A stretch of DNA of 64,000 nucleotides, taken from assembly GCA_016125285.1 (NCBI GenBank), contig WGMA01000002.1, positions 1 through 64,000 of the forward strand, read 5' to 3'. Within the stretch, counting starts at the first letter, position 1. Each line of letters opens with the position of its first letter. The position numbers and the translations under genes were made by a program. Below are positions 1 through 64,000 of this stretch, piece by piece. The stretch comes from Phycisphaera sp. Its GTDB lineage: Bacteria > Planctomycetota > Phycisphaerae > Phycisphaerales > Zrk34. A model generated the notes under the pieces. That model ran no database searches. It saw only the letters and a list, made by a program, of their open reading frames with translations, and was not told the DNA's origin.

Positions 1-3000
1 GCGGCGGCGACGCGCCGACGGCGTCGCGGACGTACGTCGGGCCGGACGTGGACATCTCGGCGACGGCGATGCTCAGCGGCGACGGCGGCAAGGTCGTCGT
101 GTGGTCCGACGAGCAGACGCGGTACTTCGGCGACATCGACGCGTCGGGTGGCGCGGGCGGCGTGATCGAGGTCTCCGGCAAGCAGAACCTCGAGTTCGAC
201 GGCGCCGCTACCGCGGGCGCCGGCTCGATCCTGCTCGATCCGAAGTTCATTATCGTTCAGACGTCGGGCGGCAGCTCGATCACGGGCGACCTGCTGTTCA
301 ACAACAATCCCACGTCCACGGTGACGATTACGCCGGCTTCGCTGGTGGCGCTGCTGAACACGAACGGCTGGGTCACGCTGATGGCCAACACCGACGTGAC
401 CTTCAAGAATTCCTTTAATGCCAGCGGCGGTATCGCCAGTTCGCTGTACGTCTACGCGGGCCGCAGCATCATCATTGATCCGAGCGTCACCATCCAACTC
501 GACGGCGCGTTCACCGGCATGTTTAACGTCGGTCAGGCCATGGGCGTGATCGCCAGCGAACGCGTGGCCGGTCCCGCGAACTTCACCATGGGGGCCAACA
601 GCGTCATCGATACGTTTGATGGCCTGACGAACAGCGACGTGAACATCACGGGAACGAATCCGATCGGCGTGAAGGCCGGCGACGAGACGGGTCAGGTGAC
701 GCTGGCCAACGTGAGCACCAGCGAGTACGGCGGCGTTCACGTCCACACCGACGCGTCGTCGGGCATCCTGGTCACGGGCATGATCGCGAGCAACAGCCTG
801 GGCACCATCGCGCTGGAAGCAGACGAGCCGACGGCGGACGTGGTGATCAACGGCTCTCTGGTGGGCACCACGCCGGTGTACATCCGCGCCGGGCGTAACG
901 TGGTTCTCGGCGCCGGCGCGACGATCGCGGTCGACGACGACGTCAGCATCCAGGCGGGCACGAGGGGCTCGGGCGCGGTGCAGATGTCCTCGACGTCATC
1001 GATCGAGTCGTACTTCAGCACGGTTGAGATCGGCGCGAACGGGCAGATCGATCTGGCGAGCGTCACGGCGGGCGACGCGTTCGATGACGCCATCCGCATC
1101 TCGGCGCTGGGCGATATCGTGGACGCCAACGGCGCGGCGGCGAACGTGACGGCGCAGGGCAGTTCCGAGGCCGGCGCCGAAATCATCTCGAACGGCACGA
1201 TCGGCTCGCTGGCCGACCCGATCGAGGTCGACGTCCACGCGCTGGCGACGTACACGGCCGTCAACGGTGGCGATCAGTTCTTCAAGTTCCTGTCGACGGT
1301 GACCGATCTTGAGATGTCCGCCGGGCGTGGCAACGGGGCCGAGATCCACCTCGACGGCACCGGGTTCAACATTCAGGACAACGATAACATCGGGATCCAG
1401 GCGGGCGACGGCTTGCTCGACCTCCGCGCCGACACGGTGACGATCATTGCCAACAACTTCGGCCAGGCCGGCTCGCCGGTGAACATCGACGCGGGCACGA
1501 TCGACACGACCGGGGTGACCGGCACGGTGATCCCGCCGGATACGGTGCAGAGCCTGCTGACGTTGACCATCGATCCCAACGTGACCGGCGGCGACTACAT
1601 CGTGCGCCACGACGGTCCGGTCGTGATCAACACCAACATCACCAACAGCGACTCGCTCGGCCGCATCGAGATCGAGGCCGGCGGCGATCTGACGCTCAAC
1701 AGCGGGCGCACGATCAACGCGATGGGCATCAGCGGCGACGTTGAGCTCTACTCGCAGCAACACCTGCTGGTCAACGGCGCCGTTCAGGCGGGCCGAGACG
1801 TTGAAATCAGCGGCATCGTCGATGTGGCTTTTGGTAACGCGTCCAGCGTCGCCGCGGTGAAGAACGTGACGATCAACGCTTCGCTGCTCGGCTCTGTGGG
1901 GGGCACGGTGCTGAGCATTGCCGACGGCGCGACAATCGACGCCAGCACGGGCACACTGGATATCGCGGCCTACGGAGACGCGTTGATCACCGGCCTGTCC
2001 TCGTCGAGCACCGATCCGTTCGCGATCACGATCCACGCGGACGGCAGGATTTCCGACAACGGCGACACGAATGTCGATATCGCGGCGACGAGTGGCGGCG
2101 GCGTTCTGCTCGAGGCGCAGACGGGCATTGGTGACACGTCAGAGGGCGCCGACATCGACGTCGACGTCAACAGCCTGAACGCCGAGACCGTCGCCGGCAA
2201 CCTCGTGATCACGGGCGACACCGGCATGGTGGTCGAAGAGGTGACGAATCGCGGGGCCGGCGACGTGATCATCAAGACGCTCGCGGGCGGCATGTCGTTG
2301 CACACGATCGAGTCCGGCGGCGGCATGGTTACCGTCGAATCCTTTGACGACATCTATGTCGACGGCGACATCGTCGGCGCCGATACGGTTCTGCTCCACT
2401 CCGGCCTCAATGACTCGGGGCCGATCGCGTTCGGCGACATGCAGGGCGCGGGGTTTGCTTCGATCATCGCCGACCACATCATCCTTCAGGCCGGTGACGG
2501 CGTGGGCGGTTCCAACACGGCGACGATCGACGCGGAGACCAACGGGCCGTTCTTCGGTCGTATGGACCTGTCCGCCCCGTTGAGTTACGAGTACCGCGTC
2601 GACAAGTCGATCGATACGGACGTCGACAGCACCGGCGATCTGACGCGTTTCGGAGTCGACGGTGATCCCGTCGGCATGCCCTACAGCCTCGTTTCGTACG
2701 ACGGCGATGTCACGATCGGCGGACCACCGCCGACGGAGGTCGCGCTCGCTCTTACCGCGGCCGGCGCTGTGAACGTGCAGAACGGTTCGTTCAACCTCTC
2801 GAGCCTTTCGATCACATCGGGCGGCGACGTAACGATCTTCGGCACGGGCAACATCTTCGCGATGACCGGCGGGGTAGACATCACCGCCGCCGGAAACATC
2901 TTCCAGAACGGCCACATTGTCACGCAGGGTGGCGATGTGACGCTCGCCACCGACGCCAACTACTTCAACGCCGCGTCGACCGTGATCCAGAGCAACGGCG

Positions 3001-6000
3001 GCAACATCACCGTGACGGCCGACAACAACGCGGACTCCGACGGCGCGCTGACGATGAACGCGACGTCGTCGTTTGATGCGGGATCGGGTCAGATCGCGTT
3101 GTTCTCGTACGATCAGCTCACGCTCTCGCAGCTGGCGACGACGAGCAGCTCTCCGCAGGCGGTGATCATCACCACGCCGAGCGGCGACGTGGTGGAGAAC
3201 GCCGGCGGACCGACGAACATCGTCGCGCCCAACGGCGGGCTGTTCGTCGATGTCGGCGGCGGGTTCGGCAACTTCGGCGCGATCAAGACGCAGGTCGCCG
3301 GACTCGACGTCTCGGCTGGAGGCGCGGTCAACGTGACCAACACGGGGGCGCTGAACCTCATCGACGCCGATTTCGATGGCGTGGCCCTGTCGGCGCCGTC
3401 CGCGAACATCAGCGCCAGCAGCCCGCTGACGATCTTCGACGACGTGAACGTCACCGGCAGTTCGACGTTCACCGCGGGCGGATCGGCGAACGCGGGCGAC
3501 AACCTGACGATCACCAACGGCGCCGTCGTGACGCTGAATTCCGCGAGCAACGGCACGCTGTCGTTCTATGCGGGTGACGACATCGTCTTCAGCGGGGGCG
3601 GCTCCATCGTCACCATGGGCGGCGGCAACCACACGGTCGATCTCGACGCGGAATTCTCCATCGACGACGCGTTCGGCGGTTCGGTCACGCAGACCGGCTC
3701 GTCTACCAGCGTCACGACGGACAATCTGTTCATTCACGCTCACGCCGACGGCTCCGGCAACGGCATCGGCGATGCGTCCCAGGAGTTGGTGGTCAACGTC
3801 AGCGACCTGAGCGCGACCACGGCGGACTTCCCGGCCCCGATCATCATCAACAACATGGGCGGGGTGAGCGCCCTGAGCGTCGACGCGGGAACGTCTGACG
3901 TGACGCTGGCCTTCGGGGGACCCGTTGCCGACAATGACGCGTCGCTCGACGTGATCGGCGACATGGTCGACATCATCACCACCACCGTCGGCACGTTCGG
4001 CACCAACTCCAATCCGATCGATATCGACGCGAACGATCTGCGGGTGAATACGTCCACCATGGGCGGCTCAGATCAGTTCATCCGCGAACCCAACGGCGTT
4101 TCTGCGCTGTTCCTCGCCGCGGGCGGCGGCGACGTGCACCTCGACGTGCCCACCGGCACGATCGAGGACAGCGACGGATCGCTCGACGTGATCGCCAATC
4201 AGTTCAGCGTGGTGTCGGGCAGCTCGGGCAACCCGGGCGGTCTGGGTTCGGCGAGCTTCCCGATCCAGACGCAGATCGCCAACCTCGACGTGGACCTGTT
4301 CTTCGGCGGCGAGGTGCACGCCGACAACAACGGGCCTCTCGGCTTCTATGACTTCACCGGCGACGGGTTCGGCGTGAACGCGCCGGACGGCGGATCGGTT
4401 CGGGCGACGGGTTCGGTGTCGCTCGGAACCGACCTGTCCGTTGGCGGCGACTTCCTGCTTGAAGCGATGACGGCGACGGGCATACAGAACATCAACGTCG
4501 ATGCGTTCATCGAGTTTGCGCCGGTCGGGTCCGGCACGCTGACCCTGCGTGCGGCCGATGACGTGGTGTTCAGCGCCGGGCAGCGCATCACGCGCGCCGG
4601 CGGGCCCACGGACATCCACAACGTTGCTATTGAGGTGAACAGCGAAGACGACGTCGTCGCGGACAGCGCCGGCGGCAACGTGCGGCAGCTGGACGCGGTC
4701 ACCACGTCGGTCACGGCCGACTCGCTGCGCATCGAGAATCTCGGTTCGTCGAGCGGCCCGCTCGCGGGCACCGACGTCGCCATGTCGTTCCTCGATCCGT
4801 TCATCACCGACGTCAACGACCTGGAACTCGTCGCCAACGGCGGCGACACGGCGGCGACGATCCACAACGTTTCGGACCTGAGCAATCTCGGGGTGTTTGT
4901 CGGGGGAGGCTACGTTCGACTGATCGTCGACGGAGCGATCGAAGACATGGACGGCAGCCTCGACGTGATTGCCGGCGCGTTGATCCTCAACGCCAACGGC
5001 AGCATCGGCAGCGCGGGCAACATCGATACGAGCGTCGACTTCCTCGACGTCAGCACCCCGATGGGCACGGACGTTCAGATCATCAACGCCATCCCGCTGA
5101 TCCTCTCGGACCTCGATTCGGATGGCTACAGCGTCAACGCGCCGATGACGGGCGTGTTCATCGAGTCCACCGGTGCGATGGATATCGTCTCCGACGTGAT
5201 CGTCGGCGGATTCTCCGACTTCGTTGCGATCGGTAACCCCGGCACGCCGGGCGACGACCTGACTCTGGACAGCATCAACGCCCATCTGCAGACGGCTGAT
5301 GGCAGCATCGCGTTCATTGCCGGCGACAATCTGATCATCGATAACTCGTCGATCAGCACGACGCTGGGCGCCAGTTCGACGGTGTTCCTCGAGGCCGACG
5401 AGGAGGACGACCAGCTGTTCGACTCGGCGGGTGGCCAGATTGTCCAGATCGGCGCCGGCACGGCCATCACGGCCAACTACCTGACGATCCAGCGTAACGG
5501 CACTGTGGGCAGCATCCTTCAGCCGCTCGAGGTCGACGTCGACCAGATCACGCTGACGCAGGTGGTCGGCGGTCGTTCGAGCAACGTGTTCATCTCAGAA
5601 CTCGACGGCCTGGACGCGCTAAGCATCGACGCCGGCACCAACGGCGATCTGTTCCTCACGTCCGGTGGCAGTGTGATGGACGTTGACGGCTCGGTCGATG
5701 TGATCGCTTCGAACCTCACGGTGACCCTGACGGGCGCAATGGGTGGCTCGCAGTTTGGCACGAGCGTCAATCCCATCCGCACGCAGGTTGGTTCGATGAC
5801 CGTCAATACGTCATCGGGTAACGGCGACCAGTTTATCGAGGAGGATTCCGGTCTCACCGCGTTTAACCTGAACTCCGGAATGAGCGGCAACATCGACCTG
5901 AGCGGTGGCACCGGCGACCTGCTCAACGGTTCGCTCACGGGCAACAACATCACGGTCGCCACCAACGGCGACCTGGGCACGATGGTCAGCCCGATCGGCA

Positions 6001-9000
6001 TCGCCGCGAACGGCACCCTTGACCTGTCCGGCGTGACGGGCAGCGTGTTCACGAGCGTGCCGATGGATACGACCATCTCCTCGCCCGTGACGCTCAGCAC
6101 GCCGGGGCAGGTGTTCTCGGTAACCTCGCCGGGCGGCTTCGACATCATCGTCGACGCGGGGATCACGATCACCGCGAACAACGTGACGGTGTCGCTGAAC
6201 TCGGGCGACGATGTGTTCGTCAACCAGCCGATCACCGCCAATCTCGGTACGACGGGCAGCGTGATCGACATCGTCGCACCCGGCGTCGTCTCGCTGAACG
6301 CCGCGCTGCGGGCGCAGTCTGTGACGGTCAACGGCGACACCAACGGCGACGGTACCGGCGACGCGCTGGCGTTCGGCAGCGGCGCGTCGATCTCCGCGAG
6401 CGCGATCTATCTGCAATCGGGTTCGGGCAGCGGCACGTCGACGGTGAACGCGGCGACCAACAGCCCGACGTTCCGCAACTTCTCCGGCGGCGCCACGTCG
6501 CCCAGCACGTTCGAGATGATCCAGGACGGCGCGCTGACCGACGCACTCATCCCGTCGGCGGCGCAGTTCGGCGCGGGCGTCACGGGTATCAACTACCTGC
6601 TCGCGTCCAACACCGACGACGTCAACGTCATCAGCACCACGAAGCTTGCCGGCACGAACCTGACACTCATCTCGCCGACCGGAGTGACCATCAACAGCGG
6701 CTTCAACCTCCGGTCGTTGGACATCAACACGCCGGTGTTCACGTTCCTGGGCAGCACGTCCGACACGCTGGCGACGACCGTGGGGAATTTCGACGCCGAC
6801 GGCGACGTCAGCCTGGGCGACTTCACGGTGTTCCAGTCCGCCGGAATCCTGAACATCGGCGGTAGCGTCAGCGGGCCCGGCCAGGAGTTCGTCGCCAGCG
6901 CGAGCGGTAACCTGACCATTGGCGGCAACGTCTCCACCGCGACCCCGTCGGCCACGGGGTCGCCGGCGCAGGGCCAGGACGTCATCCTCTCGGGCGCGAA
7001 CGTCACCGTGGGCAACATCTTCACCGACGGCGGCGACAACATGTCGAATATGGCGACCGGCGCTTCCGCGGGCGACATCATGATCACCGCGAGCGGAACG
7101 GCGACGGTGGGCAACCTGTCCGCCACCGGCGGCAGCGGCCTCAACGGTGGCAACGGCGGCAACGTGACGATCGCCGGCAACGTCATCTCGGTCGGTTCGA
7201 TCAATACCGGCGGCGGGGCGGGCGACCTGGAGTTCGAGGGCACGCTTGGCAGCGCCGGAAACGTGACGCTCAACCCAGTCTCGATGGTGACGCTCAACGG
7301 CGGCATCAACGCCCGCGGTGGATTCGCGACCGGCGGCGCCGGCAGCATCCTGCTCATCGACGACCAGCCCGGCGGGTTCGGGCCCACGGCGACGATCCTC
7401 GCGAACGAGGGCTTTACCGTAACCGAACTGATGTCGGAGTTCTCGAACAGCTACGCCAACGTCTCCAACGCCAGCTTCCTCTCGGCGTACGGCTTCGTCG
7501 TCTACGACGAGCGCGGCGCCGGCAGCGGTGACCTGCTGCCCCAGTTTGCCGCAGACGGCCTGGAGGCCTACATCCAGGGTGGCGGCAACCTGCTCGTGAC
7601 GGGCTACGACACGCTCGGGTCGCCGACCGACACGGTGCTTGCGAATCTGGTGCGCGCGATCAATCCCAGCGATCAGGTCAGCAGCGTCGCCGACTGGCAG
7701 ACGGCGAACGTCAACCACCCGATCCTCAACGGCCCGTACGGCGACTACCGCAACATCACGTTCACCGCGACGGGATACGACGACGACACGCTCCACCCGG
7801 ACACGGCGCGCGGAGCGGTTGAGCTGGCCTCGACGCCCGGCCAGTCCAGCCGCATCATCTTTACGGACCTGCCCGGCGCGGGCGGTTCGGTCGGCTATTG
7901 GAACGGCGGTGAGAGCGGCAGCGGCGCCGACGCCCAGCCCGACTTCTACGACGGCGGCATCCCGCAGAACATCTTCCTGAACTACGCGGCCTTCGCGGCG
8001 CAGGGCGGTACGAGCGGAAACGACGGCATGGTCACCATCAACGGCAACACGAAGCTCGGCACGGACGTGACCATCGACGCCGGCGAGGTCCGATTCAACG
8101 GCAGCATCAACTCCGTGTCGCCGACGCTGCCGAGCGAGTTGTACGTCAACACCCACGGCGCCGATGTGTACTTCAACGGCGCGATCGGCGCGGGCGCCAA
8201 CAACGTGTTCGGCGGCGGCGACGATCGACCGCTGGCCCACCTCGAGACCAACACGCTCGGCGGCATGACGTTCTTCGGCGGCCGCATCATCGTCCTTGAC
8301 GGCAGCTCCGGCGAGTTCAACTCCGCCGCGAGCATCACCAACGACCTGGCGATCATGGAGTCCGGCATCGGCGATATCAACTTCGGCGGCCCGGTCGATT
8401 CGGGCGGCGGCAACCACTTCAACCTGTCGGTCGGATCGCCGAGCGGCGGCAACGTGCTGTTCAGCATGCCGGTCGGTTCGGGCCAGGCGCTCGGCACGCT
8501 GACCGTTACCACGGGCGGCAGCGGTCGCACCTCGCTCGGCGGCAACATCACCACCGTCGCCGATCAGGCGTTCAATTCGCCGGTCAACCTCACCAACTCC
8601 GTTACGCTCGTCGGCACCAATATCACCTTCGCGAAGAGCCTCAACGGTGGCGGTTTCGACGTCAACGTGAACTCCATGAACAACGGCACGACGACGTTCG
8701 CCGGCGACATCACCAACGTCAATAACCTCACCACCAACGCCGACGGCACGACCGTGTTCACCGGCGGCATGATCATGGCCATGAACCTGACGACCAACGA
8801 CATGGTCACGGCCAGTCCGAGCACCAACTTCGGCACGACCACCACGAACTTCAACGGCGGCTTTGAGACCGACGCCAGCGCCGGCGGCGGGGAAACCGTC
8901 AACGTCGCTCAGGTCGTCGGCAGTGGCGGCGGTGGCGCGACCGGCGGGGCCGTGGCGCCCGACTCAGTCGAAGGGATCCTCGCCGAGCTGGGTATCGCTG

Positions 9001-9308
9001 TGCCCGATAGCCTCAAGGGCGACAAGCCCGCCGAACTCATGGGCGGTTCGTTCAAGGCGTTCGCCGCGTCGACCAACAACGCGACGTTCGACCCGGTCAA
9101 GTTCGTGATCTATCTGAAGACCGATCCGAACCAGGCCGAGACTGTCCAGATGCTCAAGGACCTCAAGGCCGTGTTCGACCAGCTCGATGGCCTCAACGCC
9201 TCGGCGGCGAAGATCAGCGAAGCGAAGGACAAGATCCTCAAGAAGGTTCTGCCCGAAGGCATGACCGCCAACCAGTTGCAGGTGATCCTGTTGATGCTGT
9301 CGATGTGA
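1..9308 (+). CDS. Giant filamentous-hemagglutinin-type adhesin, 5' end outside window
   Basis: The frame is open from base 3 to the stop at 9308 (about 3,100 residues), so the real start and any secretion domain lie upstream. A GTG at 48 is only the first possible start inside the window. The first 70 residues (pattern GGKVVVWSD, then SGGAGGVIEVSG) resemble the segment after the two-partner-secretion domain of FhaB-like proteins. Most of the rest is Gly/Asn/Asp/Thr-rich beta-helix sequence, and I noticed no cysteine. At least three degenerate tandem units of roughly 260-330 residues start near nt 3240, 4190 and 4960; they share LDVIA, AGDD and SAGG-type blocks. Around nt 7330-8010 a non-repetitive globular stretch resembles a class I glutamine-amidotransferase/ThuA-like fold. 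The last 110 residues are helical and charged. It is probably exported to the cell surface. No transporter (TpsB) gene is visible. The gene ends 18 bp before the convergent ligase. Confidence 0.85.
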   Translation, partial: GGDAPTASRTYVGPDVDISATAMLSGDGGKVVVWSDEQTRYFGDIDASGGAGGVIEVSGKQNLEFDGAATAGAGSILLDPKFIIVQTSGGSSITGDLLFNNNPTSTVTITPASLVALLNTNGWVTLMANTDVTFKNSFNASGGIASSLYVYAGRSIIIDPSVTIQLDGAFTGMFNVGQAMGVIASERVAGPANFTMGANSVIDTFDGLTNSDVNITGTNPIGVKAGDETGQVTLANVSTSEYGGVHVHTDASSGILVTGMIASNSLGTIALEADEPTADVVINGSLVGTTPVYIRAGRNVVLGAGATIAVDDDVSIQAGTRGSGAVQMSSTSSIESYFSTVEIGANGQIDLASVTAGDAFDDAIRISALGDIVDANGAAANVTAQGSSEAGAEIISNGTIGSLADPIEVDVHALATYTAVNGGDQFFKFLSTVTDLEMSAGRGNGAEIHLDGTGFNIQDNDNIGIQAGDGLLDLRADTVTIIANNFGQAGSPVNIDAGTIDTTGVTGTVIPPDTVQSLLTLTIDPNVTGGDYIVRHDGPVVINTNITNSDSLGRIEIEAGGDLTLNSGRTINAMGISGDVELYSQQHLLVNGAVQAGRDVEISGIVDVAFGNASSVAAVKNVTINASLLGSVGGTVLSIADGATIDASTGTLDIAAYGDALITGLSSSSTDPFAITIHADGRISDNGDTNVDIAATSGGGVLLEAQTGIGDTSEGADIDVDVNSLNAETVAGNLVITGDTGMVVEEVTNRGAGDVIIKTLAGGMSLHTIESGGGMVTVESFDDIYVDGDIVGADTVLLHSGLNDSGPIAFGDMQGAGFASIIADHIILQAGDGVGGSNTATIDAETNGPFFGRMDLSAPLSYEYRVDKSIDTDVDSTGDLTRFGVDGDPVGMPYSLVSYDGDVTIGGPPPTEVALALTAAGAVNVQNGSFNLSSLSITSGGDVTIFGTGNIFAMTGGVDITAAGNIFQNGHIVTQGGDVTLATDANYFNAASTVIQSNGGNITVTADNNADSDGALTMNATSSFDAGSGQIALFSYDQLTLSQLATTSSSPQAVIITTPSGDVVENAGGPTNIVAPNGGLFVDVGGGFGNFGAIKTQVAGLDVSAGGAVNVTNTGALNLIDADFDGVALSAPSANISASSPLTIFDDVNVTGSSTFTAGGSANAGDNLTITNGAVVTLNSASNGTLSFYAGDDIVFSGGGSIVTMGGGNHTVDLDAEFSIDDAFGGSVTQTGSSTSVTTDNLFIHAHADGSGNGIGDASQELVVNVSDLSATTADFPAPIIINNMGGVSALSVDAGTSDVTLAFGGPVADNDASLDVIGDMVDIITTTVGTFGTNSNPIDIDANDLRVNTSTMGGSDQFIREPNGVSALFLAAGGGDVHLDVPTGTIEDSDGSLDVIANQFSVVSGSSGNPGGLGSASFPIQTQIANLDVDLFFGGEVHADNNGPLGFYDFTGDGFGVNAPDGGSVRATGSVSLGTDLSVGGDFLLEAMTATGIQNINVDAFIEFAPVGSGTLTLRAADDVVFSAGQRITRAGGPTDIHNVAIEVNSEDDVVADSAGGNVRQLDAVTTSVTADSLRIENLGSSSGPLAGTDVAMSFLDPFITDVNDLELVANGGDTAATIHNVSDLSNLGVFVGGGYVRLIVDGAIEDMDGSLDVIAGALILNANGSIGSAGNIDTSVDFLDVSTPMGTDVQIINAIPLILSDLDSDGYSVNAPMTGVFIESTGAMDIVSDVIVGGFSDFVAIGNPGTPGDDLTLDSINAHLQTADGSIAFIAGDNLIIDNSSISTTLGASSTVFLEADEEDDQLFDSAGGQIVQIGAGTAITANYLTIQRNGTVGSILQPLEVDVDQITLTQVVGGRSSNVFISELDGLDALSIDAGTNGDLFLTSGGSVMDVDGSVDVIASNLTVTLTGAMGGSQFGTSVNPIRTQVGSMTVNTSSGNGDQFIEEDSGLTAFNLNSGMSGNIDLSGGTGDLLNGSLTGNNITVATNGDLGTMVSPIGIAANGTLDLSGVTGSVFTSVPMDTTISSPVTLSTPGQVFSVTSPGGFDIIVDAGITITANNVTVSLNSGDDVFVNQPITANLGTTGSVIDIVAPGVVSLNAALRAQSVTVNGDTNGDGTGDALAFGSGASISASAIYLQSGSGSGTSTVNAATNSPTFRNFSGGATSPSTFEMIQDGALTDALIPSAAQFGAGVTGINYLLASNTDDVNVISTTKLAGTNLTLISPTGVTINSGFNLRSLDINTPVFTFLGSTSDTLATTVGNFDADGDVSLGDFTVFQSAGILNIGGSVSGPGQEFVASASGNLTIGGNVSTATPSATGSPAQGQDVILSGANVTVGNIFTDGGDNMSNMATGASAGDIMITASGTATVGNLSATGGSGLNGGNGGNVTIAGNVISVGSINTGGGAGDLEFEGTLGSAGNVTLNPVSMVTLNGGINARGGFATGGAGSILLIDDQPGGFGPTATILANEGFTVTELMSEFSNSYANVSNASFLSAYGFVVYDERGAGSGDLLPQFAADGLEAYIQGGGNLLVTGYDTLGSPTDTVLANLVRAINPSDQVSSVADWQTANVNHPILNGPYGDYRNITFTATGYDDDTLHPDTARGAVELASTPGQSSRIIFTDLPGAGGSVGYWNGGESGSGADAQPDFYDGGIPQNIFLNYAAFAAQGGTSGNDGMVTINGNTKLGTDVTIDAGEVRFNGSINSVSPTLPSELYVNTHGADVYFNGAIGAGANNVFGGGDDRPLAHLETNTLGGMTFFGGRIIVLDGSSGEFNSAASITNDLAIMESGIGDINFGGPVDSGGGNHFNLSVGSPSGGNVLFSMPVGSGQALGTLTVTTGGSGRTSLGGNITTVADQAFNSPVNLTNSVTLVGTNITFAKSLNGGGFDVNVNSMNNGTTTFAGDITNVNNLTTNADGTTVFTGGMIMAMNLTTNDMVTASPSTNFGTTTTNFNGGFETDASAGGGETVNVAQVVGSGGGGATGGAVAPDSVEGILAELGIAVPDSLKGDKPAELMGGSFKAFAASTNNATFDPVKFVIYLKTDPNQAETVQMLKDLKAVFDQLDGLNASAAKISEAKDKILKKVLPEGMTANQLQVILLMLSM

Positions 9309-9326
9309 CGAAGTCCGGCGGCGATG

Positions 9327-10691
9327 TCAGGCGGACGAAGAGGGCGGCGTGGCGCGACGCATGGTCTTGAACCGATCGGTCGTCAGCGACTCGGTGGTCG
9401 TTTCGATCTTCATCGGGACCTTGTAGTCCTCGACGCGATCCTTCAGGAAGGCGCGGACGCGCTGCGTGAGTTCCGCGGGCTTGATCGCATCGGCGGTGCG
9501 GACGGTCGCGCAGACGATGGAGCCGAGGATCGCGTTGGCCTGGCCGAACACCGCGACCTCGAGCACCTCGGGCATCTGGGCGATCACGGCTTCCACCTCG
9601 GCCGGGTAAACCTTGCGGCCTCCCACGTTGATGATGTCCGAGTCGCGGCCGAGGAACCGCACGTAGTCGCCGTCGACCTCGACCATGTCACCGGTCATGA
9701 ACCAGCCGTCGTCGGTGAACGGGCTGGGCGCGTTGAGGTATCCGAGCATCGAGCTCTCGGCCTTGATCTGCAGGCGGCCGTCGACGACGCGCGTCTCGTA
9801 GCCCTCGCCGCCGATCTTCACCCACAGCGAGTCGCTGCTGCGGGACTGCGAACGCAGCGTGCCGACCTCGGACGTGCCGTACTTCTGGATGATCTCGACG
9901 CCGGGAAACATCTCGCGGCAGCGGTCGAGCGTGTGCTGCGGCATCATCTCCGCGCCGTAGGTCACGAAGCGCAGCGACGAGAGGTCGTAGTCGCGCCACA
10001 CGCCACTGATGCCCATCAGGTTCAGGAAACTCGGCGCGACCGGCAGCACCTCGACGCCGTGCCGCTGCACGAGTTCGCAGACGCCTTCGGGCGTGCGGTC
10101 GTCGCAGAGGATGAGGCAACTGCCGTTCGACAGGCAGTAGAACAGCGTGTCGACGCCGCCGATGTGGTCGAACAGCAGAAACGCGAGGGTGCGGTAGTTC
10201 TTGCGCCGTGTCTGGTACTTGAGCATCAGCCGCGTCACGTCATGCACGACGGCCTTCGGTTCGCTCGTCGAGCCGGACGAGAACAGCACGAGCCCCGGGC
10301 GTCGGGCGTCGCGTAGGGTCGCGTAGATATCGTGATCGGCCGTGTTGTCGGTCCGCGTGAGTTGAGGCTCGTCGACGCCGTGACAGCGGACGATCCACTC
10401 GGCCTGGGCGATCGCGATGTACGCGTCGGCGTGCTCGTCGGAGTTGGGCGCGATCAGGGCCGCGACCGCGTGCAGTTCGATCAGGGCGAGCAGCGTCGCC
10501 ATCGCGTTCGGGCTGAACCCGCCGCGCAGCACGACGATGCTGCCCGGCCCGATGCCCGCCTGCGCGAATGATTCACGCAGTTCGTCGGCGCGTTGCGCGA
10601 GCCACGCGTAGGTGTACGATTCGCCGCGCCACACGAAGGCCTCGTCGCCGGCGCGTTCGCCAAAGATGCTGCGGAGGAACGTCAGCGGCAC
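9327..10691 (-). CDS. AMP-forming acyl/aminoacyl ligase (ANL superfamily, DltA-like role)
   Basis: This 454-aa adenylating enzyme is expected to activate a carboxylic or amino acid with ATP and load it onto a carrier protein. Visible ANL motifs are the phosphate-binding loop LFSSGSTSEPKA (about residues 135-147), the A5 motif QKYGTSEVG, the hinge region FLGRDSDIINVGGRKVYPAEVE, and a C-terminal catalytic-lysine region SLTTDRFKTMRR. It is slightly shorter than typical DltA (about 500 aa). It is the last gene of an operon that also encodes two carrier proteins, an MBOAT, a DltX-like microprotein and an SGNH protein, and its start lies 1 nt after the SDR stop codon. The substrate cannot be read from the sequence: D-alanine as in DltA is one option, another amino acid or a short acyl group is equally possible. 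Confidence 0.85.
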   Translation of the reverse strand: MPLTFLRSIFGERAGDEAFVWRGESYTYAWLAQRADELRESFAQAGIGPGSIVVLRGGFSPNAMATLLALIELHAVAALIAPNSDEHADAYIAIAQAEWIVRCHGVDEPQLTRTDNTADHDIYATLRDARRPGLVLFSSGSTSEPKAVVHDVTRLMLKYQTRRKNYRTLAFLLFDHIGGVDTLFYCLSNGSCLILCDDRTPEGVCELVQRHGVEVLPVAPSFLNLMGISGVWRDYDLSSLRFVTYGAEMMPQHTLDRCREMFPGVEIIQKYGTSEVGTLRSQSRSSDSLWVKIGGEGYETRVVDGRLQIKAESSMLGYLNAPSPFTDDGWFMTGDMVEVDGDYVRFLGRDSDIINVGGRKVYPAEVEAVIAQMPEVLEVAVFGQANAILGSIVCATVRTADAIKPAELTQRVRAFLKDRVEDYKVPMKIETTTESLTTDRFKTMRRATPPSSSA

Positions 10692-10692
10692 G

Positions 10693-11407
<715 letters not shown>

Positions 11408-11415
<8 letters not shown>

Positions 11416-11725
11416 CGCGGCGCTCCTGGATGAGCGTCGCGGCGTAGTCGCCCAGAGCCTGCACCGTGCGGAACGGGCTGTTGCGCTGGCTCATCGCACG
11501 CTCGTCGGCGATGCTCACGGCCTCGTCGGCTTCGGCGAGCTTCTGCTCGAAGAGCACCACGAGGCGAACGAGGTCCATCGAGTCGAGCGACCCACCGATG
11601 CCGAACAGGACGGTGTCGGGGCTCGTGTCGAGCTTCTTGTCATCCGCACGGTCCGTGTTGAGTTCGTCGATCGCGGACGTCAGCGCGTCGGTCGCGAGTT
11701 GGCGGGGTTCGGTGGATTGGGACAT
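11408..11725 (-). CDS. Acyl carrier protein-like protein (second carrier of the operon)
   Basis: A 105-aa acidic helical protein. The segment LFGIGGSLDSMDLVRLV matches the carrier-protein signature, with the Ser of Asp-Ser-Met as the predicted 4'-phosphopantetheine site (about residue 49). It is longer than a standard ACP (75-85 aa), with an N-terminal extension and an extra loop after helix II. It sits between the GNAT gene (39 nt gap) and the SDR gene (8 nt overlap). The operon holds two different carrier proteins, which suggests two carrier-bound steps: building or modifying the acyl unit on one, and handing it to the membrane acyltransferase from the other. Which one partners the ligase cannot be decided here. 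Confidence 0.75.
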
Positions 11726-11764
11726 GGGGCACGCTCCTTCGTGGGATGGTCGGTGGCGGCGGGA

Positions 11765-12295
11765 TCAGCCGGCCGATTCGGCCTCGATCTCCGCGAGGTC
11801 CTGCGGGGTCAGATCGTACACGACGCGATCGACCTGCTTGTCGTCGAGCACGGCGGCGGCGCGTCGGATGCCGACCTGTCGATAGCCGATCTCCTGGGTG
11901 AGCAGACGCGACGGCAGGTTCGGCGCCATCACCGCGCTGCTCAGCGACCGCAGGCCTTCCTGCTCGAAGGCGACCTTCGCGACCTGTCGCGCCGCGAGGA
12001 CCATGCACCCGCCCGCGCCGAGACGGCGGTCACCCAGCAGCAGCCACATGCCGCCGGTGCGATCGACCTTGCCGATGTTCCACAGACCGATGACGCCCGC
12101 GGGCTCGCCGCCGTTTCGGACCAGGAACACGCGGCACTTCGGGTTCATGCACATGATCGTGATGAACCGCTCGTCCATCTGCTTGCCGCGCAGGTCGGAG
12201 TCGAGGAACTTGTTGGCGTCGCCGTTGCTCAACCACGTCGCGACCAGCGCGTAGTCGTCGGGCTTCAAGGGTTCGATCGTGAATTCGCTGCTCAT
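11765..12295 (-). CDS. GNAT-family N-acetyltransferase-like protein
   Basis: A 176-aa protein read from the ATG at 12295; the open frame continues upstream, but those residues look like non-coding Arg/Pro-rich sequence. The pattern FTIEPLKPDDYALVATWLSN at the N-terminus, a central strand with GVIGLWNIGKVDRTGGMWLLLGD, and a C-terminal region with AFEQEGLRSLSSAVMAPN followed by EIGYRQVGIRR resemble RimJ/RimL-like GNATs, which transfer an acyl group from CoA to an amine. It lies between two carrier-protein genes. An attractive but unproven idea is that it N-acylates an amino acid before or after loading on the carrier. The family match is moderate and the substrate is unknown. Confidence 0.7.
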   Translation of the reverse strand: MSSEFTIEPLKPDDYALVATWLSNGDANKFLDSDLRGKQMDERFITIMCMNPKCRVFLVRNGGEPAGVIGLWNIGKVDRTGGMWLLLGDRRLGAGGCMVLAARQVAKVAFEQEGLRSLSSAVMAPNLPSRLLTQEIGYRQVGIRRAAAVLDDKQVDRVVYDLTPQDLAEIEAESAG

Positions 12296-12401
12296 GGTAT
12301 TGCGCCGAGGCGGTCGTGTATGGGGCGGGTCGGCCCTCCGATACTCACATTGGTAGAACGAAGGCCTCGGCGTTGCGCCTGACGACGTCAGGCGGCGGTC
12401 G

Positions 12402-12650
12402 TCACGTGTGGCTCGACTGCTTCTCGACAAAGGCCAGGATGTTGCTGATCGAATCGAGGTTGTCGAGATTGATGTCGCTCGGATTCATCCGGATTCCGGC
12501 CTGCCCCTCGATGAAGAGAATCACCTCCATCATGCTGAACGAGTTGATCAGCGCGCTCGAAAACAACGGCGTGTCATCTCCGATGGCGTTCGGGTCTATG
12601 CCGAAATTCGTTGCGAAGTATTCGACGAGTGATTCTTGCGTTAACGCCAT
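12402..12650 (-). CDS. Acyl/aminoacyl carrier protein (DltC-like position)
   Basis: An 82-aa protein from the ATG at 12650 (start MALTQES). An upstream in-frame start adds 17 residues that look non-coding. The carrier signature LFSSALINSFSMMEVI contains the Ser expected to receive phosphopantetheine, but the usual preceding Asp is Asn (Asn-Ser-Phe rather than Asp-Ser-Leu/Phe). Length and helical pattern match ACP/DltC proteins. The gene follows the MBOAT gene by 90 nt, in the DltB-DltC order known from Gram-positive dlt operons. It probably presents the activated acyl group to the MBOAT on the cytoplasmic face. No clear Shine-Dalgarno sequence is visible. Confidence 0.8.
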   Translation of the reverse strand: MALTQESLVEYFATNFGIDPNAIGDDTPLFSSALINSFSMMEVILFIEGQAGIRMNPSDINLDNLDSISNILAFVEKQSSHT

Positions 12651-12740
12651 TTTTCTACAAATCCAGTTTGCGGGCCTATTCGTGAGCAAATCATAACGCA
12701 TCGCACGGCGCGGGCCAAATACTGAACGGTGGGTGTCGAT

Positions 12741-13958
12741 TCAGGCGGGGATCGTGATGAAGAACAATTTTGCGAGGAATCGGAGGAGTTCAAACCACGT
12801 GCCGTCCTGATCCAGCATCATGAACGCCATGCTGACAACAACGAAGAAGAATGTGACGATGTTGCTCAGTATGCGCCACCAGAGTTGGCTGCGGATCTTC
12901 AGCTTGTTGCGCATCGCATATCGAACCCAGGACTGGTGCGCGACCACGCCGGTGCCGTGCCACCCGGCCCACATGGCCCACGCCCACGTCCCGTTGTGCC
13001 AGATGCCGATGGAGAGGAACGTCGCGTACACGGCGAAGTACGGGTTGCGCGTCCGTCCGAGCAGCGGCATGTAGACGTAGGCCTGCGCCCAGTTCACCAG
13101 CGACATGTGCCACTTCTTCCAGAACTCGCTGATGTTGGGCGCGAAGAGCGGCCAGTCAAAGTTCTCCGCGATCTTCAGGCCGAACAGGCGGCTTGCGCCG
13201 ATGGCGACGTCGCTGTACCCGCTGAATTCGAAGTACAGCACCATGAAGTTCAAGATGCAGAAGGACCAGACCCGCCAGGTCGGTTCGGCGTCTAACCGTG
13301 CGACGAATTCGACCGTCGTTCCGTAGTGTGCGGCTTCGGTCGCGATGACGTACGCGAAGAGGAACCGCTTGATGAGACCGACAATGATCCGCCAGAGGCC
13401 GTCGTGCAGGTCCTGAAACTGAAACGATTCGCTGCGATTCGAGAGGTAGTGATCGTATCGCTCAACGGGGCCCGCGGTGAAGATCGGCGCGAGGAAGACG
13501 TAGCTGGCGAAACGTCCGAGCGAGCGATCGCGGATATTGCCGCGGCCGACCTCCAGCGCGTAGTGGATCAGCTTGAACGTGAAGTAGCTGATGCCCAACG
13601 GCAACGCGACCTTGAGCACGGTGGATCCGCCGGACAACGCCTTCACGAGTGGCGGGATGTACTTGAAGATCACCAGGTACGTCAGGGCCGCGATATTGAG
13701 CGCGTAGACGATCCATCCCTTGCCTCGCCCACGCGGCAGGCCGCGCGGGTCTTCGCTCTCGGGCTTCGCGGCCAGCGGCGCCAGCGCCCAGAAGGCGAGC
13801 ATCCACACGATCAACGCAGCGACGCTGATCGGCTGAATCGTCATGAGATAGGCGACGGACGTGATCGTCAGGAACCACATCCGCCAGCCGCGCGGCAACA
13901 GCCAGTACACGGGCACCGCGCCCAGCTGGAACAGCCAGAATAGTCCGTCGGTAACCAT
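12741..13958 (-). CDS. MBOAT-family membrane O-acyltransferase (DltB/AlgI-like)
   Basis: A 405-aa polytopic membrane protein read from the ATG at 13958. MBOAT hallmarks are FWKKWHMSLVNWAQAYVYMPL (about residues 290-310), which carries the first conserved His, and GIWHNGTWAWAMWAGWHG about 35 residues later, which carries the second, active-site His. The segment MVLYFEFSGYSDVAIG matches the AlgI/DltB family. MBOATs of this group move acyl groups across the membrane onto an extracytoplasmic acceptor with an SGNH partner. Here the SGNH gene and a DltX-like microprotein gene lie directly upstream (7 nt gap to the microprotein stop) and a carrier protein lies downstream. The set resembles Dlt rather than alginate acetylation. 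The acceptor polymer is unknown; planctomycetes are not known to have teichoic acids. Confidence 0.92.
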   Translation of the reverse strand: MVTDGLFWLFQLGAVPVYWLLPRGWRMWFLTITSVAYLMTIQPISVAALIVWMLAFWALAPLAAKPESEDPRGLPRGRGKGWIVYALNIAALTYLVIFKYIPPLVKALSGGSTVLKVALPLGISYFTFKLIHYALEVGRGNIRDRSLGRFASYVFLAPIFTAGPVERYDHYLSNRSESFQFQDLHDGLWRIIVGLIKRFLFAYVIATEAAHYGTTVEFVARLDAEPTWRVWSFCILNFMVLYFEFSGYSDVAIGASRLFGLKIAENFDWPLFAPNISEFWKKWHMSLVNWAQAYVYMPLLGRTRNPYFAVYATFLSIGIWHNGTWAWAMWAGWHGTGVVAHQSWVRYAMRNKLKIRSQLWWRILSNIVTFFFVVVSMAFMMLDQDGTWFELLRFLAKLFFITIPA

Positions 13959-13965
13959 CGAACCG

Positions 13966-14097
13966 CTAAAACTCCTGGTACCAGAACAGACTCTCGCCGC
14001 CGGCCGTCTCGAGCAGCTTGATGATCGTGATCGCCAGCAGCGTGCCCAGCACCAGGCCCTGCAAGACATACGCCGAGATGCGTACGAAGCGGATCAC
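13966..14097 (-). CDS. DltX-like 43-aa membrane microprotein with C-terminal FWYQEF
   Basis: A 43-aa frame with a GTG start at 14097, preceded by GGGAGG at good spacing. The start overlaps the SGNH stop as GTGA (4 nt), so it is translationally coupled. It has a short basic N-terminus (IRFVR), one membrane segment (about residues 9-27), a short linker and the terminal residues FWYQEF. In Gram-positive dlt operons DltX is a microprotein of about 50 aa with one membrane helix and a C-terminal F-x-Y-x-x-F-type motif. Its Tyr has been reported to carry the acyl group between DltB and DltD; I recall this from the literature and have not checked it. The match in size, topology, motif and position between SGNH and MBOAT genes is strong. 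The gene is easily missed by gene callers. Confidence 0.85.
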   Translation of the reverse strand: MIRFVRISAYVLQGLVLGTLLAITIIKLLETAGGESLFWYQEF

Positions 14098-15245
14098 GCG
14101 CCACCTCCCGCGGGTTTGGACTTGCGCGTTTGCATGTAGTCGGCGAGGCGTCGCATCAACTCTTCGCTGAACGCCTCTCGCGCGGTGTCGTTGTTGATGT
14201 GTACGTCGTCGTGAAACATGTCGTCGGTCAGGCCGAGATCGCCCGACACGTCCCAGTAGACCGTGTCGTGCGCCGCCGCGTAGGCCTTCATGCGCTCGAC
14301 GTGTTTCGCCCATCGGTCCGCGTCGATCCGCGATCGGAGCAGGGGGCTCATGACCGCGTCGAGCAGCACGACCTTGGCCTTGCTGCGCCGATGGATGAGA
14401 TCGACGAGGTCGGTGAGCTCGTCGAAGTCTTCCTTTCCGCTCTCGATTCGGTCGAGCGAGTCGGCCACCCAGCCTGCGCGTTCGGTGACGGACGCCTCCA
14501 GCCGCTGGGGGTTCAACCGCGGCCGCGGCGGGTGCGCGCGACGCACACGCGGCCCCTCAAAGGTGCGCATCGCCGCTTCGAACATCCGTCGGCTGTAGAA
14601 GCCCTGATTGTCGAGCCAGTAGACGTCGGTGCGCGTGCGCGGCTCGATGCCGCTGTGCTTCAACTCGGCGTCGAGCGCGTCGCTTTGGAACCCGAGACGC
14701 GGGTTCGCGGCGATATCGGCCGCGAGGTCGTCGGGCGGAGCGATGTGCACGGCCCACGCGTTGATCAGAACGGCGCCGCCGATCTTGTCGATCGTGCCGT
14801 CGACGATCGCCGTCATGTCGTAGATCGTCTGGCCACCGGTCGTCAGCACGTGCACCGGCGCGTCGATGCCGAGGCGTGTGGAGAGCCGACGGGTGAGGTC
14901 CTGCTCATTGGTGACCGCCGCCTTGATGGTCGACGACCCCAGCACGATGACGCCGTTCGGCTCCTCGGGAGCACGCTGAATCTGAAACACGCGCCGCGTG
15001 ACGACGTAGTAGTCGTCGCGCTCGCCGATGATGAAGTAGCCCTCGTCGATCGACGCGACGCGGTCGGGCGTCAGCCAGAGCATCAACCCGCCGAGCCACG
15101 CCGCGGCCACAATCAACGTCAGGAGCAGCCCCGGCCACGATGGCGACAGCAGCGTGCGGACAAAGACCGCCCCCGCGCCGGGTGTGGGCGCGTCGCTCGT
15201 AGATTCAGCGTCGGCGGGTGTTTTAGCTGCGTTTCCGTCAGACAT
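14094..15245 (-). CDS. Membrane-anchored SGNH-type hydrolase/acyltransferase (DltD/AlgX-like role)
   Basis: A 383-aa protein with a disordered N-terminus, one membrane segment (about residues 33-57), then an extracytoplasmic domain. The SGNH block I Ser sits in VIVLGSSTIKAAV (about residues 98-110), and the catalytic Asp/His pair fits DDVHIN near residue 355. The Gly and Asn blocks are less obvious. In Dlt and AlgX-type systems this partner takes the acyl group delivered through the MBOAT and transfers it to the envelope polymer. It is the first gene of the operon. A promoter-like pair lies just upstream, with the -10 only 6 nt from the ATG, so the mRNA may be leaderless. The 3' end overlaps the microprotein start by 4 nt. 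Confidence 0.8.
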   Translation of the reverse strand: MSDGNAAKTPADAESTSDAPTPGAGAVFVRTLLSPSWPGLLLTLIVAAAWLGGLMLWLTPDRVASIDEGYFIIGERDDYYVVTRRVFQIQRAPEEPNGVIVLGSSTIKAAVTNEQDLTRRLSTRLGIDAPVHVLTTGGQTIYDMTAIVDGTIDKIGGAVLINAWAVHIAPPDDLAADIAANPRLGFQSDALDAELKHSGIEPRTRTDVYWLDNQGFYSRRMFEAAMRTFEGPRVRRAHPPRPRLNPQRLEASVTERAGWVADSLDRIESGKEDFDELTDLVDLIHRRSKAKVVLLDAVMSPLLRSRIDADRWAKHVERMKAYAAAHDTVYWDVSGDLGLTDDMFHDDVHINNDTAREAFSEELMRRLADYMQTRKSKPAGGGA

Positions 15246-15251
15246 CGCACG

Positions 15252-15279
15252 ATCTTATCAGACGAAGTTTGCGACGCAA
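15252..15279 (-). promoter_or_regulatory. Predicted promoter of the Dlt-like operon
   Basis: On the minus strand TTGCGT (15274-15279) and TAAGAT (15252-15257) are separated by 16 nt. The -10 ends 6 nt before the SGNH ATG, so transcription would begin at or next to the start codon. The match to the sigma-70 consensus is partial. Confidence 0.4.
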
Positions 15280-15346
15280 CGCGATCGACCGACAGCCCGT
15301 CGCAGGTTCAAGTCTGAACAACTCGTGCGTTGTCCGCATCGTGGCG

Positions 15347-18300
15347 CTATTTGCCTCCGCTCATGCAGGTGACGCTGCCGTCGTGGTGTGCGAGGTACAG
15401 GTTGCCGTTGGCGGCCGCCATGCCGTCGAACACCGTCGGCGATGCGAGCGGGTACTGCGCGAGCTTCTTGCCGTCGGACGCGGACGCGATGTAGAGGATG
15501 CCACCCTTCTTGCCGAGCCAGGCGTCGAGCACCTCTTCGGGGTTCTTCAGCGTCAGCGCCTCGTCGTTGAGTTGGCCGGCGGGCTCGATGAGGTCGGGCG
15601 GTCCGGCGGCGAACAGCGCGTTCGGGGCGGCGACGAGGCTGTTGGCCAGCAGCGGGACCTGCGACTGCCACACGTAGCTGAACTGCGGCTTGGGCTCGGC
15701 TTTCGTGGGCTTGCCACGACGATCGACCTGGGGCTCTGCCGAACCTTCGGGTTTCTTGGGGTCCGCGGCATAGAGCTGGTAATGTTCGCCGCCGCGCCAC
15801 TGGCCGGTGTTGCCGCCGGGATACTTATCCCGACCGAACCCGTAGATGCGGTTGTCGTCGTAGGACATGATGCGGCCGGAGGGCACGTAGTTGCCGACCT
15901 TCCACCAGCCGCTCCAGTGCGAGATGAACTCGTCGTGGTACACCCAGTAGCCGCGGTGCCACCACGTATCGTCGAGGAAGCCGAGCGGCGAGAACAGGTG
16001 CGTACCGCTCTCGGTGTCCTCTCCGGTGGCGAAGTCGAGCTTGAGGTGACGCATGTAGATGTCGTTGCCCTGCGCGAGCAGCACGTCGCTGAGCGCCCCG
16101 CGGACGTCCTTACCGCCGCCGGCGACCTGCTTGCCGTCGGCGTCGGGGCTGTAGATGCAGGTGTTGGCGATGACCTCGCCCGTCTCGGGCTTGATGCGAT
16201 AGAGGCGGATGCCACCGTCGAGATAGCTCGATTGGCCCGCGGCGACCTTCAGCTCGCCGTTATGCAGCAGCACGGCGCCGTGCACGGGCCACGCGGACTC
16301 GAGCTGCGAGAGGTTCATGATCATGCGGCTGTCCGGCGCGACACGCAGCCGCCACGCGAGCACGCCGTCCGCCGCGCGCACCGCGTAGACCCAGCCGTCG
16401 GCCGAGCCGAAGAAAGCCACGCCGTGGTAGATCGTCGGCGGCGTGTCGACGCGTGCGCCGGTCGTGTACGCCCACACCGGCTTGCCCGACGTCGCGTTGA
16501 GGCAGTGCACCGTGTGCTGGTCGATCGCGGCCACGTACACCTGGCCGTCGGCGACGGTGACCGCCGAGAGACGTCCGCCGATCTCCGTTCGCCATGTCTG
16601 CTTCAGATCGGCCGGCACCTCGCCGCCGGTCACGCCGTTGCGCCCCGGCGTGCCGCGGAACGTGGGCCAATCGTTGGCCGACGCCTTGTCGGACGCCGCC
16701 GTGTTCCCAAACGCCGGGCCTTTCTCGAGGATCGGCTTCGCGTCGGGCTTCGGCAGCATCGACTTCTCACGCGCCGCCAGCGCGTAAATGCCGCTCAGCT
16801 TCGTCTTCATGTTGCAGGCGCACGAGTCCGGCGGGATGTAGAGCAGGCCGTTGGCGGGCAGCACGCCGTACTGACACGTGCCGCGGATCCAGTCGTTGTC
16901 GTAGACCTCGCCGCTCTTGAGGTCGAGCATCTGCACGCCCATCTTGCCCAGCAGCATGAACTGATCGGTCGCCTTGTTGCGGTAGCAGCGGTCGTGCATG
17001 TAGCCCTTGTGCTCGGTGATCTCCTGCTCGACCTTGCCGGTTTTCGGATCCATGCCGACGCGCTTGCCTCCCTGGTTCATCCAGAACAGGCCGTTGATCA
17101 CGTGCACGTCCGGCGGCGAGTTGTAACCGTGGCCGCTCTTGGATTGCCAGAGCGTCTTGCCGTCTTCGAGGCTGTAGGCGAACACCGTCTTGAAGTCCGC
17201 GGCGTAGACGCCGTCGTCGCTCACCACCAGTGACGGCGCTTCCCACTGCATCTCGCCGGTGCTGATCTTGCCCTTGTCGACGGGGATCGACACGCCGAAG
17301 TCTTTCTCCCACTTCTGCTGGCCGCTTTGCTCGTCGATGCACATCACACGCTTGGTCGACTGCGCGAACAGCTTGCCGTTCTTCGCCACCACGGACGGGA
17401 ACACGAGTTCGTTGATGTCGTGGCTCCACGAGTACCGCCCGGTGTCCGGATCGACACGCATGATGCGGCAGGTGTGCGGGATGAACTCGCCGCGGCGACG
17501 GGCGGCGTCGATCTCGTCGAGCTTCGCGGCCTGCTCGTCGATCAGCAGGATCAGGTGTCCGTCCTTGTAGATGATCTGTTTGGTGAACTCCGAGTTGTCG
17601 ATCGTGCGTTCGGTCTTGCCGGTCTGCGCGTCGAGCACGCTGACGGGGCCTTCGAGGTCGAACGTTACGAAGAGGCGGTCACGTGTCGCGACGATGCGCG
17701 TCTGCAGGTCGACGGGGCCGGATCGGAAGCGGCGGAACTGCGTGACCCACTCGCCCATCGGGCGCTTCCAGAGGATCACGCCGTTGAACGCGTCGCGGCA
17801 GACGAGCGTCCACTGCGACGGGATACGCACGTCGGCGGTGGGGGCGTCGTCGATGATGTAGTACATGCGTCCGCCGGCGGTGACGCACGAGCTGAAGCTG
17901 GCCTGCTGCTCGTGGCCGCGCGCGTATTTCGGTCCGCCGACCCACTGCAGGTGCTGCGGCGGGCCGACCAGGCGGTCGTGGCCTACGGCGTTGCCGTCCG
18001 GGCCGTGGAGGAAGTGCGTCCACTCGTCCATCTCAGCCGGCCACGCCTTGACGGTCTTGGTCCACTGGTCGCCGTCGCGTGTGAGCATCACGCCGAGCGG
18101 CGACACGACGCGCATCAACTCCGCTTCGCTCACGCCCGAGGCGTCGTCGACGATCAGCAGGGTGACGAGGTTGTCGGCGTAGGGCAGCGTCTTGCCGCTG
18201 AGTTGGACCACGGACACCGCGCCGTAGTCGTTGCGCTGCTGGATCAAGCGACGCGCCGCGGCAACTTTGCCGGCGTCCGCATCGAGACCCTGCACGACGT

Positions 18301-18496
18301 AGCGATCGGCGATGTGCAGGTCGGCTGTGAACTTGCCGTCGCCACATCCGAGGTGAACGATCAGACCACCGGGCACGCCGGACTGCTCAACCAGTTCGCG
18401 CGCGGTCGCCGCTTGCGCAGCGTTGTTGCCGAGCAGCAGGGCAGTCAATGAGATGGCGAGAAAAGCACAGAACGCGGCGGAACGCGTTGGCATCAT
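15347..18496 (-). CDS. Secreted PQQ-type beta-propeller protein with methyltransferase-like N-terminal domain
   Basis: A 1,049-aa protein. The ATG at 18496 is preceded by GAGGAG and begins a signal peptide (MMPTRSAAF, hydrophobic core, cleavage near AQA-AT). Residues 35-150 look like a class I SAM-dependent methyltransferase fold: VHLGCGDGKFTADL is motif I and VQGLDADAGKV the next strand. The remainder is two sets of PQQ/quinoprotein-like propeller blades with repeats such as VVAKNGKLFAQ, VYAADFKTVFAYSLEDGKTLWQSKSG and VYVAAIDQHTVHCLNATSGKPVWAY. No catalytic quinoprotein residues or haem motif are obvious. This architecture is common among planctomycete proteins of unknown function. SAM is not expected outside the cytoplasm, so the N-terminal domain may be a non-enzymatic relic or binding module. 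It stands alone between the Dlt-like operon and rseP. Confidence 0.8.
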   Translation of the reverse strand: MMPTRSAAFCAFLAISLTALLLGNNAAQAATARELVEQSGVPGGLIVHLGCGDGKFTADLHIADRYVVQGLDADAGKVAAARRLIQQRNDYGAVSVVQLSGKTLPYADNLVTLLIVDDASGVSEAELMRVVSPLGVMLTRDGDQWTKTVKAWPAEMDEWTHFLHGPDGNAVGHDRLVGPPQHLQWVGGPKYARGHEQQASFSSCVTAGGRMYYIIDDAPTADVRIPSQWTLVCRDAFNGVILWKRPMGEWVTQFRRFRSGPVDLQTRIVATRDRLFVTFDLEGPVSVLDAQTGKTERTIDNSEFTKQIIYKDGHLILLIDEQAAKLDEIDAARRRGEFIPHTCRIMRVDPDTGRYSWSHDINELVFPSVVAKNGKLFAQSTKRVMCIDEQSGQQKWEKDFGVSIPVDKGKISTGEMQWEAPSLVVSDDGVYAADFKTVFAYSLEDGKTLWQSKSGHGYNSPPDVHVINGLFWMNQGGKRVGMDPKTGKVEQEITEHKGYMHDRCYRNKATDQFMLLGKMGVQMLDLKSGEVYDNDWIRGTCQYGVLPANGLLYIPPDSCACNMKTKLSGIYALAAREKSMLPKPDAKPILEKGPAFGNTAASDKASANDWPTFRGTPGRNGVTGGEVPADLKQTWRTEIGGRLSAVTVADGQVYVAAIDQHTVHCLNATSGKPVWAYTTGARVDTPPTIYHGVAFFGSADGWVYAVRAADGVLAWRLRVAPDSRMIMNLSQLESAWPVHGAVLLHNGELKVAAGQSSYLDGGIRLYRIKPETGEVIANTCIYSPDADGKQVAGGGKDVRGALSDVLLAQGNDIYMRHLKLDFATGEDTESGTHLFSPLGFLDDTWWHRGYWVYHDEFISHWSGWWKVGNYVPSGRIMSYDDNRIYGFGRDKYPGGNTGQWRGGEHYQLYAADPKKPEGSAEPQVDRRGKPTKAEPKPQFSYVWQSQVPLLANSLVAAPNALFAAGPPDLIEPAGQLNDEALTLKNPEEVLDAWLGKKGGILYIASASDGKKLAQYPLASPTVFDGMAAANGNLYLAHHDGSVTCMSGGK

Positions 18497-18602
18497 GGAG
18501 ATGCTCCTCGTCGAAACGTGCCTCAGTGATAGTTCCCGATAGTTTAGCCGCGTGCGCGGGAAAAGTGGCGCAGCCAAAAAAATCTGTGCCGGTTCGACCG
18601 CC

Positions 18603-20726
18603 TCAGCCGGCCAGCCGCTGGATGTCGTAGAACGTGATGACCAGGAACAACGTGCCGAGCAGGACGATGCCCGCCAGGGTGATCGCCTGCTGGACCTGGA
18701 CGCTGACCGGCCGGCCCCGCAGCTTTTCGATGCACAGCAGCAGGAACAGCCCGCCGTCCACGATCGGCAGCGGCAGGAAGTTGATCACCGCGAGGTTGAT
18801 GCTGATCAGGCCCAGGAAGTACATCAGCCACGGCAGGCCGCGTTCGGTCACCTGCGTGCCCACGTGCGTGATGCCGACCGGGCCGCGCAACGCCTTGACT
18901 GGGATGGTCCGCTGGAACAGGCCCGCGAGGGTTAGGTAGGTCTGCGCGATGAAGTCCCGCGTCTTTTCAAGGCCGATCTTCGTCGCGTGCAAGACGTTGT
19001 CGGCCTTGACCGGTTGTTGCAGCTGGCGGAACAAGCTTCCCGGCAGCGGCTCGGCCCAGCCGAGGTTCGCCAGCGCCGCGCGATGACTGTCGTCGAGCGT
19101 TACGGCGTCTGTCTCGTCGGAGCCGTCGCCGACCGGCACATGGAACGTCGCGTCGAATACGCCGTCGGTGTCGGCTTCGATCGCCACGCGGGCGTCCCGG
19201 AAGTTGTCGACGGCCGTGCCGTTGATCGCCTTGAGCGTCGAATTCTGCGCGAGGTTCAATCCGGCGAAGGGCGACTTGTCGAGCACGCCGCTGATGTTCA
19301 TCGTGCGCTCGAGCGCCACGCCGATGAGCTTCTCGCGCGGTGTAATCTTCAGCGTCTTCTCTTCTTCGCCGCGTTTGACGATGACGCTCAGCGGCATGCC
19401 GTCGTTGGCGCGGATCACGTCCACGAGCTGCTCGTACGACGGGAAGCGTGTGCCCTCTACCTGCACGATCACATCGCCGTCGACCATGCCGCCGCGGGCA
19501 GCGGGGCCGTCTTCGAGCACGGCGTCGGCGCGGACGGTTGGCACGAGTCCGAGGAAGTTCAGCGGCACCTTGTTGACCCCGCCCATCATCTCGGTCGTCG
19601 GCGGTGTGGCCGATACGGTCACCGGCGCGCCGACGGAAGGTTCGCCGTCGGTCGCGGGCGCCGGATCGAACACCATCTCGATCGGCTGTCCCTTCGACGT
19701 GTCGACGTAGTGCTTGTACTGCCAATACGCGGTGACGGGGTGGCCGTTGACTTTCGAGAGAATCATGTTCGGCGACAGGCCGTACTTCTTGTACTCGTCG
19801 GCGATCGGCGGGTTGTGCTGCGCGGTTTGCGTGTTGACGAGCTGGATATCGTTTGCCGGCGTGACGCCGATGCCGCGGATGCCGTCCATCTTCTCATTCG
19901 AGACCGGCATGAGGACGAAATGGAGCTGCTGGGCCATGCGATCGTCGATGCCGGGCCGCTCGATCTCGAGATCGACGGTCTCGCCGGGCCCGGCCAGCGC
20001 TGCGGCGATCTGAAGATCGGTGAAATCGTTGGGCGCCTTGCCGTTGACCTTGGTCACGCGGTCGCCGGTGCGAAGCCCGACTTCGTCGGGGTGCGACTCG
20101 GCGGCGGTGGTCGCGGCGGCGGAGTTGGGGATCACGTTGCCGATGATCGCCGGAGGAAACTCCACGCCCGCCATGAATGCGCAGATGAAGAAGAGCACCG
20201 CGAAGATCGCGTTCATCGTGACGCCCGCGGAGATGATCGCGGCGCGCGGCCAGAAGGGTTGCTGATTGAACGCCCGCGGATCGTCGCTCGTGGCGGTGGG
20301 ATCGAGGTCTTCCTGGCCGACCATCTTCACGTACCCGCCCAGCGGCACCCAGTTCAGGCGGTACTCGGTCTCGCCGAGCTGCAAGTCGGCCGCGGCCTCG
20401 GCGACCTGATTCGACGCGTACTCCTTGACCTCCCTGTACGTGCCGTCCTTTTCCTTGACACGCACGCTCTTGCTCGGCTCCTGCCCCTTGCTGTGCAGGT
20501 GGGCCTCGATGCGTTCGTAGTACGACGGCTCGGTGCTGCCGACGCGAAAGCCCATGCCCTTGCGGTACGACACCAGCGCCTGGCCGAAGCCGATCGCGAA
20601 CTGCGTGCAATGCACGCCGGCCCACTTGGCGACGAGGAAGTGGCCGAGCTCATGGATGAAGATCAGAAAGCCGAATCCGAAGACAAAGATCGGGAGGGCG
20701 AGCTGCGATGGGATTTGATCAAGCAT
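18603..20726 (-). CDS. rseP: Site-2 membrane metalloprotease RseP-like (M50), with PDZ domains
   Basis: A 707-aa intramembrane protease. The zinc-binding HELGH is at residues 25-29 in the first membrane helix, and the second metal motif NFLPLPIVDGG is near the C-terminus, followed by further membrane helices. The central periplasmic part contains PDZ-like units (for example the segment around ARGGMVDGDVIVQVEG). It is longer than E. coli RseP (about 450 aa), with an insertion after the first helix, as seen in planctomycete homologues. It is expected to cut membrane-anchored regulators in envelope stress signalling. It is the last gene of rne-dxr-rseP (84 nt after dxr). The dxr-rseP neighbourhood is widely conserved in bacteria, but cdsA and uppS are absent here. 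Confidence 0.92.
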   Translation of the reverse strand: MLDQIPSQLALPIFVFGFGFLIFIHELGHFLVAKWAGVHCTQFAIGFGQALVSYRKGMGFRVGSTEPSYYERIEAHLHSKGQEPSKSVRVKEKDGTYREVKEYASNQVAEAAADLQLGETEYRLNWVPLGGYVKMVGQEDLDPTATSDDPRAFNQQPFWPRAAIISAGVTMNAIFAVLFFICAFMAGVEFPPAIIGNVIPNSAAATTAAESHPDEVGLRTGDRVTKVNGKAPNDFTDLQIAAALAGPGETVDLEIERPGIDDRMAQQLHFVLMPVSNEKMDGIRGIGVTPANDIQLVNTQTAQHNPPIADEYKKYGLSPNMILSKVNGHPVTAYWQYKHYVDTSKGQPIEMVFDPAPATDGEPSVGAPVTVSATPPTTEMMGGVNKVPLNFLGLVPTVRADAVLEDGPAARGGMVDGDVIVQVEGTRFPSYEQLVDVIRANDGMPLSVIVKRGEEEKTLKITPREKLIGVALERTMNISGVLDKSPFAGLNLAQNSTLKAINGTAVDNFRDARVAIEADTDGVFDATFHVPVGDGSDETDAVTLDDSHRAALANLGWAEPLPGSLFRQLQQPVKADNVLHATKIGLEKTRDFIAQTYLTLAGLFQRTIPVKALRGPVGITHVGTQVTERGLPWLMYFLGLISINLAVINFLPLPIVDGGLFLLLCIEKLRGRPVSVQVQQAITLAGIVLLGTLFLVITFYDIQRLAG

Positions 20727-20810
20727 GCGTCAATAAGTCCCGTGTGATGAATGGGAACAGCGGATTATACGCGGTGTCACCCCTATATACGACTCCGACG
20801 CGTGATCCGT

Positions 20811-22004
20811 TCAGCCCGAGGTGATCTCGGCCGCAACAAACGCCCGGGCGGCCCGGTCGGCGGCCAGGACCGTGTCGAGGTCACGGACCGGCTGGACATC
20901 GATCGCGTCCAGCGCCGAGGCCGCGAGCGTCGTGATTCGGCCGAAGGGGATGCGGCGGTCGAGGAACGCGGCGACCGCGGCTTCGTTGGCGGCGTTGAAG
21001 ATCGCCCCCGCCGTGCCCCCGAGGTCGATCACCCGATAGGCGTGTCGCAGCGACGGGAACCGCTCGAAGTCCGGCTGCTCGAACACGAGCGTGCTCAGCT
21101 TCGTCCAGTCCATCTCCGCCGAGCAGCCGGGCGCCCGCTCGGGCCAGGTCAGCGCGTACTGGATCGGCGTCTTCATGTCCGGCGGGCCGAGCTGCGCCAG
21201 CACCGAGTGATCGGTGAACTCCACAAAGCTGTGTGCGATCGATTGCGGATGGATAATCACGCCGATCTGTTCGCCCGTCAGACCGAACAGCCAGTGCGCT
21301 TCGATGATCTCCAACGCCTTGTTCATCATCGTCGCGGAGTCGATGGTGATCTTCGGGCCCATGTTCCACGTCGGGTGGTTCAACGCCTTCTCGACCGTCG
21401 CGGATTCGATCTGCTCGCGCGTGGCGTTGCGGAACGGGCCGCCGGACGCGGTGAGTACGATGCGCTTGATGCCGCGCAGCGATCCGTTGCTGCCCTGGCC
21501 GTTCCCCTGGATGCACTGAAAGATCGCCGAGTGTTCGGAGTCGACCGGCAGCAGGTGCACGCCGTGCTTCTTGACGAGGGGGATCACCAGTTCGCCCGCG
21601 GCAATGAGCGTCTCCTTATTGGCCAGGGCGACGTCCATGCCTTTTTCGATCGCCGCGATCGTAGCGGGCAATCCCGCGGCGCCGACGATCGCCGCGACGA
21701 TCGTCTCGGCGTCCGTATCGCGGACGAGCTGCTCCGCCGCGTCGGGCCCGGCGTAGACCGTCGCGTTGGGAAGGCGATTGCGGACCGAAGCGGCCAGGTC
21801 GGCGTTGGCGATCGCGACGCGGTCGACGCCGAACTTCGTCGCCTGCTCGACGAGCACGTCGGCGTTGGAGCCCGCGGCGAGCCCGACGACCTCATAAGCG
21901 TCGCCGAGGTTCTCCGCCACACGCAGCGTGTTGACGCCGATGCTGCCCGTGCACCCGAGCACAATCAGTCGACGGCGCCCCGGCCTGTTCGCATCGCCAC
22001 TCAT
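20811..22004 (-). CDS. dxr: 1-deoxy-D-xylulose 5-phosphate reductoisomerase
   Basis: A 397-aa enzyme of the MEP isoprenoid pathway that converts DXP to MEP with NADPH and a divalent metal. The NADPH loop is LGCTGSIGVNTL (about residues 17-28). The metal and substrate sites include PVDSEHSAIFQ (about residues 150-160) and the flexible-loop/substrate motif TASGGPFRNATREQI. Length and order match the family. Its ATG overlaps the stop of the upstream rne gene by 4 nt (22001-22004), so the two are translationally coupled. Confidence 0.97.
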   Translation of the reverse strand: MSGDANRPGRRRLIVLGCTGSIGVNTLRVAENLGDAYEVVGLAAGSNADVLVEQATKFGVDRVAIANADLAASVRNRLPNATVYAGPDAAEQLVRDTDAETIVAAIVGAAGLPATIAAIEKGMDVALANKETLIAAGELVIPLVKKHGVHLLPVDSEHSAIFQCIQGNGQGSNGSLRGIKRIVLTASGGPFRNATREQIESATVEKALNHPTWNMGPKITIDSATMMNKALEIIEAHWLFGLTGEQIGVIIHPQSIAHSFVEFTDHSVLAQLGPPDMKTPIQYALTWPERAPGCSAEMDWTKLSTLVFEQPDFERFPSLRHAYRVIDLGGTAGAIFNAANEAAVAAFLDRRIPFGRITTLAASALDAIDVQPVRDLDTVLAADRAARAFVAAEITSG

Positions 22005-24436
22005 GCCGACTTCTTCCCCGCCTTGTCGTCCTTATCATCCTTGCCATCGCCGTCCGCCTTCGCGGTCGCAGCCTTCTTCGAGCGGCGACGGCGCGGCTTC
22101 TTCTTCGGCGCGGGCTCGGGCGTGTCGTCGTCTTCAGCGGCGCTTGCCGCCTCGGCCGATTCGTCCGGCTCCGACACCTCGGATTCGACGGACGCCTCGG
22201 GCTCTTCAGCAATCGCGTCGGGCGCCTCCACCACGGCGGTTGCGGCGTCGCTCGACGCGTCGTCGTCATGCGTGTCCTTCGATTCGTCAGACGCCTGGGC
22301 CGCCGACTTCTTGCGGTGCCGACGTCCGCCGCGCCGCCGCCGACGCCGCGGCTTGGCCTCTTCGCTCCTGGCTTCTTCGACGTCTTGATCAGCAACGTTG
22401 CCGACGTCCGGGCCGTCGTCGGGCGGCGTCACGGCCTCGACGTGCTCGCCCGCGCCGACATAGCCACGGGCCTCGTCAACATCGCCTTCCGCGTCATCAC
22501 CGTCACCCGCGTCATACCCTGCGTCGTCCGGCTCGTCGTGCGACTGCTCGTCAGATGCCTCCATCGGCGCTCTGTCGTCCGATGGACGCGAATCGCCGTG
22601 CCCGTCGCCGCCGTCTTCGCCACCGCCGCGACGGCGCCGGCGTCGCCTGCGTCGACGGCGTTTCTTCGGCTGACCGTCTTCACCGTGCTCTTCACCGGAC
22701 GCCTGCGCAGCCTGATCGCCTTCCTTCGCGGGCTGCGGCGGTCTCTGCTCGCGGGCCGGCGCTTCGGCCGGCGGCGGCGACTTCGCAGCAAGCGCCGCCG
22801 CGATCTCCGCCTGCTGCTGTGCGAGCAGTTCATCCAACTCATCGAGGTCCGCGATCGTCAGCTCGGCGCCCTTGCCGAACTGCGGCGTCTTGGGCTTCGG
22901 CAGCTTGTCGAGCTGCACCTGTCCGCCGTTGGCGTCGAAGCACGAGATCTCGACGCGGTCGACCACCGCCGCGGGGTTCGCGTGGAACCGCAGCGACTTG
23001 CCCGTCGACTTCTCGAGCTTCACGAGGCTCGCCCGCCGGCGATTCAGCATCTGCGTGATCACGTCGGGGTGCGCCGACAGCTCGACACGCGCGACCTGCT
23101 TGGTGCTCAGCACCACCGCGAGGCGGCGCATCAGGTCCAGCACCACGGACTCGGCCGACAGCACCAGCCCCATGCCCAGGCACGTGGGGCACTCGTCGTA
23201 GACCGACTTCTTCAGCGACGGCCGCATGCGCTGACGCGTCATCTCCAGCAGGCCCAGGTCGCTGATCTTCATCACCTTCGTGCGGGCGCGGTCCTTCTTG
23301 AGGCCCTCGCGGAAGAGGCGCTCGATCTCACGCCGGTGCTTGTGCTGGTACATATCGATCAGGTCCAACACGATCAGCCCGCCGAGGTCGCGCAGCCGCA
23401 GCTGACGCGCCACCTCCGCCACGGCGTCCTTGTTCGTCAGGAACGCGGTCTGCTCGGCGTCACGCTTGTCGCGGAACTTGCCGCTGTTGACGTCGATCGC
23501 GACCAGCGCCTCCGTCTGATCGAACACCAGCGACCCGCCGCACTCCAGCGGCACGGTGCGGTCGTTGATCGACTGGATCTGCCGCTCGATGTCGAACGCG
23601 TCGAACAGCGGCATCGGATCGTCGTAGTGGATGACCTTGATGGTGGTGCGGGGCATCGCGATGCGCAGGAACTGCCGCGCGCGAAGCGCCGCGAGCCGGT
23701 CGTCCACGATGACGCGCTTGATGTCGTTGGTCAGCACGTCACGCAGCGTGCGGATCACGAGGTCGGACTCGGTGTACAGCTCGGCCGGACCCTTGCCCTT
23801 CGTCGAGTTCGCCTCGATGTCCTTCCACAGACGCAGCAGGAAGCTGAGGTCACGCTTCAACTCGGTCTTCGGGCGATCGAGCCCGGCGGTGCGGACGATG
23901 AAACCGAAGTCCTTCGGCGGATCGAGATCGTCGAGGATCTTCCGCATCGCCTTGCGCTTGTCCGGATCGTCCACCTTGCGCGACACGCCGTGACGCTCCA
24001 TGTTGGGCATCATCACGAGGTAGCGACCGGGGATCGAGATGTAGCTGGTGACGGTGGGGCCCTTCGTGCCGATGCCTTCCTTGAGCACCTGCACGAGCAC
24101 TTCCTGGCCGCGCTTCAGGCATTTCTGAATCGGCGGGCGCTCGCGACGCGGGATCTTGTCGCCCACCTTCTCCGTGCGGTCCTTCTCGGAGCCGGGGAAG
24201 TAGCGGGGGTGCACGTCGGTGATGTGCAGGAACCCGGCGCGCTCGACGCCGAAGTCGACGAACGCCGCCTGGATAGACGGCTCGACGTTGGTCACCTTGC
24301 CGCGGTAGATGTTGCCGACGTGCAGGTCGGCGCTTTCGCGTTCGGTGTAGAGTTCTTCAAGCTTGCCGTCCTCGACGATCGCGATGCGCGATTCCTCGCC
24401 GTGGACGTGATTGATGAGCATGTCGGTTGTAGCCAT
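22001..24436 (-). CDS. rne: Ribonuclease E/G
   Basis: An 811-aa endoribonuclease for mRNA decay and rRNA/tRNA processing. The N-terminus has the S1 domain typical of RNase E/G (GNIYRGKVTNVEPSIQAAFVDFG, about residues 41-63). The catalytic DNase I-like part contains VAIDVNSG and DLIDM with the metal-binding Asp residues, and the zinc-link Cys pair is DECPTCLG (about residues 420-427). From about residue 530 the protein becomes low-complexity, with alternating acidic stretches and Arg/Lys clusters. This is a disordered tail comparable to the E. coli RNase E scaffold region, probably for RNA or partner binding. It heads rne-dxr-rseP. The 222 nt between it and ptsI are GC-rich and contain no gene that I can support. 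Confidence 0.95.
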   Translation of the reverse strand: MATTDMLINHVHGEESRIAIVEDGKLEELYTERESADLHVGNIYRGKVTNVEPSIQAAFVDFGVERAGFLHITDVHPRYFPGSEKDRTEKVGDKIPRRERPPIQKCLKRGQEVLVQVLKEGIGTKGPTVTSYISIPGRYLVMMPNMERHGVSRKVDDPDKRKAMRKILDDLDPPKDFGFIVRTAGLDRPKTELKRDLSFLLRLWKDIEANSTKGKGPAELYTESDLVIRTLRDVLTNDIKRVIVDDRLAALRARQFLRIAMPRTTIKVIHYDDPMPLFDAFDIERQIQSINDRTVPLECGGSLVFDQTEALVAIDVNSGKFRDKRDAEQTAFLTNKDAVAEVARQLRLRDLGGLIVLDLIDMYQHKHRREIERLFREGLKKDRARTKVMKISDLGLLEMTRQRMRPSLKKSVYDECPTCLGMGLVLSAESVVLDLMRRLAVVLSTKQVARVELSAHPDVITQMLNRRRASLVKLEKSTGKSLRFHANPAAVVDRVEISCFDANGGQVQLDKLPKPKTPQFGKGAELTIADLDELDELLAQQQAEIAAALAAKSPPPAEAPAREQRPPQPAKEGDQAAQASGEEHGEDGQPKKRRRRRRRRRRRGGGEDGGDGHGDSRPSDDRAPMEASDEQSHDEPDDAGYDAGDGDDAEGDVDEARGYVGAGEHVEAVTPPDDGPDVGNVADQDVEEARSEEAKPRRRRRRGGRRHRKKSAAQASDESKDTHDDDASSDAATAVVEAPDAIAEEPEASVESEVSEPDESAEAASAAEDDDTPEPAPKKKPRRRRSKKAATAKADGDGKDDKDDKAGKKSA

Positions 24437-24658
24437 GTGACAGATTACGCTCCGGTCGGCACGGGCGTGGGCAGCAGTTGGGATGTGTGATGGGTTGGAT
24501 CCATCCTGCGGCGGGAAGCGTGCCGATCCTTTGTGCGGCCTGCCTGAGCGCTCGACCCCGCGGGTTGGGTTGTGCGGGGGAGCGGCCGGGGCCGCGGTGT
24601 GCAGTGTTCGAAACGTCGGGGCGGGTCGGCGAAACGCTCGCCGATCATCCTGCCCCTC

Positions 24659-26416
24659 TTACGCGATGGAACGCCCATCGAACGCTTCGGGGATTACCTT
24701 GCGTGTCTCCTCGCGGAGGTAATTGATTACTTGTCGTTCCGAGTCGTACGAGGCGACCCGCCGCGCCACGCGCTGGCAGTCCCGCATCGTGACAGACCGG
24801 ATAAGCTGCTTGATCTCCGGGATCGCCTGCGGTGTCATCGACAGGTTCCGCAGCCCCATCCCAATCATCAGCATAACATATTCTAACTCGCCGGCCATCT
24901 CTCCGCAGCACGAAACGGGCACATTGGCCCGATTCGCTGCCCGGATCACGTCCTTGATCAGCTTCAAAACCGCCGGATTCGCCCCGCTGTACAGGCTCGC
25001 GACGTGTTCGTTGCCGCGGTCGACCGCCAGCGTGTACTGCACCAGGTCGTTGGTGCCGATGCTGAAAAAATCGACTTCCGTAGCGAAGCTCTTGGCCATC
25101 ATCGCCGCGGACGGCACCTCGATCATCATGCCGATCTTGATGTTGGGGTTGTACTTGATGCCCTCGTCCTGGAGATCCTCCATGACGTCGTTGAGGATCA
25201 TCTTCGCCTGCCGCAGCTCGAGCATGTTGCTGATCAGCGGGAACATCACGCGGACGTCGCCGTGCGCCGACGCGCGGAGGATCGCCCGCAGGTGCGTCTT
25301 GAAGAGCTTGAGGTTCTGGAGGCAGTAGCGGATCGAGCGGCAGCCGAGGAACGGGTTGCGCTCCTGCAGCGCCGCCTGCATCTGCGTGTACTTGTCGGCG
25401 CCGAGGTCGAACGTGCGGATCGTCAGCGGGTGATCGCCGAGCAGTTCGATCGCCTCCATGAACGCCTCGTACTGCTGCTCTTCGTCCGGTTCGGTTTCGG
25501 TCGAGAGGAACAGGTATTCCGTGCGGTAGAGGCCGATGCCCGCGGCGCCCTTCGCCAGCGCCGGCGGGATCTCGTTGGGGAACTCGATGTTCGCCATCAG
25601 CACGATGTGCTGCTTGTCGCGTGTCTCGGCGGCGAGCTTGGCGACCTTGCCGAGCTTCGCCTCGAACTCGTGAAACCGCTCGAGATACCCGCGGTATTCC
25701 TCGAGCTGCTCTTCGTCGGGGTTGATGATGACCAGGCCGCGATTGCCGTCGACGATCACCATGTCGGAGGTGGTCACCACGGAGGTGATGTCTTCGAGGC
25801 CGACGACGGCGGGGATGCCGACGGCGCGGGCGACGATGGCGGTGTGGCTGGTGCGTCCGCCGGCGTCGGTCACCAGGGCGCGGACCTTCGACTTGTTCAG
25901 CGCCGCGGTCTGCGACGGCGTCAAATCGTGCGCGACGACCACCGCCTCGTGCGCCAGGTGTTCGATCTCCGCGCGCACCTCCTCGACGAGGAAGTGCAGC
26001 ACACGCTTCTCGAGGTCCCACAGGTCGTTGACACGCTCGCGGAACAGCTGCTCGGCGCTGGCGAGGAACCGCTGCGCCAACGCGCGGATGACCTGCGACA
26101 GCGCGTACTCCGCGGTGACGTGCTCGTCGTCGATCTTCTGATGGATCTGATCGAGCAGCGTCGGATCGTGGAGCATGCCGAGGTGGAAACCGAAGATCTT
26201 GGCCGGCTCGGGTCCGAGGTCTTTCTCGACGTTGTCGCGCAGCGTCGCGATCTGCTCGCGTGCGGACTCGATCGCGTCGTCGAGACGCTGGTGCTGATGG
26301 TCGACATCCTTGTCGGGCACGACACGGCGCGGGATCGTCAGATCCTCCGCGTCGATCACCACGGCGGGGCAGATTGCCACGCCGGGCGAAACCGGTATAC
26401 CCTTCTTGATTTCCAT
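24659..26416 (-). CDS. ptsI: Phosphoenolpyruvate-protein phosphotransferase (enzyme I)
   Basis: A 585-aa protein read from the ATG at 26416 (MEIKKGIPVSPG), the usual enzyme I N-terminus; an upstream in-frame start adds 25 non-homologous residues. The phosphorylated His is in AGGRTSHTAIVAR (about residues 185-197). The PEP-binding barrel shows the segments DFFSIGTNDLVQYTLAVDR and SCCGEMAGE. It uses PEP to phosphorylate HPr at the head of the PTS. No HPr, EIIA or sugar permease gene is in the window, so this may serve a regulatory (HPr kinase or nitrogen-type) PTS with partners elsewhere. It is followed on the same strand by rne after 222 nt. Confidence 0.96.
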   Translation of the reverse strand: MEIKKGIPVSPGVAICPAVVIDAEDLTIPRRVVPDKDVDHQHQRLDDAIESAREQIATLRDNVEKDLGPEPAKIFGFHLGMLHDPTLLDQIHQKIDDEHVTAEYALSQVIRALAQRFLASAEQLFRERVNDLWDLEKRVLHFLVEEVRAEIEHLAHEAVVVAHDLTPSQTAALNKSKVRALVTDAGGRTSHTAIVARAVGIPAVVGLEDITSVVTTSDMVIVDGNRGLVIINPDEEQLEEYRGYLERFHEFEAKLGKVAKLAAETRDKQHIVLMANIEFPNEIPPALAKGAAGIGLYRTEYLFLSTETEPDEEQQYEAFMEAIELLGDHPLTIRTFDLGADKYTQMQAALQERNPFLGCRSIRYCLQNLKLFKTHLRAILRASAHGDVRVMFPLISNMLELRQAKMILNDVMEDLQDEGIKYNPNIKIGMMIEVPSAAMMAKSFATEVDFFSIGTNDLVQYTLAVDRGNEHVASLYSGANPAVLKLIKDVIRAANRANVPVSCCGEMAGELEYVMLMIGMGLRNLSMTPQAIPEIKQLIRSVTMRDCQRVARRVASYDSERQVINYLREETRKVIPEAFDGRSIA

Positions 26417-26529
26417 CGTGCGTCTTTCGTCCGCGAACCCCTGAGAATCCAGCCAGATGAACAGTTTAGGCCGAAGCGTTCCGCGCGGCACGGTTCATCG
26501 GTTCATATCCTGTCGAAGGCCGGTTGTCC

Positions 26530-27702
26530 TTACTTGGCCGCCTTTGCGAGTTTCGCGGCCATGTCGGTCTGCTCCCAGCTGTAGCTGTTGTTGCCGAAGT
26601 GGCCGTGGTAGGCGGTGTGGCGATAGATCGGTCGGCGCAGGTTCAGTTTCTTGAGGATGCCCCGCGGCGTCATGTCGAAGTGGTCACGCACGAGTTCGCT
26701 GATGCGCTCGGGGGCGATCTTCGCCGTGCCGAAGCAGTCGACGTGCACGGAGGTCGGCTCGGCGACGCCGATCGCGTAGCTGAGCTGGACCTCGCAGACG
26801 TCGGCGAGGCGCGCCGCGACGATGTTCTTCGCGACGTAGCGCGCCATGTAGGCGGCCGAGCGGTCGACCTTGGTCGGGTCCTTGCCGCTGAACGCGCCGC
26901 CGCCGTGACGACCGCGCCCACCGTAGGTGTCGACGATGATCTTGCGGCCGGTCAGGCCCGTGTCGCCGTGCGGGCCGCCGATCTCGAACTGACCCGTCGG
27001 GTTCACGTGGAAGATGATGTCCTTGTGCCACATCTTCTTCGGGATGCAAGGCTTGATGATGTGCTTGATCACCTCGTCGCGCAGCTTCTTCTGCTTGGCC
27101 TTGCCGTTCCACATCGGGCCGTGCTGCGTCGACAGCACGACGGTGTGCACGCGCACCGGCTTGAGGCCGTCGTACTCGACGGTGACCTGGCTCTTGGCGT
27201 CGGGCCGGAGGCCCTTGATCTTCTTGCTGCGGCGAACCGCGACGTGCTTGTCCATCAGCTTGTGCGCCAGGTCGATCGGCAGCGGCATGAGGTGCGGCGT
27301 CTCGCGACACGCGAAGCCGAACATCATGCCCTGGTCGCCGGCGCCTTCGCGGTCGACACCCATCGCGATGTCTTCGGACTGGGCGTGCACCGCGCGGAGC
27401 ACGGCGCAGCTGTCGGCGTCGAACTTCATCGCCGGCTCGGTGTAGCCGATCTCGCGGATGGTCTTGCGGGCGGTCTCTTCGATGTGGTCCAGCGCCTTGA
27501 TCGCAGCGTCGTTGTGCACGCTGACCTCACCCGCGACGACGACCAGGCCGGTCGTGCAGAGGGTCTCGACGGCGACGCGCGCCATCGGATCGACGGCGAG
27601 GAGGCTGTCGAGCACGGCGTCGGAGACTTGGTCCGACACCTTGTCGGGGTGTCCCATCGACACCGATTCGCTGGTGAACAGGTAATTGCCGTTGTACTGC
27701 AT
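26530..27702 (-). CDS. metK: S-adenosylmethionine synthetase
   Basis: A 390-aa enzyme that makes SAM from methionine and ATP. The start at 27702 gives [32 protein letters not shown], with the family signature SEsVseGHPDK and a weak AAGAAG upstream. Further signatures are [11 protein letters not shown] and the glycine-rich P-loop-like [25 protein letters not shown]. Family length is about 385-400 aa. A sigma-70-like promoter at 27790-27818 and a perfect 7-bp hairpin in the 80-nt leader precede it. The flanking genes on the same strand are separated by 113 nt (ptsI) and 149 nt, so it may be monocistronic. Confidence 0.97.
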
Positions 27703-27752
27703 GTGAAGCTTCTTTGTGCGGAGGTTCGCCCGCCGTTGCGGGGGTCGTAGTG

Positions 27753-27774
27753 GCGAAAACATCCGTATTTTCGC
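27753..27774 (-). promoter_or_regulatory. Hairpin in the metK leader
   Basis: GCGAAAA (27753-27759) and TTTTCGC (27768-27774) form a perfect 7-bp stem with an 8-nt loop inside the predicted metK 5' UTR. No U-run follows, so it is not a simple terminator. I could not match it to a known SAM riboswitch core. Confidence 0.35.
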
Positions 27775-27789
27775 GTGAAAAGCCGTGTA

Positions 27790-27818
27790 GATATAGCGGA
27801 CGAGCCGATTAACGGCAA
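27790..27818 (-). promoter_or_regulatory. Predicted metK promoter
   Basis: Minus-strand TTGCCG (27813-27818) and TATATC (27790-27795) are separated by 17 nt. This places the transcript start near 27783, about 80 nt before the metK ATG. Confidence 0.5.
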
Positions 27819-27851
27819 GCGCCATTCAAATTCGCAACAATCGCTGGCCAT

Positions 27852-28961
27852 TCAGTCTGCGGGCTTCAACGCCGCGGCGAGCCCCGCCAGCAGCGTGCGG
27901 TTATCCGCCTGCAAGTACTGGAACCGGGCGCCCATGCGGTGGAACGTCTTGCACCATCGCAGGTAGTACGCCGGGTGGTCCTTCGGCGGTTCGCCTTTCT
28001 TCTTCGCCCAGTCCCAGCCGCCGTCGTCGGCGATGTCGACGACGGTGATGTGGTGGTCCTTGATGAACGGCAGGCCCTGATGCTCGCGGAGGTTGTTGGC
28101 GACGCTGAAGGCCTTTTCAAAGACCTGCGGACTCATCACCGCCGAGCCGACCGACAGGTAGACGCCGCCGGTCAGGTTCATCACGCTGCGTGCGAAGACC
28201 TGAAAATCGATGCCCGCGGCCCGGCCGATCGCCGCGCCGTGAAACATCGGGTGGCAGTTGAAGATGTCGTAGCCGATGCCGGGGTGCACCGTCAGCGGGA
28301 CGCCCTGTTCGAAGGCGTTCTGCGTGACGGAATACTTGCCCCATTGCGAATCGAACTTGAGCTTGAGCGGCGGCTCGTGGTCGAGGATAAACCGCAGCAT
28401 GTCGGCTCGTGCGGCGGTGAGCGGGTGGTCGGGCTGCTCGCGGATCATGGCAGTCAGCGTGTCGGGGTCGGGCAGCGTGCAGCCGCCGCGCGACATAAGA
28501 CTTCCGATGGATTCGCCGAAGCCGAGGCCGTCGAGCCCGCCGGCGAGAAGGGCGGTGTTGATGAATCGGCCGGTCTCGTCCCACGTGCCGAATCGTCCGG
28601 TGGGGGCGTTGTCGCGCACGGACTCGCTGGATCTGCCCATCCAAGCGAACTCGAGGTCGTGGATGATGCCGGCGCCCTGAGTGGCGAGGTGTGTGATCCA
28701 ACCGGAGCGCACCAAGGCGTTGACGAGTGGGGCGCAGCCGTTTTTGACGAGGTGTGCGCCGTAGGCCATCATGACCGCGCCACCGTGCGCCCGTGCCTTG
28801 CGGACGGCGTCGGCGATGGCGGCGACGGGTTCGGCGAGCTTGCCGAGTTTCGGGGGGTGAGACTCGAGCTCCGCGGCGGCCTGCTCGATGTCGATATAGC
28901 TGGTGCGCTGCTGAACGGGAAGGACGCGGACCTGCCTGATATTGGCTTTTTCGTAGGGCAT
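27852..28961 (-). CDS. Conserved protein of unknown function (deoxyhypusine-synthase-like?)
   Basis: A 369-aa protein from the ATG at 28961 (MPYEKANIRQ); the 22 further upstream codons look non-coding. Visible blocks are GGAVMMAYGAHLVKNG, THLATQGAGIIHDLEFA, GRFGTWDETGRF and VPLTVHPGIGYDIFNCHP, which look like a nucleotide-binding alpha/beta fold. I recall similar proteins in planctomycetes and other bacteria that are sometimes grouped with deoxyhypusine synthase-like proteins. The resemblance is weak and I do not assign a reaction. No signal peptide or membrane segment is visible. It lies between metK and the tuf promoter region and probably has its own promoter. Confidence 0.6.
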   Translation of the reverse strand: MPYEKANIRQVRVLPVQQRTSYIDIEQAAAELESHPPKLGKLAEPVAAIADAVRKARAHGGAVMMAYGAHLVKNGCAPLVNALVRSGWITHLATQGAGIIHDLEFAWMGRSSESVRDNAPTGRFGTWDETGRFINTALLAGGLDGLGFGESIGSLMSRGGCTLPDPDTLTAMIREQPDHPLTAARADMLRFILDHEPPLKLKFDSQWGKYSVTQNAFEQGVPLTVHPGIGYDIFNCHPMFHGAAIGRAAGIDFQVFARSVMNLTGGVYLSVGSAVMSPQVFEKAFSVANNLREHQGLPFIKDHHITVVDIADDGGWDWAKKKGEPPKDHPAYYLRWCKTFHRMGARFQYLQADNRTLLAGLAAALKPAD

Positions 28962-29014
28962 ACGACACAGCGTATCGACATCGGCGCGTCGGCGTAAGTG
29001 CGGCTTAAGCGGAG

Positions 29015-29043
29015 TTGACAGCCCCAAATAGGATGCCTATTGT
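29015..29043 (+). promoter_or_regulatory. Upstream promoter of the tRNA-Thr/tuf unit
   Basis: TTGACA (29015-29020), 17-nt spacer, TATTGT (29038-29043). The -35 is a perfect consensus. It is the first of two tandem promoters in front of the translation genes. Confidence 0.55.
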
Positions 29044-29062
29044 ACGCACACTACTGCGCGGG

Positions 29063-29090
29063 TTGACAGTGGGCGTGATACCGGTGTAAT
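29063..29090 (+). promoter_or_regulatory. Second promoter of the tRNA-Thr/tuf unit
   Basis: TTGACA (29063-29068), 16-nt spacer, TGTAAT (29085-29090), about 48 nt downstream of the first promoter. Tandem strong promoters fit a highly expressed tRNA/EF-Tu operon. Confidence 0.65.
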
Positions 29091-29175
29091 CACCGCTATC
29101 GCGTCCCTTGTTTTATTAGGCCCGCACAGTTACATTGATGTGCTTGGCGCGGTGAGCCGGGCCTGCACAGAGGTT

Positions 29176-29247
29176 GCCGCCGTAGCTCAGTGGTAGAGCA
29201 CACCCTTGGTAAGGGTGAGGTCGTGGGTTCAAGCCCCATCGGCGGCT
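29176..29247 (+). tRNA. tRNA-Thr (anticodon GGT)
   Basis: A full cloverleaf is visible. The acceptor GCCGCCG pairs with CGGCGGC, and the D-arm is GCTC..GAGC. The anticodon stem CACCC/GGGTG encloses the loop TTGGTAA (GGT anticodon), and the T-arm GTGGG TTCAAGC CCCAT is present. The CCA end is not encoded. It precedes tuf, as in many bacteria; the 195 nt between them hold no gene that I can support. Confidence 0.95.
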
Positions 29248-29442
29248 GTCACTGCCGGCTGATGGTTGGACCGGCGAGCCTCGTCATCATGGCGAGCGAA
29301 AAGAACGAAACAGTGGCCCGTCCGCGGTGGACGGGTTGAACGATAGAGCGATTGCACAGAGGTAACAGACCCGCGTCAATACAGGACTCGTCGAGCAACA
29401 TCAGGCCGGCGAATCCAGATGACCCGTACGGAGGTTTAGCTG

Positions 29443-30648
<1,206 letters not shown>

Positions 30649-30726
30649 TTTTGAATTCACCGAGGCCCGTCCGGGGCCGGGATGAACGCCCGGCCCCGCG
30701 CGGCCCGATATCGTAGAGAGCAAACG

Positions 30727-30906
30727 ATGGCCAAGAAGAATCAGGCCGTTGAGCAGGTTTGGCTTCAGTGCACCGAGTGCGGCGAGTTGAACTACCGCAC
30801 GCCGGTTAACGTCCGTGGCGGTATGCCCGAAAAGCTCAAGACGGGCTTGAAGAAATACTGTCCGCGGTCGCGCAGCCACACGGTGCATAAGATCAAGCGC
30901 AAGTAA
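30727..30906 (+). CDS. rpmG: 50S ribosomal protein L33
   Basis: A 59-aa protein from the ATG at 30727 (MAKKNQAVEQVW); the frame opens earlier, but the first 15 codons are not part of the family. The first zinc knuckle is CTEC (Cys15, Cys18). The second, normally CPxC, reads CPRS (Cys45, Ser48), so the fourth Cys is lost. It lies between tuf and tRNA-Trp in the conserved order. The middle is slightly longer than standard L33. Confidence 0.93.
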   Translation: MAKKNQAVEQVWLQCTECGELNYRTPVNVRGGMPEKLKTGLKKYCPRSRSHTVHKIKRK

Positions 30907-30930
30907 CGCGGTTCCTTGCGAACCGCGCGT

Positions 30931-31003
<73 letters not shown>

Positions 31004-31147
31004 GATCCACGCGGCGGCGGCTCCGATGAGCTGTCCGATCTGGCGTGCAACGGTGTGGCGAGAGGGGACCTGCCACGAACCGCCGTCACGGTTCCCTCAC
31101 GCCGACCGCCTCCCGTTCCCCGACGAGAAGTAAGGACGGCACGGGTC

Positions 31148-31843
31148 ATGAACATGAACTGGAAAATGTACAAACCGGGACAGGGCTACTACACCCGCAT
31201 GGCGAGCTTCATCGCCGGCGCGGTGCTGCTGCTCGGCTTGATCAACTGGTTCTGGGTCAAGATCGGCGCGTCCGACATGGCCGTCACCCACGACATGACC
31301 GCGACGGTCATGGTGCAGGCCGCCGAGGGGCAGGACACGCTGCAGACGCTTGGCATCTTCGAGGCGCAGAACGTCGCGGGCGATCGCGACAAGGCCCCGC
31401 AGCTGCGGCTGAAGATCGGCACGGGCTCGCCGATGGAGTCGGCAGGCGTGGCGACCGGCGACGTGCTGACCGCCGTCGACGGCAAGCCGCCGGAGGTCGC
31501 GCTCGAAACGCAGCTGCACGCCCTCGCGGGCAAGTCGGTCACGCTGACCTACTTCCGCAAGCAATCCACCGCATTGTATTTCCAGGCCGGGGTGGCGATC
31601 GTGCTGATCGCCGTGTTCGGCACGCTGGTTTTCCAACTCACCGCCGTCAAGCCGCGAACCTGTGACTTCATGATCGCCACCGAGGGCGAGATGAAGAAGG
31701 TGAACTGGCCGACGCGCAAGGAGATCATCGGGTCCACCTGGATCGTGATCTGCTGCGTGTTCCTGATCGCGCTGGTGCTGTGGTTGGCCGACCTGCTGTT
31801 TGCCGCGATCTTCACCCAGATCGGCATCCTGGACCTCAAATAA
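31148..31843 (+). CDS. secE: Preprotein translocase subunit SecE with inserted PDZ-like domain
   Basis: A 231-aa protein from the ATG at 31148 (MNMNWKMYKPGQGYY). The C-terminal third is typical SecE: the amphipathic helix EGEMKKVNWPTRKEI followed by a membrane helix through about residue 225. Two more membrane helices lie at about 18-38 and 145-168. Between these, about 100 residues contain a PDZ-like signature, LKIGTGSPMESAGVATGDVLTAVDGKPP. If the topology follows three-helix E. coli SecE, this loop is periplasmic. Ordinary SecE is 60-130 aa. Identity is supported by the tRNA-Trp/secE/nusG order. The role of the extra domain is unknown; binding to translocating chains or an envelope partner is conceivable. 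Confidence 0.93.
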   Translation: MNMNWKMYKPGQGYYTRMASFIAGAVLLLGLINWFWVKIGASDMAVTHDMTATVMVQAAEGQDTLQTLGIFEAQNVAGDRDKAPQLRLKIGTGSPMESAGVATGDVLTAVDGKPPEVALETQLHALAGKSVTLTYFRKQSTALYFQAGVAIVLIAVFGTLVFQLTAVKPRTCDFMIATEGEMKKVNWPTRKEIIGSTWIVICCVFLIALVLWLADLLFAAIFTQIGILDLK

Positions 31844-31877
31844 TCACGACACGCCGCCTACACGCGGAGCTTATCCG

Positions 31878-32585
31878 ATGGCCGAGGCCGAACCGAAAGA
31901 AACCGAAACCGAAAACGTCGACGCTCCGACGGAGACCGAGGCCGAGGCTGCCGGCGACGACGGCGGTGCGCCGCCCGTCACGACCGACCTCGAAGGCGGC
32001 ATCCCCGAAGACGAGCCGATGTTCACGCCCGGCATGGACTGGTTCGTGCTCCGCGTCGCTTCCAACAAGGAAGACTCGGTCAAGGAAACGCTGCTCCGCA
32101 AGATCAAGATTGAAGGTCTGACGGACCGCGTCAACCGCATCCTCGTGCCGACCGAAAAGATCAAGACCATCAAGGCCGGCAAGCAGAAGGTCACCGAGCG
32201 CAAGCTCTACCCCGGCTACGTGTTCGTCGAGATGAAGCTCGAGGACGACGGCCGCATCCCGCAGGACGTGTTCTTCCTGATCAAGGAGACCACGGGCGTG
32301 GGTGACTTCATCGGCACCGCCGGTCGCCCCGCGCCGATGCAGCCGCACGAAGTCGAGAAGATGATCCAGGCGTCGAAAAAGCCCGAGGAAGAGCCGAGCT
32401 ACAAGCTCGAGTTCACGCCGGGCGACAACGTCAAGATCAAGGAAGGCCCGTTCGAGAACATGGACGGCACGGTCGACAAGCTGCTGCCCGAGCAGGGCAA
32501 GGTGATCGTCGTCGTGACCATTTTCGGCCGCGCCACGCCGGTCGAGATGGAATACTGGCAGATCGAAAAGGCCGAAGAACAGTAA
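31878..32585 (+). CDS. nusG: Transcription termination/antitermination protein NusG
   Basis: A 235-aa protein from the ATG at 31878. The first 50 residues are an acidic Glu/Thr-rich extension. The NGN domain (WFVLRVASNKEDSVKETLLRKI, about residues 54-75) and the C-terminal KOW domain (FTPGDNVKIKEGPFENMDGTVDKL, about residues 178-201) follow. It couples RNA polymerase to Rho and the ribosome. It lies 34 nt after secE. Unusually, rplK/rplA do not follow; a coiled-coil membrane protein gene with its own promoter comes next. Confidence 0.96.
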   Translation: MAEAEPKETETENVDAPTETEAEAAGDDGGAPPVTTDLEGGIPEDEPMFTPGMDWFVLRVASNKEDSVKETLLRKIKIEGLTDRVNRILVPTEKIKTIKAGKQKVTERKLYPGYVFVEMKLEDDGRIPQDVFFLIKETTGVGDFIGTAGRPAPMQPHEVEKMIQASKKPEEEPSYKLEFTPGDNVKIKEGPFENMDGTVDKLLPEQGKVIVVVTIFGRATPVEMEYWQIEKAEEQ

Positions 32586-32643
32586 ATCGGGGCTCGGGGT
32601 GCGATACGAGGCGAACATTTCGCCGATTCATTCGCCATGTCGC

Positions 32644-32671
32644 TTGACGCAAGTCCCTTTCAGAGTAAGAT
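32644..32671 (+). promoter_or_regulatory. Predicted promoter of the coiled-coil/BRCT-like gene
   Basis: TTGACG (32644-32649), 16-nt spacer, TAAGAT (32666-32671), about 90 nt before a gene with a strong AAGGAGG ribosome-binding site. Confidence 0.45.
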
Positions 32672-32760
32672 TATAAGAGGATCGGCCCCGGGGTCGTTCC
32701 GACCATCCAATCGCCCCGCAAGGTAACCCTGCGATTTCGATCGCTAAGGAGGCTTGACGT

Positions 32761-34200
32761 ATGGCAGGCAGAGGCAATACCGGGCTCACGATGTTCCTCA
32801 TTTTCATGGTGATCCTGTTCTTCGTCGGGACGGGCCTCGCGATCATGTTCTACTCGCAACTCGAGGAAGAGCGCAAGGCGACCACCGACCTCAAGTACGA
32901 GTACGACCTGATCGTCCGTGAGAACGAGCGCAACCTCCCCGAGGTTCAGCGCCTCAAGCGCCTCGCGGACATCGACAAGTCCACCTCCGTGTTCTCCCTG
33001 CTGACCGCCGACGACGCCAAGCTCAAGAGCTGGATCAACGGCAAGGAAAACATGACGATGGAAGAGGCGGCGCAGGCCCTGACCAACGCCGGCGTGAACG
33101 TCGGCGAAGGCGAGCGCGTCGTGACCGTCATCAGCACCGCCAAGGGCGAAGCGGACACCGCCAAGGCGCAGTCCGAAGTGCTCAAGCAGCAGATCGCCGA
33201 GCGTCAGAAGGAGCTCGACGCGCTGTCGCAGAAGTACTCGACGCTGCAGGGCGAGCACCAGCAGCGCATGCAGACGCTGACCACCGAGATCGCCAAGCTC
33301 AAGACCGACTACGAGGCGTACCAGCAGAGCGTCGAGAAGCAGCAGGGCGACGTGGCCGGCACGCTCAAGCAGCGCACCGAGGAACTCACCGCCGAGGTCG
33401 GCAAGCGTGAGGAATCCATCCGCGCCCTCGAGAACGAAGTCAGCCAGCTGAACGTCCGCATCAAGAAGCTGCAGCGTGACCTCCGCAAGGACAGCCTCCA
33501 GGCCCCCGACCTGACCCGCGAGGGCGACGGCAAGATCATCTCCGTCAATCCCGACGATCGCCTGGTCTACATCAACCTCGGCCGCCGCGACCACATGGTG
33601 CTCGGCATGACGTTCGAGGTGTTCGAGCCGCTCACCGGCGTGAAGGTCACCAGCGAGGGCGACCAGCTCGAGCGTGGCAAGGCGAGCATCGAAGTCGTCG
33701 GCATCGACGAGACCTCGTCGGCCTGCCGCGTCGTCCGTTCCAGCCTCTCGGCGTCGGTCCTCTCCGGCGACCTCGTGGCTAACCTCGTCTACGACAAGAG
33801 CCGCACCTACAAGTTCTACCTGTTCGGCGAGTTCGACCTCGACAACGACGGCGTCGCGACCCTGTCCGACCAGGACCAGGTCGCCAGCCTCATCCGCAAG
33901 TGGGGCGGCGAGATCGTCGAGCCCCGCAAGCGTCAGCAGCGCCTCGCCGCACTCGTCGGCCCCGAGCAGGCCGCTCAGACCGTCCTGCCCCTCGACACCG
34001 ACTTCCTCGTCATCGGCCAGGAGCCCGAGATCCCGGACACCGGCGGCCCGACCGACGACCCGGCCGTCATCCGCGAGCGTATCCAGGCCAAGAAGAAGTG
34101 GGACGAGTACATCAAGCTCGTCAACGAGGCCCGCGCCCTGTCGATCCCGATCATCAACCAGCACCGCTTCCTCGCCCTCGTCGGCTACTACCAGCGGTAA
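32761..34200 (+). CDS. Membrane-anchored coiled-coil protein with BRCT-like C-terminal domain
   Basis: A 479-aa protein with a strong AAGGAGG upstream. One membrane helix (about residues 9-31) is followed by a long coiled coil (about 35-235, Glu/Gln/Lys-rich with Leu heptads). A small beta domain comes next (DGKIISVNPDDRLVYINLGRRD, about residues 256-277). A C-terminal region (about 350-425) resembles a BRCT fold: KFYLFGEFD, ASLIRKWGGEIVE, and later LDTDFLVIGQEP. BRCT domains normally bind phosphoproteins or DNA ends in the cytoplasm, which would put the N-terminus in the membrane and the rest inside. I do not recognise the family by name; similar proteins seem planctomycete-specific. A strong terminator follows at 34230. 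Confidence 0.7.
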   Translation: MAGRGNTGLTMFLIFMVILFFVGTGLAIMFYSQLEEERKATTDLKYEYDLIVRENERNLPEVQRLKRLADIDKSTSVFSLLTADDAKLKSWINGKENMTMEEAAQALTNAGVNVGEGERVVTVISTAKGEADTAKAQSEVLKQQIAERQKELDALSQKYSTLQGEHQQRMQTLTTEIAKLKTDYEAYQQSVEKQQGDVAGTLKQRTEELTAEVGKREESIRALENEVSQLNVRIKKLQRDLRKDSLQAPDLTREGDGKIISVNPDDRLVYINLGRRDHMVLGMTFEVFEPLTGVKVTSEGDQLERGKASIEVVGIDETSSACRVVRSSLSASVLSGDLVANLVYDKSRTYKFYLFGEFDLDNDGVATLSDQDQVASLIRKWGGEIVEPRKRQQRLAALVGPEQAAQTVLPLDTDFLVIGQEPEIPDTGGPTDDPAVIRERIQAKKKWDEYIKLVNEARALSIPIINQHRFLALVGYYQR

Positions 34201-34229
34201 ACCGATCGGCTCGAAATCCTGATCCCTCC

Positions 34230-34260
34230 AACCGGTCGCACACGCGGCCGGTTTTTCTTT
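34230..34260 (+). terminator. Rho-independent terminator
   Basis: A 10-bp stem AACCGGTCGC/GCGGCCGGTT (one G-T pair) with loop ACAC, followed by the T-rich tract GTTTTTCTTT, 30 nt after the stop of the coiled-coil gene. Confidence 0.85.
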
Positions 34261-34318
34261 GCAACACGCGCACGCGATCGCCTTGCGTGACGCGGCGTGA
34301 ATCCCGACACTGCGACCC

Positions 34319-35332
34319 ATGGCCAAGGTGCAGCCAGCATGGATGAACTGGACGCAGTACGCGGGGCTGCGCGCCGCCGTCGCGGGCATGCAGATGTTCT
34401 CCGTGCGCACCAACCTCGCCTACGCCTCCGCCGCGGGCGACTGGATGTACCGCATCGACAAACGCCACCGCGACCGCGCCCGAGCCAACATCCAGCGATC
34501 CCTGCCCGAGCTACCTGACGATCGCGTCGAGCAGATCACGCGCGGCTCGATGCAGCACCTGCTGCAACTCGCCGTCGAGGTCATGTTCACCACGCGACTG
34601 CTTGAGATGGACACATGGGCCGAGCACCTCGACCTCGTCAATCTCGACGAGGGCCTCGACCTGATCATTTCCGATCGCCCCGTGCTGTTCGTCACGCCGC
34701 ACTTCGGCAACTGGGAGGTGCTCGGCTACTCGATGGCGCTGCTCGGCGCCGACATGGCCGCGGTCGCACGACCCATCGACAACCCGCTCGTCAACGACTG
34801 GCTGCTCGGCGTCCGCCAGAACAAGGGACTGAACATCCTTACGAAGTGGGGCGCGACCGACGTGATGGTCGACATCATGGAACGCGGCGGCTCGGTCGGC
34901 TTCATCGGCGACCAGAACGCCGGCGACAAGGGCATGTTCGTCCCGTACTTCAACCGCCTCGCCTCCGCGTACAAATCGATCGGCCTGCTCGCCATCCGCT
35001 TCAACGCACCGGTGATCTGCGGCTACGGCCGGCGCATCACCAACGACTTCAACTTCGAGATCGGCATCACCGACGTCATCCGCCCCGAGGACTGGAACGC
35101 TCAGCCCGACCCGCTGTACTACCTCACGGCCCGCTACAGCCTCGCCCTCGAAAGGATCGTCCGCCAGTCGCCCGAGCAGTACCTGTGGATCCACCGCCGC
35201 TGGAAAAGCCGCCCGAAATTCGAGCGTGAAGGCAAGCCGATGCCCGCGTCCCTGCAGCGGCAGCTCGAGGCTCTGCCTTGGATGACCGACGAGCTGATGG
35301 CCGAGCTGCGCAAACCCGTCCCGCTGGATTGA
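34319..35332 (+). CDS. Lysophospholipid/lipid A acyltransferase, LpxL/HtrB family
   Basis: A 337-aa protein with the family active-site motif HFGNWE (about residues 128-133, His and Glu as catalytic pair). It also has GDQNAGDKGMFVPYFNR (about residues 199-215) and QYLWIHRRWKSRP near the end, all hallmarks of LpxL-type acyltransferases that add a secondary acyl chain to lipid A from acyl-ACP at the inner membrane. The N-terminal membrane anchor is weak. The ATG at 34319 lies after the terminator at 34260, so it probably has its own promoter. It suggests that lipid A or a related glycolipid is made. The exact lipid acceptor is inferred from the family. Confidence 0.85.
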   Translation: MAKVQPAWMNWTQYAGLRAAVAGMQMFSVRTNLAYASAAGDWMYRIDKRHRDRARANIQRSLPELPDDRVEQITRGSMQHLLQLAVEVMFTTRLLEMDTWAEHLDLVNLDEGLDLIISDRPVLFVTPHFGNWEVLGYSMALLGADMAAVARPIDNPLVNDWLLGVRQNKGLNILTKWGATDVMVDIMERGGSVGFIGDQNAGDKGMFVPYFNRLASAYKSIGLLAIRFNAPVICGYGRRITNDFNFEIGITDVIRPEDWNAQPDPLYYLTARYSLALERIVRQSPEQYLWIHRRWKSRPKFEREGKPMPASLQRQLEALPWMTDELMAELRKPVPLD

Positions 35333-35443
35333 TTCACCCTTGACCGGATCGCGCAGAGTTGCAACAATGGTGCAGCCCACCGGTAAGTTATTTGTTAGAA
35401 GTGCTGCCCCTTTTAGCAGCTCTCCCTCCACGAGGCATGTGTT

Positions 35444-35851
35444 ATGAGTGACGATAAGCGTTTGAAGGACCGCCGTGTACTGATCGTTGACGACGATCCC
35501 GATGTGCTCGCGATTATCAAGCAGGCCCTTCAGTCCGAAGGCGCCCTGACGCAGTGCTGCTCCGACGGCAACACCGCGGTGCACATCTGTGAGACCGACC
35601 CGCCGAACCTGATGGTGCTCGACATGATGCTGCCCAAGCGGTCGGGCTTCCTCGTCCTCGAGCGTGTCAAGGCCAACGATCGCCCGCCGATCGTCATCAT
35701 GGTCACCGCCAACGAGGGCCGGCGTCACCAGGCCTACGCCGAGACGCTCGGCGTCGACGGCTACCTCCACAAGCCGCTCCGCCTCGAACGCCTCATCACC
35801 CTCGCTCAGGACCTGCTCGGCGAGAAGGCCGAGGCCGTCGAAGCCGACTGA
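35444..35851 (+). CDS. Single-domain response regulator (CheY-like receiver)
   Basis: A 135-aa protein that is only a receiver domain. The acidic pocket is VDDDPD (about residues 15-20), the phospho-acceptor Asp is in MVLDMMLPKRSG, the conserved Thr is in VTANEG, and the conserved Lys is in LHKPL. There is no output domain, and no histidine kinase gene is nearby, so partner and process are unknown. A strong bidirectional hairpin terminator follows. Confidence 0.92.
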   Translation: MSDDKRLKDRRVLIVDDDPDVLAIIKQALQSEGALTQCCSDGNTAVHICETDPPNLMVLDMMLPKRSGFLVLERVKANDRPPIVIMVTANEGRRHQAYAETLGVDGYLHKPLRLERLITLAQDLLGEKAEAVEAD

Positions 35852-35880
35852 CGCTCACGGCGACATGACGACTGAACCAC

Positions 35881-35906
35881 ACAACCCCCGCGCAAGCGGG
35901 GGTTGT
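35881..35906. terminator. Bidirectional terminator between the receiver gene and hslU
   Basis: A perfect 11-bp stem ACAACCCCCGC/GCGGGGGTTGT with the stable GCAA loop, between two convergent genes. U-runs are short on both sides. Confidence 0.75.
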
Positions 35907-35965
35907 TCATTGTGGGAAACGCTGTGCTGCTCTGTGTGACGTTCAGCGACGCCGCTCGCGGCGTG

Positions 35966-37351
35966 TCACAACACGAACTTACTCAGGTCCTCGTCCTCGG
36001 CGATCTCCGACAGGCACGTCCGCACGAGATCTTCGGTGATCGTCAGCGCCGTCTCGCCGCGCTCGACCATGTCGGGGGCGTCGAAGTTGATCTCGTCGAA
36101 CAGCTTCTCGACGATCGTCATCAGCCGGCGGGCGCCGATGTTTTCCATCCGCGTGTTGACGTCCGCGGCGATCTCGGCCATCGCGTCGATCGCGGCGTCG
36201 TCGAACGCAACCTCCAGGCCCTCGGTCTTCAGCAACGCCGTCTGCTGTTTGGTCAACGCGTTGTTGGGCTCGGTGAGGATGCGCACGAAGTCCGCCTTCG
36301 TCAGCGCGTCGAGCTCCACGCGGATCGGGAACCGGCCCTGCAGCTCCGGCATCAGGTCGCTGACCGACGCGCTGTGGAACGCGCCCGCGGCGATGAACAG
36401 GATGTGGTCGGTGTTGACGATGCCGTGACGCGTCGTCACCGCCGAGCCCTCAACAATCGGCAGCAGGTCGCGCTGCACGCCCTGGCGTGACACGTCGGGC
36501 GATCCGCTGCCGCCGCCGCGACCCGATCCACCCGAACCCGACGCAACCTTGTCGATCTCGTCGAGGAAGATGATACCGGACTGCTCGGTGCGGCGGATCG
36601 CTTCCTCGGTGAGCTTGTTGCGGTCGAGCAGCCGCTCGGTCTCCTGGTCGATCAGCACCTGGCGCGCGTCGCGCACCGACAGCCGGCGACGGGACGAACG
36701 ATCGGGAATCAGGTTCTCGAACATGTTCGCCATGTCCGGGTCCATCTGGTCCATGCCCATGTTCGAGAACATCTGCACCGGCACCGCTTTGCCCTGGATC
36801 GATATCTCGATTTCTTTATCGTCGAAGGCGCCGTCGCGGAGCTGCTCGCGCAGCCGCTGCCGCGTGCGCTCGCGACGCTCGACCGAGTCGCTCGACTCGA
36901 CGTACCCGCCCGCGGGCCGCGACACGTCGTCGGCGCTGCCGGGCAGCAGCAGGTCGAGCAGGCGGTCCTCCGCCGCGGCCTCGGCCTTCTCGCGCACCTT
37001 CTCGGCGTGCTCCGACCGCGTCAGCTTGATCGCCTGCTCCAGCAGGTCGCGCACCATCGACTCCACGTCGCGGCCGTGATACCCGACCTCCGTGAACTTC
37101 GACGCCTCGACCTTGATGAACGGCGCCGCGGTCAGCCCCGCGATCCGCCGCGCGATCTCCGTCTTACCGACGCCCGTCGGGCCGACCATGATGATGTTCT
37201 TGGGGTTGACTTCCTTCGCGAACTCCGCGTCGAGCTGCTGCCGACGCCAGCGGTTGCGGATCGCCACCGCGACGGCGCGCTTCGCGTCGTTCTGCCCGAT
37301 GATAAAGCGGTCGAGCTCCGCGACGATCTGTCTGGGGGTCATGTTGTCCAT
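35966..37351 (-). CDS. hslU: ATP-dependent protease ATPase subunit HslU
   Basis: A 461-aa AAA+ unfoldase. The start MDNMTPRQIVAELD at 37351 matches family N-termini; a second Met is 3 codons in. Walker A is GPTGVGKT (residues 57-64), Walker B is IIFLDEIDKVA, and the C-terminus ends in LSKFVL, close to the HslU tail that activates HslV. No hslV gene is next to it, although the two are usually adjacent. A TATGAT -10 lies 7 nt upstream of the ATG, so the mRNA may be leaderless, and the -35 region would fall within an inverted-repeat element. Confidence 0.95.
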   Translation of the reverse strand: MDNMTPRQIVAELDRFIIGQNDAKRAVAVAIRNRWRRQQLDAEFAKEVNPKNIIMVGPTGVGKTEIARRIAGLTAAPFIKVEASKFTEVGYHGRDVESMVRDLLEQAIKLTRSEHAEKVREKAEAAAEDRLLDLLLPGSADDVSRPAGGYVESSDSVERRERTRQRLREQLRDGAFDDKEIEISIQGKAVPVQMFSNMGMDQMDPDMANMFENLIPDRSSRRRLSVRDARQVLIDQETERLLDRNKLTEEAIRRTEQSGIIFLDEIDKVASGSGGSGRGGGSGSPDVSRQGVQRDLLPIVEGSAVTTRHGIVNTDHILFIAAGAFHSASVSDLMPELQGRFPIRVELDALTKADFVRILTEPNNALTKQQTALLKTEGLEVAFDDAAIDAMAEIAADVNTRMENIGARRLMTIVEKLFDEINFDAPDMVERGETALTITEDLVRTCLSEIAEDEDLSKFVL

Positions 37352-37358
37352 CCGGGCA

Positions 37359-37364
37359 ATCATA
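37359..37364 (-). promoter_or_regulatory. Predicted -10 element of hslU
   Basis: Minus-strand TATGAT (5 of 6 consensus bases) ends 7 nt before the ATG at 37351. No consensus -35 is visible; the position is occupied by the repeat described at 37374-37466. Confidence 0.4.
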
Positions 37365-37373
37365 ACAACTGAA

Positions 37374-37466
37374 AAGCACCAATGACCAAGCACCAATGAC
37401 CAATGCCGTAGAGACCTTCGCTGCGCGAGGCGACATTGGTCATTGGGATTTGGTCATTGGTCATTC
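37374..37466. repeat. Inverted repeat built from CCAATGACC words
   Basis: CCAATGACCAATG (37393-37405) pairs perfectly with CATTGGTCATTGG (37434-37446). Further copies of the same word (AGCACCAATGACCA on the left, TTGGTCATTGGTCATT on the right) extend both arms. It fills the 125-nt gap between the flavoprotein stop and hslU. Confidence 0.85.
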
Positions 37467-37476
37467 CGCATCTCGT

Positions 37477-38640
37477 TCAGCTCTCCGGTCGTTCGATCGG
37501 CGCAGGCGCATCCGGCGGGGCGGCGCCGGTCAGCGCCGCAACGATGCGGTGCGCGTGAATGTGACAGTTCTCGATGAACACCTTGTACGACGTCTGCGTG
37601 CCGGCGGTCGCGGTCCCGGCAACGTACAGCCCCGGCACGTTCGTCTGCATTGTCTGCTCGTCGAACACCGGCGTGCGCGCCTCGCCGCGCAGCTCTACGC
37701 CGAGCTTCTCGAACATCGACATGTCCGCGACATAGCCCGTCATGATGAGCACCGCGTCGGCCTCGACGTCAAAGCTCCCTCTCCCTTCCAGGGAGAGGGC
37801 CGGGGTGAGGGTCTGGTCGTTGGACGGCATTTCAGCTTCCCCTCGCGGCGCGGCGTTCCCGGATCCATCCCCCTCACCCAACCTCTCCCCCACTTGGGGG
37901 AGAGGGGTTGAAGGCGCGAGCGTCACGTCGGTCGGTGTGATGCGTGTCGGCACGGCGCTGTAGTGACACGAAATCTCGCCGCGTTTGATCCGGCCGAGCA
38001 GCTCCGGCAGCAGCCAGTACTTGACGCTGCCCTCGCGGAACGCCGCGCGGCGGTAGCACATGGTCACATGCGCGCCGGCGTGGTAGCACCGCAGCGCCGC
38101 CTCGACCGCGCTGTTCTTGCCGCCGACGATCAGCACGCGCTGGCCAAAGTGCAGGTGCGGGTCGCGGAAGTAGTGCGTCACGTGGGGCAGGTCCTCGCCG
38201 GGCACGCCGAGCGTGCGCGGGCCGTGCATGTCGCCGGTCACCATCACGACGCTGTTGCAGCGATACGCCGACACGCCGCGAGCGTGACGCACGTCGACAT
38301 CAAACCCGCCGCCGTCGCGCGGCGTGATGTCCGTCACCTCCTGGTACGTCCGCACGTCGAGGTCGAACGTCATCGCCACCGTGCGCAGATACGCGAGGTA
38401 GGCGTCGCGGCCGGTCTTCGACTGGTCGACGTTCTGGATTGGCACGCCCGCGATCGCGATGCGGTCGTTGCTGGAGAAGAAGGTCATGCCGTTGGGGAAC
38501 CACGTCATCGTTGCGCCGATGGTGCCCTTGTCGAAGTGCAGGTAGTTGACGCCGGCGCGTTTGAGCTCGACGGCGACCTCGAGCCCGATGGGGCCGGCGC
38601 CGACGATGATCACGTCCGTCTCGGTGCGTTGGTCACTCAT
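37477..38640 (-). CDS. YpdA-type FAD/NAD(P)-dependent oxidoreductase with in-frame repeat insertion
   Basis: A 387-aa flavoprotein from the ATG at 38640. The N-terminal FAD motif is DVIIVGAGPIGLE, the segment FPNGMTFFSS follows, the second Rossmann motif is VLIVGGKNSAVEAAL, and the C-terminus has NVPGLYVAGTATAG. The whole layout matches YpdA (bacillithiol disulfide reductase family), which lacks the CxxC of thioredoxin reductase. Residues about 244-289 (nt 37911-37774) do not belong to the family: they are the translation of a dispersed double-hairpin repeat also present at 56328, 57638 and 59933. The frame stays open through it and family sequence resumes at FDVEADAVLIM. The protein therefore has a roughly 46-residue insertion in a surface region between beta strands. 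Whether it remains functional is unknown. Confidence 0.85.
   Translation of the reverse strand: MSDQRTETDVIIVGAGPIGLEVAVELKRAGVNYLHFDKGTIGATMTWFPNGMTFFSSNDRIAIAGVPIQNVDQSKTGRDAYLAYLRTVAMTFDLDVRTYQEVTDITPRDGGGFDVDVRHARGVSAYRCNSVVMVTGDMHGPRTLGVPGEDLPHVTHYFRDPHLHFGQRVLIVGGKNSAVEAALRCYHAGAHVTMCYRRAAFREGSVKYWLLPELLGRIKRGEISCHYSAVPTRITPTDVTLAPSTPLPQVGERLGEGDGSGNAAPRGEAEMPSNDQTLTPALSLEGRGSFDVEADAVLIMTGYVADMSMFEKLGVELRGEARTPVFDEQTMQTNVPGLYVAGTATAGTQTSYKVFIENCHIHAHRIVAALTGAAPPDAPAPIERPES
37774..37911. repeat. Dispersed double-hairpin element, copy A (inside a coding sequence)
   Basis: The left unit CTCCCTCTCCCTTCCAGGGA runs on into GAGAGGGCCGGGGTGAGGG. The right unit CCCTCACCCAACCTCTCCC runs on into CCACTTGGGGGAGAGG. 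About 55 nt separate them. Each unit folds into a hairpin. It is in the same orientation as copy D. Confidence 0.9.
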
Positions 38641-38684
38641 AACGATGTGAATGTAGTGCGGATCGGCGGTCGGCGAAACCCGCG

Positions 38685-39728
38685 TCAGTAGAGTCCGCCG
38701 GCCATCAGGCGTGCGGCGATCTTGTCGAAGTCCTCGCGCGTCTCGAACGTGTCGAGGCCCGCGGCCTTCATCGCGATCGGCGTGCCGATGCGGCCCAGCG
38801 CGTGCTTGAACATCGCGATGTCGAACGCGGTGGTGTCGTGCTCGCGGGCGCGGCCGGTGGTCACTTCGTCGAGCCCGCGCGTCAGGTGCTCGAGGAACCC
38901 GGCGATGCGCGCCATCTTGTGGTAGTTGAGCTTGTCGGGCGTGTCGCTGGGCTTGTGGTAGTGCTGCCACCGGCCGCACGACAGAAACAGGAACGGCACC
39001 TCATTGATGCGGAACGCGAAGTGATCCGACACGTCGCCGACGTAGCGGTTCAGCGCGGTGACGACCGCGAGCTTGTCGGCGTGATCGGTCGCGTGTCGCA
39101 CGACGTCGGGCAGGGCGGGGTGGCTCTCGCTGCCCATCACGAACAGCAGCCGCGGGATGGATGGCACGAGCATCGACGCGCCTGGGATCGGCACGGGCGC
39201 CGCGACGTCGTGGCCGACGAGGTCCATCACGAGCGCCGCGTGGAACTCGACGCCGTCGCGCTGGTCCTCGTAGAACCGCATCGAGCCCATCGTCTCGCCG
39301 TGGTAGTGCGGCGGCTCCTCGGCGTCGAACAGGGCGATCAGCACGTCGCGGTGCGTCGGCGTGGCGATCAGACGCTCGGCGACGCGCAGCGCGATCGCGA
39401 TCGCCGCGGCGTTGTCGTCGGCGCACGGCGCGGCGATCACGCTGTCGTAGTGCGCGGCGATCAGCAGCGGGTCGTGCAGGTGACGCTGCTCGGGGTCGCC
39501 GGGGCACACGCCGATCACGTTGACGAACGACTGGTCCGCGCACGGCCCGCGACCCTGGTACGGCAGCTCGTACGCGTCGCCGCGGAACGGCACGCAGCCG
39601 ATCTCCGTGAGGCGATCGACGAGGTACTGTCGCGCGCGGGCGTGCGGCTCGGTGCCGGGCAGCCGACCGTCTTCCGTGGCGATCGCCAGCACGTCGCGCT
39701 GGAGCTGTTCGACGACGGGGTCTTTCAT
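38685..39728 (-). CDS. M28-family zinc peptidase
   Basis: A 347-aa protein from the ATG at 39728, which overlaps the upstream cinA stop by 4 nt. The M28 two-zinc site is complete by pattern: AAHYDSV (His, Asp), CADDNAAAIA (bridging Asp), DAEEPPHYHG (catalytic Glu-Glu), MDLVGHD (Asp), and YHKPSDT (final His). No signal peptide is seen, so it may be cytoplasmic, unlike many secreted aminopeptidases and glutaminyl cyclases of this fold. Substrate unknown. Coupling to cinA suggests co-expression, not necessarily a shared pathway. Confidence 0.85.
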   Translation of the reverse strand: MKDPVVEQLQRDVLAIATEDGRLPGTEPHARARQYLVDRLTEIGCVPFRGDAYELPYQGRGPCADQSFVNVIGVCPGDPEQRHLHDPLLIAAHYDSVIAAPCADDNAAAIAIALRVAERLIATPTHRDVLIALFDAEEPPHYHGETMGSMRFYEDQRDGVEFHAALVMDLVGHDVAAPVPIPGASMLVPSIPRLLFVMGSESHPALPDVVRHATDHADKLAVVTALNRYVGDVSDHFAFRINEVPFLFLSCGRWQHYHKPSDTPDKLNYHKMARIAGFLEHLTRGLDEVTTGRAREHDTTAFDIAMFKHALGRIGTPIAMKAAGLDTFETREDFDKIAARLMAGGLY

Positions 39729-40969
39729 GACTCGGCCCCGATCAGGCGCACGCGGAGCTTGTTCAACGCGGTCTTGGCCGAGCGGTCGCGCACCATGTCG
39801 CGGTCGCCGATGAACACGTGACGCGTGGCGATCGTCGGCGCACCGCGGTCGGCCAGCGCGATCCACACCGTGCCGACGGGTTTCTCGTCGCTGCCGCCGC
39901 CGGGCCCCGCGATGCCGGTGATCGCCAGCGCGAAGTCCGCGTCGGCGCGCTCGCGTGCGCCCTCGGCCAGCGCGAGCGCGACCGGCTCGCTGACCGCGCC
40001 GTGCTGTTCGAGCACGTCGCTCGGCACGCCGAGCTGGCTGTGCTTCAGCGCGTTGGAGTACACCACCCAGCCGCCGACGTAGTAGTCCGACGAGCCCGCC
40101 TCGTCGGTCATCATCTTGCCGACCAGGCCCGCGGTGCAGCTCTCGGCGGTCGCGAGCGTCTTGCCGCGCTCGCGCAGCAACCGGCCGACGCTCAACGCCA
40201 GCGACTCGTCGTCGCGGCTGAACACGAGCGGGCCGAGCGCGGCCTCCACCGCGGCAATCGTCGCGTCGAGTTGGCTACGCGTCTCGTCGACGGTGGCGAA
40301 CTCGCTGCGCACGCGGACGGAGACGATGCCGTCGGCGACGGTCGTGCCGACGATCGGGTTGGCGCTGCGGTGGGTCTGGTCGGCGATGAGCTCCGCGACG
40401 GTCGACTCGCCGGCGCCGAACGTGTTGATCTTCGCCGACAGGATGACGCGGCCGGTCTGCTCGGGCAGGGCGGGCGACACGTGCAGGTCGTACATCGTGC
40501 GCATCTCGTGCGGCACGCCGGGGAACACGAACACGACCGCGTCGCCGAGCGTCGCGCGGATGCCCGGCGCGGTGCCGGCGGGGTTGTGCAGCGTCTCGGA
40601 GCCGATCGGGCGCATCGCCTGCACGGCGTTGCGCTCGGCCATCATCCGCCCGCGGCTCTCGAACATCTGGCGGATGTGCGTCAGCGCCTCTTCGTTGAGC
40701 TCCTGCTCGACGCCCATCGCCGCGGCCAGCGCTTCGCGTGTCACGTCGTCGTCGGTCGGGCCCAGCCCGCCGGTCACGATGACCAGGTCCGCATCGCGCG
40801 ACACGCGGACGAACGCCTCGGTGACCAGCTCGACGTGGTCGGCGACGGTGAGGTGACAGCGTGTCATCACGCCGCGCTCGGCGAGCCGGGCGGAGAGCCA
40901 CGCGGCGTTGGTGTCGACGGTCTGGCCGAGCACGAGTTCGTCGCCGATGGAAAGGATCGCGGCCTGCAT
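39725..40969 (-). CDS. cinA: CinA-family protein / nicotinamide-nucleotide amidohydrolase
   Basis: A 414-aa two-domain protein. The N-terminal MoaB/MogA-like domain begins AAILSIGDELVLGQTVDTNAAWLS and contains VTGGLGPTDDDVTREALA. The C-terminal CinA/PncC domain has TLATAESCTAGLVGKMMTDEAGSSDYYVGG and SGIAGPGGGSDEKPVGTVWIA-like sequence (here ITGIAGPGGGSDEKP). In the family the C-terminal part deamidates NMN and the N-terminal part hydrolyses ADP-ribose, both in pyridine-nucleotide salvage. Full length for the family. It is divergent from phoH, with a perfect TATAAT for the latter in between. Confidence 0.95.
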   Translation of the reverse strand: MQAAILSIGDELVLGQTVDTNAAWLSARLAERGVMTRCHLTVADHVELVTEAFVRVSRDADLVIVTGGLGPTDDDVTREALAAAMGVEQELNEEALTHIRQMFESRGRMMAERNAVQAMRPIGSETLHNPAGTAPGIRATLGDAVVFVFPGVPHEMRTMYDLHVSPALPEQTGRVILSAKINTFGAGESTVAELIADQTHRSANPIVGTTVADGIVSVRVRSEFATVDETRSQLDATIAAVEAALGPLVFSRDDESLALSVGRLLRERGKTLATAESCTAGLVGKMMTDEAGSSDYYVGGWVVYSNALKHSQLGVPSDVLEQHGAVSEPVALALAEGARERADADFALAITGIAGPGGGSDEKPVGTVWIALADRGAPTIATRHVFIGDRDMVRDRSAKTALNKLRVRLIGAES

Positions 40970-41060
40970 GACCGGGATTGTATCAGCTTGTCCGGGCGTG
41001 GTGGTTATCGGGGCTGGGGCAGATACTTAGCAAAAGTACTCGGCGGAGGCGTATCGGGGA

Positions 41061-41066
41061 TATAAT
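41061..41066 (+). promoter_or_regulatory. -10 element for phoH-pgpH
   Basis: A perfect TATAAT at 41061-41066, with no recognisable -35. It places transcription start near 41073. That rules out the in-frame GTG at 41070 as a start and favours the ATG at 41142. Confidence 0.55.
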
Positions 41067-41141
41067 TGTGTGGGGCGTGAGAGGTGTATCCACGTCCCGG
41101 TCGACGCCGTCGTGGCGTCACGTGAGGATGATGAGTTGGAC

Positions 41142-42101
41142 ATGACACTGACGTTGCCGGACGACACGGACCGTGTCCTGGCGTTCGGCGCAGCGGAGCG
41201 GAACCTGAAGCTGATCCGCGAGGCGTTGAGCGTGGCGATCAGCGCGCGCGACGACGCGGTGCGCGTCAGCGGCGAGCGGGACAACGTCAATCTCGCCGCG
41301 GACCTGATCACGCAGCTGACGCAGGCCGCGAAGCGGAAGCGTCCGATGACGCCGCGCGACGTGATCGATCGGTTGCACCACATGAGCGAAACACAGCACA
41401 AGGCGAGCCCCGACGCGTCGCGTGAAGCGATCGACATCTACACGCGCAGCCACCGCATCGCGGCGAAGACGGCGGGGCAGCGCCGCTACCTCGACGCGAT
41501 CCAGAACCACGACATGACGTTCTGCACCGGCCCGGCGGGCACGGGCAAGACGTACCTCGCGGTCGCGGTGGCGGTGTCGATGCTCAAGCACGGCGAGGTC
41601 CGCCGCATCGTGCTGGCGCGGCCGGCGGTCGAGGCCGGCGAGAAGATCGGCTTCCTGCCCGGCGACATGCTGCAGAAGGTCAATCCGTATCTGCGTCCGC
41701 TGCTCGACGCCGTGCACGACATGATGCCGTTCGAGCAGGCGCAGAAGTTCATGCACACGGATCTGATCGAGGTGATCCCGCTGGCGTTCATGCGCGGACG
41801 CACGCTCAACGACGCGGCGATCATCCTCGACGAGGCGCAGAACACCACCAAGAGCCAGATGCTCATGTTCTTGACCCGTATGGGCATGGGTTCTAAGGTA
41901 ATCGTGACCGGTGACACGTCCCAGACGGACCTGGAAGACGGCACCGACTCGGGCTTGATCGACGCGGCGCGTCGATTGCGGGGACTGCCGGGGATCGGGT
42001 TCGTCACACTCGATCGGCACGACATCGTCAGGCACAGCCTCGTACAGCGTATCGTCGAGGCGTACGGCCAAGAGAACGCGGCTCAGGGACGGGCCGACTG
42101 A
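41142..42101 (+). CDS. phoH: PhoH-like ATPase (YbeZ type)
   Basis: A 319-aa protein from ATG 41142. An N-terminal KH-like part is followed by the PhoH ATPase domain: Walker A is TGPAGTGKTYLAVAVAV, then RPAVEAGEKIGFLPGDM, Walker B is AIILDEAQNTT, and a later motif is MGMGSKVIVTGDTSQTDL. YbeZ-type PhoH proteins work with the RNase YbeY in rRNA maturation. This fits the order here: phoH, pgpH, ybeY, corC. Confidence 0.95.
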   Translation: MTLTLPDDTDRVLAFGAAERNLKLIREALSVAISARDDAVRVSGERDNVNLAADLITQLTQAAKRKRPMTPRDVIDRLHHMSETQHKASPDASREAIDIYTRSHRIAAKTAGQRRYLDAIQNHDMTFCTGPAGTGKTYLAVAVAVSMLKHGEVRRIVLARPAVEAGEKIGFLPGDMLQKVNPYLRPLLDAVHDMMPFEQAQKFMHTDLIEVIPLAFMRGRTLNDAAIILDEAQNTTKSQMLMFLTRMGMGSKVIVTGDTSQTDLEDGTDSGLIDAARRLRGLPGIGFVTLDRHDIVRHSLVQRIVEAYGQENAAQGRAD

Positions 42102-42199
42102 TTTCAACCTTATCTGATTTAAACAACCGATACTTGATAAAATGTTCGCTCGCGCGCGACGCCCTTTTTGGGGTCCGACGAGCCGAGGGCAGCATTGAC

Positions 42200-44488
42200 G
42201 TGTCCGTATTCAAAGGCAGCACATCCCGTCGTCGCGAGGTACGCAAGGCGATCCCGCGGCAGCGCAACGGCCTGCGGGAGCTGGTCACGCGTGGCCAGTT
42301 CCTCTGGGGCGCGTTGATGACGGTGCTCATCGCCGGCACCGCCGGCACGATCGCGCTGAAGGTCCGCGACAGGCCCGAGTACCTGCCCGGCCAACTCGTC
42401 GACCGTGCGCAGGTCGCCCGCGTCGCCTTCGAGTCGCTGAACCTAGAGGCGACCAAGCAGGCCAAGGAGAACGCCGCGGCGAAGGAGCCGGCGGTCTACG
42501 TCCCCAACACGCAGTTCCTCGAGGCGACCAAGAAGAAGCTCGAGACGCTGCCCGCCGTCGCCGCGTCGGCCGAGCGGATCGACCAGGTCGCCGAGGACAT
42601 CCGCGTCGAGTTCGGCCTGACCGACATCTCGCTGGCGGACCTGCGGCAGTTCCAGGCCGACGGCAAGGTGCTCGACGCGTGGATCAAGAGCGTCGAGCAG
42701 TTCATGTTCGAGCTGCACAAGCGGGCGATCCTCTCGACGGACCGCTTCCAGATCGAGCAGCTCAACCTCGCGCCGTACATCCGGCTGATGATCTCCGACA
42801 ACCTGTCGACGCTGATCTATCACGCCGAGCTGGTGCACTACGGCGACGAGACGCAGGTGCGCACGATGGTCGAGGGCATCGCCAAGGACTTCCCCGCGTC
42901 GATCCGCAAGTCGATCGGCACGTATTTCATCCGCGCCAAGCAGCCGACGTACCGCTTCGACCAGGCGGCGACCGACAAGGTCCGCGCCGAGGCGGCGAAG
43001 GCCGTGCAGCCGACGCTGTCGAAGTACGAGCCGAACCAGACGATCGTCGAGTCGGGCAAGGTGCTCGAAGAGCCCGCGTACCGCCTGCTGCAGAAAGAGC
43101 ACGAGACGTACACCGCTTCGCTGAGCCAGACCGAGTGGCTGTTCAAACACCTCGGGCCGCTGGTGCTGATCCTCGGCCTGTCGATCGGTCTCGTCGGGTA
43201 CATCGCGACGGTCAAGCCGCGCGTGGCGCAGAATCCCATGCGCGGGCTGTCGCTGTCGGCGCTGCTCGTAGCGTGCCTCGCGCTGGCGATGTTCGGCGTG
43301 GAGTTCCGCCCCGACACGATCGCCGCCGGCGCCGTCGCGCCCGTGCTGCTCTCGGCGTTCATCCTCGCCATCGCCTACGATCAGCGCCTCGCGCTCGGCG
43401 TCGGCGTGCTGCTGAGCCTGCTCGTCGGATTGTCGCTCGACCTGTCCGTCGGCCTGGTCACCGTCAGCATCTTCGGCAGCATGGTCGCCATCGCCCAGCT
43501 GCACGACGTGCGTCACCGCAGCACGCTGGTGCGTGTCGGGTTCGTGACGGGCGTCGTGATGGGCGTCACGACGTTCGCCTACGGCTGGACGGAACGCAAC
43601 GCCGTCGAGGGCATGATGCAGGTGCTGTGGCGCGAGTCGGTGTTCACGTTCGTCGGCTGCCTGTTCGTCGGTTTCTTCGTGCTCGGCACGCTGCCGTTCA
43701 TCGAGCGGCTGTTCCGCGTGACGACCGCGATGACGCTGCTCGAGCTGGGCGACATGAACCGCCCGCTGCTGCGTCGACTCGCGCAGAGCGCGCCGGGCAC
43801 GTTCAACCACTCGCTGCAGGTCGCGAACCTCGCGGCCGCCGCGGCGGAGGCCATCGGCGCCAACAGCCTGCTCGCGCGTGTCGGCGCGTACTACCACGAC
43901 ATCGGCAAGATCCACAAGCCGCAGTACTTCGTCGAGAACCAGGGCGGCGGTCCCAACCGCCACGACAAGCTGTCGCCGGCCATGTCGCTGCTGATCATCG
44001 TCGGACACGTCAAGGACGGCATGGAGATGGCCCGCGAGTACGGCCTGCCGCCGGTGCTCTATCACTTCATCGAGTCGCACCACGGCACGACCCTCGTCGA
44101 GTACTTCTACCACGCCGCGAAGAAGCAGAAGGGCGAGGACGATCAGCCGGAGGAGATCGAGTTCCGCTACCCCGGCCCGAAGCCGCAGACGAAGGAAGCC
44201 GGTATCCTCATGCTGTGCGATTGCGTTGAGTCGGCAAGCCGAACCATGCCCGACCCGACGCCCGCCCGCATCGAGCAGCTCGTGCACAAGCTCGCGACCA
44301 AGCGCCTGGCGGACGGGCAGTTCGACGAGTGCGACGTCACGCTGCGTGAGCTGCACCAGGTCGAGCAGGCGCTGACCAAGAGCCTCTGCGCCGTCTACCA
44401 CGGGCGTGTGGCCTACCCCGAGGCCGAGAAGCCCAGCAAGCCCGCCCGCGAGAAGCCCGAAGAGCAGGGCGAGCGTCGCGCCGTGTAA
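42200..44488 (+). CDS. pgpH: 7TM-HD family cyclic-di-AMP phosphodiesterase (PgpH)
   Basis: A 762-aa protein if started at the GTG 42200 (VSVFKGSTSRRRE); the frame opens at a TTG at 42134, whose extra 22 residues look weak. One N-terminal membrane helix (about 32-52) is followed by an extracytoplasmic domain of about 270 residues, then seven membrane helices (about 340-525). The cytoplasmic HD domain has FNHSLQVANLA, ARVGAYYHDIGKIHKP (HD pair) and FIESHHGTTLVEYFYHAA. This is the PgpH layout known from Firmicutes, where it hydrolyses c-di-AMP. The phoH-pgpH-ybeY neighbourhood is also the Firmicutes order. No c-di-AMP cyclase gene is in the window. Confidence 0.92.
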   Translation: MSVFKGSTSRRREVRKAIPRQRNGLRELVTRGQFLWGALMTVLIAGTAGTIALKVRDRPEYLPGQLVDRAQVARVAFESLNLEATKQAKENAAAKEPAVYVPNTQFLEATKKKLETLPAVAASAERIDQVAEDIRVEFGLTDISLADLRQFQADGKVLDAWIKSVEQFMFELHKRAILSTDRFQIEQLNLAPYIRLMISDNLSTLIYHAELVHYGDETQVRTMVEGIAKDFPASIRKSIGTYFIRAKQPTYRFDQAATDKVRAEAAKAVQPTLSKYEPNQTIVESGKVLEEPAYRLLQKEHETYTASLSQTEWLFKHLGPLVLILGLSIGLVGYIATVKPRVAQNPMRGLSLSALLVACLALAMFGVEFRPDTIAAGAVAPVLLSAFILAIAYDQRLALGVGVLLSLLVGLSLDLSVGLVTVSIFGSMVAIAQLHDVRHRSTLVRVGFVTGVVMGVTTFAYGWTERNAVEGMMQVLWRESVFTFVGCLFVGFFVLGTLPFIERLFRVTTAMTLLELGDMNRPLLRRLAQSAPGTFNHSLQVANLAAAAAEAIGANSLLARVGAYYHDIGKIHKPQYFVENQGGGPNRHDKLSPAMSLLIIVGHVKDGMEMAREYGLPPVLYHFIESHHGTTLVEYFYHAAKKQKGEDDQPEEIEFRYPGPKPQTKEAGILMLCDCVESASRTMPDPTPARIEQLVHKLATKRLADGQFDECDVTLRELHQVEQALTKSLCAVYHGRVAYPEAEKPSKPAREKPEEQGERRAV

Positions 44489-44547
44489 CCCCTTGCATAA
44501 CGCCGTCGCTTGCCGCAGGATGCACCCGACATCCCGCCGGTCGTCCC

Positions 44548-44577
44548 TTGGAACCGGCGGCGTGAAAACCGTAGAAT
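44548..44577 (+). promoter_or_regulatory. Predicted promoter of ybeY-corC
   Basis: TTGGAA (44548-44553), 18-nt spacer, TAGAAT (44572-44577, 5 of 6), about 33 nt before the ybeY ATG. Confidence 0.45.
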
Positions 44578-44610
44578 GTGGCGTCTCCTGGGTGACACGC
44601 CAGATCGACA

Positions 44611-45153
44611 ATGAATGAGTCCGACACATCCAGCCCTCCCACGCCGTCCGCACCGGACGAGCCCGACAGTCCGCAAGGCGTACGTGTCGTGCTCGACGCG
44701 GACGCCGCGAACCCCCCGAACACCGATTGGCTCGAAGACATGATCCAGCGTGTCGCCCACCGGCTGCGGCTGCGACGCGTCGATCTGTCCGTCGTGATCG
44801 TCGACGACGCCCTCATGGCCCGCATGCACGAGGAGCACTGCGGCGTGCCCGGCACCACCGACGTCATCACCTTCGACCTGTCCGACGCGCCGCCCACCGA
44901 GCCCGGGTCCGCCGACACCGCCGAGGGCGAGCTGTACCTCTGCCTCGACGAAGCGACGCGTGTCGCCGCACGCCGCGGGCACCCGGTCGATCACGAGCTG
45001 CTGCTCTACGCCACCCACGGCCTGCTGCACCTGCTCGGGTACGACGATCACGAGCCGTCGGAGTACGACGCGATGCACGCCCGTGAGGACGAGCTGCTCA
45101 ACGCCGTCGGCGTCGGCGCCGTGTTCCACGCCAAGGAGAATCCGTCGACGTGA
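44611..45153 (+). CDS. ybeY: rRNA maturation endoribonuclease YbeY
   Basis: A 180-aa protein with an acidic N-terminal extension of about 35 residues. The zinc site is HGLLHLLGYDDHEPSEYDAMHAREDELL. The first two His have the usual H-x3-H spacing, but the third His is one residue later than in the canonical H-x3-H-x5-H, because the segment reads GYDDH instead of GYDH. Just before it, GTTDVITFDLSD matches the family TDVLSFP strand. It matures 16S rRNA with PhoH/YbeZ. The stop overlaps the corC GTG start (GTGA). Confidence 0.93.
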   Translation: MNESDTSSPPTPSAPDEPDSPQGVRVVLDADAANPPNTDWLEDMIQRVAHRLRLRRVDLSVVIVDDALMARMHEEHCGVPGTTDVITFDLSDAPPTEPGSADTAEGELYLCLDEATRVAARRGHPVDHELLLYATHGLLHLLGYDDHEPSEYDAMHAREDELLNAVGVGAVFHAKENPST

Positions 45154-46439
45154 ACTGGCCACTGCTGACCGCCATCATCGCCGGGCTGCTGACGTGTGTT
45201 TTCACGGCCGTGAACTACGCGCTGATGGACTTCAGCCGATTGCAGCTGACCGACCTGCTCACGCGGCGTGGCCGCGGCGATCGCGCCGACACGCTGATCA
45301 ACGCCTCCGACGGCATCCTGCTGCTCACGTCGCTCGCCCGCACGCTGATGAACGTGCTGATCCTCGGCGCGTGCATGCTCATGTTCGCGCCACCCAACGA
45401 GGCGTCCAGCGTTCACGCCATCGTGCTCGCGCTGGGCGTCGCGGGCTTGGTCATCATGGTGTTCGGCGGCGCGATCCCCGTGTCGTGGGCCCGTTACGGC
45501 GCCGAGCCGCTGCTCGCCCGCGCCATGCCCACGCTCTACGTCCTCTACCGCGTCACCGCGCCCGCCATGGCGCCGTTCCACTGGCTCGACCCCGTCGTGC
45601 GACGCCTGCTCGGCGTGCCCAAACCCACCGCCGACGACCGCAGCCCCGTCGAGCAGGAAATACTCGACGCCGTCAGCGAGGGCGAGAAGTCCGGCCTCGT
45701 CGACGAAGACCAGCGCGAGATGATCGAGGCCGTGGTGGAGTTCCCCAACATCACCGTCGAGCAGATCATGACGCCGCGCACCGACATCGAAGGCATCACC
45801 GCCGACTCGTCGCTCGAGGACGTCAAGCGGTTCATCGGTGAGGCGGGCCACTCGCGGATCCCGATCTACGAGGGCAACCTCGACCACATCGTCGGCGTGC
45901 TCTACGTCAAGGACCTGATCCCGCTGCTCGGCGACAACGGCGACACGCCGTTCAAGCTCACCGACCACCTCCGCGAAGCGGTGTTCGTCCCCGAGACGAA
46001 GTCGCTGACGAACCTGCTCGAGCAGTTCAAGGCGTCGAAGGTGCACCTGGCGATCGTGCTCGATGAGTACGGCGGCACCGCGGGCCTCGTGACCTTCGAA
46101 GACGTGCTGGAGGAGATCGTCGGCGAGATCCACGACGAGTACGAGCCGCCGGAGCCCGAGCCGAGCGTCGATCGCATCGAGGACCACATCTTCGAAGCCG
46201 ACGGCCGCGTGAGCATCGACGAACTCAACGACGAGGCGGAGCTGTCGCTGCCCGAAGACGAGGACTTCGACACGGTGGGCGGCTTCGTGTTCGCCACGCT
46301 CGGCCACATCCCCGACACCGGCGAGTCGTTCGAGTACGAGAACCTGCGCATCACGGTGACCGACGCGGCGAAGACACGCGTCAACCGCGTCCGCATCGAG
46401 GTGATCGACCGCGCCGCGACCGAGTCCGCCGAGGCGTAG
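45150..46439 (+). CDS. CorC/HlyC-family (CNNM-like) membrane protein with CBS domains
   Basis: A 429-aa protein starting at GTG 45150, overlapping ybeY by 4 nt. An N-terminal DUF21-type membrane domain (about residues 1-160, four hydrophobic stretches) is followed by two CBS domains (VEQIMTPRTDIEGI near residue 205, then SRIPIYEGNLDHIVGVLYVKDL and the second unit through VLDEYGGTAGLVTFEDVLEEIVGEI). A C-terminal CorC/HlyC domain (about residues 345-425) contains FDTVGGFV. Members are linked to Mg2+/Co2+ efflux or homeostasis. The ybeY-corC pairing is also found in E. coli (ybeZ-ybeY-ybeX). Confidence 0.92.
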   Translation: MNWPLLTAIIAGLLTCVFTAVNYALMDFSRLQLTDLLTRRGRGDRADTLINASDGILLLTSLARTLMNVLILGACMLMFAPPNEASSVHAIVLALGVAGLVIMVFGGAIPVSWARYGAEPLLARAMPTLYVLYRVTAPAMAPFHWLDPVVRRLLGVPKPTADDRSPVEQEILDAVSEGEKSGLVDEDQREMIEAVVEFPNITVEQIMTPRTDIEGITADSSLEDVKRFIGEAGHSRIPIYEGNLDHIVGVLYVKDLIPLLGDNGDTPFKLTDHLREAVFVPETKSLTNLLEQFKASKVHLAIVLDEYGGTAGLVTFEDVLEEIVGEIHDEYEPPEPEPSVDRIEDHIFEADGRVSIDELNDEAELSLPEDEDFDTVGGFVFATLGHIPDTGESFEYENLRITVTDAAKTRVNRVRIEVIDRAATESAEA

Positions 46440-46450
46440 CCGCTTGCGGC

Positions 46451-46479
46451 TTAGCACGCCGCGCCGACCCTGCTACAAT
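46451..46479 (+). promoter_or_regulatory. Predicted cysS promoter, leaderless spacing
   Basis: TTAGCA (46451-46456), 17-nt spacer, TACAAT (46474-46479, 5 of 6). The -10 ends 9 nt before the cysS ATG, leaving a 5' UTR of only a few nucleotides. No Shine-Dalgarno sequence is present. Confidence 0.5.
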
Positions 46480-46488
46480 CCGCCACCC

Positions 46489-47976
46489 ATGGACATTCAA
46501 CTCTACAACACGCTGTCGCACCGCGCCGAGCGGTTCGAGCCGGTCACCGCGGGCGTCGTCCGCATGTACAACTGCGGGCCGACCGTTTACGACTACGCCC
46601 ACATCGGCAACTTCCGCGCGTTCGTCTTCGCCGACGTGCTCCGCCGCTTCTTCGAGTTCGTCGGCTACGAGGTCCAGCAGGTGATGAACATCACCGACGT
46701 GGGCCACATGACCGAGGACAACGTCGCCGACGGCGGCGGCCAGGACAAGATGGAACTCGCCGGCCAACGCCTCAAGGAAGCCAAGAAGCAGGGCGTGGCG
46801 AACGTGTCGAACCCCGACGATCCTTACGAGGTCGCCAGCTACTTCACCGAGGCGTTCCTCGCCGACGGCAAGGCGCTGCGGCTGAAGATCGCCGACGAAC
46901 ACCCGCAGCGCATGCCGCACGCCACGGCGCATGTGACGCAGATGATCGGCATCATCGAACGCCTGATCGAGGCGAACCACGCGTACGTCACCGACGACGG
47001 CGCGGTCTACTACGACGTGGCGACGTTCCCCGAATATGGCCGACTCAGCGGCAACACGCTGGACAAGCTGCACACCGGCGCCGGCGGGCGCGTCAACGAA
47101 GAGCACACCGCCGGCAAGCGCAACCCCGCGGACTTCCTGCTGTGGAAGCACGACGCGTCGCACATCATGAAGTGGGACTCGCCGTGGGGCGTCGGCTACC
47201 CCGGTTGGCACATCGAGTGCTCGGCGATGGCGATGCACACGCTCGGCGTCGACACGCTCGACATCCACACCGGCGGCGAGGACAACATCTTCCCGCACCA
47301 CGAGTGCGAGATCGCCCAGTCGAGCGGCGCGACGGGCAAGCCGTTCGCCAACTACTGGATGCACACGCGGTTTCTGCTCGTCGAGGGCGAGAAGATGTCC
47401 AAGTCGAAGGGCAACTTCTACACGGTGCGCGACCTGCTGGCGCGCGGCGTCGACGCCGCCGTGCTGCGCTACGAGCTGCTCCGCACGCACTACCGCTCGA
47501 ACATGAACTTCACGCTCAAGGGCCTCGAGGATTCGCAGAAGGCGGTCAACCGCATGCGGTCGTTCATCGAGGGCGCGAGCCACGGCTCGTGGGGCGGCGT
47601 GTACAGCGGTCAGAGCGACGTCGAGCGGGCGTTCGTCGAGGCGATGGCTGACGACCTGAACATCTCCGCGGCCTTGGGCGCGGTGTTCAAGTGGATCAAC
47701 GAGGTCGACACGCCGGCGTCGGAGGACGTCGCGGCGCTGCAGCGGATCGACGCGGTGCTCGGCGTGCTCACGCCCGCGGAGGCTGACACGTCGGTCGCGC
47801 CCGCGGGCATCAGCGACGAAGAGATCGAGGTCAAGGTCAGGCAGATCCAGCAGGCGCGCGAGCTGAAGGATTACGCGAAGTCCGACGCGATCCGCGACGA
47901 ACTCAACGACGCGGGCGTCGAGGTGCAGATCTCACGCGACGGCGTGAACTGGCGTCGCAAGATGCGGCTGGACTGA
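46489..47976 (+). CDS. cysS: Cysteinyl-tRNA synthetase
   Basis: A 495-aa class I synthetase from ATG 46489. The HIGH motif appears as HIGN in [23 protein letters not shown], and the zinc-binding Cys/His residues include [10 protein letters not shown] and HHECEIAQ. The KMSKS loop is KMSKSKGNF, and the DALR-like helical tail ends in NWRRKMRLD. It charges tRNA-Cys. It begins 49 nt after corC. Confidence 0.98.
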
Positions 47977-47993
47977 TCCGGCGATACGGCAAA

Positions 47994-49835
47994 TCACTTG
48001 CTGGTGTCGAAGAACTTCTTGACGGCGTCGACGTCGCTCGAACCGGCGGGGGCGTCGGACGGCGTGTCGGCGGGCGGTGTGGCGTTCTTCTGCCGCTCTT
48101 CCTTCTGCTTGCGGAGCGCTTCGCGCGTGGCCTGGATGGATTCGTCGAGGCCGACGGCGCGGATCTGCGTCGGCAGCGTTTCCTTGATGCGCAGGAGCTT
48201 GTCGAGCGCGGTCTTGTACTTGCCCGCGGCGAAGTCGTCCTGCGCTTCCTTGTACTGCTTGCGGTAGAGGTCCGCCTGCTCGTTCGACGAGAGCTTCGGT
48301 GAGTCGATGCGGATGCCGAAGAACGACGAGCCGGGATTGGACGCGTCGAAGCCCGGGTCCGGCGGCGTCGGCGGATTGACGACGGTGGTCGTCGTGTTGT
48401 TCTGCGGCGTCGTGTTGTTCTGCGGCGCGGGGGTGGTGTCCGTCGTGTTGTTGGCCGGGGACGTGGTGTTCCGCGGCGGCGTGGGGGTCGTGTTCGTCGT
48501 GTTGTTGCGCGGCGGGGTGGTCGTGGTGGACGAGCCGCCGGGCGTGGTGGTCGAGCCACCGGGATTGCCGCCGTTGTTGGCCGGCCGCGGGTTGACGGGC
48601 TGGACGCTGGACGAGCCGCCGCCGATGGGCGGGTCTTCGGGCGAGCTGAACAGCTGGTCGCGGGTCATGAGGATGAGCACGACGCCGATCGCCAGCAGGA
48701 CGTTCATCACCACGAGCAGGATGGTCGCCGAGCTGGTGGTGGCTTCGGGTTCTTCGAAGCGTCCGATGGACACGCCGGCGGTTTCGATCGTGTCGGCCTC
48801 GGAGCCGGCGTTCATCCAGTCGAGTGCGCTGGTGCCTGCGCCGGCTGCGGGCGAGACGGCGTTGTTCTGCGGCACAACGGTCGCGGTGGCGACTGCGGGC
48901 TGAGCGGCGGGCGTCGCGCTGGGCGTGGGCGTGGCGGGGCCGACGGTCGCGGGCGCGCCGGGCATGTTGGCGAAGTTGGGGATGCCGGCGGCGGGCGCAC
49001 CGGGTGTGGCGGGTGCACCGGGCGTTGCGGTCGGCGTCGTCGGCGCGGACGGCGCACCCATGCCGAAGCTCGGCGCGCTGGTCGACGTGGTCTCGACGAC
49101 GGTCGCCTTGGCGGCGGGGGTCTCGGCGGCCGCGCCGGGCTGCGAACCGGGGATGACCAGGTCGTTGTTGGAGAAGTGCGACAGGATGTTGCCGGGCGTG
49201 GCGGGCTTGGCGCCGGGCGAGGCGGCTCCGGCCGACGCGGCGGCGGCGCCCGCGTTGGCCGCGGGGGTCGGCGTGCCGGCCTTGGCGACGGGCACCGCGG
49301 CGGGCGCGGTCGGCGCGGCCTGCGGCATGTCGTTCGTTCCCGGCGCCGGGCGGATCTTCTCCACGTCCGGCGGCGGCGGCGTCTTGCCCGCGTTCAGATC
49401 CTCCTGCGCCTTCTTCACCTCGTCCCAGATGCCGGGGTTCGGTTCGTCGAGGCCCAGTTCGTCACGCAGGTTCGGCGCCAGCAGATCCGCACCGCACTTG
49501 GCGCACTTCTCGTCGCTGGGCGACACCTTCTCTTCGCACGCGTAGCAGTAGCCGAACAGGTGGCTGATGCCCGGCACGTGCCACGCCACGGACCAGAACT
49601 GCTTGGTCGTGGGGCCGCGGACGATGCTGTTCGCCTTGACCTTACCCTTTTCGATCTGCTTGACGAGCACCTCGTAGGTGCAGCCCGGGCGGAACGGCTG
49701 GTTCGAGTCGCGGATGAACCACGGGCCCATGTGCTGCTGGGTCACACGCTTGGACAGGGCGTCGAAGAAGCCGCCGCACGCGGCGCATCGTTCGGCGACC
49801 TTTTGAACCGTTCCGCAGAACGGGCAGAGAATCAT
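47994..49835 (-). CDS. Zinc-ribbon / GYF-like membrane protein of unknown function
   Basis: A 613-aa protein if read from the ATG at 49835 (MILCPFCG); a TTG at 49856 would add 7 residues. The first zinc ribbon is CPFC..CAAC (about residues 4-23). It is followed by a GYF_2-like segment (GPWFIRD, VRGPTTKQFWSVAWHVPGISHLFGYC, about residues 37-98) and a second ribbon CYAC..CAKC (about 98-114). Next come a long Ala/Pro/Thr linker with repeats such as GAPATPGAPA, one membrane helix (TILLVVMNVLLAIGVVLILM, about 363-382), an Asn/Thr/Pro low-complexity part, and a C-terminal helical region rich in Lys/Gln. The zinc and GYF part should be cytoplasmic. The family is not recognised by name; the arrangement recurs in planctomycetes as far as I recall. 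It converges with cysS 17 nt away. Confidence 0.75.
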   Translation of the reverse strand: MILCPFCGTVQKVAERCAACGGFFDALSKRVTQQHMGPWFIRDSNQPFRPGCTYEVLVKQIEKGKVKANSIVRGPTTKQFWSVAWHVPGISHLFGYCYACEEKVSPSDEKCAKCGADLLAPNLRDELGLDEPNPGIWDEVKKAQEDLNAGKTPPPPDVEKIRPAPGTNDMPQAAPTAPAAVPVAKAGTPTPAANAGAAAASAGAASPGAKPATPGNILSHFSNNDLVIPGSQPGAAAETPAAKATVVETTSTSAPSFGMGAPSAPTTPTATPGAPATPGAPAAGIPNFANMPGAPATVGPATPTPSATPAAQPAVATATVVPQNNAVSPAAGAGTSALDWMNAGSEADTIETAGVSIGRFEEPEATTSSATILLVVMNVLLAIGVVLILMTRDQLFSSPEDPPIGGGSSSVQPVNPRPANNGGNPGGSTTTPGGSSTTTTPPRNNTTNTTPTPPRNTTSPANNTTDTTPAPQNNTTPQNNTTTTVVNPPTPPDPGFDASNPGSSFFGIRIDSPKLSSNEQADLYRKQYKEAQDDFAAGKYKTALDKLLRIKETLPTQIRAVGLDESIQATREALRKQKEERQKNATPPADTPSDAPAGSSDVDAVKKFFDTSK

Positions 49836-49920
49836 TTGCTGGGTATCGGTTTGCAACGCAACGCCTCCATCGCCCGGCCGCGGTTAGATCGTGATAAACC
49901 CGGGCCGTAACAGTATTACA

Positions 49921-49949
49921 TTGACATCATCATCAGGCAATTCTACGGT
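49921..49949 (+). promoter_or_regulatory. Possible promoter of the parvulin lipoprotein gene
   Basis: A perfect TTGACA (49921-49926), 17-nt spacer, weak TACGGT (49944-49949). The -10 ends 6 nt before the ATG at 49956, so the mRNA would be leaderless. Confidence 0.35.
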
Positions 49950-49955
49950 AGCGCA

Positions 49956-50936
49956 ATGCGCTACACCGCCATCCTGCTGATATGTATTGGCCTCACCGGC
50001 TGCCAGGCAACGCCCACGCGCCCCGGGTCTGCGGCCGTGACTACCCATTCTACCAGTTCCGCCTCGCCGAATCCCGCGAGGGCGAACGTGGACGGCGGCG
50101 GCGCCGCGGCGCTTGTCGACGGCCGCACGCTCTCCTGGGCGGAGCTGCGTCCGCTGATCGTCGAGGCGTCCGGCGGGACGGTGCTCGGCGAGTGGGCGCT
50201 GGATCAGCGCATCGCTCGCGAGCTGAAGCAACGCCGGCTGGCCGTGTCCGAGGCCGACGTCAAACGCGAGGAAGCGCTGCTGCGGGAGCAGCTGTCCGAC
50301 GACCCCGACCAGGCGGTGCGCCTGCTGGACCGCCTGCGGGACACGCGCGGGCTGGGGCCGCGCCGCTACGACGCGCTGCTCCGCCGCAACGCGGGGCTGC
50401 GCCGGCTGGTCGCCGACGAGGTCAAGGTCACCCCGGCGATGGTGCAGGCGCTGTACGAGCAGCGCTACGGCGAGAAGGCCGTGTGCCGCCTGATCATGGT
50501 GCCGAACCTGTCGGAGGCGACGAAGGTGATCAAGCGGCTCGAGCAGGGCGCGTCGTTCATCGACCTGGCGATCGAGGTCAGCACGGACTCCAGCCGCAAC
50601 CAGGGCGGCCTGCTGCCGGCGATCAGCCCGCTGGACGCCACGTTCCCCAAGGAGATCCGCGACACGACCGCCAAGCTGCAGGTGGGCGAGGTGTCGCCGC
50701 CGATCGCGCTGGAGGGCGGTTTTGCGATCCTCAAGTGTGAGCGTAAAATTGCGCAGGAGCCGGTGCCGTTCGACAGCGTGTCCAACGCGTTGACGGTGCA
50801 GGCGCGGCTGGAGGTCGAGCGGACGCTGATGAGTCGGCAGGCGCGAACGCTGCTGCAGAACCTGGACGTGACGGTTCTCGACGCCGACCTCGACCGCGCG
50901 TGGAAGCAGCGTAAGGATCGCCTGCTTGAGCCGTGA
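49956..50936 (+). CDS. Parvulin-type peptidyl-prolyl isomerase lipoprotein (SurA/PrsA-like)
   Basis: A 326-aa protein with a lipoprotein signal peptide (lipobox LTGC, Cys16) and a helical chaperone-like N-domain. A PpiC-type rotamase region follows: CRLIMVPNLSEATKVIKRLEQGASFIDLAIEVSTDSSRNQGGLLPAISP, then LQVGEVSPPIALEGGFAILKCERK (the last blocks about residues 210-265). Such proteins help fold exported or outer-membrane proteins. It is probably anchored in the envelope. It is divergent from the zinc-ribbon gene. Catalytic His/Cys residues of active parvulins are not all evident, so it may act mainly as a chaperone. Confidence 0.85.
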   Translation: MRYTAILLICIGLTGCQATPTRPGSAAVTTHSTSSASPNPARANVDGGGAAALVDGRTLSWAELRPLIVEASGGTVLGEWALDQRIARELKQRRLAVSEADVKREEALLREQLSDDPDQAVRLLDRLRDTRGLGPRRYDALLRRNAGLRRLVADEVKVTPAMVQALYEQRYGEKAVCRLIMVPNLSEATKVIKRLEQGASFIDLAIEVSTDSSRNQGGLLPAISPLDATFPKEIRDTTAKLQVGEVSPPIALEGGFAILKCERKIAQEPVPFDSVSNALTVQARLEVERTLMSRQARTLLQNLDVTVLDADLDRAWKQRKDRLLEP

Positions 50937-51053
50937 CTCGACGATTTTTCCGCCGTACGGCCGCGCCGGCCGATATAACGATATAAGCCCACGTGTGTGC
51001 CGATCGGGTCGACCCGCGACGCCGCACGCCGTTTCATGGAACCCGGTGTTGAT

Positions 51054-52253
51054 ATGGACATCCGCCTCGCTCACCGAATCGAACGCCTGCCGCAGTACAT
51101 GCTCGGCAAGATCAAGAAGATGACCTACCAGATGCGCCGCAAGGGCGCCGACGTCATCGATCTGAACATGGGGAACCCCAACGACCCCACGCCGCAGATC
51201 ATCGTCGAGAAGCTGCAGGAGGCGTGCGCCGATCCGCGTAACCAGCGTTACAGCGCGTCGGTCGGCATCGACAACCTCCGCCGCGAGGTCGCCATCAAGT
51301 ACAAGCGACGCTGGGGCGTCGAGCTCGATCCGCAGACCGAGGTCATCGCGACGATCGGCTCGAAGGAAGGCTTCAGCCACATGTGCCTCGCGCTGCTCGG
51401 TCCCGGCGACACCGCCATCGTGACCAAGCCCGCCTTCCAGATCCACACCTACGCCGTCGTGCTCGCCGGGGCGAACGTCATCGGCGTGCCGCTCGGCAAC
51501 GACATCGACTTCCTCAACCGCGTCGAGAACGTCATCACCCACCTCGAACCGAAACCGAAGGTGATGATCCTCAACTTCCCGAACAACCCCACGACGATGT
51601 GCATCGAGCCGGAGTTCTGGGACGCCGCGGTCGAGATGGCCAAACGCCACGGCATCATGATCCTCAGCGACTTCGCCTACGGCGAGACCTGCTTCGACGG
51701 GTACAAGGCGCCGTCGTTCCTGCAGGCCAGGGGCTCGAAGGACGTCGGCGTCGAGTTCTCGACGATGTCCAAGGCGTACAACATGGCCGGCTGGCGCATC
51801 GGCTTCTGCGTCGGCAACGCCGAGATGATCAACGCGCTGTCGACGATCAAGGGCTACTACGACTACGGCATCTTCCAGGCGATCCAGATCGCCTCGATCG
51901 TCGCGATGCGGCACTGCGACGAGGACGTGCAGAACCAGGCCGCGATCTACCAGTCCCGCCGCGACGCGATCGTGCAGTACGCCCGCAAGCTCGGCTGGGA
52001 GGTCGACGTGCCGATGGCGACGATGTTCGTCTGGGCGAAGGTCAAGCCCGAGCACCTCGCGCCGTACAACGGATCGACCGTCGACTTCTGCCTCGACATG
52101 ATCGAGAAGGCCGAGGTCGCGATGTGCCCCGGCGGCGCGTTCGGCGAAGAAGGCGAAGGCTACGTCCGCATCGCGACCGTCGAGAACGAGCAGCGCGTGC
52201 GGCAGGCGTTCCGCAACCTGGACCGCGTGCTGAACAAGGTCGCCGTGGGCTGA
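51054..52253 (+). CDS. PLP-dependent class I/II aminotransferase
   Basis: A 399-aa enzyme from ATG 51054 (MDIRLAHRIERLPQY); another ATG at 51036 would add six residues, and no clear ribosome-binding site decides between them. The PLP-lysine is in STMSKAYNMAGWRIGF (about residue 240), with NFPNNPTT earlier as the cofactor Asn/substrate region and DFAYGE as the cofactor Asp. It is close to the AlaC / LL-diaminopimelate aminotransferase branch (DLNMGNPNDPTP near the N-terminus). The amino-acid substrate cannot be fixed. It stands alone, with a bidirectional terminator downstream. Confidence 0.9.
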   Translation: MDIRLAHRIERLPQYMLGKIKKMTYQMRRKGADVIDLNMGNPNDPTPQIIVEKLQEACADPRNQRYSASVGIDNLRREVAIKYKRRWGVELDPQTEVIATIGSKEGFSHMCLALLGPGDTAIVTKPAFQIHTYAVVLAGANVIGVPLGNDIDFLNRVENVITHLEPKPKVMILNFPNNPTTMCIEPEFWDAAVEMAKRHGIMILSDFAYGETCFDGYKAPSFLQARGSKDVGVEFSTMSKAYNMAGWRIGFCVGNAEMINALSTIKGYYDYGIFQAIQIASIVAMRHCDEDVQNQAAIYQSRRDAIVQYARKLGWEVDVPMATMFVWAKVKPEHLAPYNGSTVDFCLDMIEKAEVAMCPGGAFGEEGEGYVRIATVENEQRVRQAFRNLDRVLNKVAVG

Positions 52254-52319
52254 GCCCGGCGTCGTGCAGGCCATGAAACAGGCGTGTGCGTCGCGCACGT
52301 GATTCTCCCCGGAATTTGA

Positions 52320-52352
52320 AACGGCCCGTCGATGATGAATCGGCGGGCCGTT
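52320..52352. terminator. Bidirectional terminator
   Basis: A long stem pairs 52320-52333 with 52339-52352 (14 bp with one G-T), loop GATGA, between convergent genes. AACGGCCCG/CGGGCCGTT is the GC core. A-rich on the left and T-rich on the right. Confidence 0.8.
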
Positions 52353-52392
52353 GTGTTGCGCCTGGCGTGGGTTCCCCGGAACCGCGCCGCGA

Positions 52393-53259
52393 TCAGTTGT
52401 TCGGCTCGGGCGTCGGCGTTGCGTTCGACGGCGACGTGCCCGGCGTCGGCGTCGGTGTCGGCGTCGGGGGCGCGGGCTCCGGCGTCGGCGGCGTGGTGTC
52501 GACACCCTCGTATGGATCGACCCACTTGACGTAGTCGCCCTTCACGAATTTCGTCTTGAAGTAGATGACCGTCTCGTAGTCCTTGTGGACGTCCCTGCGG
52601 TTGGCCGACAGCGTCTTGATCGGGTCACGCTTGATCGTCAGCAGGTACACGTCGTCGCCCGCCTTCAGCGGCTCGGGCGCATCGAGCTTGTCGAGGCGGT
52701 AGGGGTTGTCGATCTGGATCGGCTTGGGGTCGGTGTTGTAGGTCGGCGTGCCGTTGCCGATCTGGACGAACTCGCGCGGGAAGTCGGGCGTCGGCCGCTT
52801 GATCAGCAGCGTGCTCTTGCTCCAGCTCGACGACTGCGTGGACAGCAGGCGGATCTCCGGCCGCTTGTCGCCGCGATGCCAGATCTCGATCCAGACATAG
52901 TTCGTGTAGACGTCCGCGGGCAGCTCGAACTCGTACTTCCACATGACGTTGTCGATGCCGAGCACCGACAGCAGGTCCTGCCCGTCGATCGGCACGGCCT
53001 TGATGAACGGGCCGGTGCTCGCCTGGGCCTTGCTCTGCTCGGCCTTGTACTTCGCTTCGAGGTCTTGCAGACGCTGCTTGGTTTCGTCGTCGGCGCCGTC
53101 GGTGTTCTGCATCTCGTGCTTCAGCGAATTGATCTGCGTGGTGAGCCGATCGAGCTCGGGGTTCCGCTCGTTTGCCTGCTGCGGCGTGGCGGTGAAGGTC
53201 ACCACGGCGGCAACAACCAGGACGACGATCATGATGAACGCGATGGTGTATTGGTTCAT
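52393..53259 (-). CDS. Membrane-anchored coiled-coil protein, unknown function
   Basis: A 288-aa protein. The N-terminal membrane helix (about residues 5-24) is followed by a coiled coil (about 30-80) and a beta-rich domain (about 85-245) with blocks DNVMWKYEFELPADVYTNYVWIE and YETVIYFKTKFVKGDYVKWVDPYEG. The tail is Pro/Thr-rich (TPTPTPTPGT). It is probably exposed outside the inner membrane. I do not recognise the family. It stands alone between a bidirectional terminator and the phosphatase gene. Confidence 0.7.
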   Translation of the reverse strand: MNQYTIAFIMIVVLVVAAVVTFTATPQQANERNPELDRLTTQINSLKHEMQNTDGADDETKQRLQDLEAKYKAEQSKAQASTGPFIKAVPIDGQDLLSVLGIDNVMWKYEFELPADVYTNYVWIEIWHRGDKRPEIRLLSTQSSSWSKSTLLIKRPTPDFPREFVQIGNGTPTYNTDPKPIQIDNPYRLDKLDAPEPLKAGDDVYLLTIKRDPIKTLSANRRDVHKDYETVIYFKTKFVKGDYVKWVDPYEGVDTTPPTPEPAPPTPTPTPTPGTSPSNATPTPEPNN

Positions 53260-53375
53260 GACGGTGACTCCGTGACGTTTTCCCCGATCCCGATTCCCAG
53301 AACAGGTTAGCTCATAACCGCCGGACGCTCAACGTAAATCTAGCCCCTCATGGCCGTTTACGCGAGCCCGGGGTG

Positions 53376-54395
53376 TCATTTTACGCCGGCCTGGGCCAGC
53401 GCCGCGAGCACGCGGTCGTGAAGCAGGCCGTTCGTGACGATCACGCCGCGGTTGTCCGACAGCGTCCGCCCGTGCGTGAACGTCAGCGGCCTGCCCGCCA
53501 GGTCCGTGACCTTGCCCCCGGCCTCGGTCACCACCGCCGCGCCCGCCGCGTGATCCCAGATCTTTTCCACGTAGTCCGCCCGCGTGGGCAGCCGCAGGTA
53601 GATGTCCGCCTGCCCGCGCGCCACCGCGGCGTACTTGGCCTGCGAGTCCATGCGGACCGGCTCGGCGGTGATGCTCAGCAGTTCCGCCACGCGTGCCGAG
53701 TCGTCGTGCGAGCTGTGGCCCGACTCGAACGACTCGCAGAAGCACGCCGCGGCCGGGGCGTCGGTGGCGCTGACGCGGATCGGCGTCGGGGCGACGTCGG
53801 CGTCGTCGATCGGACGCACCGCCGCGCCGTGGCCCGCGACCGACGTGAAGATCGCGCCGCGCGGCCCGTCGGGCTGCGCCGGGTCGACCGGCAGGTTCGG
53901 GCACGCCATCGCGCCGACGGTGAGTTGGCCGTCGACGATCAGAGCCAAAGCGATCGCGTACTGATCGGCCCGCAGGAAACCCTTCGTGCCGTCGATCGGG
54001 TCGAGCGTCCAGTAGCGGGCGGCGTGGTCGCTGTGTCCGCCGCGATCGATCCAGCCGCACACGGCCTCGGCGTCGGGCGTGGCGCCTGGCAGCAGCCGCG
54101 CGACGTGGTCCACCACGCGCGCCAGCAGCGGCGCGTTGTCCGCCTGACGCAGGGCCGCGGCGTCCTCCTCGCCGATCACCGGATCGTTCGGGAACGCCGC
54201 CTGCAGGGCCCGGCAGACCAGCGCCTGCGAACCGAAGTCCGCAACGGTCACCGGGCTGCGGTCCTTCTTCTGCAGCACCGCGTCGTCGATCTCCGCCTGC
54301 ACCGCCCGGCACAGGTGCGACGCCAGCCGCACCGCGTCGACCGCCGCTGTCAGTTCCGCCTCGTATCCATGTCCGCTGCCGTGTCCGTCGCTCAT
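53376..54395 (-). CDS. 3'(2'),5'-bisphosphate nucleotidase (CysQ/HAL2-like, inositol monophosphatase fold)
   Basis: A 339-aa protein from the ATG at 54395 (MSDGHGSGHGYEAEL). The open frame runs 130 codons further upstream, but that part translates repeats and is not homologous. The metal-binding motifs of the family are GEED (about residues 75-78), DPIDGTKGFLRADQYAIAL (about 138-156) and WDHAAGAAVVTEAGG (about 285-300). The GFLR context fits plant and yeast HAL2-type PAP phosphatases better than inositol monophosphatase. It removes phosphate from PAP/PAPS in sulfur metabolism. No sulfate genes are adjacent. Confidence 0.88.
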   Translation of the reverse strand: MSDGHGSGHGYEAELTAAVDAVRLASHLCRAVQAEIDDAVLQKKDRSPVTVADFGSQALVCRALQAAFPNDPVIGEEDAAALRQADNAPLLARVVDHVARLLPGATPDAEAVCGWIDRGGHSDHAARYWTLDPIDGTKGFLRADQYAIALALIVDGQLTVGAMACPNLPVDPAQPDGPRGAIFTSVAGHGAAVRPIDDADVAPTPIRVSATDAPAAACFCESFESGHSSHDDSARVAELLSITAEPVRMDSQAKYAAVARGQADIYLRLPTRADYVEKIWDHAAGAAVVTEAGGKVTDLAGRPLTFTHGRTLSDNRGVIVTNGLLHDRVLAALAQAGVK

Positions 54396-54474
54396 GGCGT
54401 GTCGCTCTCCGTAAGGGAACCCGCGTGAAACGGGACGCAGAGGATAGCGGATCGGTCGCCGGGACGCACCGACG

Positions 54475-54540
54475 GGGGCGCGGATGGGGCGCAACGGGGC
54501 GCGCATGGGGCGTCGGTGGGGCGCGCCGGGGCGCGGGAGG
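54475..54540. repeat. Degenerate GGGGCGC direct repeats
   Basis: About six GGGGCG(C) units spaced 9-12 nt apart on the plus strand. Four or more G-runs of at least four bases lie within 60 nt, so a G-quadruplex is possible. It lies 80-145 nt upstream of the minus-strand phosphatase start. Confidence 0.7.
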
Positions 54541-54545
54541 GCAGC

Positions 54546-54665
54546 GTTTTCCATTTTCCAGTTTCCATTTGCCATTTTCCATTTTGGAGGGGGGGAGGGG
54601 GGTGGCAACGCGCGGCGCGTTGGCAGTGCAAAATGCAAAATGGTCATTGCAAAATGCAAAATGAC
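54546..54665. repeat. Short-word repeat blocks (TTTCCAT and TGCAAAA)
   Basis: The left block is made of TTTCCATTTTCCA-like words. The right block has TGCAAAATGCAAAATG twice around GTCAT. A G-rich stretch (GGAGGGGGGGAGGGGGG) lies between them. It is similar in style to the word-built repeat at 37374-37466. Confidence 0.7.
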
Positions 54666-54877
54666 AGCGAACCCGACTCGTGCGGGCTCGGCGCGCGGCG
54701 TGATTGTCGTCTGGGGCATGTGTTGTCCCTCCATAAATGGACGTAACGACGCCCAGGTGCGCACGGGGGCGTCGCGACGCTCGCGGGCCACACGAGTAAG
54801 TTGAGCGACGCGAGGTCTTTGACTTTTTTGTGGCAGAGTTGCGCTGACGCGGTTTCGCGTGCATCGCTGTGCGCACC

Positions 54878-54909
54878 AAAAAGCCCACGGGGCGGAACCC
54901 GTGGGCTTT
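54878..54909 (-). terminator. Rho-independent terminator of the DAHP synthase gene
   Basis: Perfect 12-bp stem AAAGCCCACGGG/CCCGTGGGCTTT with a 6-nt loop. On the minus strand the stem is followed by further T residues (GGCTTTTTGG), 35 nt after the stop. Confidence 0.85.
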
Positions 54910-54943
54910 GGGGAGAACGTGAGATTGCCATGCCGCGAGCGGC

Positions 54944-55978
54944 TTAGGCGTGCTGCGGGATGGCCAGGCTGCGGCCGACGGCGTCGGCGATCTGGGCGAG
55001 GCTGGGCATCATGTCGGCCATCTGCTTGGGGGTCAGGGACTGGGCGCCGTCGGACCAGGCATGGGCCGGGTCGTGATGGACCTCGATGATCATGCCGTCG
55101 GCGCCGACGGCGATGGTGGCGCGGGCGGCGGGGGTCACGAGGTGGGCGTGGCCGGTGGCGTGCGAGGGGTCGCCGACGACGGGCAGGTGGCTGCGGTGCT
55201 TGAGCTCGGCGATCGCGGCGATCGAGTAGGTGTTGCGGCCGAACTTCTCGAACGTGCGGATGCCGCGCTCGCAGAGGATCACGTTCTCGTTGCCGGCGGC
55301 GAGGATGTAGTCGGCGGCCTGGAGGTACTCGTCGAGCGTCATCGACATGCCGCGCTTGTACAGCACCGGCTTGGGCTGCTTGCCGACCTCGGACAACAGG
55401 GCGTAGTTCTGGGCGTTGCGGGTGCCGACCTGGAGGCAGTCGGCGTAAGACGAGACGAGCTCCACATCGGCGGGGGCGACGACCTCGGTGACGATGGGCA
55501 GGCCGGTCGCTTCGCGTGCGGCGGCGAGCATCTTCAGGCCGTCCTCGCCGTGCCCCTGGAAGCTGAAGGGGTTGGTGCGTGGCTTGAAGGCTCCGCCGCG
55601 TAAGGCGGTGGCACCGGCTTCCTTGACCATGCGTGCGGTGTTGACGATCTGCTCCTCGGACTCGACGGAGCAGGGCCCGGCGATGACCTGCAGGGCGTTG
55701 CCGCCGATGACGCAGTCCTCGCCGATGGTCACGGTCGAGGTCTGCTTGTGCAGCTCGCGTGCGGACATCTTGTACGGGGCGAGGACCTTCATCGCCTTGG
55801 ACACGCCGGGCAGGGTTTCGAAGATCGACGGGTCCTTCTTGCGGTCCTCGCCGATGACGGCGACGACGGTCAGCTCGGTGCCCTGGATGGCGTGTTCCTT
55901 GAGGCCCATCTCGCGGATCATGCCGATCACGTTGTCGATCTGGTCCTGCGTGGCGTCGGGGTTCATTACGATGATCAT
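54944..55978 (-). CDS. aroF: 3-deoxy-7-phosphoheptulonate (DAHP) synthase, AroF/AroG-II type with N-terminal regulatory domain
   Basis: A 344-aa enzyme from the ATG at 55978, preceded by GGAG. It joins PEP and erythrose 4-phosphate at the entry of aromatic amino-acid synthesis. An N-terminal ferredoxin-like/ACT-like domain (about residues 1-70) resembles that of Thermotoga DAHP synthase, which mediates Phe/Tyr feedback. Catalytic motifs are VIAGPCSVES (about 94-103), RGGAFKPRTNPFSFQG and GDPSHATGH. The leader region carries a promoter, a leader peptide with aromatic codons, an antiterminator and a terminator ending 77 nt upstream of the ATG. The gene therefore appears to be controlled by ribosome-mediated attenuation as well as allostery. 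Confidence 0.96.
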   Translation of the reverse strand: MIIVMNPDATQDQIDNVIGMIREMGLKEHAIQGTELTVVAVIGEDRKKDPSIFETLPGVSKAMKVLAPYKMSARELHKQTSTVTIGEDCVIGGNALQVIAGPCSVESEEQIVNTARMVKEAGATALRGGAFKPRTNPFSFQGHGEDGLKMLAAAREATGLPIVTEVVAPADVELVSSYADCLQVGTRNAQNYALLSEVGKQPKPVLYKRGMSMTLDEYLQAADYILAAGNENVILCERGIRTFEKFGRNTYSIAAIAELKHRSHLPVVGDPSHATGHAHLVTPAARATIAVGADGMIIEVHHDPAHAWSDGAQSLTPKQMADMMPSLAQIADAVGRSLAIPQHA

Positions 55979-56055
55979 GTCACGTTCTCCGATCCCGCGC
56001 GGTGGGCGGGCGATGCTGGGGCGACCGAGTTGTTCGAGTGCCGGTTTCATAGTTG

Positions 56056-56143
56056 AAAAAAAACCCCGATGGGTTTGAATCCGCATCGGGGCATCCTAGT
56101 CTGGCTGAGTGGTCAAAGACCGGTAGGCGTATGCTCCCTATGC
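56056..56143 (-). promoter_or_regulatory. Attenuator: antiterminator and terminator of the aroF leader
   Basis: On the minus strand CCCCGATG (56091-56084) and CATCGGGG (56071-56064) form an 8-bp terminator stem with a 12-nt loop, followed by eight T residues (56063-56056). The upstream segment GCATAGGGAGCAT (56143-56131), which spans the leader-peptide stop codon, can instead pair with ATGCCCCGATGC (56094-56083): 11 pairs with one mismatch and one bulge. This traps the 5' half of the terminator. A ribosome at the stop codon would cover the antiterminator segment, and one stalled on the aromatic codons would leave it free. Confidence 0.85.
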
Positions 56144-56200
56144 GGCGGTGTGGCCGCCAAAAAAGTAGAAGTACGCAAACCAGTAGGTGCTGCCGTTCAT
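56138..56200 (-). CDS. Leader peptide with aromatic codon run (aroF attenuator)
   Basis: A 20-residue frame from the ATG at 56200 to the TAG at 56138. Residues 6-14 read YWFAYFYFF: four Phe, three Tyr and one Trp in nine codons. That density is very unlikely by chance in this Gly/Ala/Arg-rich genome, and aromatic codons are exactly what should sense charged tRNA for this pathway. It lies between a good promoter and a terminator upstream of DAHP synthase. The ATG is 11 nt after the -10 hexamer and no Shine-Dalgarno sequence is visible, so translation may be leaderless. A GGCGG/CCGCC hairpin lies at its end. Confidence 0.88.
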   Translation of the reverse strand: MNGSTYWFAYFYFFGGHTAA

Positions 56201-56211
56201 GGTGATGCAAC

Positions 56212-56239
56212 ATTATGTCGACAAAATCGGCCGAGTCAA
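56212..56239 (-). promoter_or_regulatory. Promoter of the aroF leader
   Basis: Minus-strand TTGACT (56234-56239), 16-nt spacer, CATAAT (56212-56217); 5 of 6 consensus bases in each box. The start point would be near 56205. Confidence 0.7.
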
Positions 56240-56327
56240 GCCAGCCTTCGGCGGGGAATTTTCCCCGGATTGTCGGATGCGTGACCGAGGGGCGTTAATC
56301 GCCTAACCTTTAGCCCCGGTCTCAAGG

Positions 56328-56460
56328 CTCCTCTCCCCCGCGTCGGGGAGAGGTTGCGTGAGGGGGTCGGTTCATAGGACGCGGCGCGCGGCAGGGGATG
56401 CGTCCGACGTGTTCGAGCGATTCACCCTCACCCCGGCCCTCTGCCTCGAGGGTGAGGGGG
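56328..56460. repeat. Dispersed double-hairpin element, copy B
   Basis: Left unit CTCCTCTCCCCCGCGTCGGG runs on into GAGAGGTTGCGTGAGGG. Right unit ACCCTCACCCCGGCCCTCTG runs on into CCTCGAGGGTGAGGGGG, about 55 nt further on. It is inverted relative to copies A and D. It ends 10 nt before the GGAGG of the Gfo/Idh gene. Confidence 0.85.
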
Positions 56461-56478
56461 TTCGATCTGGAGGAGCAC

Positions 56479-57630
56479 ATGGGCAAGCTGGGCGTGGGAT
56501 TTGTCGGGGCGGGCTGGATGGGCGCGACGCTGCTGCATCGCCTGTCGGAGCGTGAGGAGGTCGAGATCCGCGGGCTGCACCAGCGGCGGCAGGACCGCGC
56601 CGAGGCGACGCTCAGCGCGATCGGCCTCCCGGCCGACCTCTACAAGCGCGACTACCGCGAGCTGCTGGACGACCCGGACTGCCACGCGATCTTCATCGCC
56701 AGCCCCAACGCGCTGCACGGCCCGCAGTCGATCGCGGCGCTGGAGGCGGGCAAGCACGTGTTCTGCGAGAAGCCGTGCGCCACGCGGTTCGCGAACTTCA
56801 TGCGGCAGATCGAGCTGGCCAGGGCGAACCCGAAGCTGATTACCTTCGTCGACTACCTGATGAATTTCGACACGATGGAGGAGCGCATCGCGGAGATGGT
56901 GCGCGAGGGCGTGTTCGGGCAGATCACGCAGGTGCAGGTCAACTACCGCCACCCGGTGAACATCGTCGGCGACAAGGCGTGGAAGCTGGACGCGTCGATC
57001 ATGGGCGACGCGATCGGCATGGGCATCATCCACTCGCTGAGCGTGATGATGAACGTGATGAAGGCGCAGGCGGCGCCGATCAGCGTGTTCGCCACGAGCC
57101 AGCGTGCGGCGGTGCGGAAGTTCGAGCCGGACGCGATGTGGTCGATCCAGGTCGGTTTCGACAACGGCGCGCAGGGGTTCTGCTTCGGCAACATCGACAC
57201 GGGCGCGAACTACGACGCGTACCACAACCTGTACGGCACCGACGGCGGGTTCGTGTTCGACTCGCAGGTCGATCGGCCGCAGAAGGTGCGCTACTGGTCG
57301 GGCACGCACACCAACAGCAAGTGGGTGTACCCGCTGGACGCCGAGCGTTGCGCGCGGGAGGGCGTGGAGGCCTGGCCGAGCGACACGACGACGCCCGACA
57401 GCGGCGACGTGATCCACCACCAGACCAGCGCGTGCGTCGAGCACTTCCTCGAGTGCGTGTCGACGGGCGTGCAGTCGCCGCTGAGCTTCATCAACTCGGC
57501 GTCGACGGCGGAGGTGGGCTGGGCGGCGCAGATGTCGGCCAAGCTCGAACGCCCGATCAGCCTGCCGCTGGACTACGACGCCGCGGCGCGGTTCTTCGCG
57601 GGACAGGAGCACGCCGGAGGGGCGGCGTGA
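56479..57630 (+). CDS. Gfo/Idh/MocA-family NAD(P)-dependent oxidoreductase
   Basis: A 383-aa protein from ATG 56479 with GGAGG 7 nt upstream; the frame opens earlier within the repeat element. The dinucleotide-binding start is KLGVGFVGAGWMG. The family motif EKP is in GKHVFCEKPCATRF (about residues 94-107), and the C-terminal alpha/beta domain follows. Such enzymes oxidise sugars, inositols or their derivatives. It is followed by a Na+/solute symporter gene, so the pair probably takes up and oxidises a sugar or cyclitol. The substrate is not readable. Repeat copies B and C lie on both sides of it. Confidence 0.9.
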   Translation: MGKLGVGFVGAGWMGATLLHRLSEREEVEIRGLHQRRQDRAEATLSAIGLPADLYKRDYRELLDDPDCHAIFIASPNALHGPQSIAALEAGKHVFCEKPCATRFANFMRQIELARANPKLITFVDYLMNFDTMEERIAEMVREGVFGQITQVQVNYRHPVNIVGDKAWKLDASIMGDAIGMGIIHSLSVMMNVMKAQAAPISVFATSQRAAVRKFEPDAMWSIQVGFDNGAQGFCFGNIDTGANYDAYHNLYGTDGGFVFDSQVDRPQKVRYWSGTHTNSKWVYPLDAERCAREGVEAWPSDTTTPDSGDVIHHQTSACVEHFLECVSTGVQSPLSFINSASTAEVGWAAQMSAKLERPISLPLDYDAAARFFAGQEHAGGAA

Positions 57631-57637
57631 GTTTGAA

Positions 57638-57769
57638 CTCCTCTCGCCCAAGTGGGGGAAAGCTTGGGTGAGGGGATGGATCAGCGACAGCGGCGACCTC
57701 TCGGGAAACAGTGACGGTGTTCGATTGCTCGACCCTCACCCCGGCCCTCTCCCTGAAAGGGAGAGGGAG
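57638..57769. repeat. Dispersed double-hairpin element, copy C
   Basis: Left unit CTCCTCTCGCCCAAGTGGGG runs on into GAAAGCTTGGGTGAGGG. Right unit ACCCTCACCCCGGCCCTCTC runs on into CCTGAAAGGGAGAGGG. Same orientation as copy B. It fills the gap between the oxidoreductase and symporter genes. Confidence 0.9.
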
Positions 57770-57803
57770 ATCACGGACGATCAGCAACTGACGAAGGGTT
57801 CCA

Positions 57804-59930
57804 ATGCAGACGATCGATTACGCGGTGCTGGTGGGGTACTTCGCGACGATGGCGGCGATCGGCTTCTGGGCGATGCGTCGCACGAAGGGGCAGGAAGACT
57901 ACTTCATGGGCGGGCGGGGGTTCGGCAAGATCCTCCAGACGTTCGCGGCGTTCGGCGCGGGCACCGGCTCGGCGGACCCGATCAACACCGCACGCACGAC
58001 GTTCACCGGCGGGCTCAGCGGCATGTGGTCGGTGATGTACTGGCTGTTCGTCACGCCGCTGTACTGGATCAGCGGCGTGTGGTACCGGCGGATGCGCCAC
58101 CTGACGCTGGGCGACTGGTTCGTCGAGCGGTATGAGTCGAGGGCGCTGGGCGCGGGGTACACGGCGTTCGCGCTGCTGTTCTACGTGTTCTACACCGCGA
58201 TGCTGTTCACCGCGGTGGGCAAGTTCGCGGCGCCGCTGATGAACGTCGAGGGCGTGGCGATGATGGGCTTCACCGTGCCCGTCGAGAACATCCTCGTGGT
58301 GGTCGTGGCGGTGATGGTCGTGCTGTACGGCGCGCTCGGCGGGCTGACCGCGGCGTACTGGACGGACCTGATCCAGGGCCTGTGCATCATCGCGCTGTCG
58401 CTGCTGCTGATCCCCGCGGGCATGGCGGCGATCGCCGAACGCTTCGGCGACGTGTACCCGGGCCTCGGCACGTTCGAGATCATGCACCGCGAGCTGCCGC
58501 CGGAGTATTTCACGATCGTCGGCTCGACGGGCAGCAGCGAGTTTCCGATCTACAGCATCATCGCGATCGTGATCCTCAACATGGTCGGCATCGTCGTCCA
58601 GCCGCACTTCATCGTGACGGGCGGCGGGTCGGCGAAGAACGAGATGAACGCACGCGTGGGCCTCGTGGCGGGCAACCTGCTCAAGCGGTTCTGCACGGTG
58701 GGCTGGGCGCTGACGGCGTTGATCGCGTTGGCGCTGTTCGCCGATCACCCGGCGCTGGTCAGCGACCCGGACATGACGTGGGGCGTGGCGTCGCGTGAGC
58801 TGCTGGGGCCGGGCTTTCTGGGGCTGATGCTCGCGTGCCTGCTGGCGGCGCTGATGAGCTCGGCGGACGCGTACATGCTGGTGTCTTCGGCGCTGGTGGT
58901 GCGGAACGTGTACGCGGCGTTCATCAACGACAAGGCGTCGGAGCGGACGTACGTGAACCTCGGCCGGGCGACGGGCGCGATCATCATCGTCGGCGCGGTG
59001 ATCGTGTCGTGGACGGTCAACGACGTGCTGGAGCTGCTGACGATCACGTGGATCGTGCCGGTGGCGTTTGCGGCGCCGTTCTGGGTGGGGCACTTCTGGC
59101 GTCGTGCGACGGGCGCGGCGGTGTGGACCAACGTGATCTTCTGCCTGCTGGCGTTCGCGATCGTGCCGGTGGTGCTGCCGATGGTCGCGCCGGGGCTGCG
59201 TGACGCGCCGATGCTGACGAAGACCAACGACGTGATCGTGACGACCACGACGCGTAAGGCCGCGCCGTCGGACGTGGCGAAGCGCAAGGCGGCGATCAAG
59301 GCGTGGGAGGGCGCGGCGGAGAAGATCGGCGATCGCCCGGCGGAGCTGAAGGTCGGCGATGCGCTCAGCGAGACGTCGACGACGGGCGGCAAGTCGATCT
59401 ATTGGTCGAAGGGCGTCAAGCCGATCGACGCGGCGGTCGTGCCGGTGGAGGTGGATCGCGTGGTCGACGGCGGCACGACGGTCGTCACCAAGCGTTACCC
59501 GGCGGACGCGCAGCTGCGCGGCGACGGGCGGTTCGTGCCGGACTATCTGCTGTACGACGTGGCGGGGGTGGACCTGACGGGCGTATCGAACGCGATGCTC
59601 AGCACGCTGAGCCTGCTGCCGAAGATCTTCACGCCGTTCTTCATCGTGATCGTGGTGAGCTTCTTCACGAAGCGCGGCAGCAACGAGGCGTTGGATCGGT
59701 ACTACGTGAAGATGAAGACGCCGGTGCTGGCCGACCGCGAGGCCGACGCCGCGGAGCTGGAGATGTCGTACGCGGACCCGCAGCGGTTCGATCACAAGAA
59801 GCTGCTGCCGAACTCGGACTTGGAGATGCAGCGACCGACGACGGCGGACGTGGTGGGATTCGTGCTGACGTTCGTCGCGTGCTTCGGCGTGATCGGGCTG
59901 GTGGTGCTGCTGGCGTCGCTGGGCTCGTGA
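57804..59930 (+). CDS. Sodium:solute symporter (SSS family)
   Basis: A 708-aa membrane protein. The N-terminus (IDYAVLVGYFATMAAIGFWAMRR, then EDYFMGGR) and FAAFGAGTGSADPINTARTTFTGGLSG match SSS helices 1-2, and about 13 membrane segments follow. SSADAYMLVSSALVVRNVYAAFI (about residues 352-374) is the family helix 8 signature region. It is longer than usual because a soluble insert (about residues 473-590) rich in Lys/Asp/Val splits the last helices. It imports an organic solute with Na+. The adjacent Gfo/Idh gene suggests a sugar or cyclitol. Confidence 0.9.
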   Translation: MQTIDYAVLVGYFATMAAIGFWAMRRTKGQEDYFMGGRGFGKILQTFAAFGAGTGSADPINTARTTFTGGLSGMWSVMYWLFVTPLYWISGVWYRRMRHLTLGDWFVERYESRALGAGYTAFALLFYVFYTAMLFTAVGKFAAPLMNVEGVAMMGFTVPVENILVVVVAVMVVLYGALGGLTAAYWTDLIQGLCIIALSLLLIPAGMAAIAERFGDVYPGLGTFEIMHRELPPEYFTIVGSTGSSEFPIYSIIAIVILNMVGIVVQPHFIVTGGGSAKNEMNARVGLVAGNLLKRFCTVGWALTALIALALFADHPALVSDPDMTWGVASRELLGPGFLGLMLACLLAALMSSADAYMLVSSALVVRNVYAAFINDKASERTYVNLGRATGAIIIVGAVIVSWTVNDVLELLTITWIVPVAFAAPFWVGHFWRRATGAAVWTNVIFCLLAFAIVPVVLPMVAPGLRDAPMLTKTNDVIVTTTTRKAAPSDVAKRKAAIKAWEGAAEKIGDRPAELKVGDALSETSTTGGKSIYWSKGVKPIDAAVVPVEVDRVVDGGTTVVTKRYPADAQLRGDGRFVPDYLLYDVAGVDLTGVSNAMLSTLSLLPKIFTPFFIVIVVSFFTKRGSNEALDRYYVKMKTPVLADREADAAELEMSYADPQRFDHKKLLPNSDLEMQRPTTADVVGFVLTFVACFGVIGLVVLLASLGS

Positions 59931-59932
59931 GA

Positions 59933-60068
59933 CTCCCGCTCCCTGGCAGGGAGAGGGCTGGGGTGAGGGTCGAGCGATTCGTCAATCGCCTACTGCTGCG
60001 CGCAGGCCTGTCGTATTCGGTGATCCATCGCCCTCACCCAACGTCTCCCCACTTGGGGGAGAGGGGGC
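59933..60068. repeat. Dispersed double-hairpin element, copy D
   Basis: Left unit CTCCCGCTCCCTGGCAGGGA runs on into GAGGGCTGGGGTGAGGG. Right unit CCCTCACCCAACGTCTCCCC runs on into ACTTGGGGGAGAGG. It starts 3 nt after the symporter stop, ends 7 nt before the ydbL stop codon, and lies between convergent genes. Same orientation as copy A. Confidence 0.9.
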
Positions 60069-60074
60069 AAGCGG

Positions 60075-60461
60075 TCACTGCTTGCGATACCACCTGCCGT
60101 CCTTGCCCTTGAGGTACTCGCCGGAGCGGGCGCGTTGGAAGTTACGCTGCGCGTTCTGCGCGGCGACGACGTCGGCGGTGGTGCCGGCCTTCTGGGCGAG
60201 GATCTGATAGAGCTTCTGGCGGTCGCCGTTCTCGGCGTTGAGCAGCTGCGCCGTCGCGCCGTCGGCGCCCTTGACGGCCTCGACGTAGCCGGCGGCGGTC
60301 TCACCGATCGTGCCGGCGGACTTGGCCTGTTGCAGGGCGTTGTAGCGTTCCTGGAAGCGCTGCTTGAGGGTGTCGAGTTCATCGCCGCGCGCGGTGCGGG
60401 TCAGCGCGAGCGGCATGGCGGCCAGGGCGAGCATCGTCACAAGGAAGGTAGAGCGTTTCAT
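60075..60461 (-). CDS. ydbL: YdbL-like periplasmic protein (DUF1318)
   Basis: A 128-aa protein from the ATG at 60461 with a signal peptide (MKRSTFLVTMLALAAMPLALTRTARG). The mature part matches YdbL: GTIGETAAGYVEAV, then ENGDRQKLYQILAQKAGTTADVV, and the closing SGEYLKGKDGRWYRK. In E. coli YdbL works with the lipoprotein YnbE, whose gene precedes it here as in E. coli. Reported as a periplasmic factor controlling YnbE assembly (from memory). Confidence 0.88.
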   Translation of the reverse strand: MKRSTFLVTMLALAAMPLALTRTARGDELDTLKQRFQERYNALQQAKSAGTIGETAAGYVEAVKGADGATAQLLNAENGDRQKLYQILAQKAGTTADVVAAQNAQRNFQRARSGEYLKGKDGRWYRKQ

Positions 60462-60520
60462 CGTGTGTCCGTCCTTTATCGGGTCGGTGCGTGTGTTCAT
60501 GGGGGAGCGCGTGGCGCGGG

Positions 60521-60769
60521 TCACTGGGTCTTGGCGGGTTCCACCGGGGTGGCCTTCACGCCGTTGGTCGCGTCGTGCGACACCGGCTCGGTGTCCTGGA
60601 AGTCGAAGAAGTTGTCGAGCTCCTTGTCGACCTTCACGCGGACGTTGACGTCGACGGTGATGTGGATCGGTTTGACCTCGACCGGCTCGACCTCGATCTT
60701 GTGCTCCGTCTTACACCCCGCCAGCAACAGCGGCGTCGCGGCCAGCATGACCCATCGGATGTGTTTCAC
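60521..60769 (-). CDS. ynbE: YnbE-like outer-membrane lipoprotein
   Basis: An 82-aa lipoprotein with lipobox LLAGC (Cys19). The mature sequence has the beta-strand-forming YnbE core (IHITVDVNVRVKVDKELDNFF), plus a longer polar tail than E. coli YnbE. In E. coli it stacks onto YdbH to form an inner-to-outer-membrane bridge. The gene lies 18 nt after ydbH and 59 nt before ydbL. Confidence 0.85.
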   Translation of the reverse strand: MKHIRWVMLAATPLLLAGCKTEHKIEVEPVEVKPIHITVDVNVRVKVDKELDNFFDFQDTEPVSHDATNGVKATPVEPAKTQ

Positions 60770-60787
60770 AAACCGTCTCCTTGTTAT

Positions 60788-63700
60788 CTATCGCTCGATC
60801 GGTGCAAAGAACCGGTCGAGGCTGCGTCCGGCGCGATCCGCATCCCGCTCCGGCGGGATCTTCCTGAACAGGTACGTGTTGACGTTCTGCTCGAAGTGGT
60901 TCCAGTTTACCACAAAACTGCCGAGTTCCTGCCTGGCGCCCGTGCGCCCCTCGCCGCGTGTCTCCAGCCGCAGCGTGATGTCGCCGTCGCTCTCGATCAG
61001 GTCGAAGCGGAACATCGAGTATTCGAAGTCCGCCAGGGCCTCGACGACCTGCCCGCGCACCTTCCCGAGCGTGTCGTTGGCGCGGAAGCGCGGGTCCGCG
61101 TTCTCCAGCAGCTGGCCGACCATCTCGGCGTCGCGGAACCGCAGCTCGCCCTTGCCGCTCTTGGCGTAGAGGTACCCGTCGCCGAACAGCAGCTTGCGAC
61201 CGGCGTCGGGGCGGAACACGATCGGGATACGCCCGTACAGCTGCCCCGTGCCGGTGATCTTCTCGCCGGTCAATACGCTCATCCAGTCGCCGAGGTTCAT
61301 CTCCTCGATGTAGAACTCGGTGGCGATGGTCGGCGCCTCGTAGTCGTAGCGGATGGCGTGCGCGGTCCACCAGCCCTTCTCGCCGAAGCGGACGCGGACC
61401 CGCTCGACGAACAGGTCGTTGACGCCGCCGATGCGGAACGACACGTCGCCGTTGGTGAACTTCACGTCCTGGCCGATCTGGATCGTGTCGATCTTCAGCC
61501 GCTGCGTGGCGGGGGTGCTCAGCGGGAGCAGGCCGTTGAACACGACCACGCCGTCGATGCCCGACGCGACGGACTTCGTGGTCTTCTCGGCGAAGCGCAC
61601 GCCCTTGAGGGTGACCTTCGCGTGCGGGTCGAGCTTGCCGTCGACGTAGTTGATCGTGGCGTCGGCGGCGATCGTGCCGGTCACCTCGACGCCGCGCAAC
61701 GCCTTGAAGCGTCGGCCGACCGCGGCGCTGTCGGTCAGGTCGGTCGGCGGCAGCGTCGCGGTGACCTGCGCGCCGCGCGCGTCGACACGGCCGGTCGCCG
61801 TCGCCGGCACGTTGTCCAGCACCTGCCACGTCGTATCGAACGCCAGCCGCTGCGCGACCACGCTCGCCGTGCCGCGCATCGGCGGGTGCGTGTCGCCCGC
61901 GAGCGTGATCGGCCCCGTGCTGAACGCGCCCGTCGTCATCGGCATATCCGCGTGCGACCGCACAGGCAGCGTCAGCGTGATCTGGTCCGTCGCCAACTCG
62001 AGGTCCGACTCCTTCAGCGACGCGCCGTCGAGCGACACGTCGATCGCGTAACGCAGCGCCGCGTCGGGGCGAGGGCTGCTTGCGTCGTGGCGCACGTCGA
62101 ACGTCGCGGCGAGCGTCGCGGCGTGCGCCGTGACGCTGTCGGCGGTCACGTCGATCGCGTTCGTCGTGGTCACGCTCGCGCCCACGCTCGTCACGCCCGC
62201 GGCGTAACGCAACACCGGCCCGGCGCGATCGGCGAGCGGCGCGACACGCAACGCGATCGGCCCGGCGGTCAGGCCACGCAGGCCCGGCATCGCCGCGAGA
62301 TCGGCGTGGATGTCGAACGGCTCGGCGGGCGATACGTCAACCGCGCTCGGCCGGGCGGTCATGCCGAGCAGCATGTCCGTGCGGAACGCATCGATCGCGA
62401 TGTCGCCGCCGTCGGCGTTGACATCCGTGGGGTTCACCCGCACGCGGAACCGCGCCATCGCCAGCGTCCAGTCGCCGGACGCGATCGTCAGCGACGCGTC
62501 GCGTTCGACGAGATCGAGGCTGGCGAACGCGCCGGGGGGAGCGGGGTGATCGGCGGGGGCGTTGGCGTGCGCCGGCGGGCTGAGCTTCACGCCGCCGGGC
62601 AGGCGTCGCCCTTCGTTGATCGTGAACGCCGCACCGGCCATCGCGTTGACGACGACCCGCTTCGCGTCGATCTGCGCCGCGAGCGACGTCGTGCCGTGTA
62701 CGCCGCGCACGTCGAGGCCGATGTCGGGCATCACCACGTCGCAGTCGCCGACCGTCACGTCCGCGGCGGGTGACGCGATCGACCACGCGCCTTCCGTCGG
62801 CAGGGTCACAACGGTTGGCGTCGCGCCGATCACGCAGCGCAGCCACGGCGTGTCGGCGTTCGCGTCGGCTGCGACGCCTGCGTCGCCTGCAGCAGCGGCG
62901 TGCTGGTCGCGACGCGGCGAGGTGATGCCGCCGGCCAGTCGCTGCGCGGCGTCGACGGTGATCGTGCCGCCGGGCATCGCACGCAGCGTCGCGGCGGTGG
63001 CGTCGATGTGTGCGGTGACGGGCAGCGCCGCCTCGATGCCGCGCAGGTCCAGCGCGATGTCGGGCATCACCACGTCGCTCTCGGCCAGCGTGACGGTCGC
63101 CGCGGGCGCATCCACCGACCAAGTCTTGCCGTCGGCCGGCAGCGTGAGCACCGCGGGCGTGTCGCCGACAAGGAACGTCAGCCACGCCGTGTCGCCGCGC
63201 CGCGCCGCCGGGCCGACGAACGACGCCTGCAGCGGCAGGCGCAGGTCGGCCAGGCTCAGCGTCGAGCCCGCCGCCGCCTTGACGCGTGCGCCCTTCGCGT
63301 CGACATCCACGTCGACCGACATCTGCCCGCGCATGCCGCGCAGCACCACGCCCTGGTCGGGCAGGCTCATCAGCGTCGAGTTCATGGCGAGGCCGATGCC
63401 GTGCGCCGCGACCGTCCACGCGCCCGAGCCGTTGGTCACACAGATCGGGTCCTTGCCGACGCTCAGCCGCAGCCAGCGCTGGTCGGGGTTCGACGACTGC
63501 ATGCGCAGCTGGTGCAGCGGGGCGAACGCGGTCTGCAGCTCGACCTCGGAGCCGGGGCGGACGTTGACGGTTACCGCCGACGCACCGATCACGCCGTCGA
63601 GCTGTACGTCGACGCGCGCGCCGCCGAGGACGATGTCGGTTGACGGCACGGTCAGGTCCGCGCCGTGCAGCACGAGCCGTACGTCGTCGAGCGCGACGGA

Positions 63701-64000
63701 CTGATCGCCGAGCGTGCAGCCGCCGCTGAGCGTCGCGCCGCGGCCGAACAGGTGTGACGCCAGGTCGAACGTGAACGCGCCGTCGTCCGTGCGATCGATG
63801 ACGCCGGCGAGCGGCACGCGCAGGTCGCGACCCGGCGTGTCGAACAGGATCGACGACGACCGCAGCACCACGCGGTCGAACGGCAGCTTCGTCGCGCCGC
63901 CGCTCGACGTGCCGCTCTTGAGGCGGCCGAGCGCGCCGATATCGACGTTGCCCTCGTTGTCGATCGCCACCGTCATCTGCACGCCCGACAGCGTCAGCGT
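60788..64000 (-). CDS. ydbH: YdbH-like AsmA-family envelope-bridging protein, N-terminus outside window
   Basis: At least 1,070 residues, open to the right edge; a GTG at 63982 is only the first start codon inside the window. The sequence is long, Asp/Thr/Val-rich beta sequence with repeated blocks (VTLAESDVVMPDIALDLRGIEAALP and VTVGDCDVVMPDIGLDVRGVHG are two copies of one unit). The C-terminal domain has LRFRDAEMVGQLLENADPRFRANDTL and ends in the LETRGEG region, as in YdbH. AsmA-like YdbH, TamB and YhdP carry phospholipids to the outer membrane. Gene order ydbH-ynbE-ydbL supports the identification. Confidence 0.85.
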   Translation of the reverse strand, partial: TLTLSGVQMTVAIDNEGNVDIGALGRLKSGTSSGGATKLPFDRVVLRSSSILFDTPGRDLRVPLAGVIDRTDDGAFTFDLASHLFGRGATLSGGCTLGDQSVALDDVRLVLHGADLTVPSTDIVLGGARVDVQLDGVIGASAVTVNVRPGSEVELQTAFAPLHQLRMQSSNPDQRWLRLSVGKDPICVTNGSGAWTVAAHGIGLAMNSTLMSLPDQGVVLRGMRGQMSVDVDVDAKGARVKAAAGSTLSLADLRLPLQASFVGPAARRGDTAWLTFLVGDTPAVLTLPADGKTWSVDAPAATVTLAESDVVMPDIALDLRGIEAALPVTAHIDATAATLRAMPGGTITVDAAQRLAGGITSPRRDQHAAAAGDAGVAADANADTPWLRCVIGATPTVVTLPTEGAWSIASPAADVTVGDCDVVMPDIGLDVRGVHGTTSLAAQIDAKRVVVNAMAGAAFTINEGRRLPGGVKLSPPAHANAPADHPAPPGAFASLDLVERDASLTIASGDWTLAMARFRVRVNPTDVNADGGDIAIDAFRTDMLLGMTARPSAVDVSPAEPFDIHADLAAMPGLRGLTAGPIALRVAPLADRAGPVLRYAAGVTSVGASVTTTNAIDVTADSVTAHAATLAATFDVRHDASSPRPDAALRYAIDVSLDGASLKESDLELATDQITLTLPVRSHADMPMTTGAFSTGPITLAGDTHPPMRGTASVVAQRLAFDTTWQVLDNVPATATGRVDARGAQVTATLPPTDLTDSAAVGRRFKALRGVEVTGTIAADATINYVDGKLDPHAKVTLKGVRFAEKTTKSVASGIDGVVVFNGLLPLSTPATQRLKIDTIQIGQDVKFTNGDVSFRIGGVNDLFVERVRVRFGEKGWWTAHAIRYDYEAPTIATEFYIEEMNLGDWMSVLTGEKITGTGQLYGRIPIVFRPDAGRKLLFGDGYLYAKSGKGELRFRDAEMVGQLLENADPRFRANDTLGKVRGQVVEALADFEYSMFRFDLIESDGDITLRLETRGEGRTGARQELGSFVVNWNHFEQNVNTYLFRKIPPERDADRAGRSLDRFFAPIER

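Follow-up and report, generated by a model that had tools for sequence, protein, structure and literature searches.

The DAHP synthase gene of a Phycisphaera sp. is very probably controlled by a ribosome-mediated attenuator of the trp/phe type, in which the supply of charged aromatic tRNAs would set expression of the enzyme; both the sequence and folding models point to this assignment. The window, a 64,000-nucleotide stretch of contig WGMA01000002.1, carries on its minus strand a promoter, a 20-codon leader ORF, an antiterminator that overlaps the leader stop codon, and an 8-bp terminator followed by eight U residues, all present and in the order that an earlier note had given (Table 1). Three features of a trp/phe-type attenuator are found here together. 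Codons for the product cluster in a short leader ORF, an intrinsic terminator lies between this leader and the structural gene, and the antiterminator excludes the terminator and has a 5' strand that a ribosome standing on the stop codon would cover. These parts are observed directly, as are their conservation, spacing and covariation in related genomes.

Table 1. Positions of the attenuator, the controlled gene and its neighbor in the window
Feature	Position	Strand	Basis or detail
-35 box TTGACT	56239-56234	minus	sequence; 16-nt spacer to -10 box
-10 box CATAAT	56217-56212	minus	sequence
Leader ORF MNGSTYWFAYFYFFGGHTAA and stop codon	56200 (ATG) to 56138 (TAG)	minus	20 sense codons, of which 8 encode F, Y or W
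Leader control codons TAC TGG TTT. TAC TTC TAC TTT TTT		minus	sequence
Region 1 and the protector hairpin it forms, GGCGGCCACACCGCC	56158-56142	minus	folding
Region 2, antiterminator 5' strand CCGCATAGGG	56145-56136	minus	spans leader stop codon
Region 3 CCCCGATGCGG	56091-56081	minus	common to antiterminator (2:3) and terminator (3:4)
Terminator 5' arm CCCCGATG	56091-56084	minus	sequence
Region 4 CATCGGGG, 3' arm of 8-bp terminator	56071-56064	minus	sequence
U8 tract of intrinsic terminator (T8 in DNA)	56063-56056	minus	sequence
Ribosome-binding site GGAG of DAHP synthase	55990-55987	minus	
Type I-beta DAHP synthase, 344 aa, controlled gene (likely start)	55978-54944	minus	NF006421 468.9 bits, TIGR01361 361.3 bits
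Upstream neighbor gene, divergent	56480-57630	plus	

The scores of the controlled gene against NF006421 and TIGR01361 both exceed cut-off. Type I-beta DAHP synthase is the better term for it, and the name "aroF" given earlier is only a label. The likely start is the ATG at 55978, which lies behind the GGAG and is where the match to orthologs begins. A 380-aa version of the ORF, obtained mechanically, opens within the terminator hairpin and is not likely to be the true protein. Gene calling by the longest ORF would put the start inside this hairpin, with 56086-55979 as the stretch concerned, and 55978 is likelier.

The combination of an aromatic leader and a terminator is rare by chance and common in front of orthologous genes. 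We scanned for short ORFs in which at least six of eleven residues are aromatic and behind which a hairpin and a T run lie. When the window is tiled in 503-nt pieces on both strands (508 tiles), the attenuator alone scores, and both hits are the same element. Orthologs were taken from nine genomes of the window's family and a 400-genome sample of its order. Leader and terminator are found together in 40 of 52 of their upstream regions versus 1 of 2080 dinucleotide-preserving shuffles, a control that disregards the shared ancestry of the loci. Examples of the leaders in relatives are MNTRFFGYWYFYFSGPQTA, MNGRFDWFAFYFSRGQTA and MNERSFFFGYFWFDQTHTALGTE, and a Pfam scan of five leader peptides returned no match. 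About eight of the 52 orthologs do not have such a leader. Two other sampled families of the order and most of a third gave mostly weak matches (~30% identity), which are probably KDO8P synthases, and type I-beta DAHP synthase is probably absent there. Hairpins are frequent in short, G+C-rich DNA such as this, so that one could picture a plain constitutive terminator, such as the end of an upstream transcript, next to a chance ORF. This explanation is extremely improbable. The upstream neighbor is divergent and a promoter intervenes, and the terminator is therefore not part of an upstream transcript. A chance terminator and ORF is refuted by the retention of both parts in the orthologs at the frequency given above.

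Base pairing between the leader end and the terminator is also maintained. In the window, folding of the whole leader gives z = -2.73, region 2 can pair with CCCGATGCGG (56090-56081) at nine of ten positions, and this antiterminator duplex alone is significant against shuffles (p = 0.025). When the leader end of each genome is paired to its own terminator 5' arm and compared with shuffles, the native duplex reaches p < 0.05 in 32 of 42 genomes of the order and in 11 of 15 more distant planctomycetes. In a covariation alignment of the leaders that was built from sequence only, 91% of cells are paired for the terminator and 70% for antiterminator 2:3 versus 25-36% in slid versions of the latter (25-50% for slid versions of the two pairings overall). 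The antiterminator has 38 both-sided changes against a shuffle maximum of 31; its pair at columns 62:134, for instance, is G-C in 21 sequences and A-U in 10. The 1:2 protector hairpin has no covariation support in the alignment over the order; it is clear in the family of the window and weak in its sister family. Members of the window's family have almost the same 2:3 strands (CCGCATAGGG / CCCCGATGCGG), and in most of them the TAG falls within region 2. In the rest of the order, region 2 precedes the leader stop codon. The earlier note had proposed asking whether relatives keep the aromatic codons and the pairing. Both are conserved across the order, which supports its reading of the element as ribosome-mediated trp/phe-type attenuation.

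The spacing of these parts is conserved in one respect. In 28 of 40 leaders, region 2 begins 16 nt after the first base of the final aromatic codon. From the start of region 2 to the end of the stop codon there are 20 nt in 27 of the 40 and 8 nt in four, the window's included. The distance to the control codons is therefore kept while the stop codon moves, and the conserved distance is the one that a stalled ribosome measures. A ribosome with a codon in its A site extends ~13 nt past the first base of that codon, so that a 16-nt spacing would leave region 2 just free during a stall. The codons themselves are biased. Phe codons are TTT rather than TTC at a ratio of 131:49 in the leaders versus 13:52 in the DAHP synthase genes (p ~1e-13), and Tyr is encoded by TAT in 41 of 64 cases versus 18 of 77 in the DAHP synthase genes of the same set. 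This excess of U-ending codons is consistent with selection either for slow decoding that is sensitive to starvation or for RNA free of structure.

These observations also bear on a TnaC-like mechanism, in which the nascent aromatic peptide would arrest the ribosome and a free metabolite would be sensed instead of tRNA charging. The leader peptide is partly conserved, with a GYFWF-like pattern, as this mechanism would favor. However, the order and identity of the aromatic residues differ between genomes and families, the conserved spacing is that between region 2 and the last aromatic codon, and a peptide-level mechanism has no need of a U-ending codon bias. We consider arrest by the peptide very unlikely.

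The promoter suggests how translation of the leader might begin. A TTGACN-like box and a NATANT-like -10 box are found upstream of all 43 leaders of the order, mostly with a spacer of 16 or 17 nt, and the ATG lies 6-11 nt from the -10 box in 40 of the 43 genomes. This gap leaves a 5' UTR of roughly 0-5 nt with no space for a Shine-Dalgarno sequence, so leaderless translation is predicted and the leader mRNA is probably leaderless. For the window, transcription is predicted to start at ~56206-56204, which would give a 5' UTR of ~4-6 nt. The leaders of the E. coli trp, pheA and pheST attenuators are Shine-Dalgarno-led; attenuators of Corynebacterium glutamicum are reportedly leaderless transcripts, as described by Neshat et al. 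in 2014. The short gap between -10 box and ATG and the spread of the element beyond the order had both been missed by the earlier note. A probable leaderless start raises the question of how ribosome and polymerase are synchronized when loading occurs on a bare 5' AUG.

From this layout we infer the transcription start, leader translation, termination and starvation response as follows. RNA polymerase would start at the leader AUG or a few nucleotides before it, and a ribosome would load onto the nearly leaderless 5' end. As long as charged tRNAs for Phe, Tyr and probably Trp are available, the ribosome should reach the UAG and cover region 2, which would let 3:4 form and end transcription at the U8 tract. 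If an aromatic tRNA is scarce, the ribosome would wait at a control codon and leave region 2 free, 16 nt past the last of these codons; 2:3 could then form before region 4 is made, and polymerase would enter the gene. If the ribosome is absent altogether, the 1:2 hairpin may mask region 2 and the terminator would form.

A ribosome-occlusion model is compatible with these states. In this model, the RNA made before region 4 is folded while 31 nt around the ribosome are kept single-stranded. The antiterminator probability for the window is 0.28 without a ribosome and rises to 0.68-0.87 when one of the eight aromatic codons, whichever it is, holds a ribosome; it is 0.00 at the stop codon, a low value that is partly a consequence of geometry. 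The antiterminator forms upon stalling in all 39 leaders folded in this way, with mean probabilities of 0.63 for the free RNA, 0.83 at the best stalled codon and 0.13 at the stop codon. The window's family is predicted to be mostly closed when untranslated and the sister family mostly open. The switch test was moved to this pre-terminator RNA from full-length equilibrium folding, where only the window and six relatives switch (7 of the 39) and the complete terminator outcompetes the antiterminator in most relatives. Co-transcriptional kinetics must therefore be assumed, as in the classical model. At full-length equilibrium, the last three control codons of the window (Tyr, Phe and Phe) switch fully and the fourth from last switches partly.

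Which amino acids are sensed is a separate matter. Phe codons occur in all 43 leaders, Tyr codons in 40 and Trp codons in 38, with all three present in 36. Codon content is thus compatible with the suggestion of the earlier note that all three aromatic amino acids are sensed, and such sensing is plausible. It is also possible, although we lean against it, that the attenuator in practice senses mainly Phe (and Tyr) and that the Trp codon is incidental. Phe accounts for 180 of the 288 codons in the aromatic clusters, and the aroF attenuator in C. glutamicum, whose leader has Phe-Tyr-Phe, was reported to respond to Phe and not to Tyr (PMC11802643). Among the eight control codons of the window, the single Trp codon comes second, seven codons ahead of the last one, and it is predicted to be a weaker switch. 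Caution on Trp is warranted because this codon hardly switches in the full-length equilibrium model, where the antiterminator probability is 0.02 versus 0.83 at the last Phe codon. On the other side, the pre-terminator model gives 0.73 at the same Trp codon, and a residue that is so widely retained, and that immediately precedes the last control codon in 24 of the 43 leaders, is unlike an incidental one.

T-box and metabolite riboswitch elements control aromatic genes in Bacillota, and an element of this kind for an aromatic compound is another candidate here. Neither the T-box covariance model nor any curated Rfam leader family matches the window or its relatives at the gathering threshold, and permissive E-values return chance-level hits only. 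The pre-terminator transcript is also ~110 nt long and mostly taken up by the ORF. We give such a riboswitch next to no credence and retain ribosome-mediated attenuation as the explanation.

Ribosome-mediated attenuation seems to be general in the window's lineage. A Leu-rich leader ORF, MDRNAYQNDGLLLSLVLLLSASGG, lies ~240-90 nt upstream of leuA in the window's genome and is followed by a strong terminator with a T run; most other genomes of the family have similar leuA leaders and terminators. Upstream regions of ilvB have short ORFs rich in Val, Ile and Leu, some of which end in a PVAVRRR-like sequence, and a strict scan of these regions passed no convincing terminator. No Trp- or Phe-rich leader with a terminator was seen upstream of trpE and pheA in the window's family, and these branch-point genes therefore seem to be without this type of control.

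Beyond the order, sampling of the class and phylum turned up a similar leader and terminator in about ten more planctomycete families. Many Clostridia have a similar leader before the same kind of DAHP synthase gene. These clostridial leader ORFs (for example, ...FYSFFYFIFWGFFFSAGYLFCKK...) also have a terminator, whose 5' arm often contains CTCATT while the leader end contains ATGAGT or AATGAG, and they have no Rfam or T-box match. One ancient leaderless attenuator might control entry into the aromatic pathway across Planctomycetota, with a similar one in Clostridia; it would integrate the charging of the tRNAs for Phe, Tyr and Trp at DAHP synthase and replace separate control of the terminal branches, a tentative idea that we would put somewhat short of even. 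The element makes a clean prediction for control of the first step of aromatic synthesis in planctomycetes, and it supplies a new RNA family for annotation. Its 16-nt rule is a comparative gauge of the edge of the stalled ribosome in these bacteria.

Several described systems resemble this attenuator. A 2010 survey of premature terminators, which added a case from Firmicutes, stated that until then Proteobacteria and Actinobacteria had been the only groups with known leader-peptide systems (PMC2965389). No planctomycete attenuator of this type was found in the open-access literature, which misses most subscription papers, in agreement with the earlier note, which knew of no described example in planctomycetes; classical translation-coupled attenuation is here extended to Planctomycetota. 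The trp, pheA and pheST attenuators of E. coli are named in PMC11802643. Like the element described here, they combine product codons in a leader peptide with alternative 1:2, 2:3 and 3:4 pairings, but the genes under their control belong to terminal branches or encode a tRNA synthetase, and each uses one amino acid. The uORFC-13-1 motif of Acholeplasma (24 sequences from one genus plus environmental ones; PMC8632094) lies upstream of aroF and, by its description, likewise places a candidate uORF with one or more Phe codons and then a terminator before DAHP synthase; unlike the window's leader, it has a ribosome-binding site. The nearest relative is the aroR-aroF attenuator of C. glutamicum (Neshat et al. 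2014, doi 10.1016/j.jbiotec.2014.05.033), which was predicted in PMC4046766 and described in PMC11802643. It also has an aromatic-codon leader and a terminator before DAHP synthase, and stalling permits read-through. Although the two are alike by description, the C. glutamicum leader belongs to another phylum and carries Phe-Tyr-Phe, whereas that of the window has eight aromatic codons including Trp. The kind of attenuator is itself known; new, as far as searched, are its occurrence in this phylum, its probable leaderless start, its cluster of eight codons for three amino acids and its wide spread.
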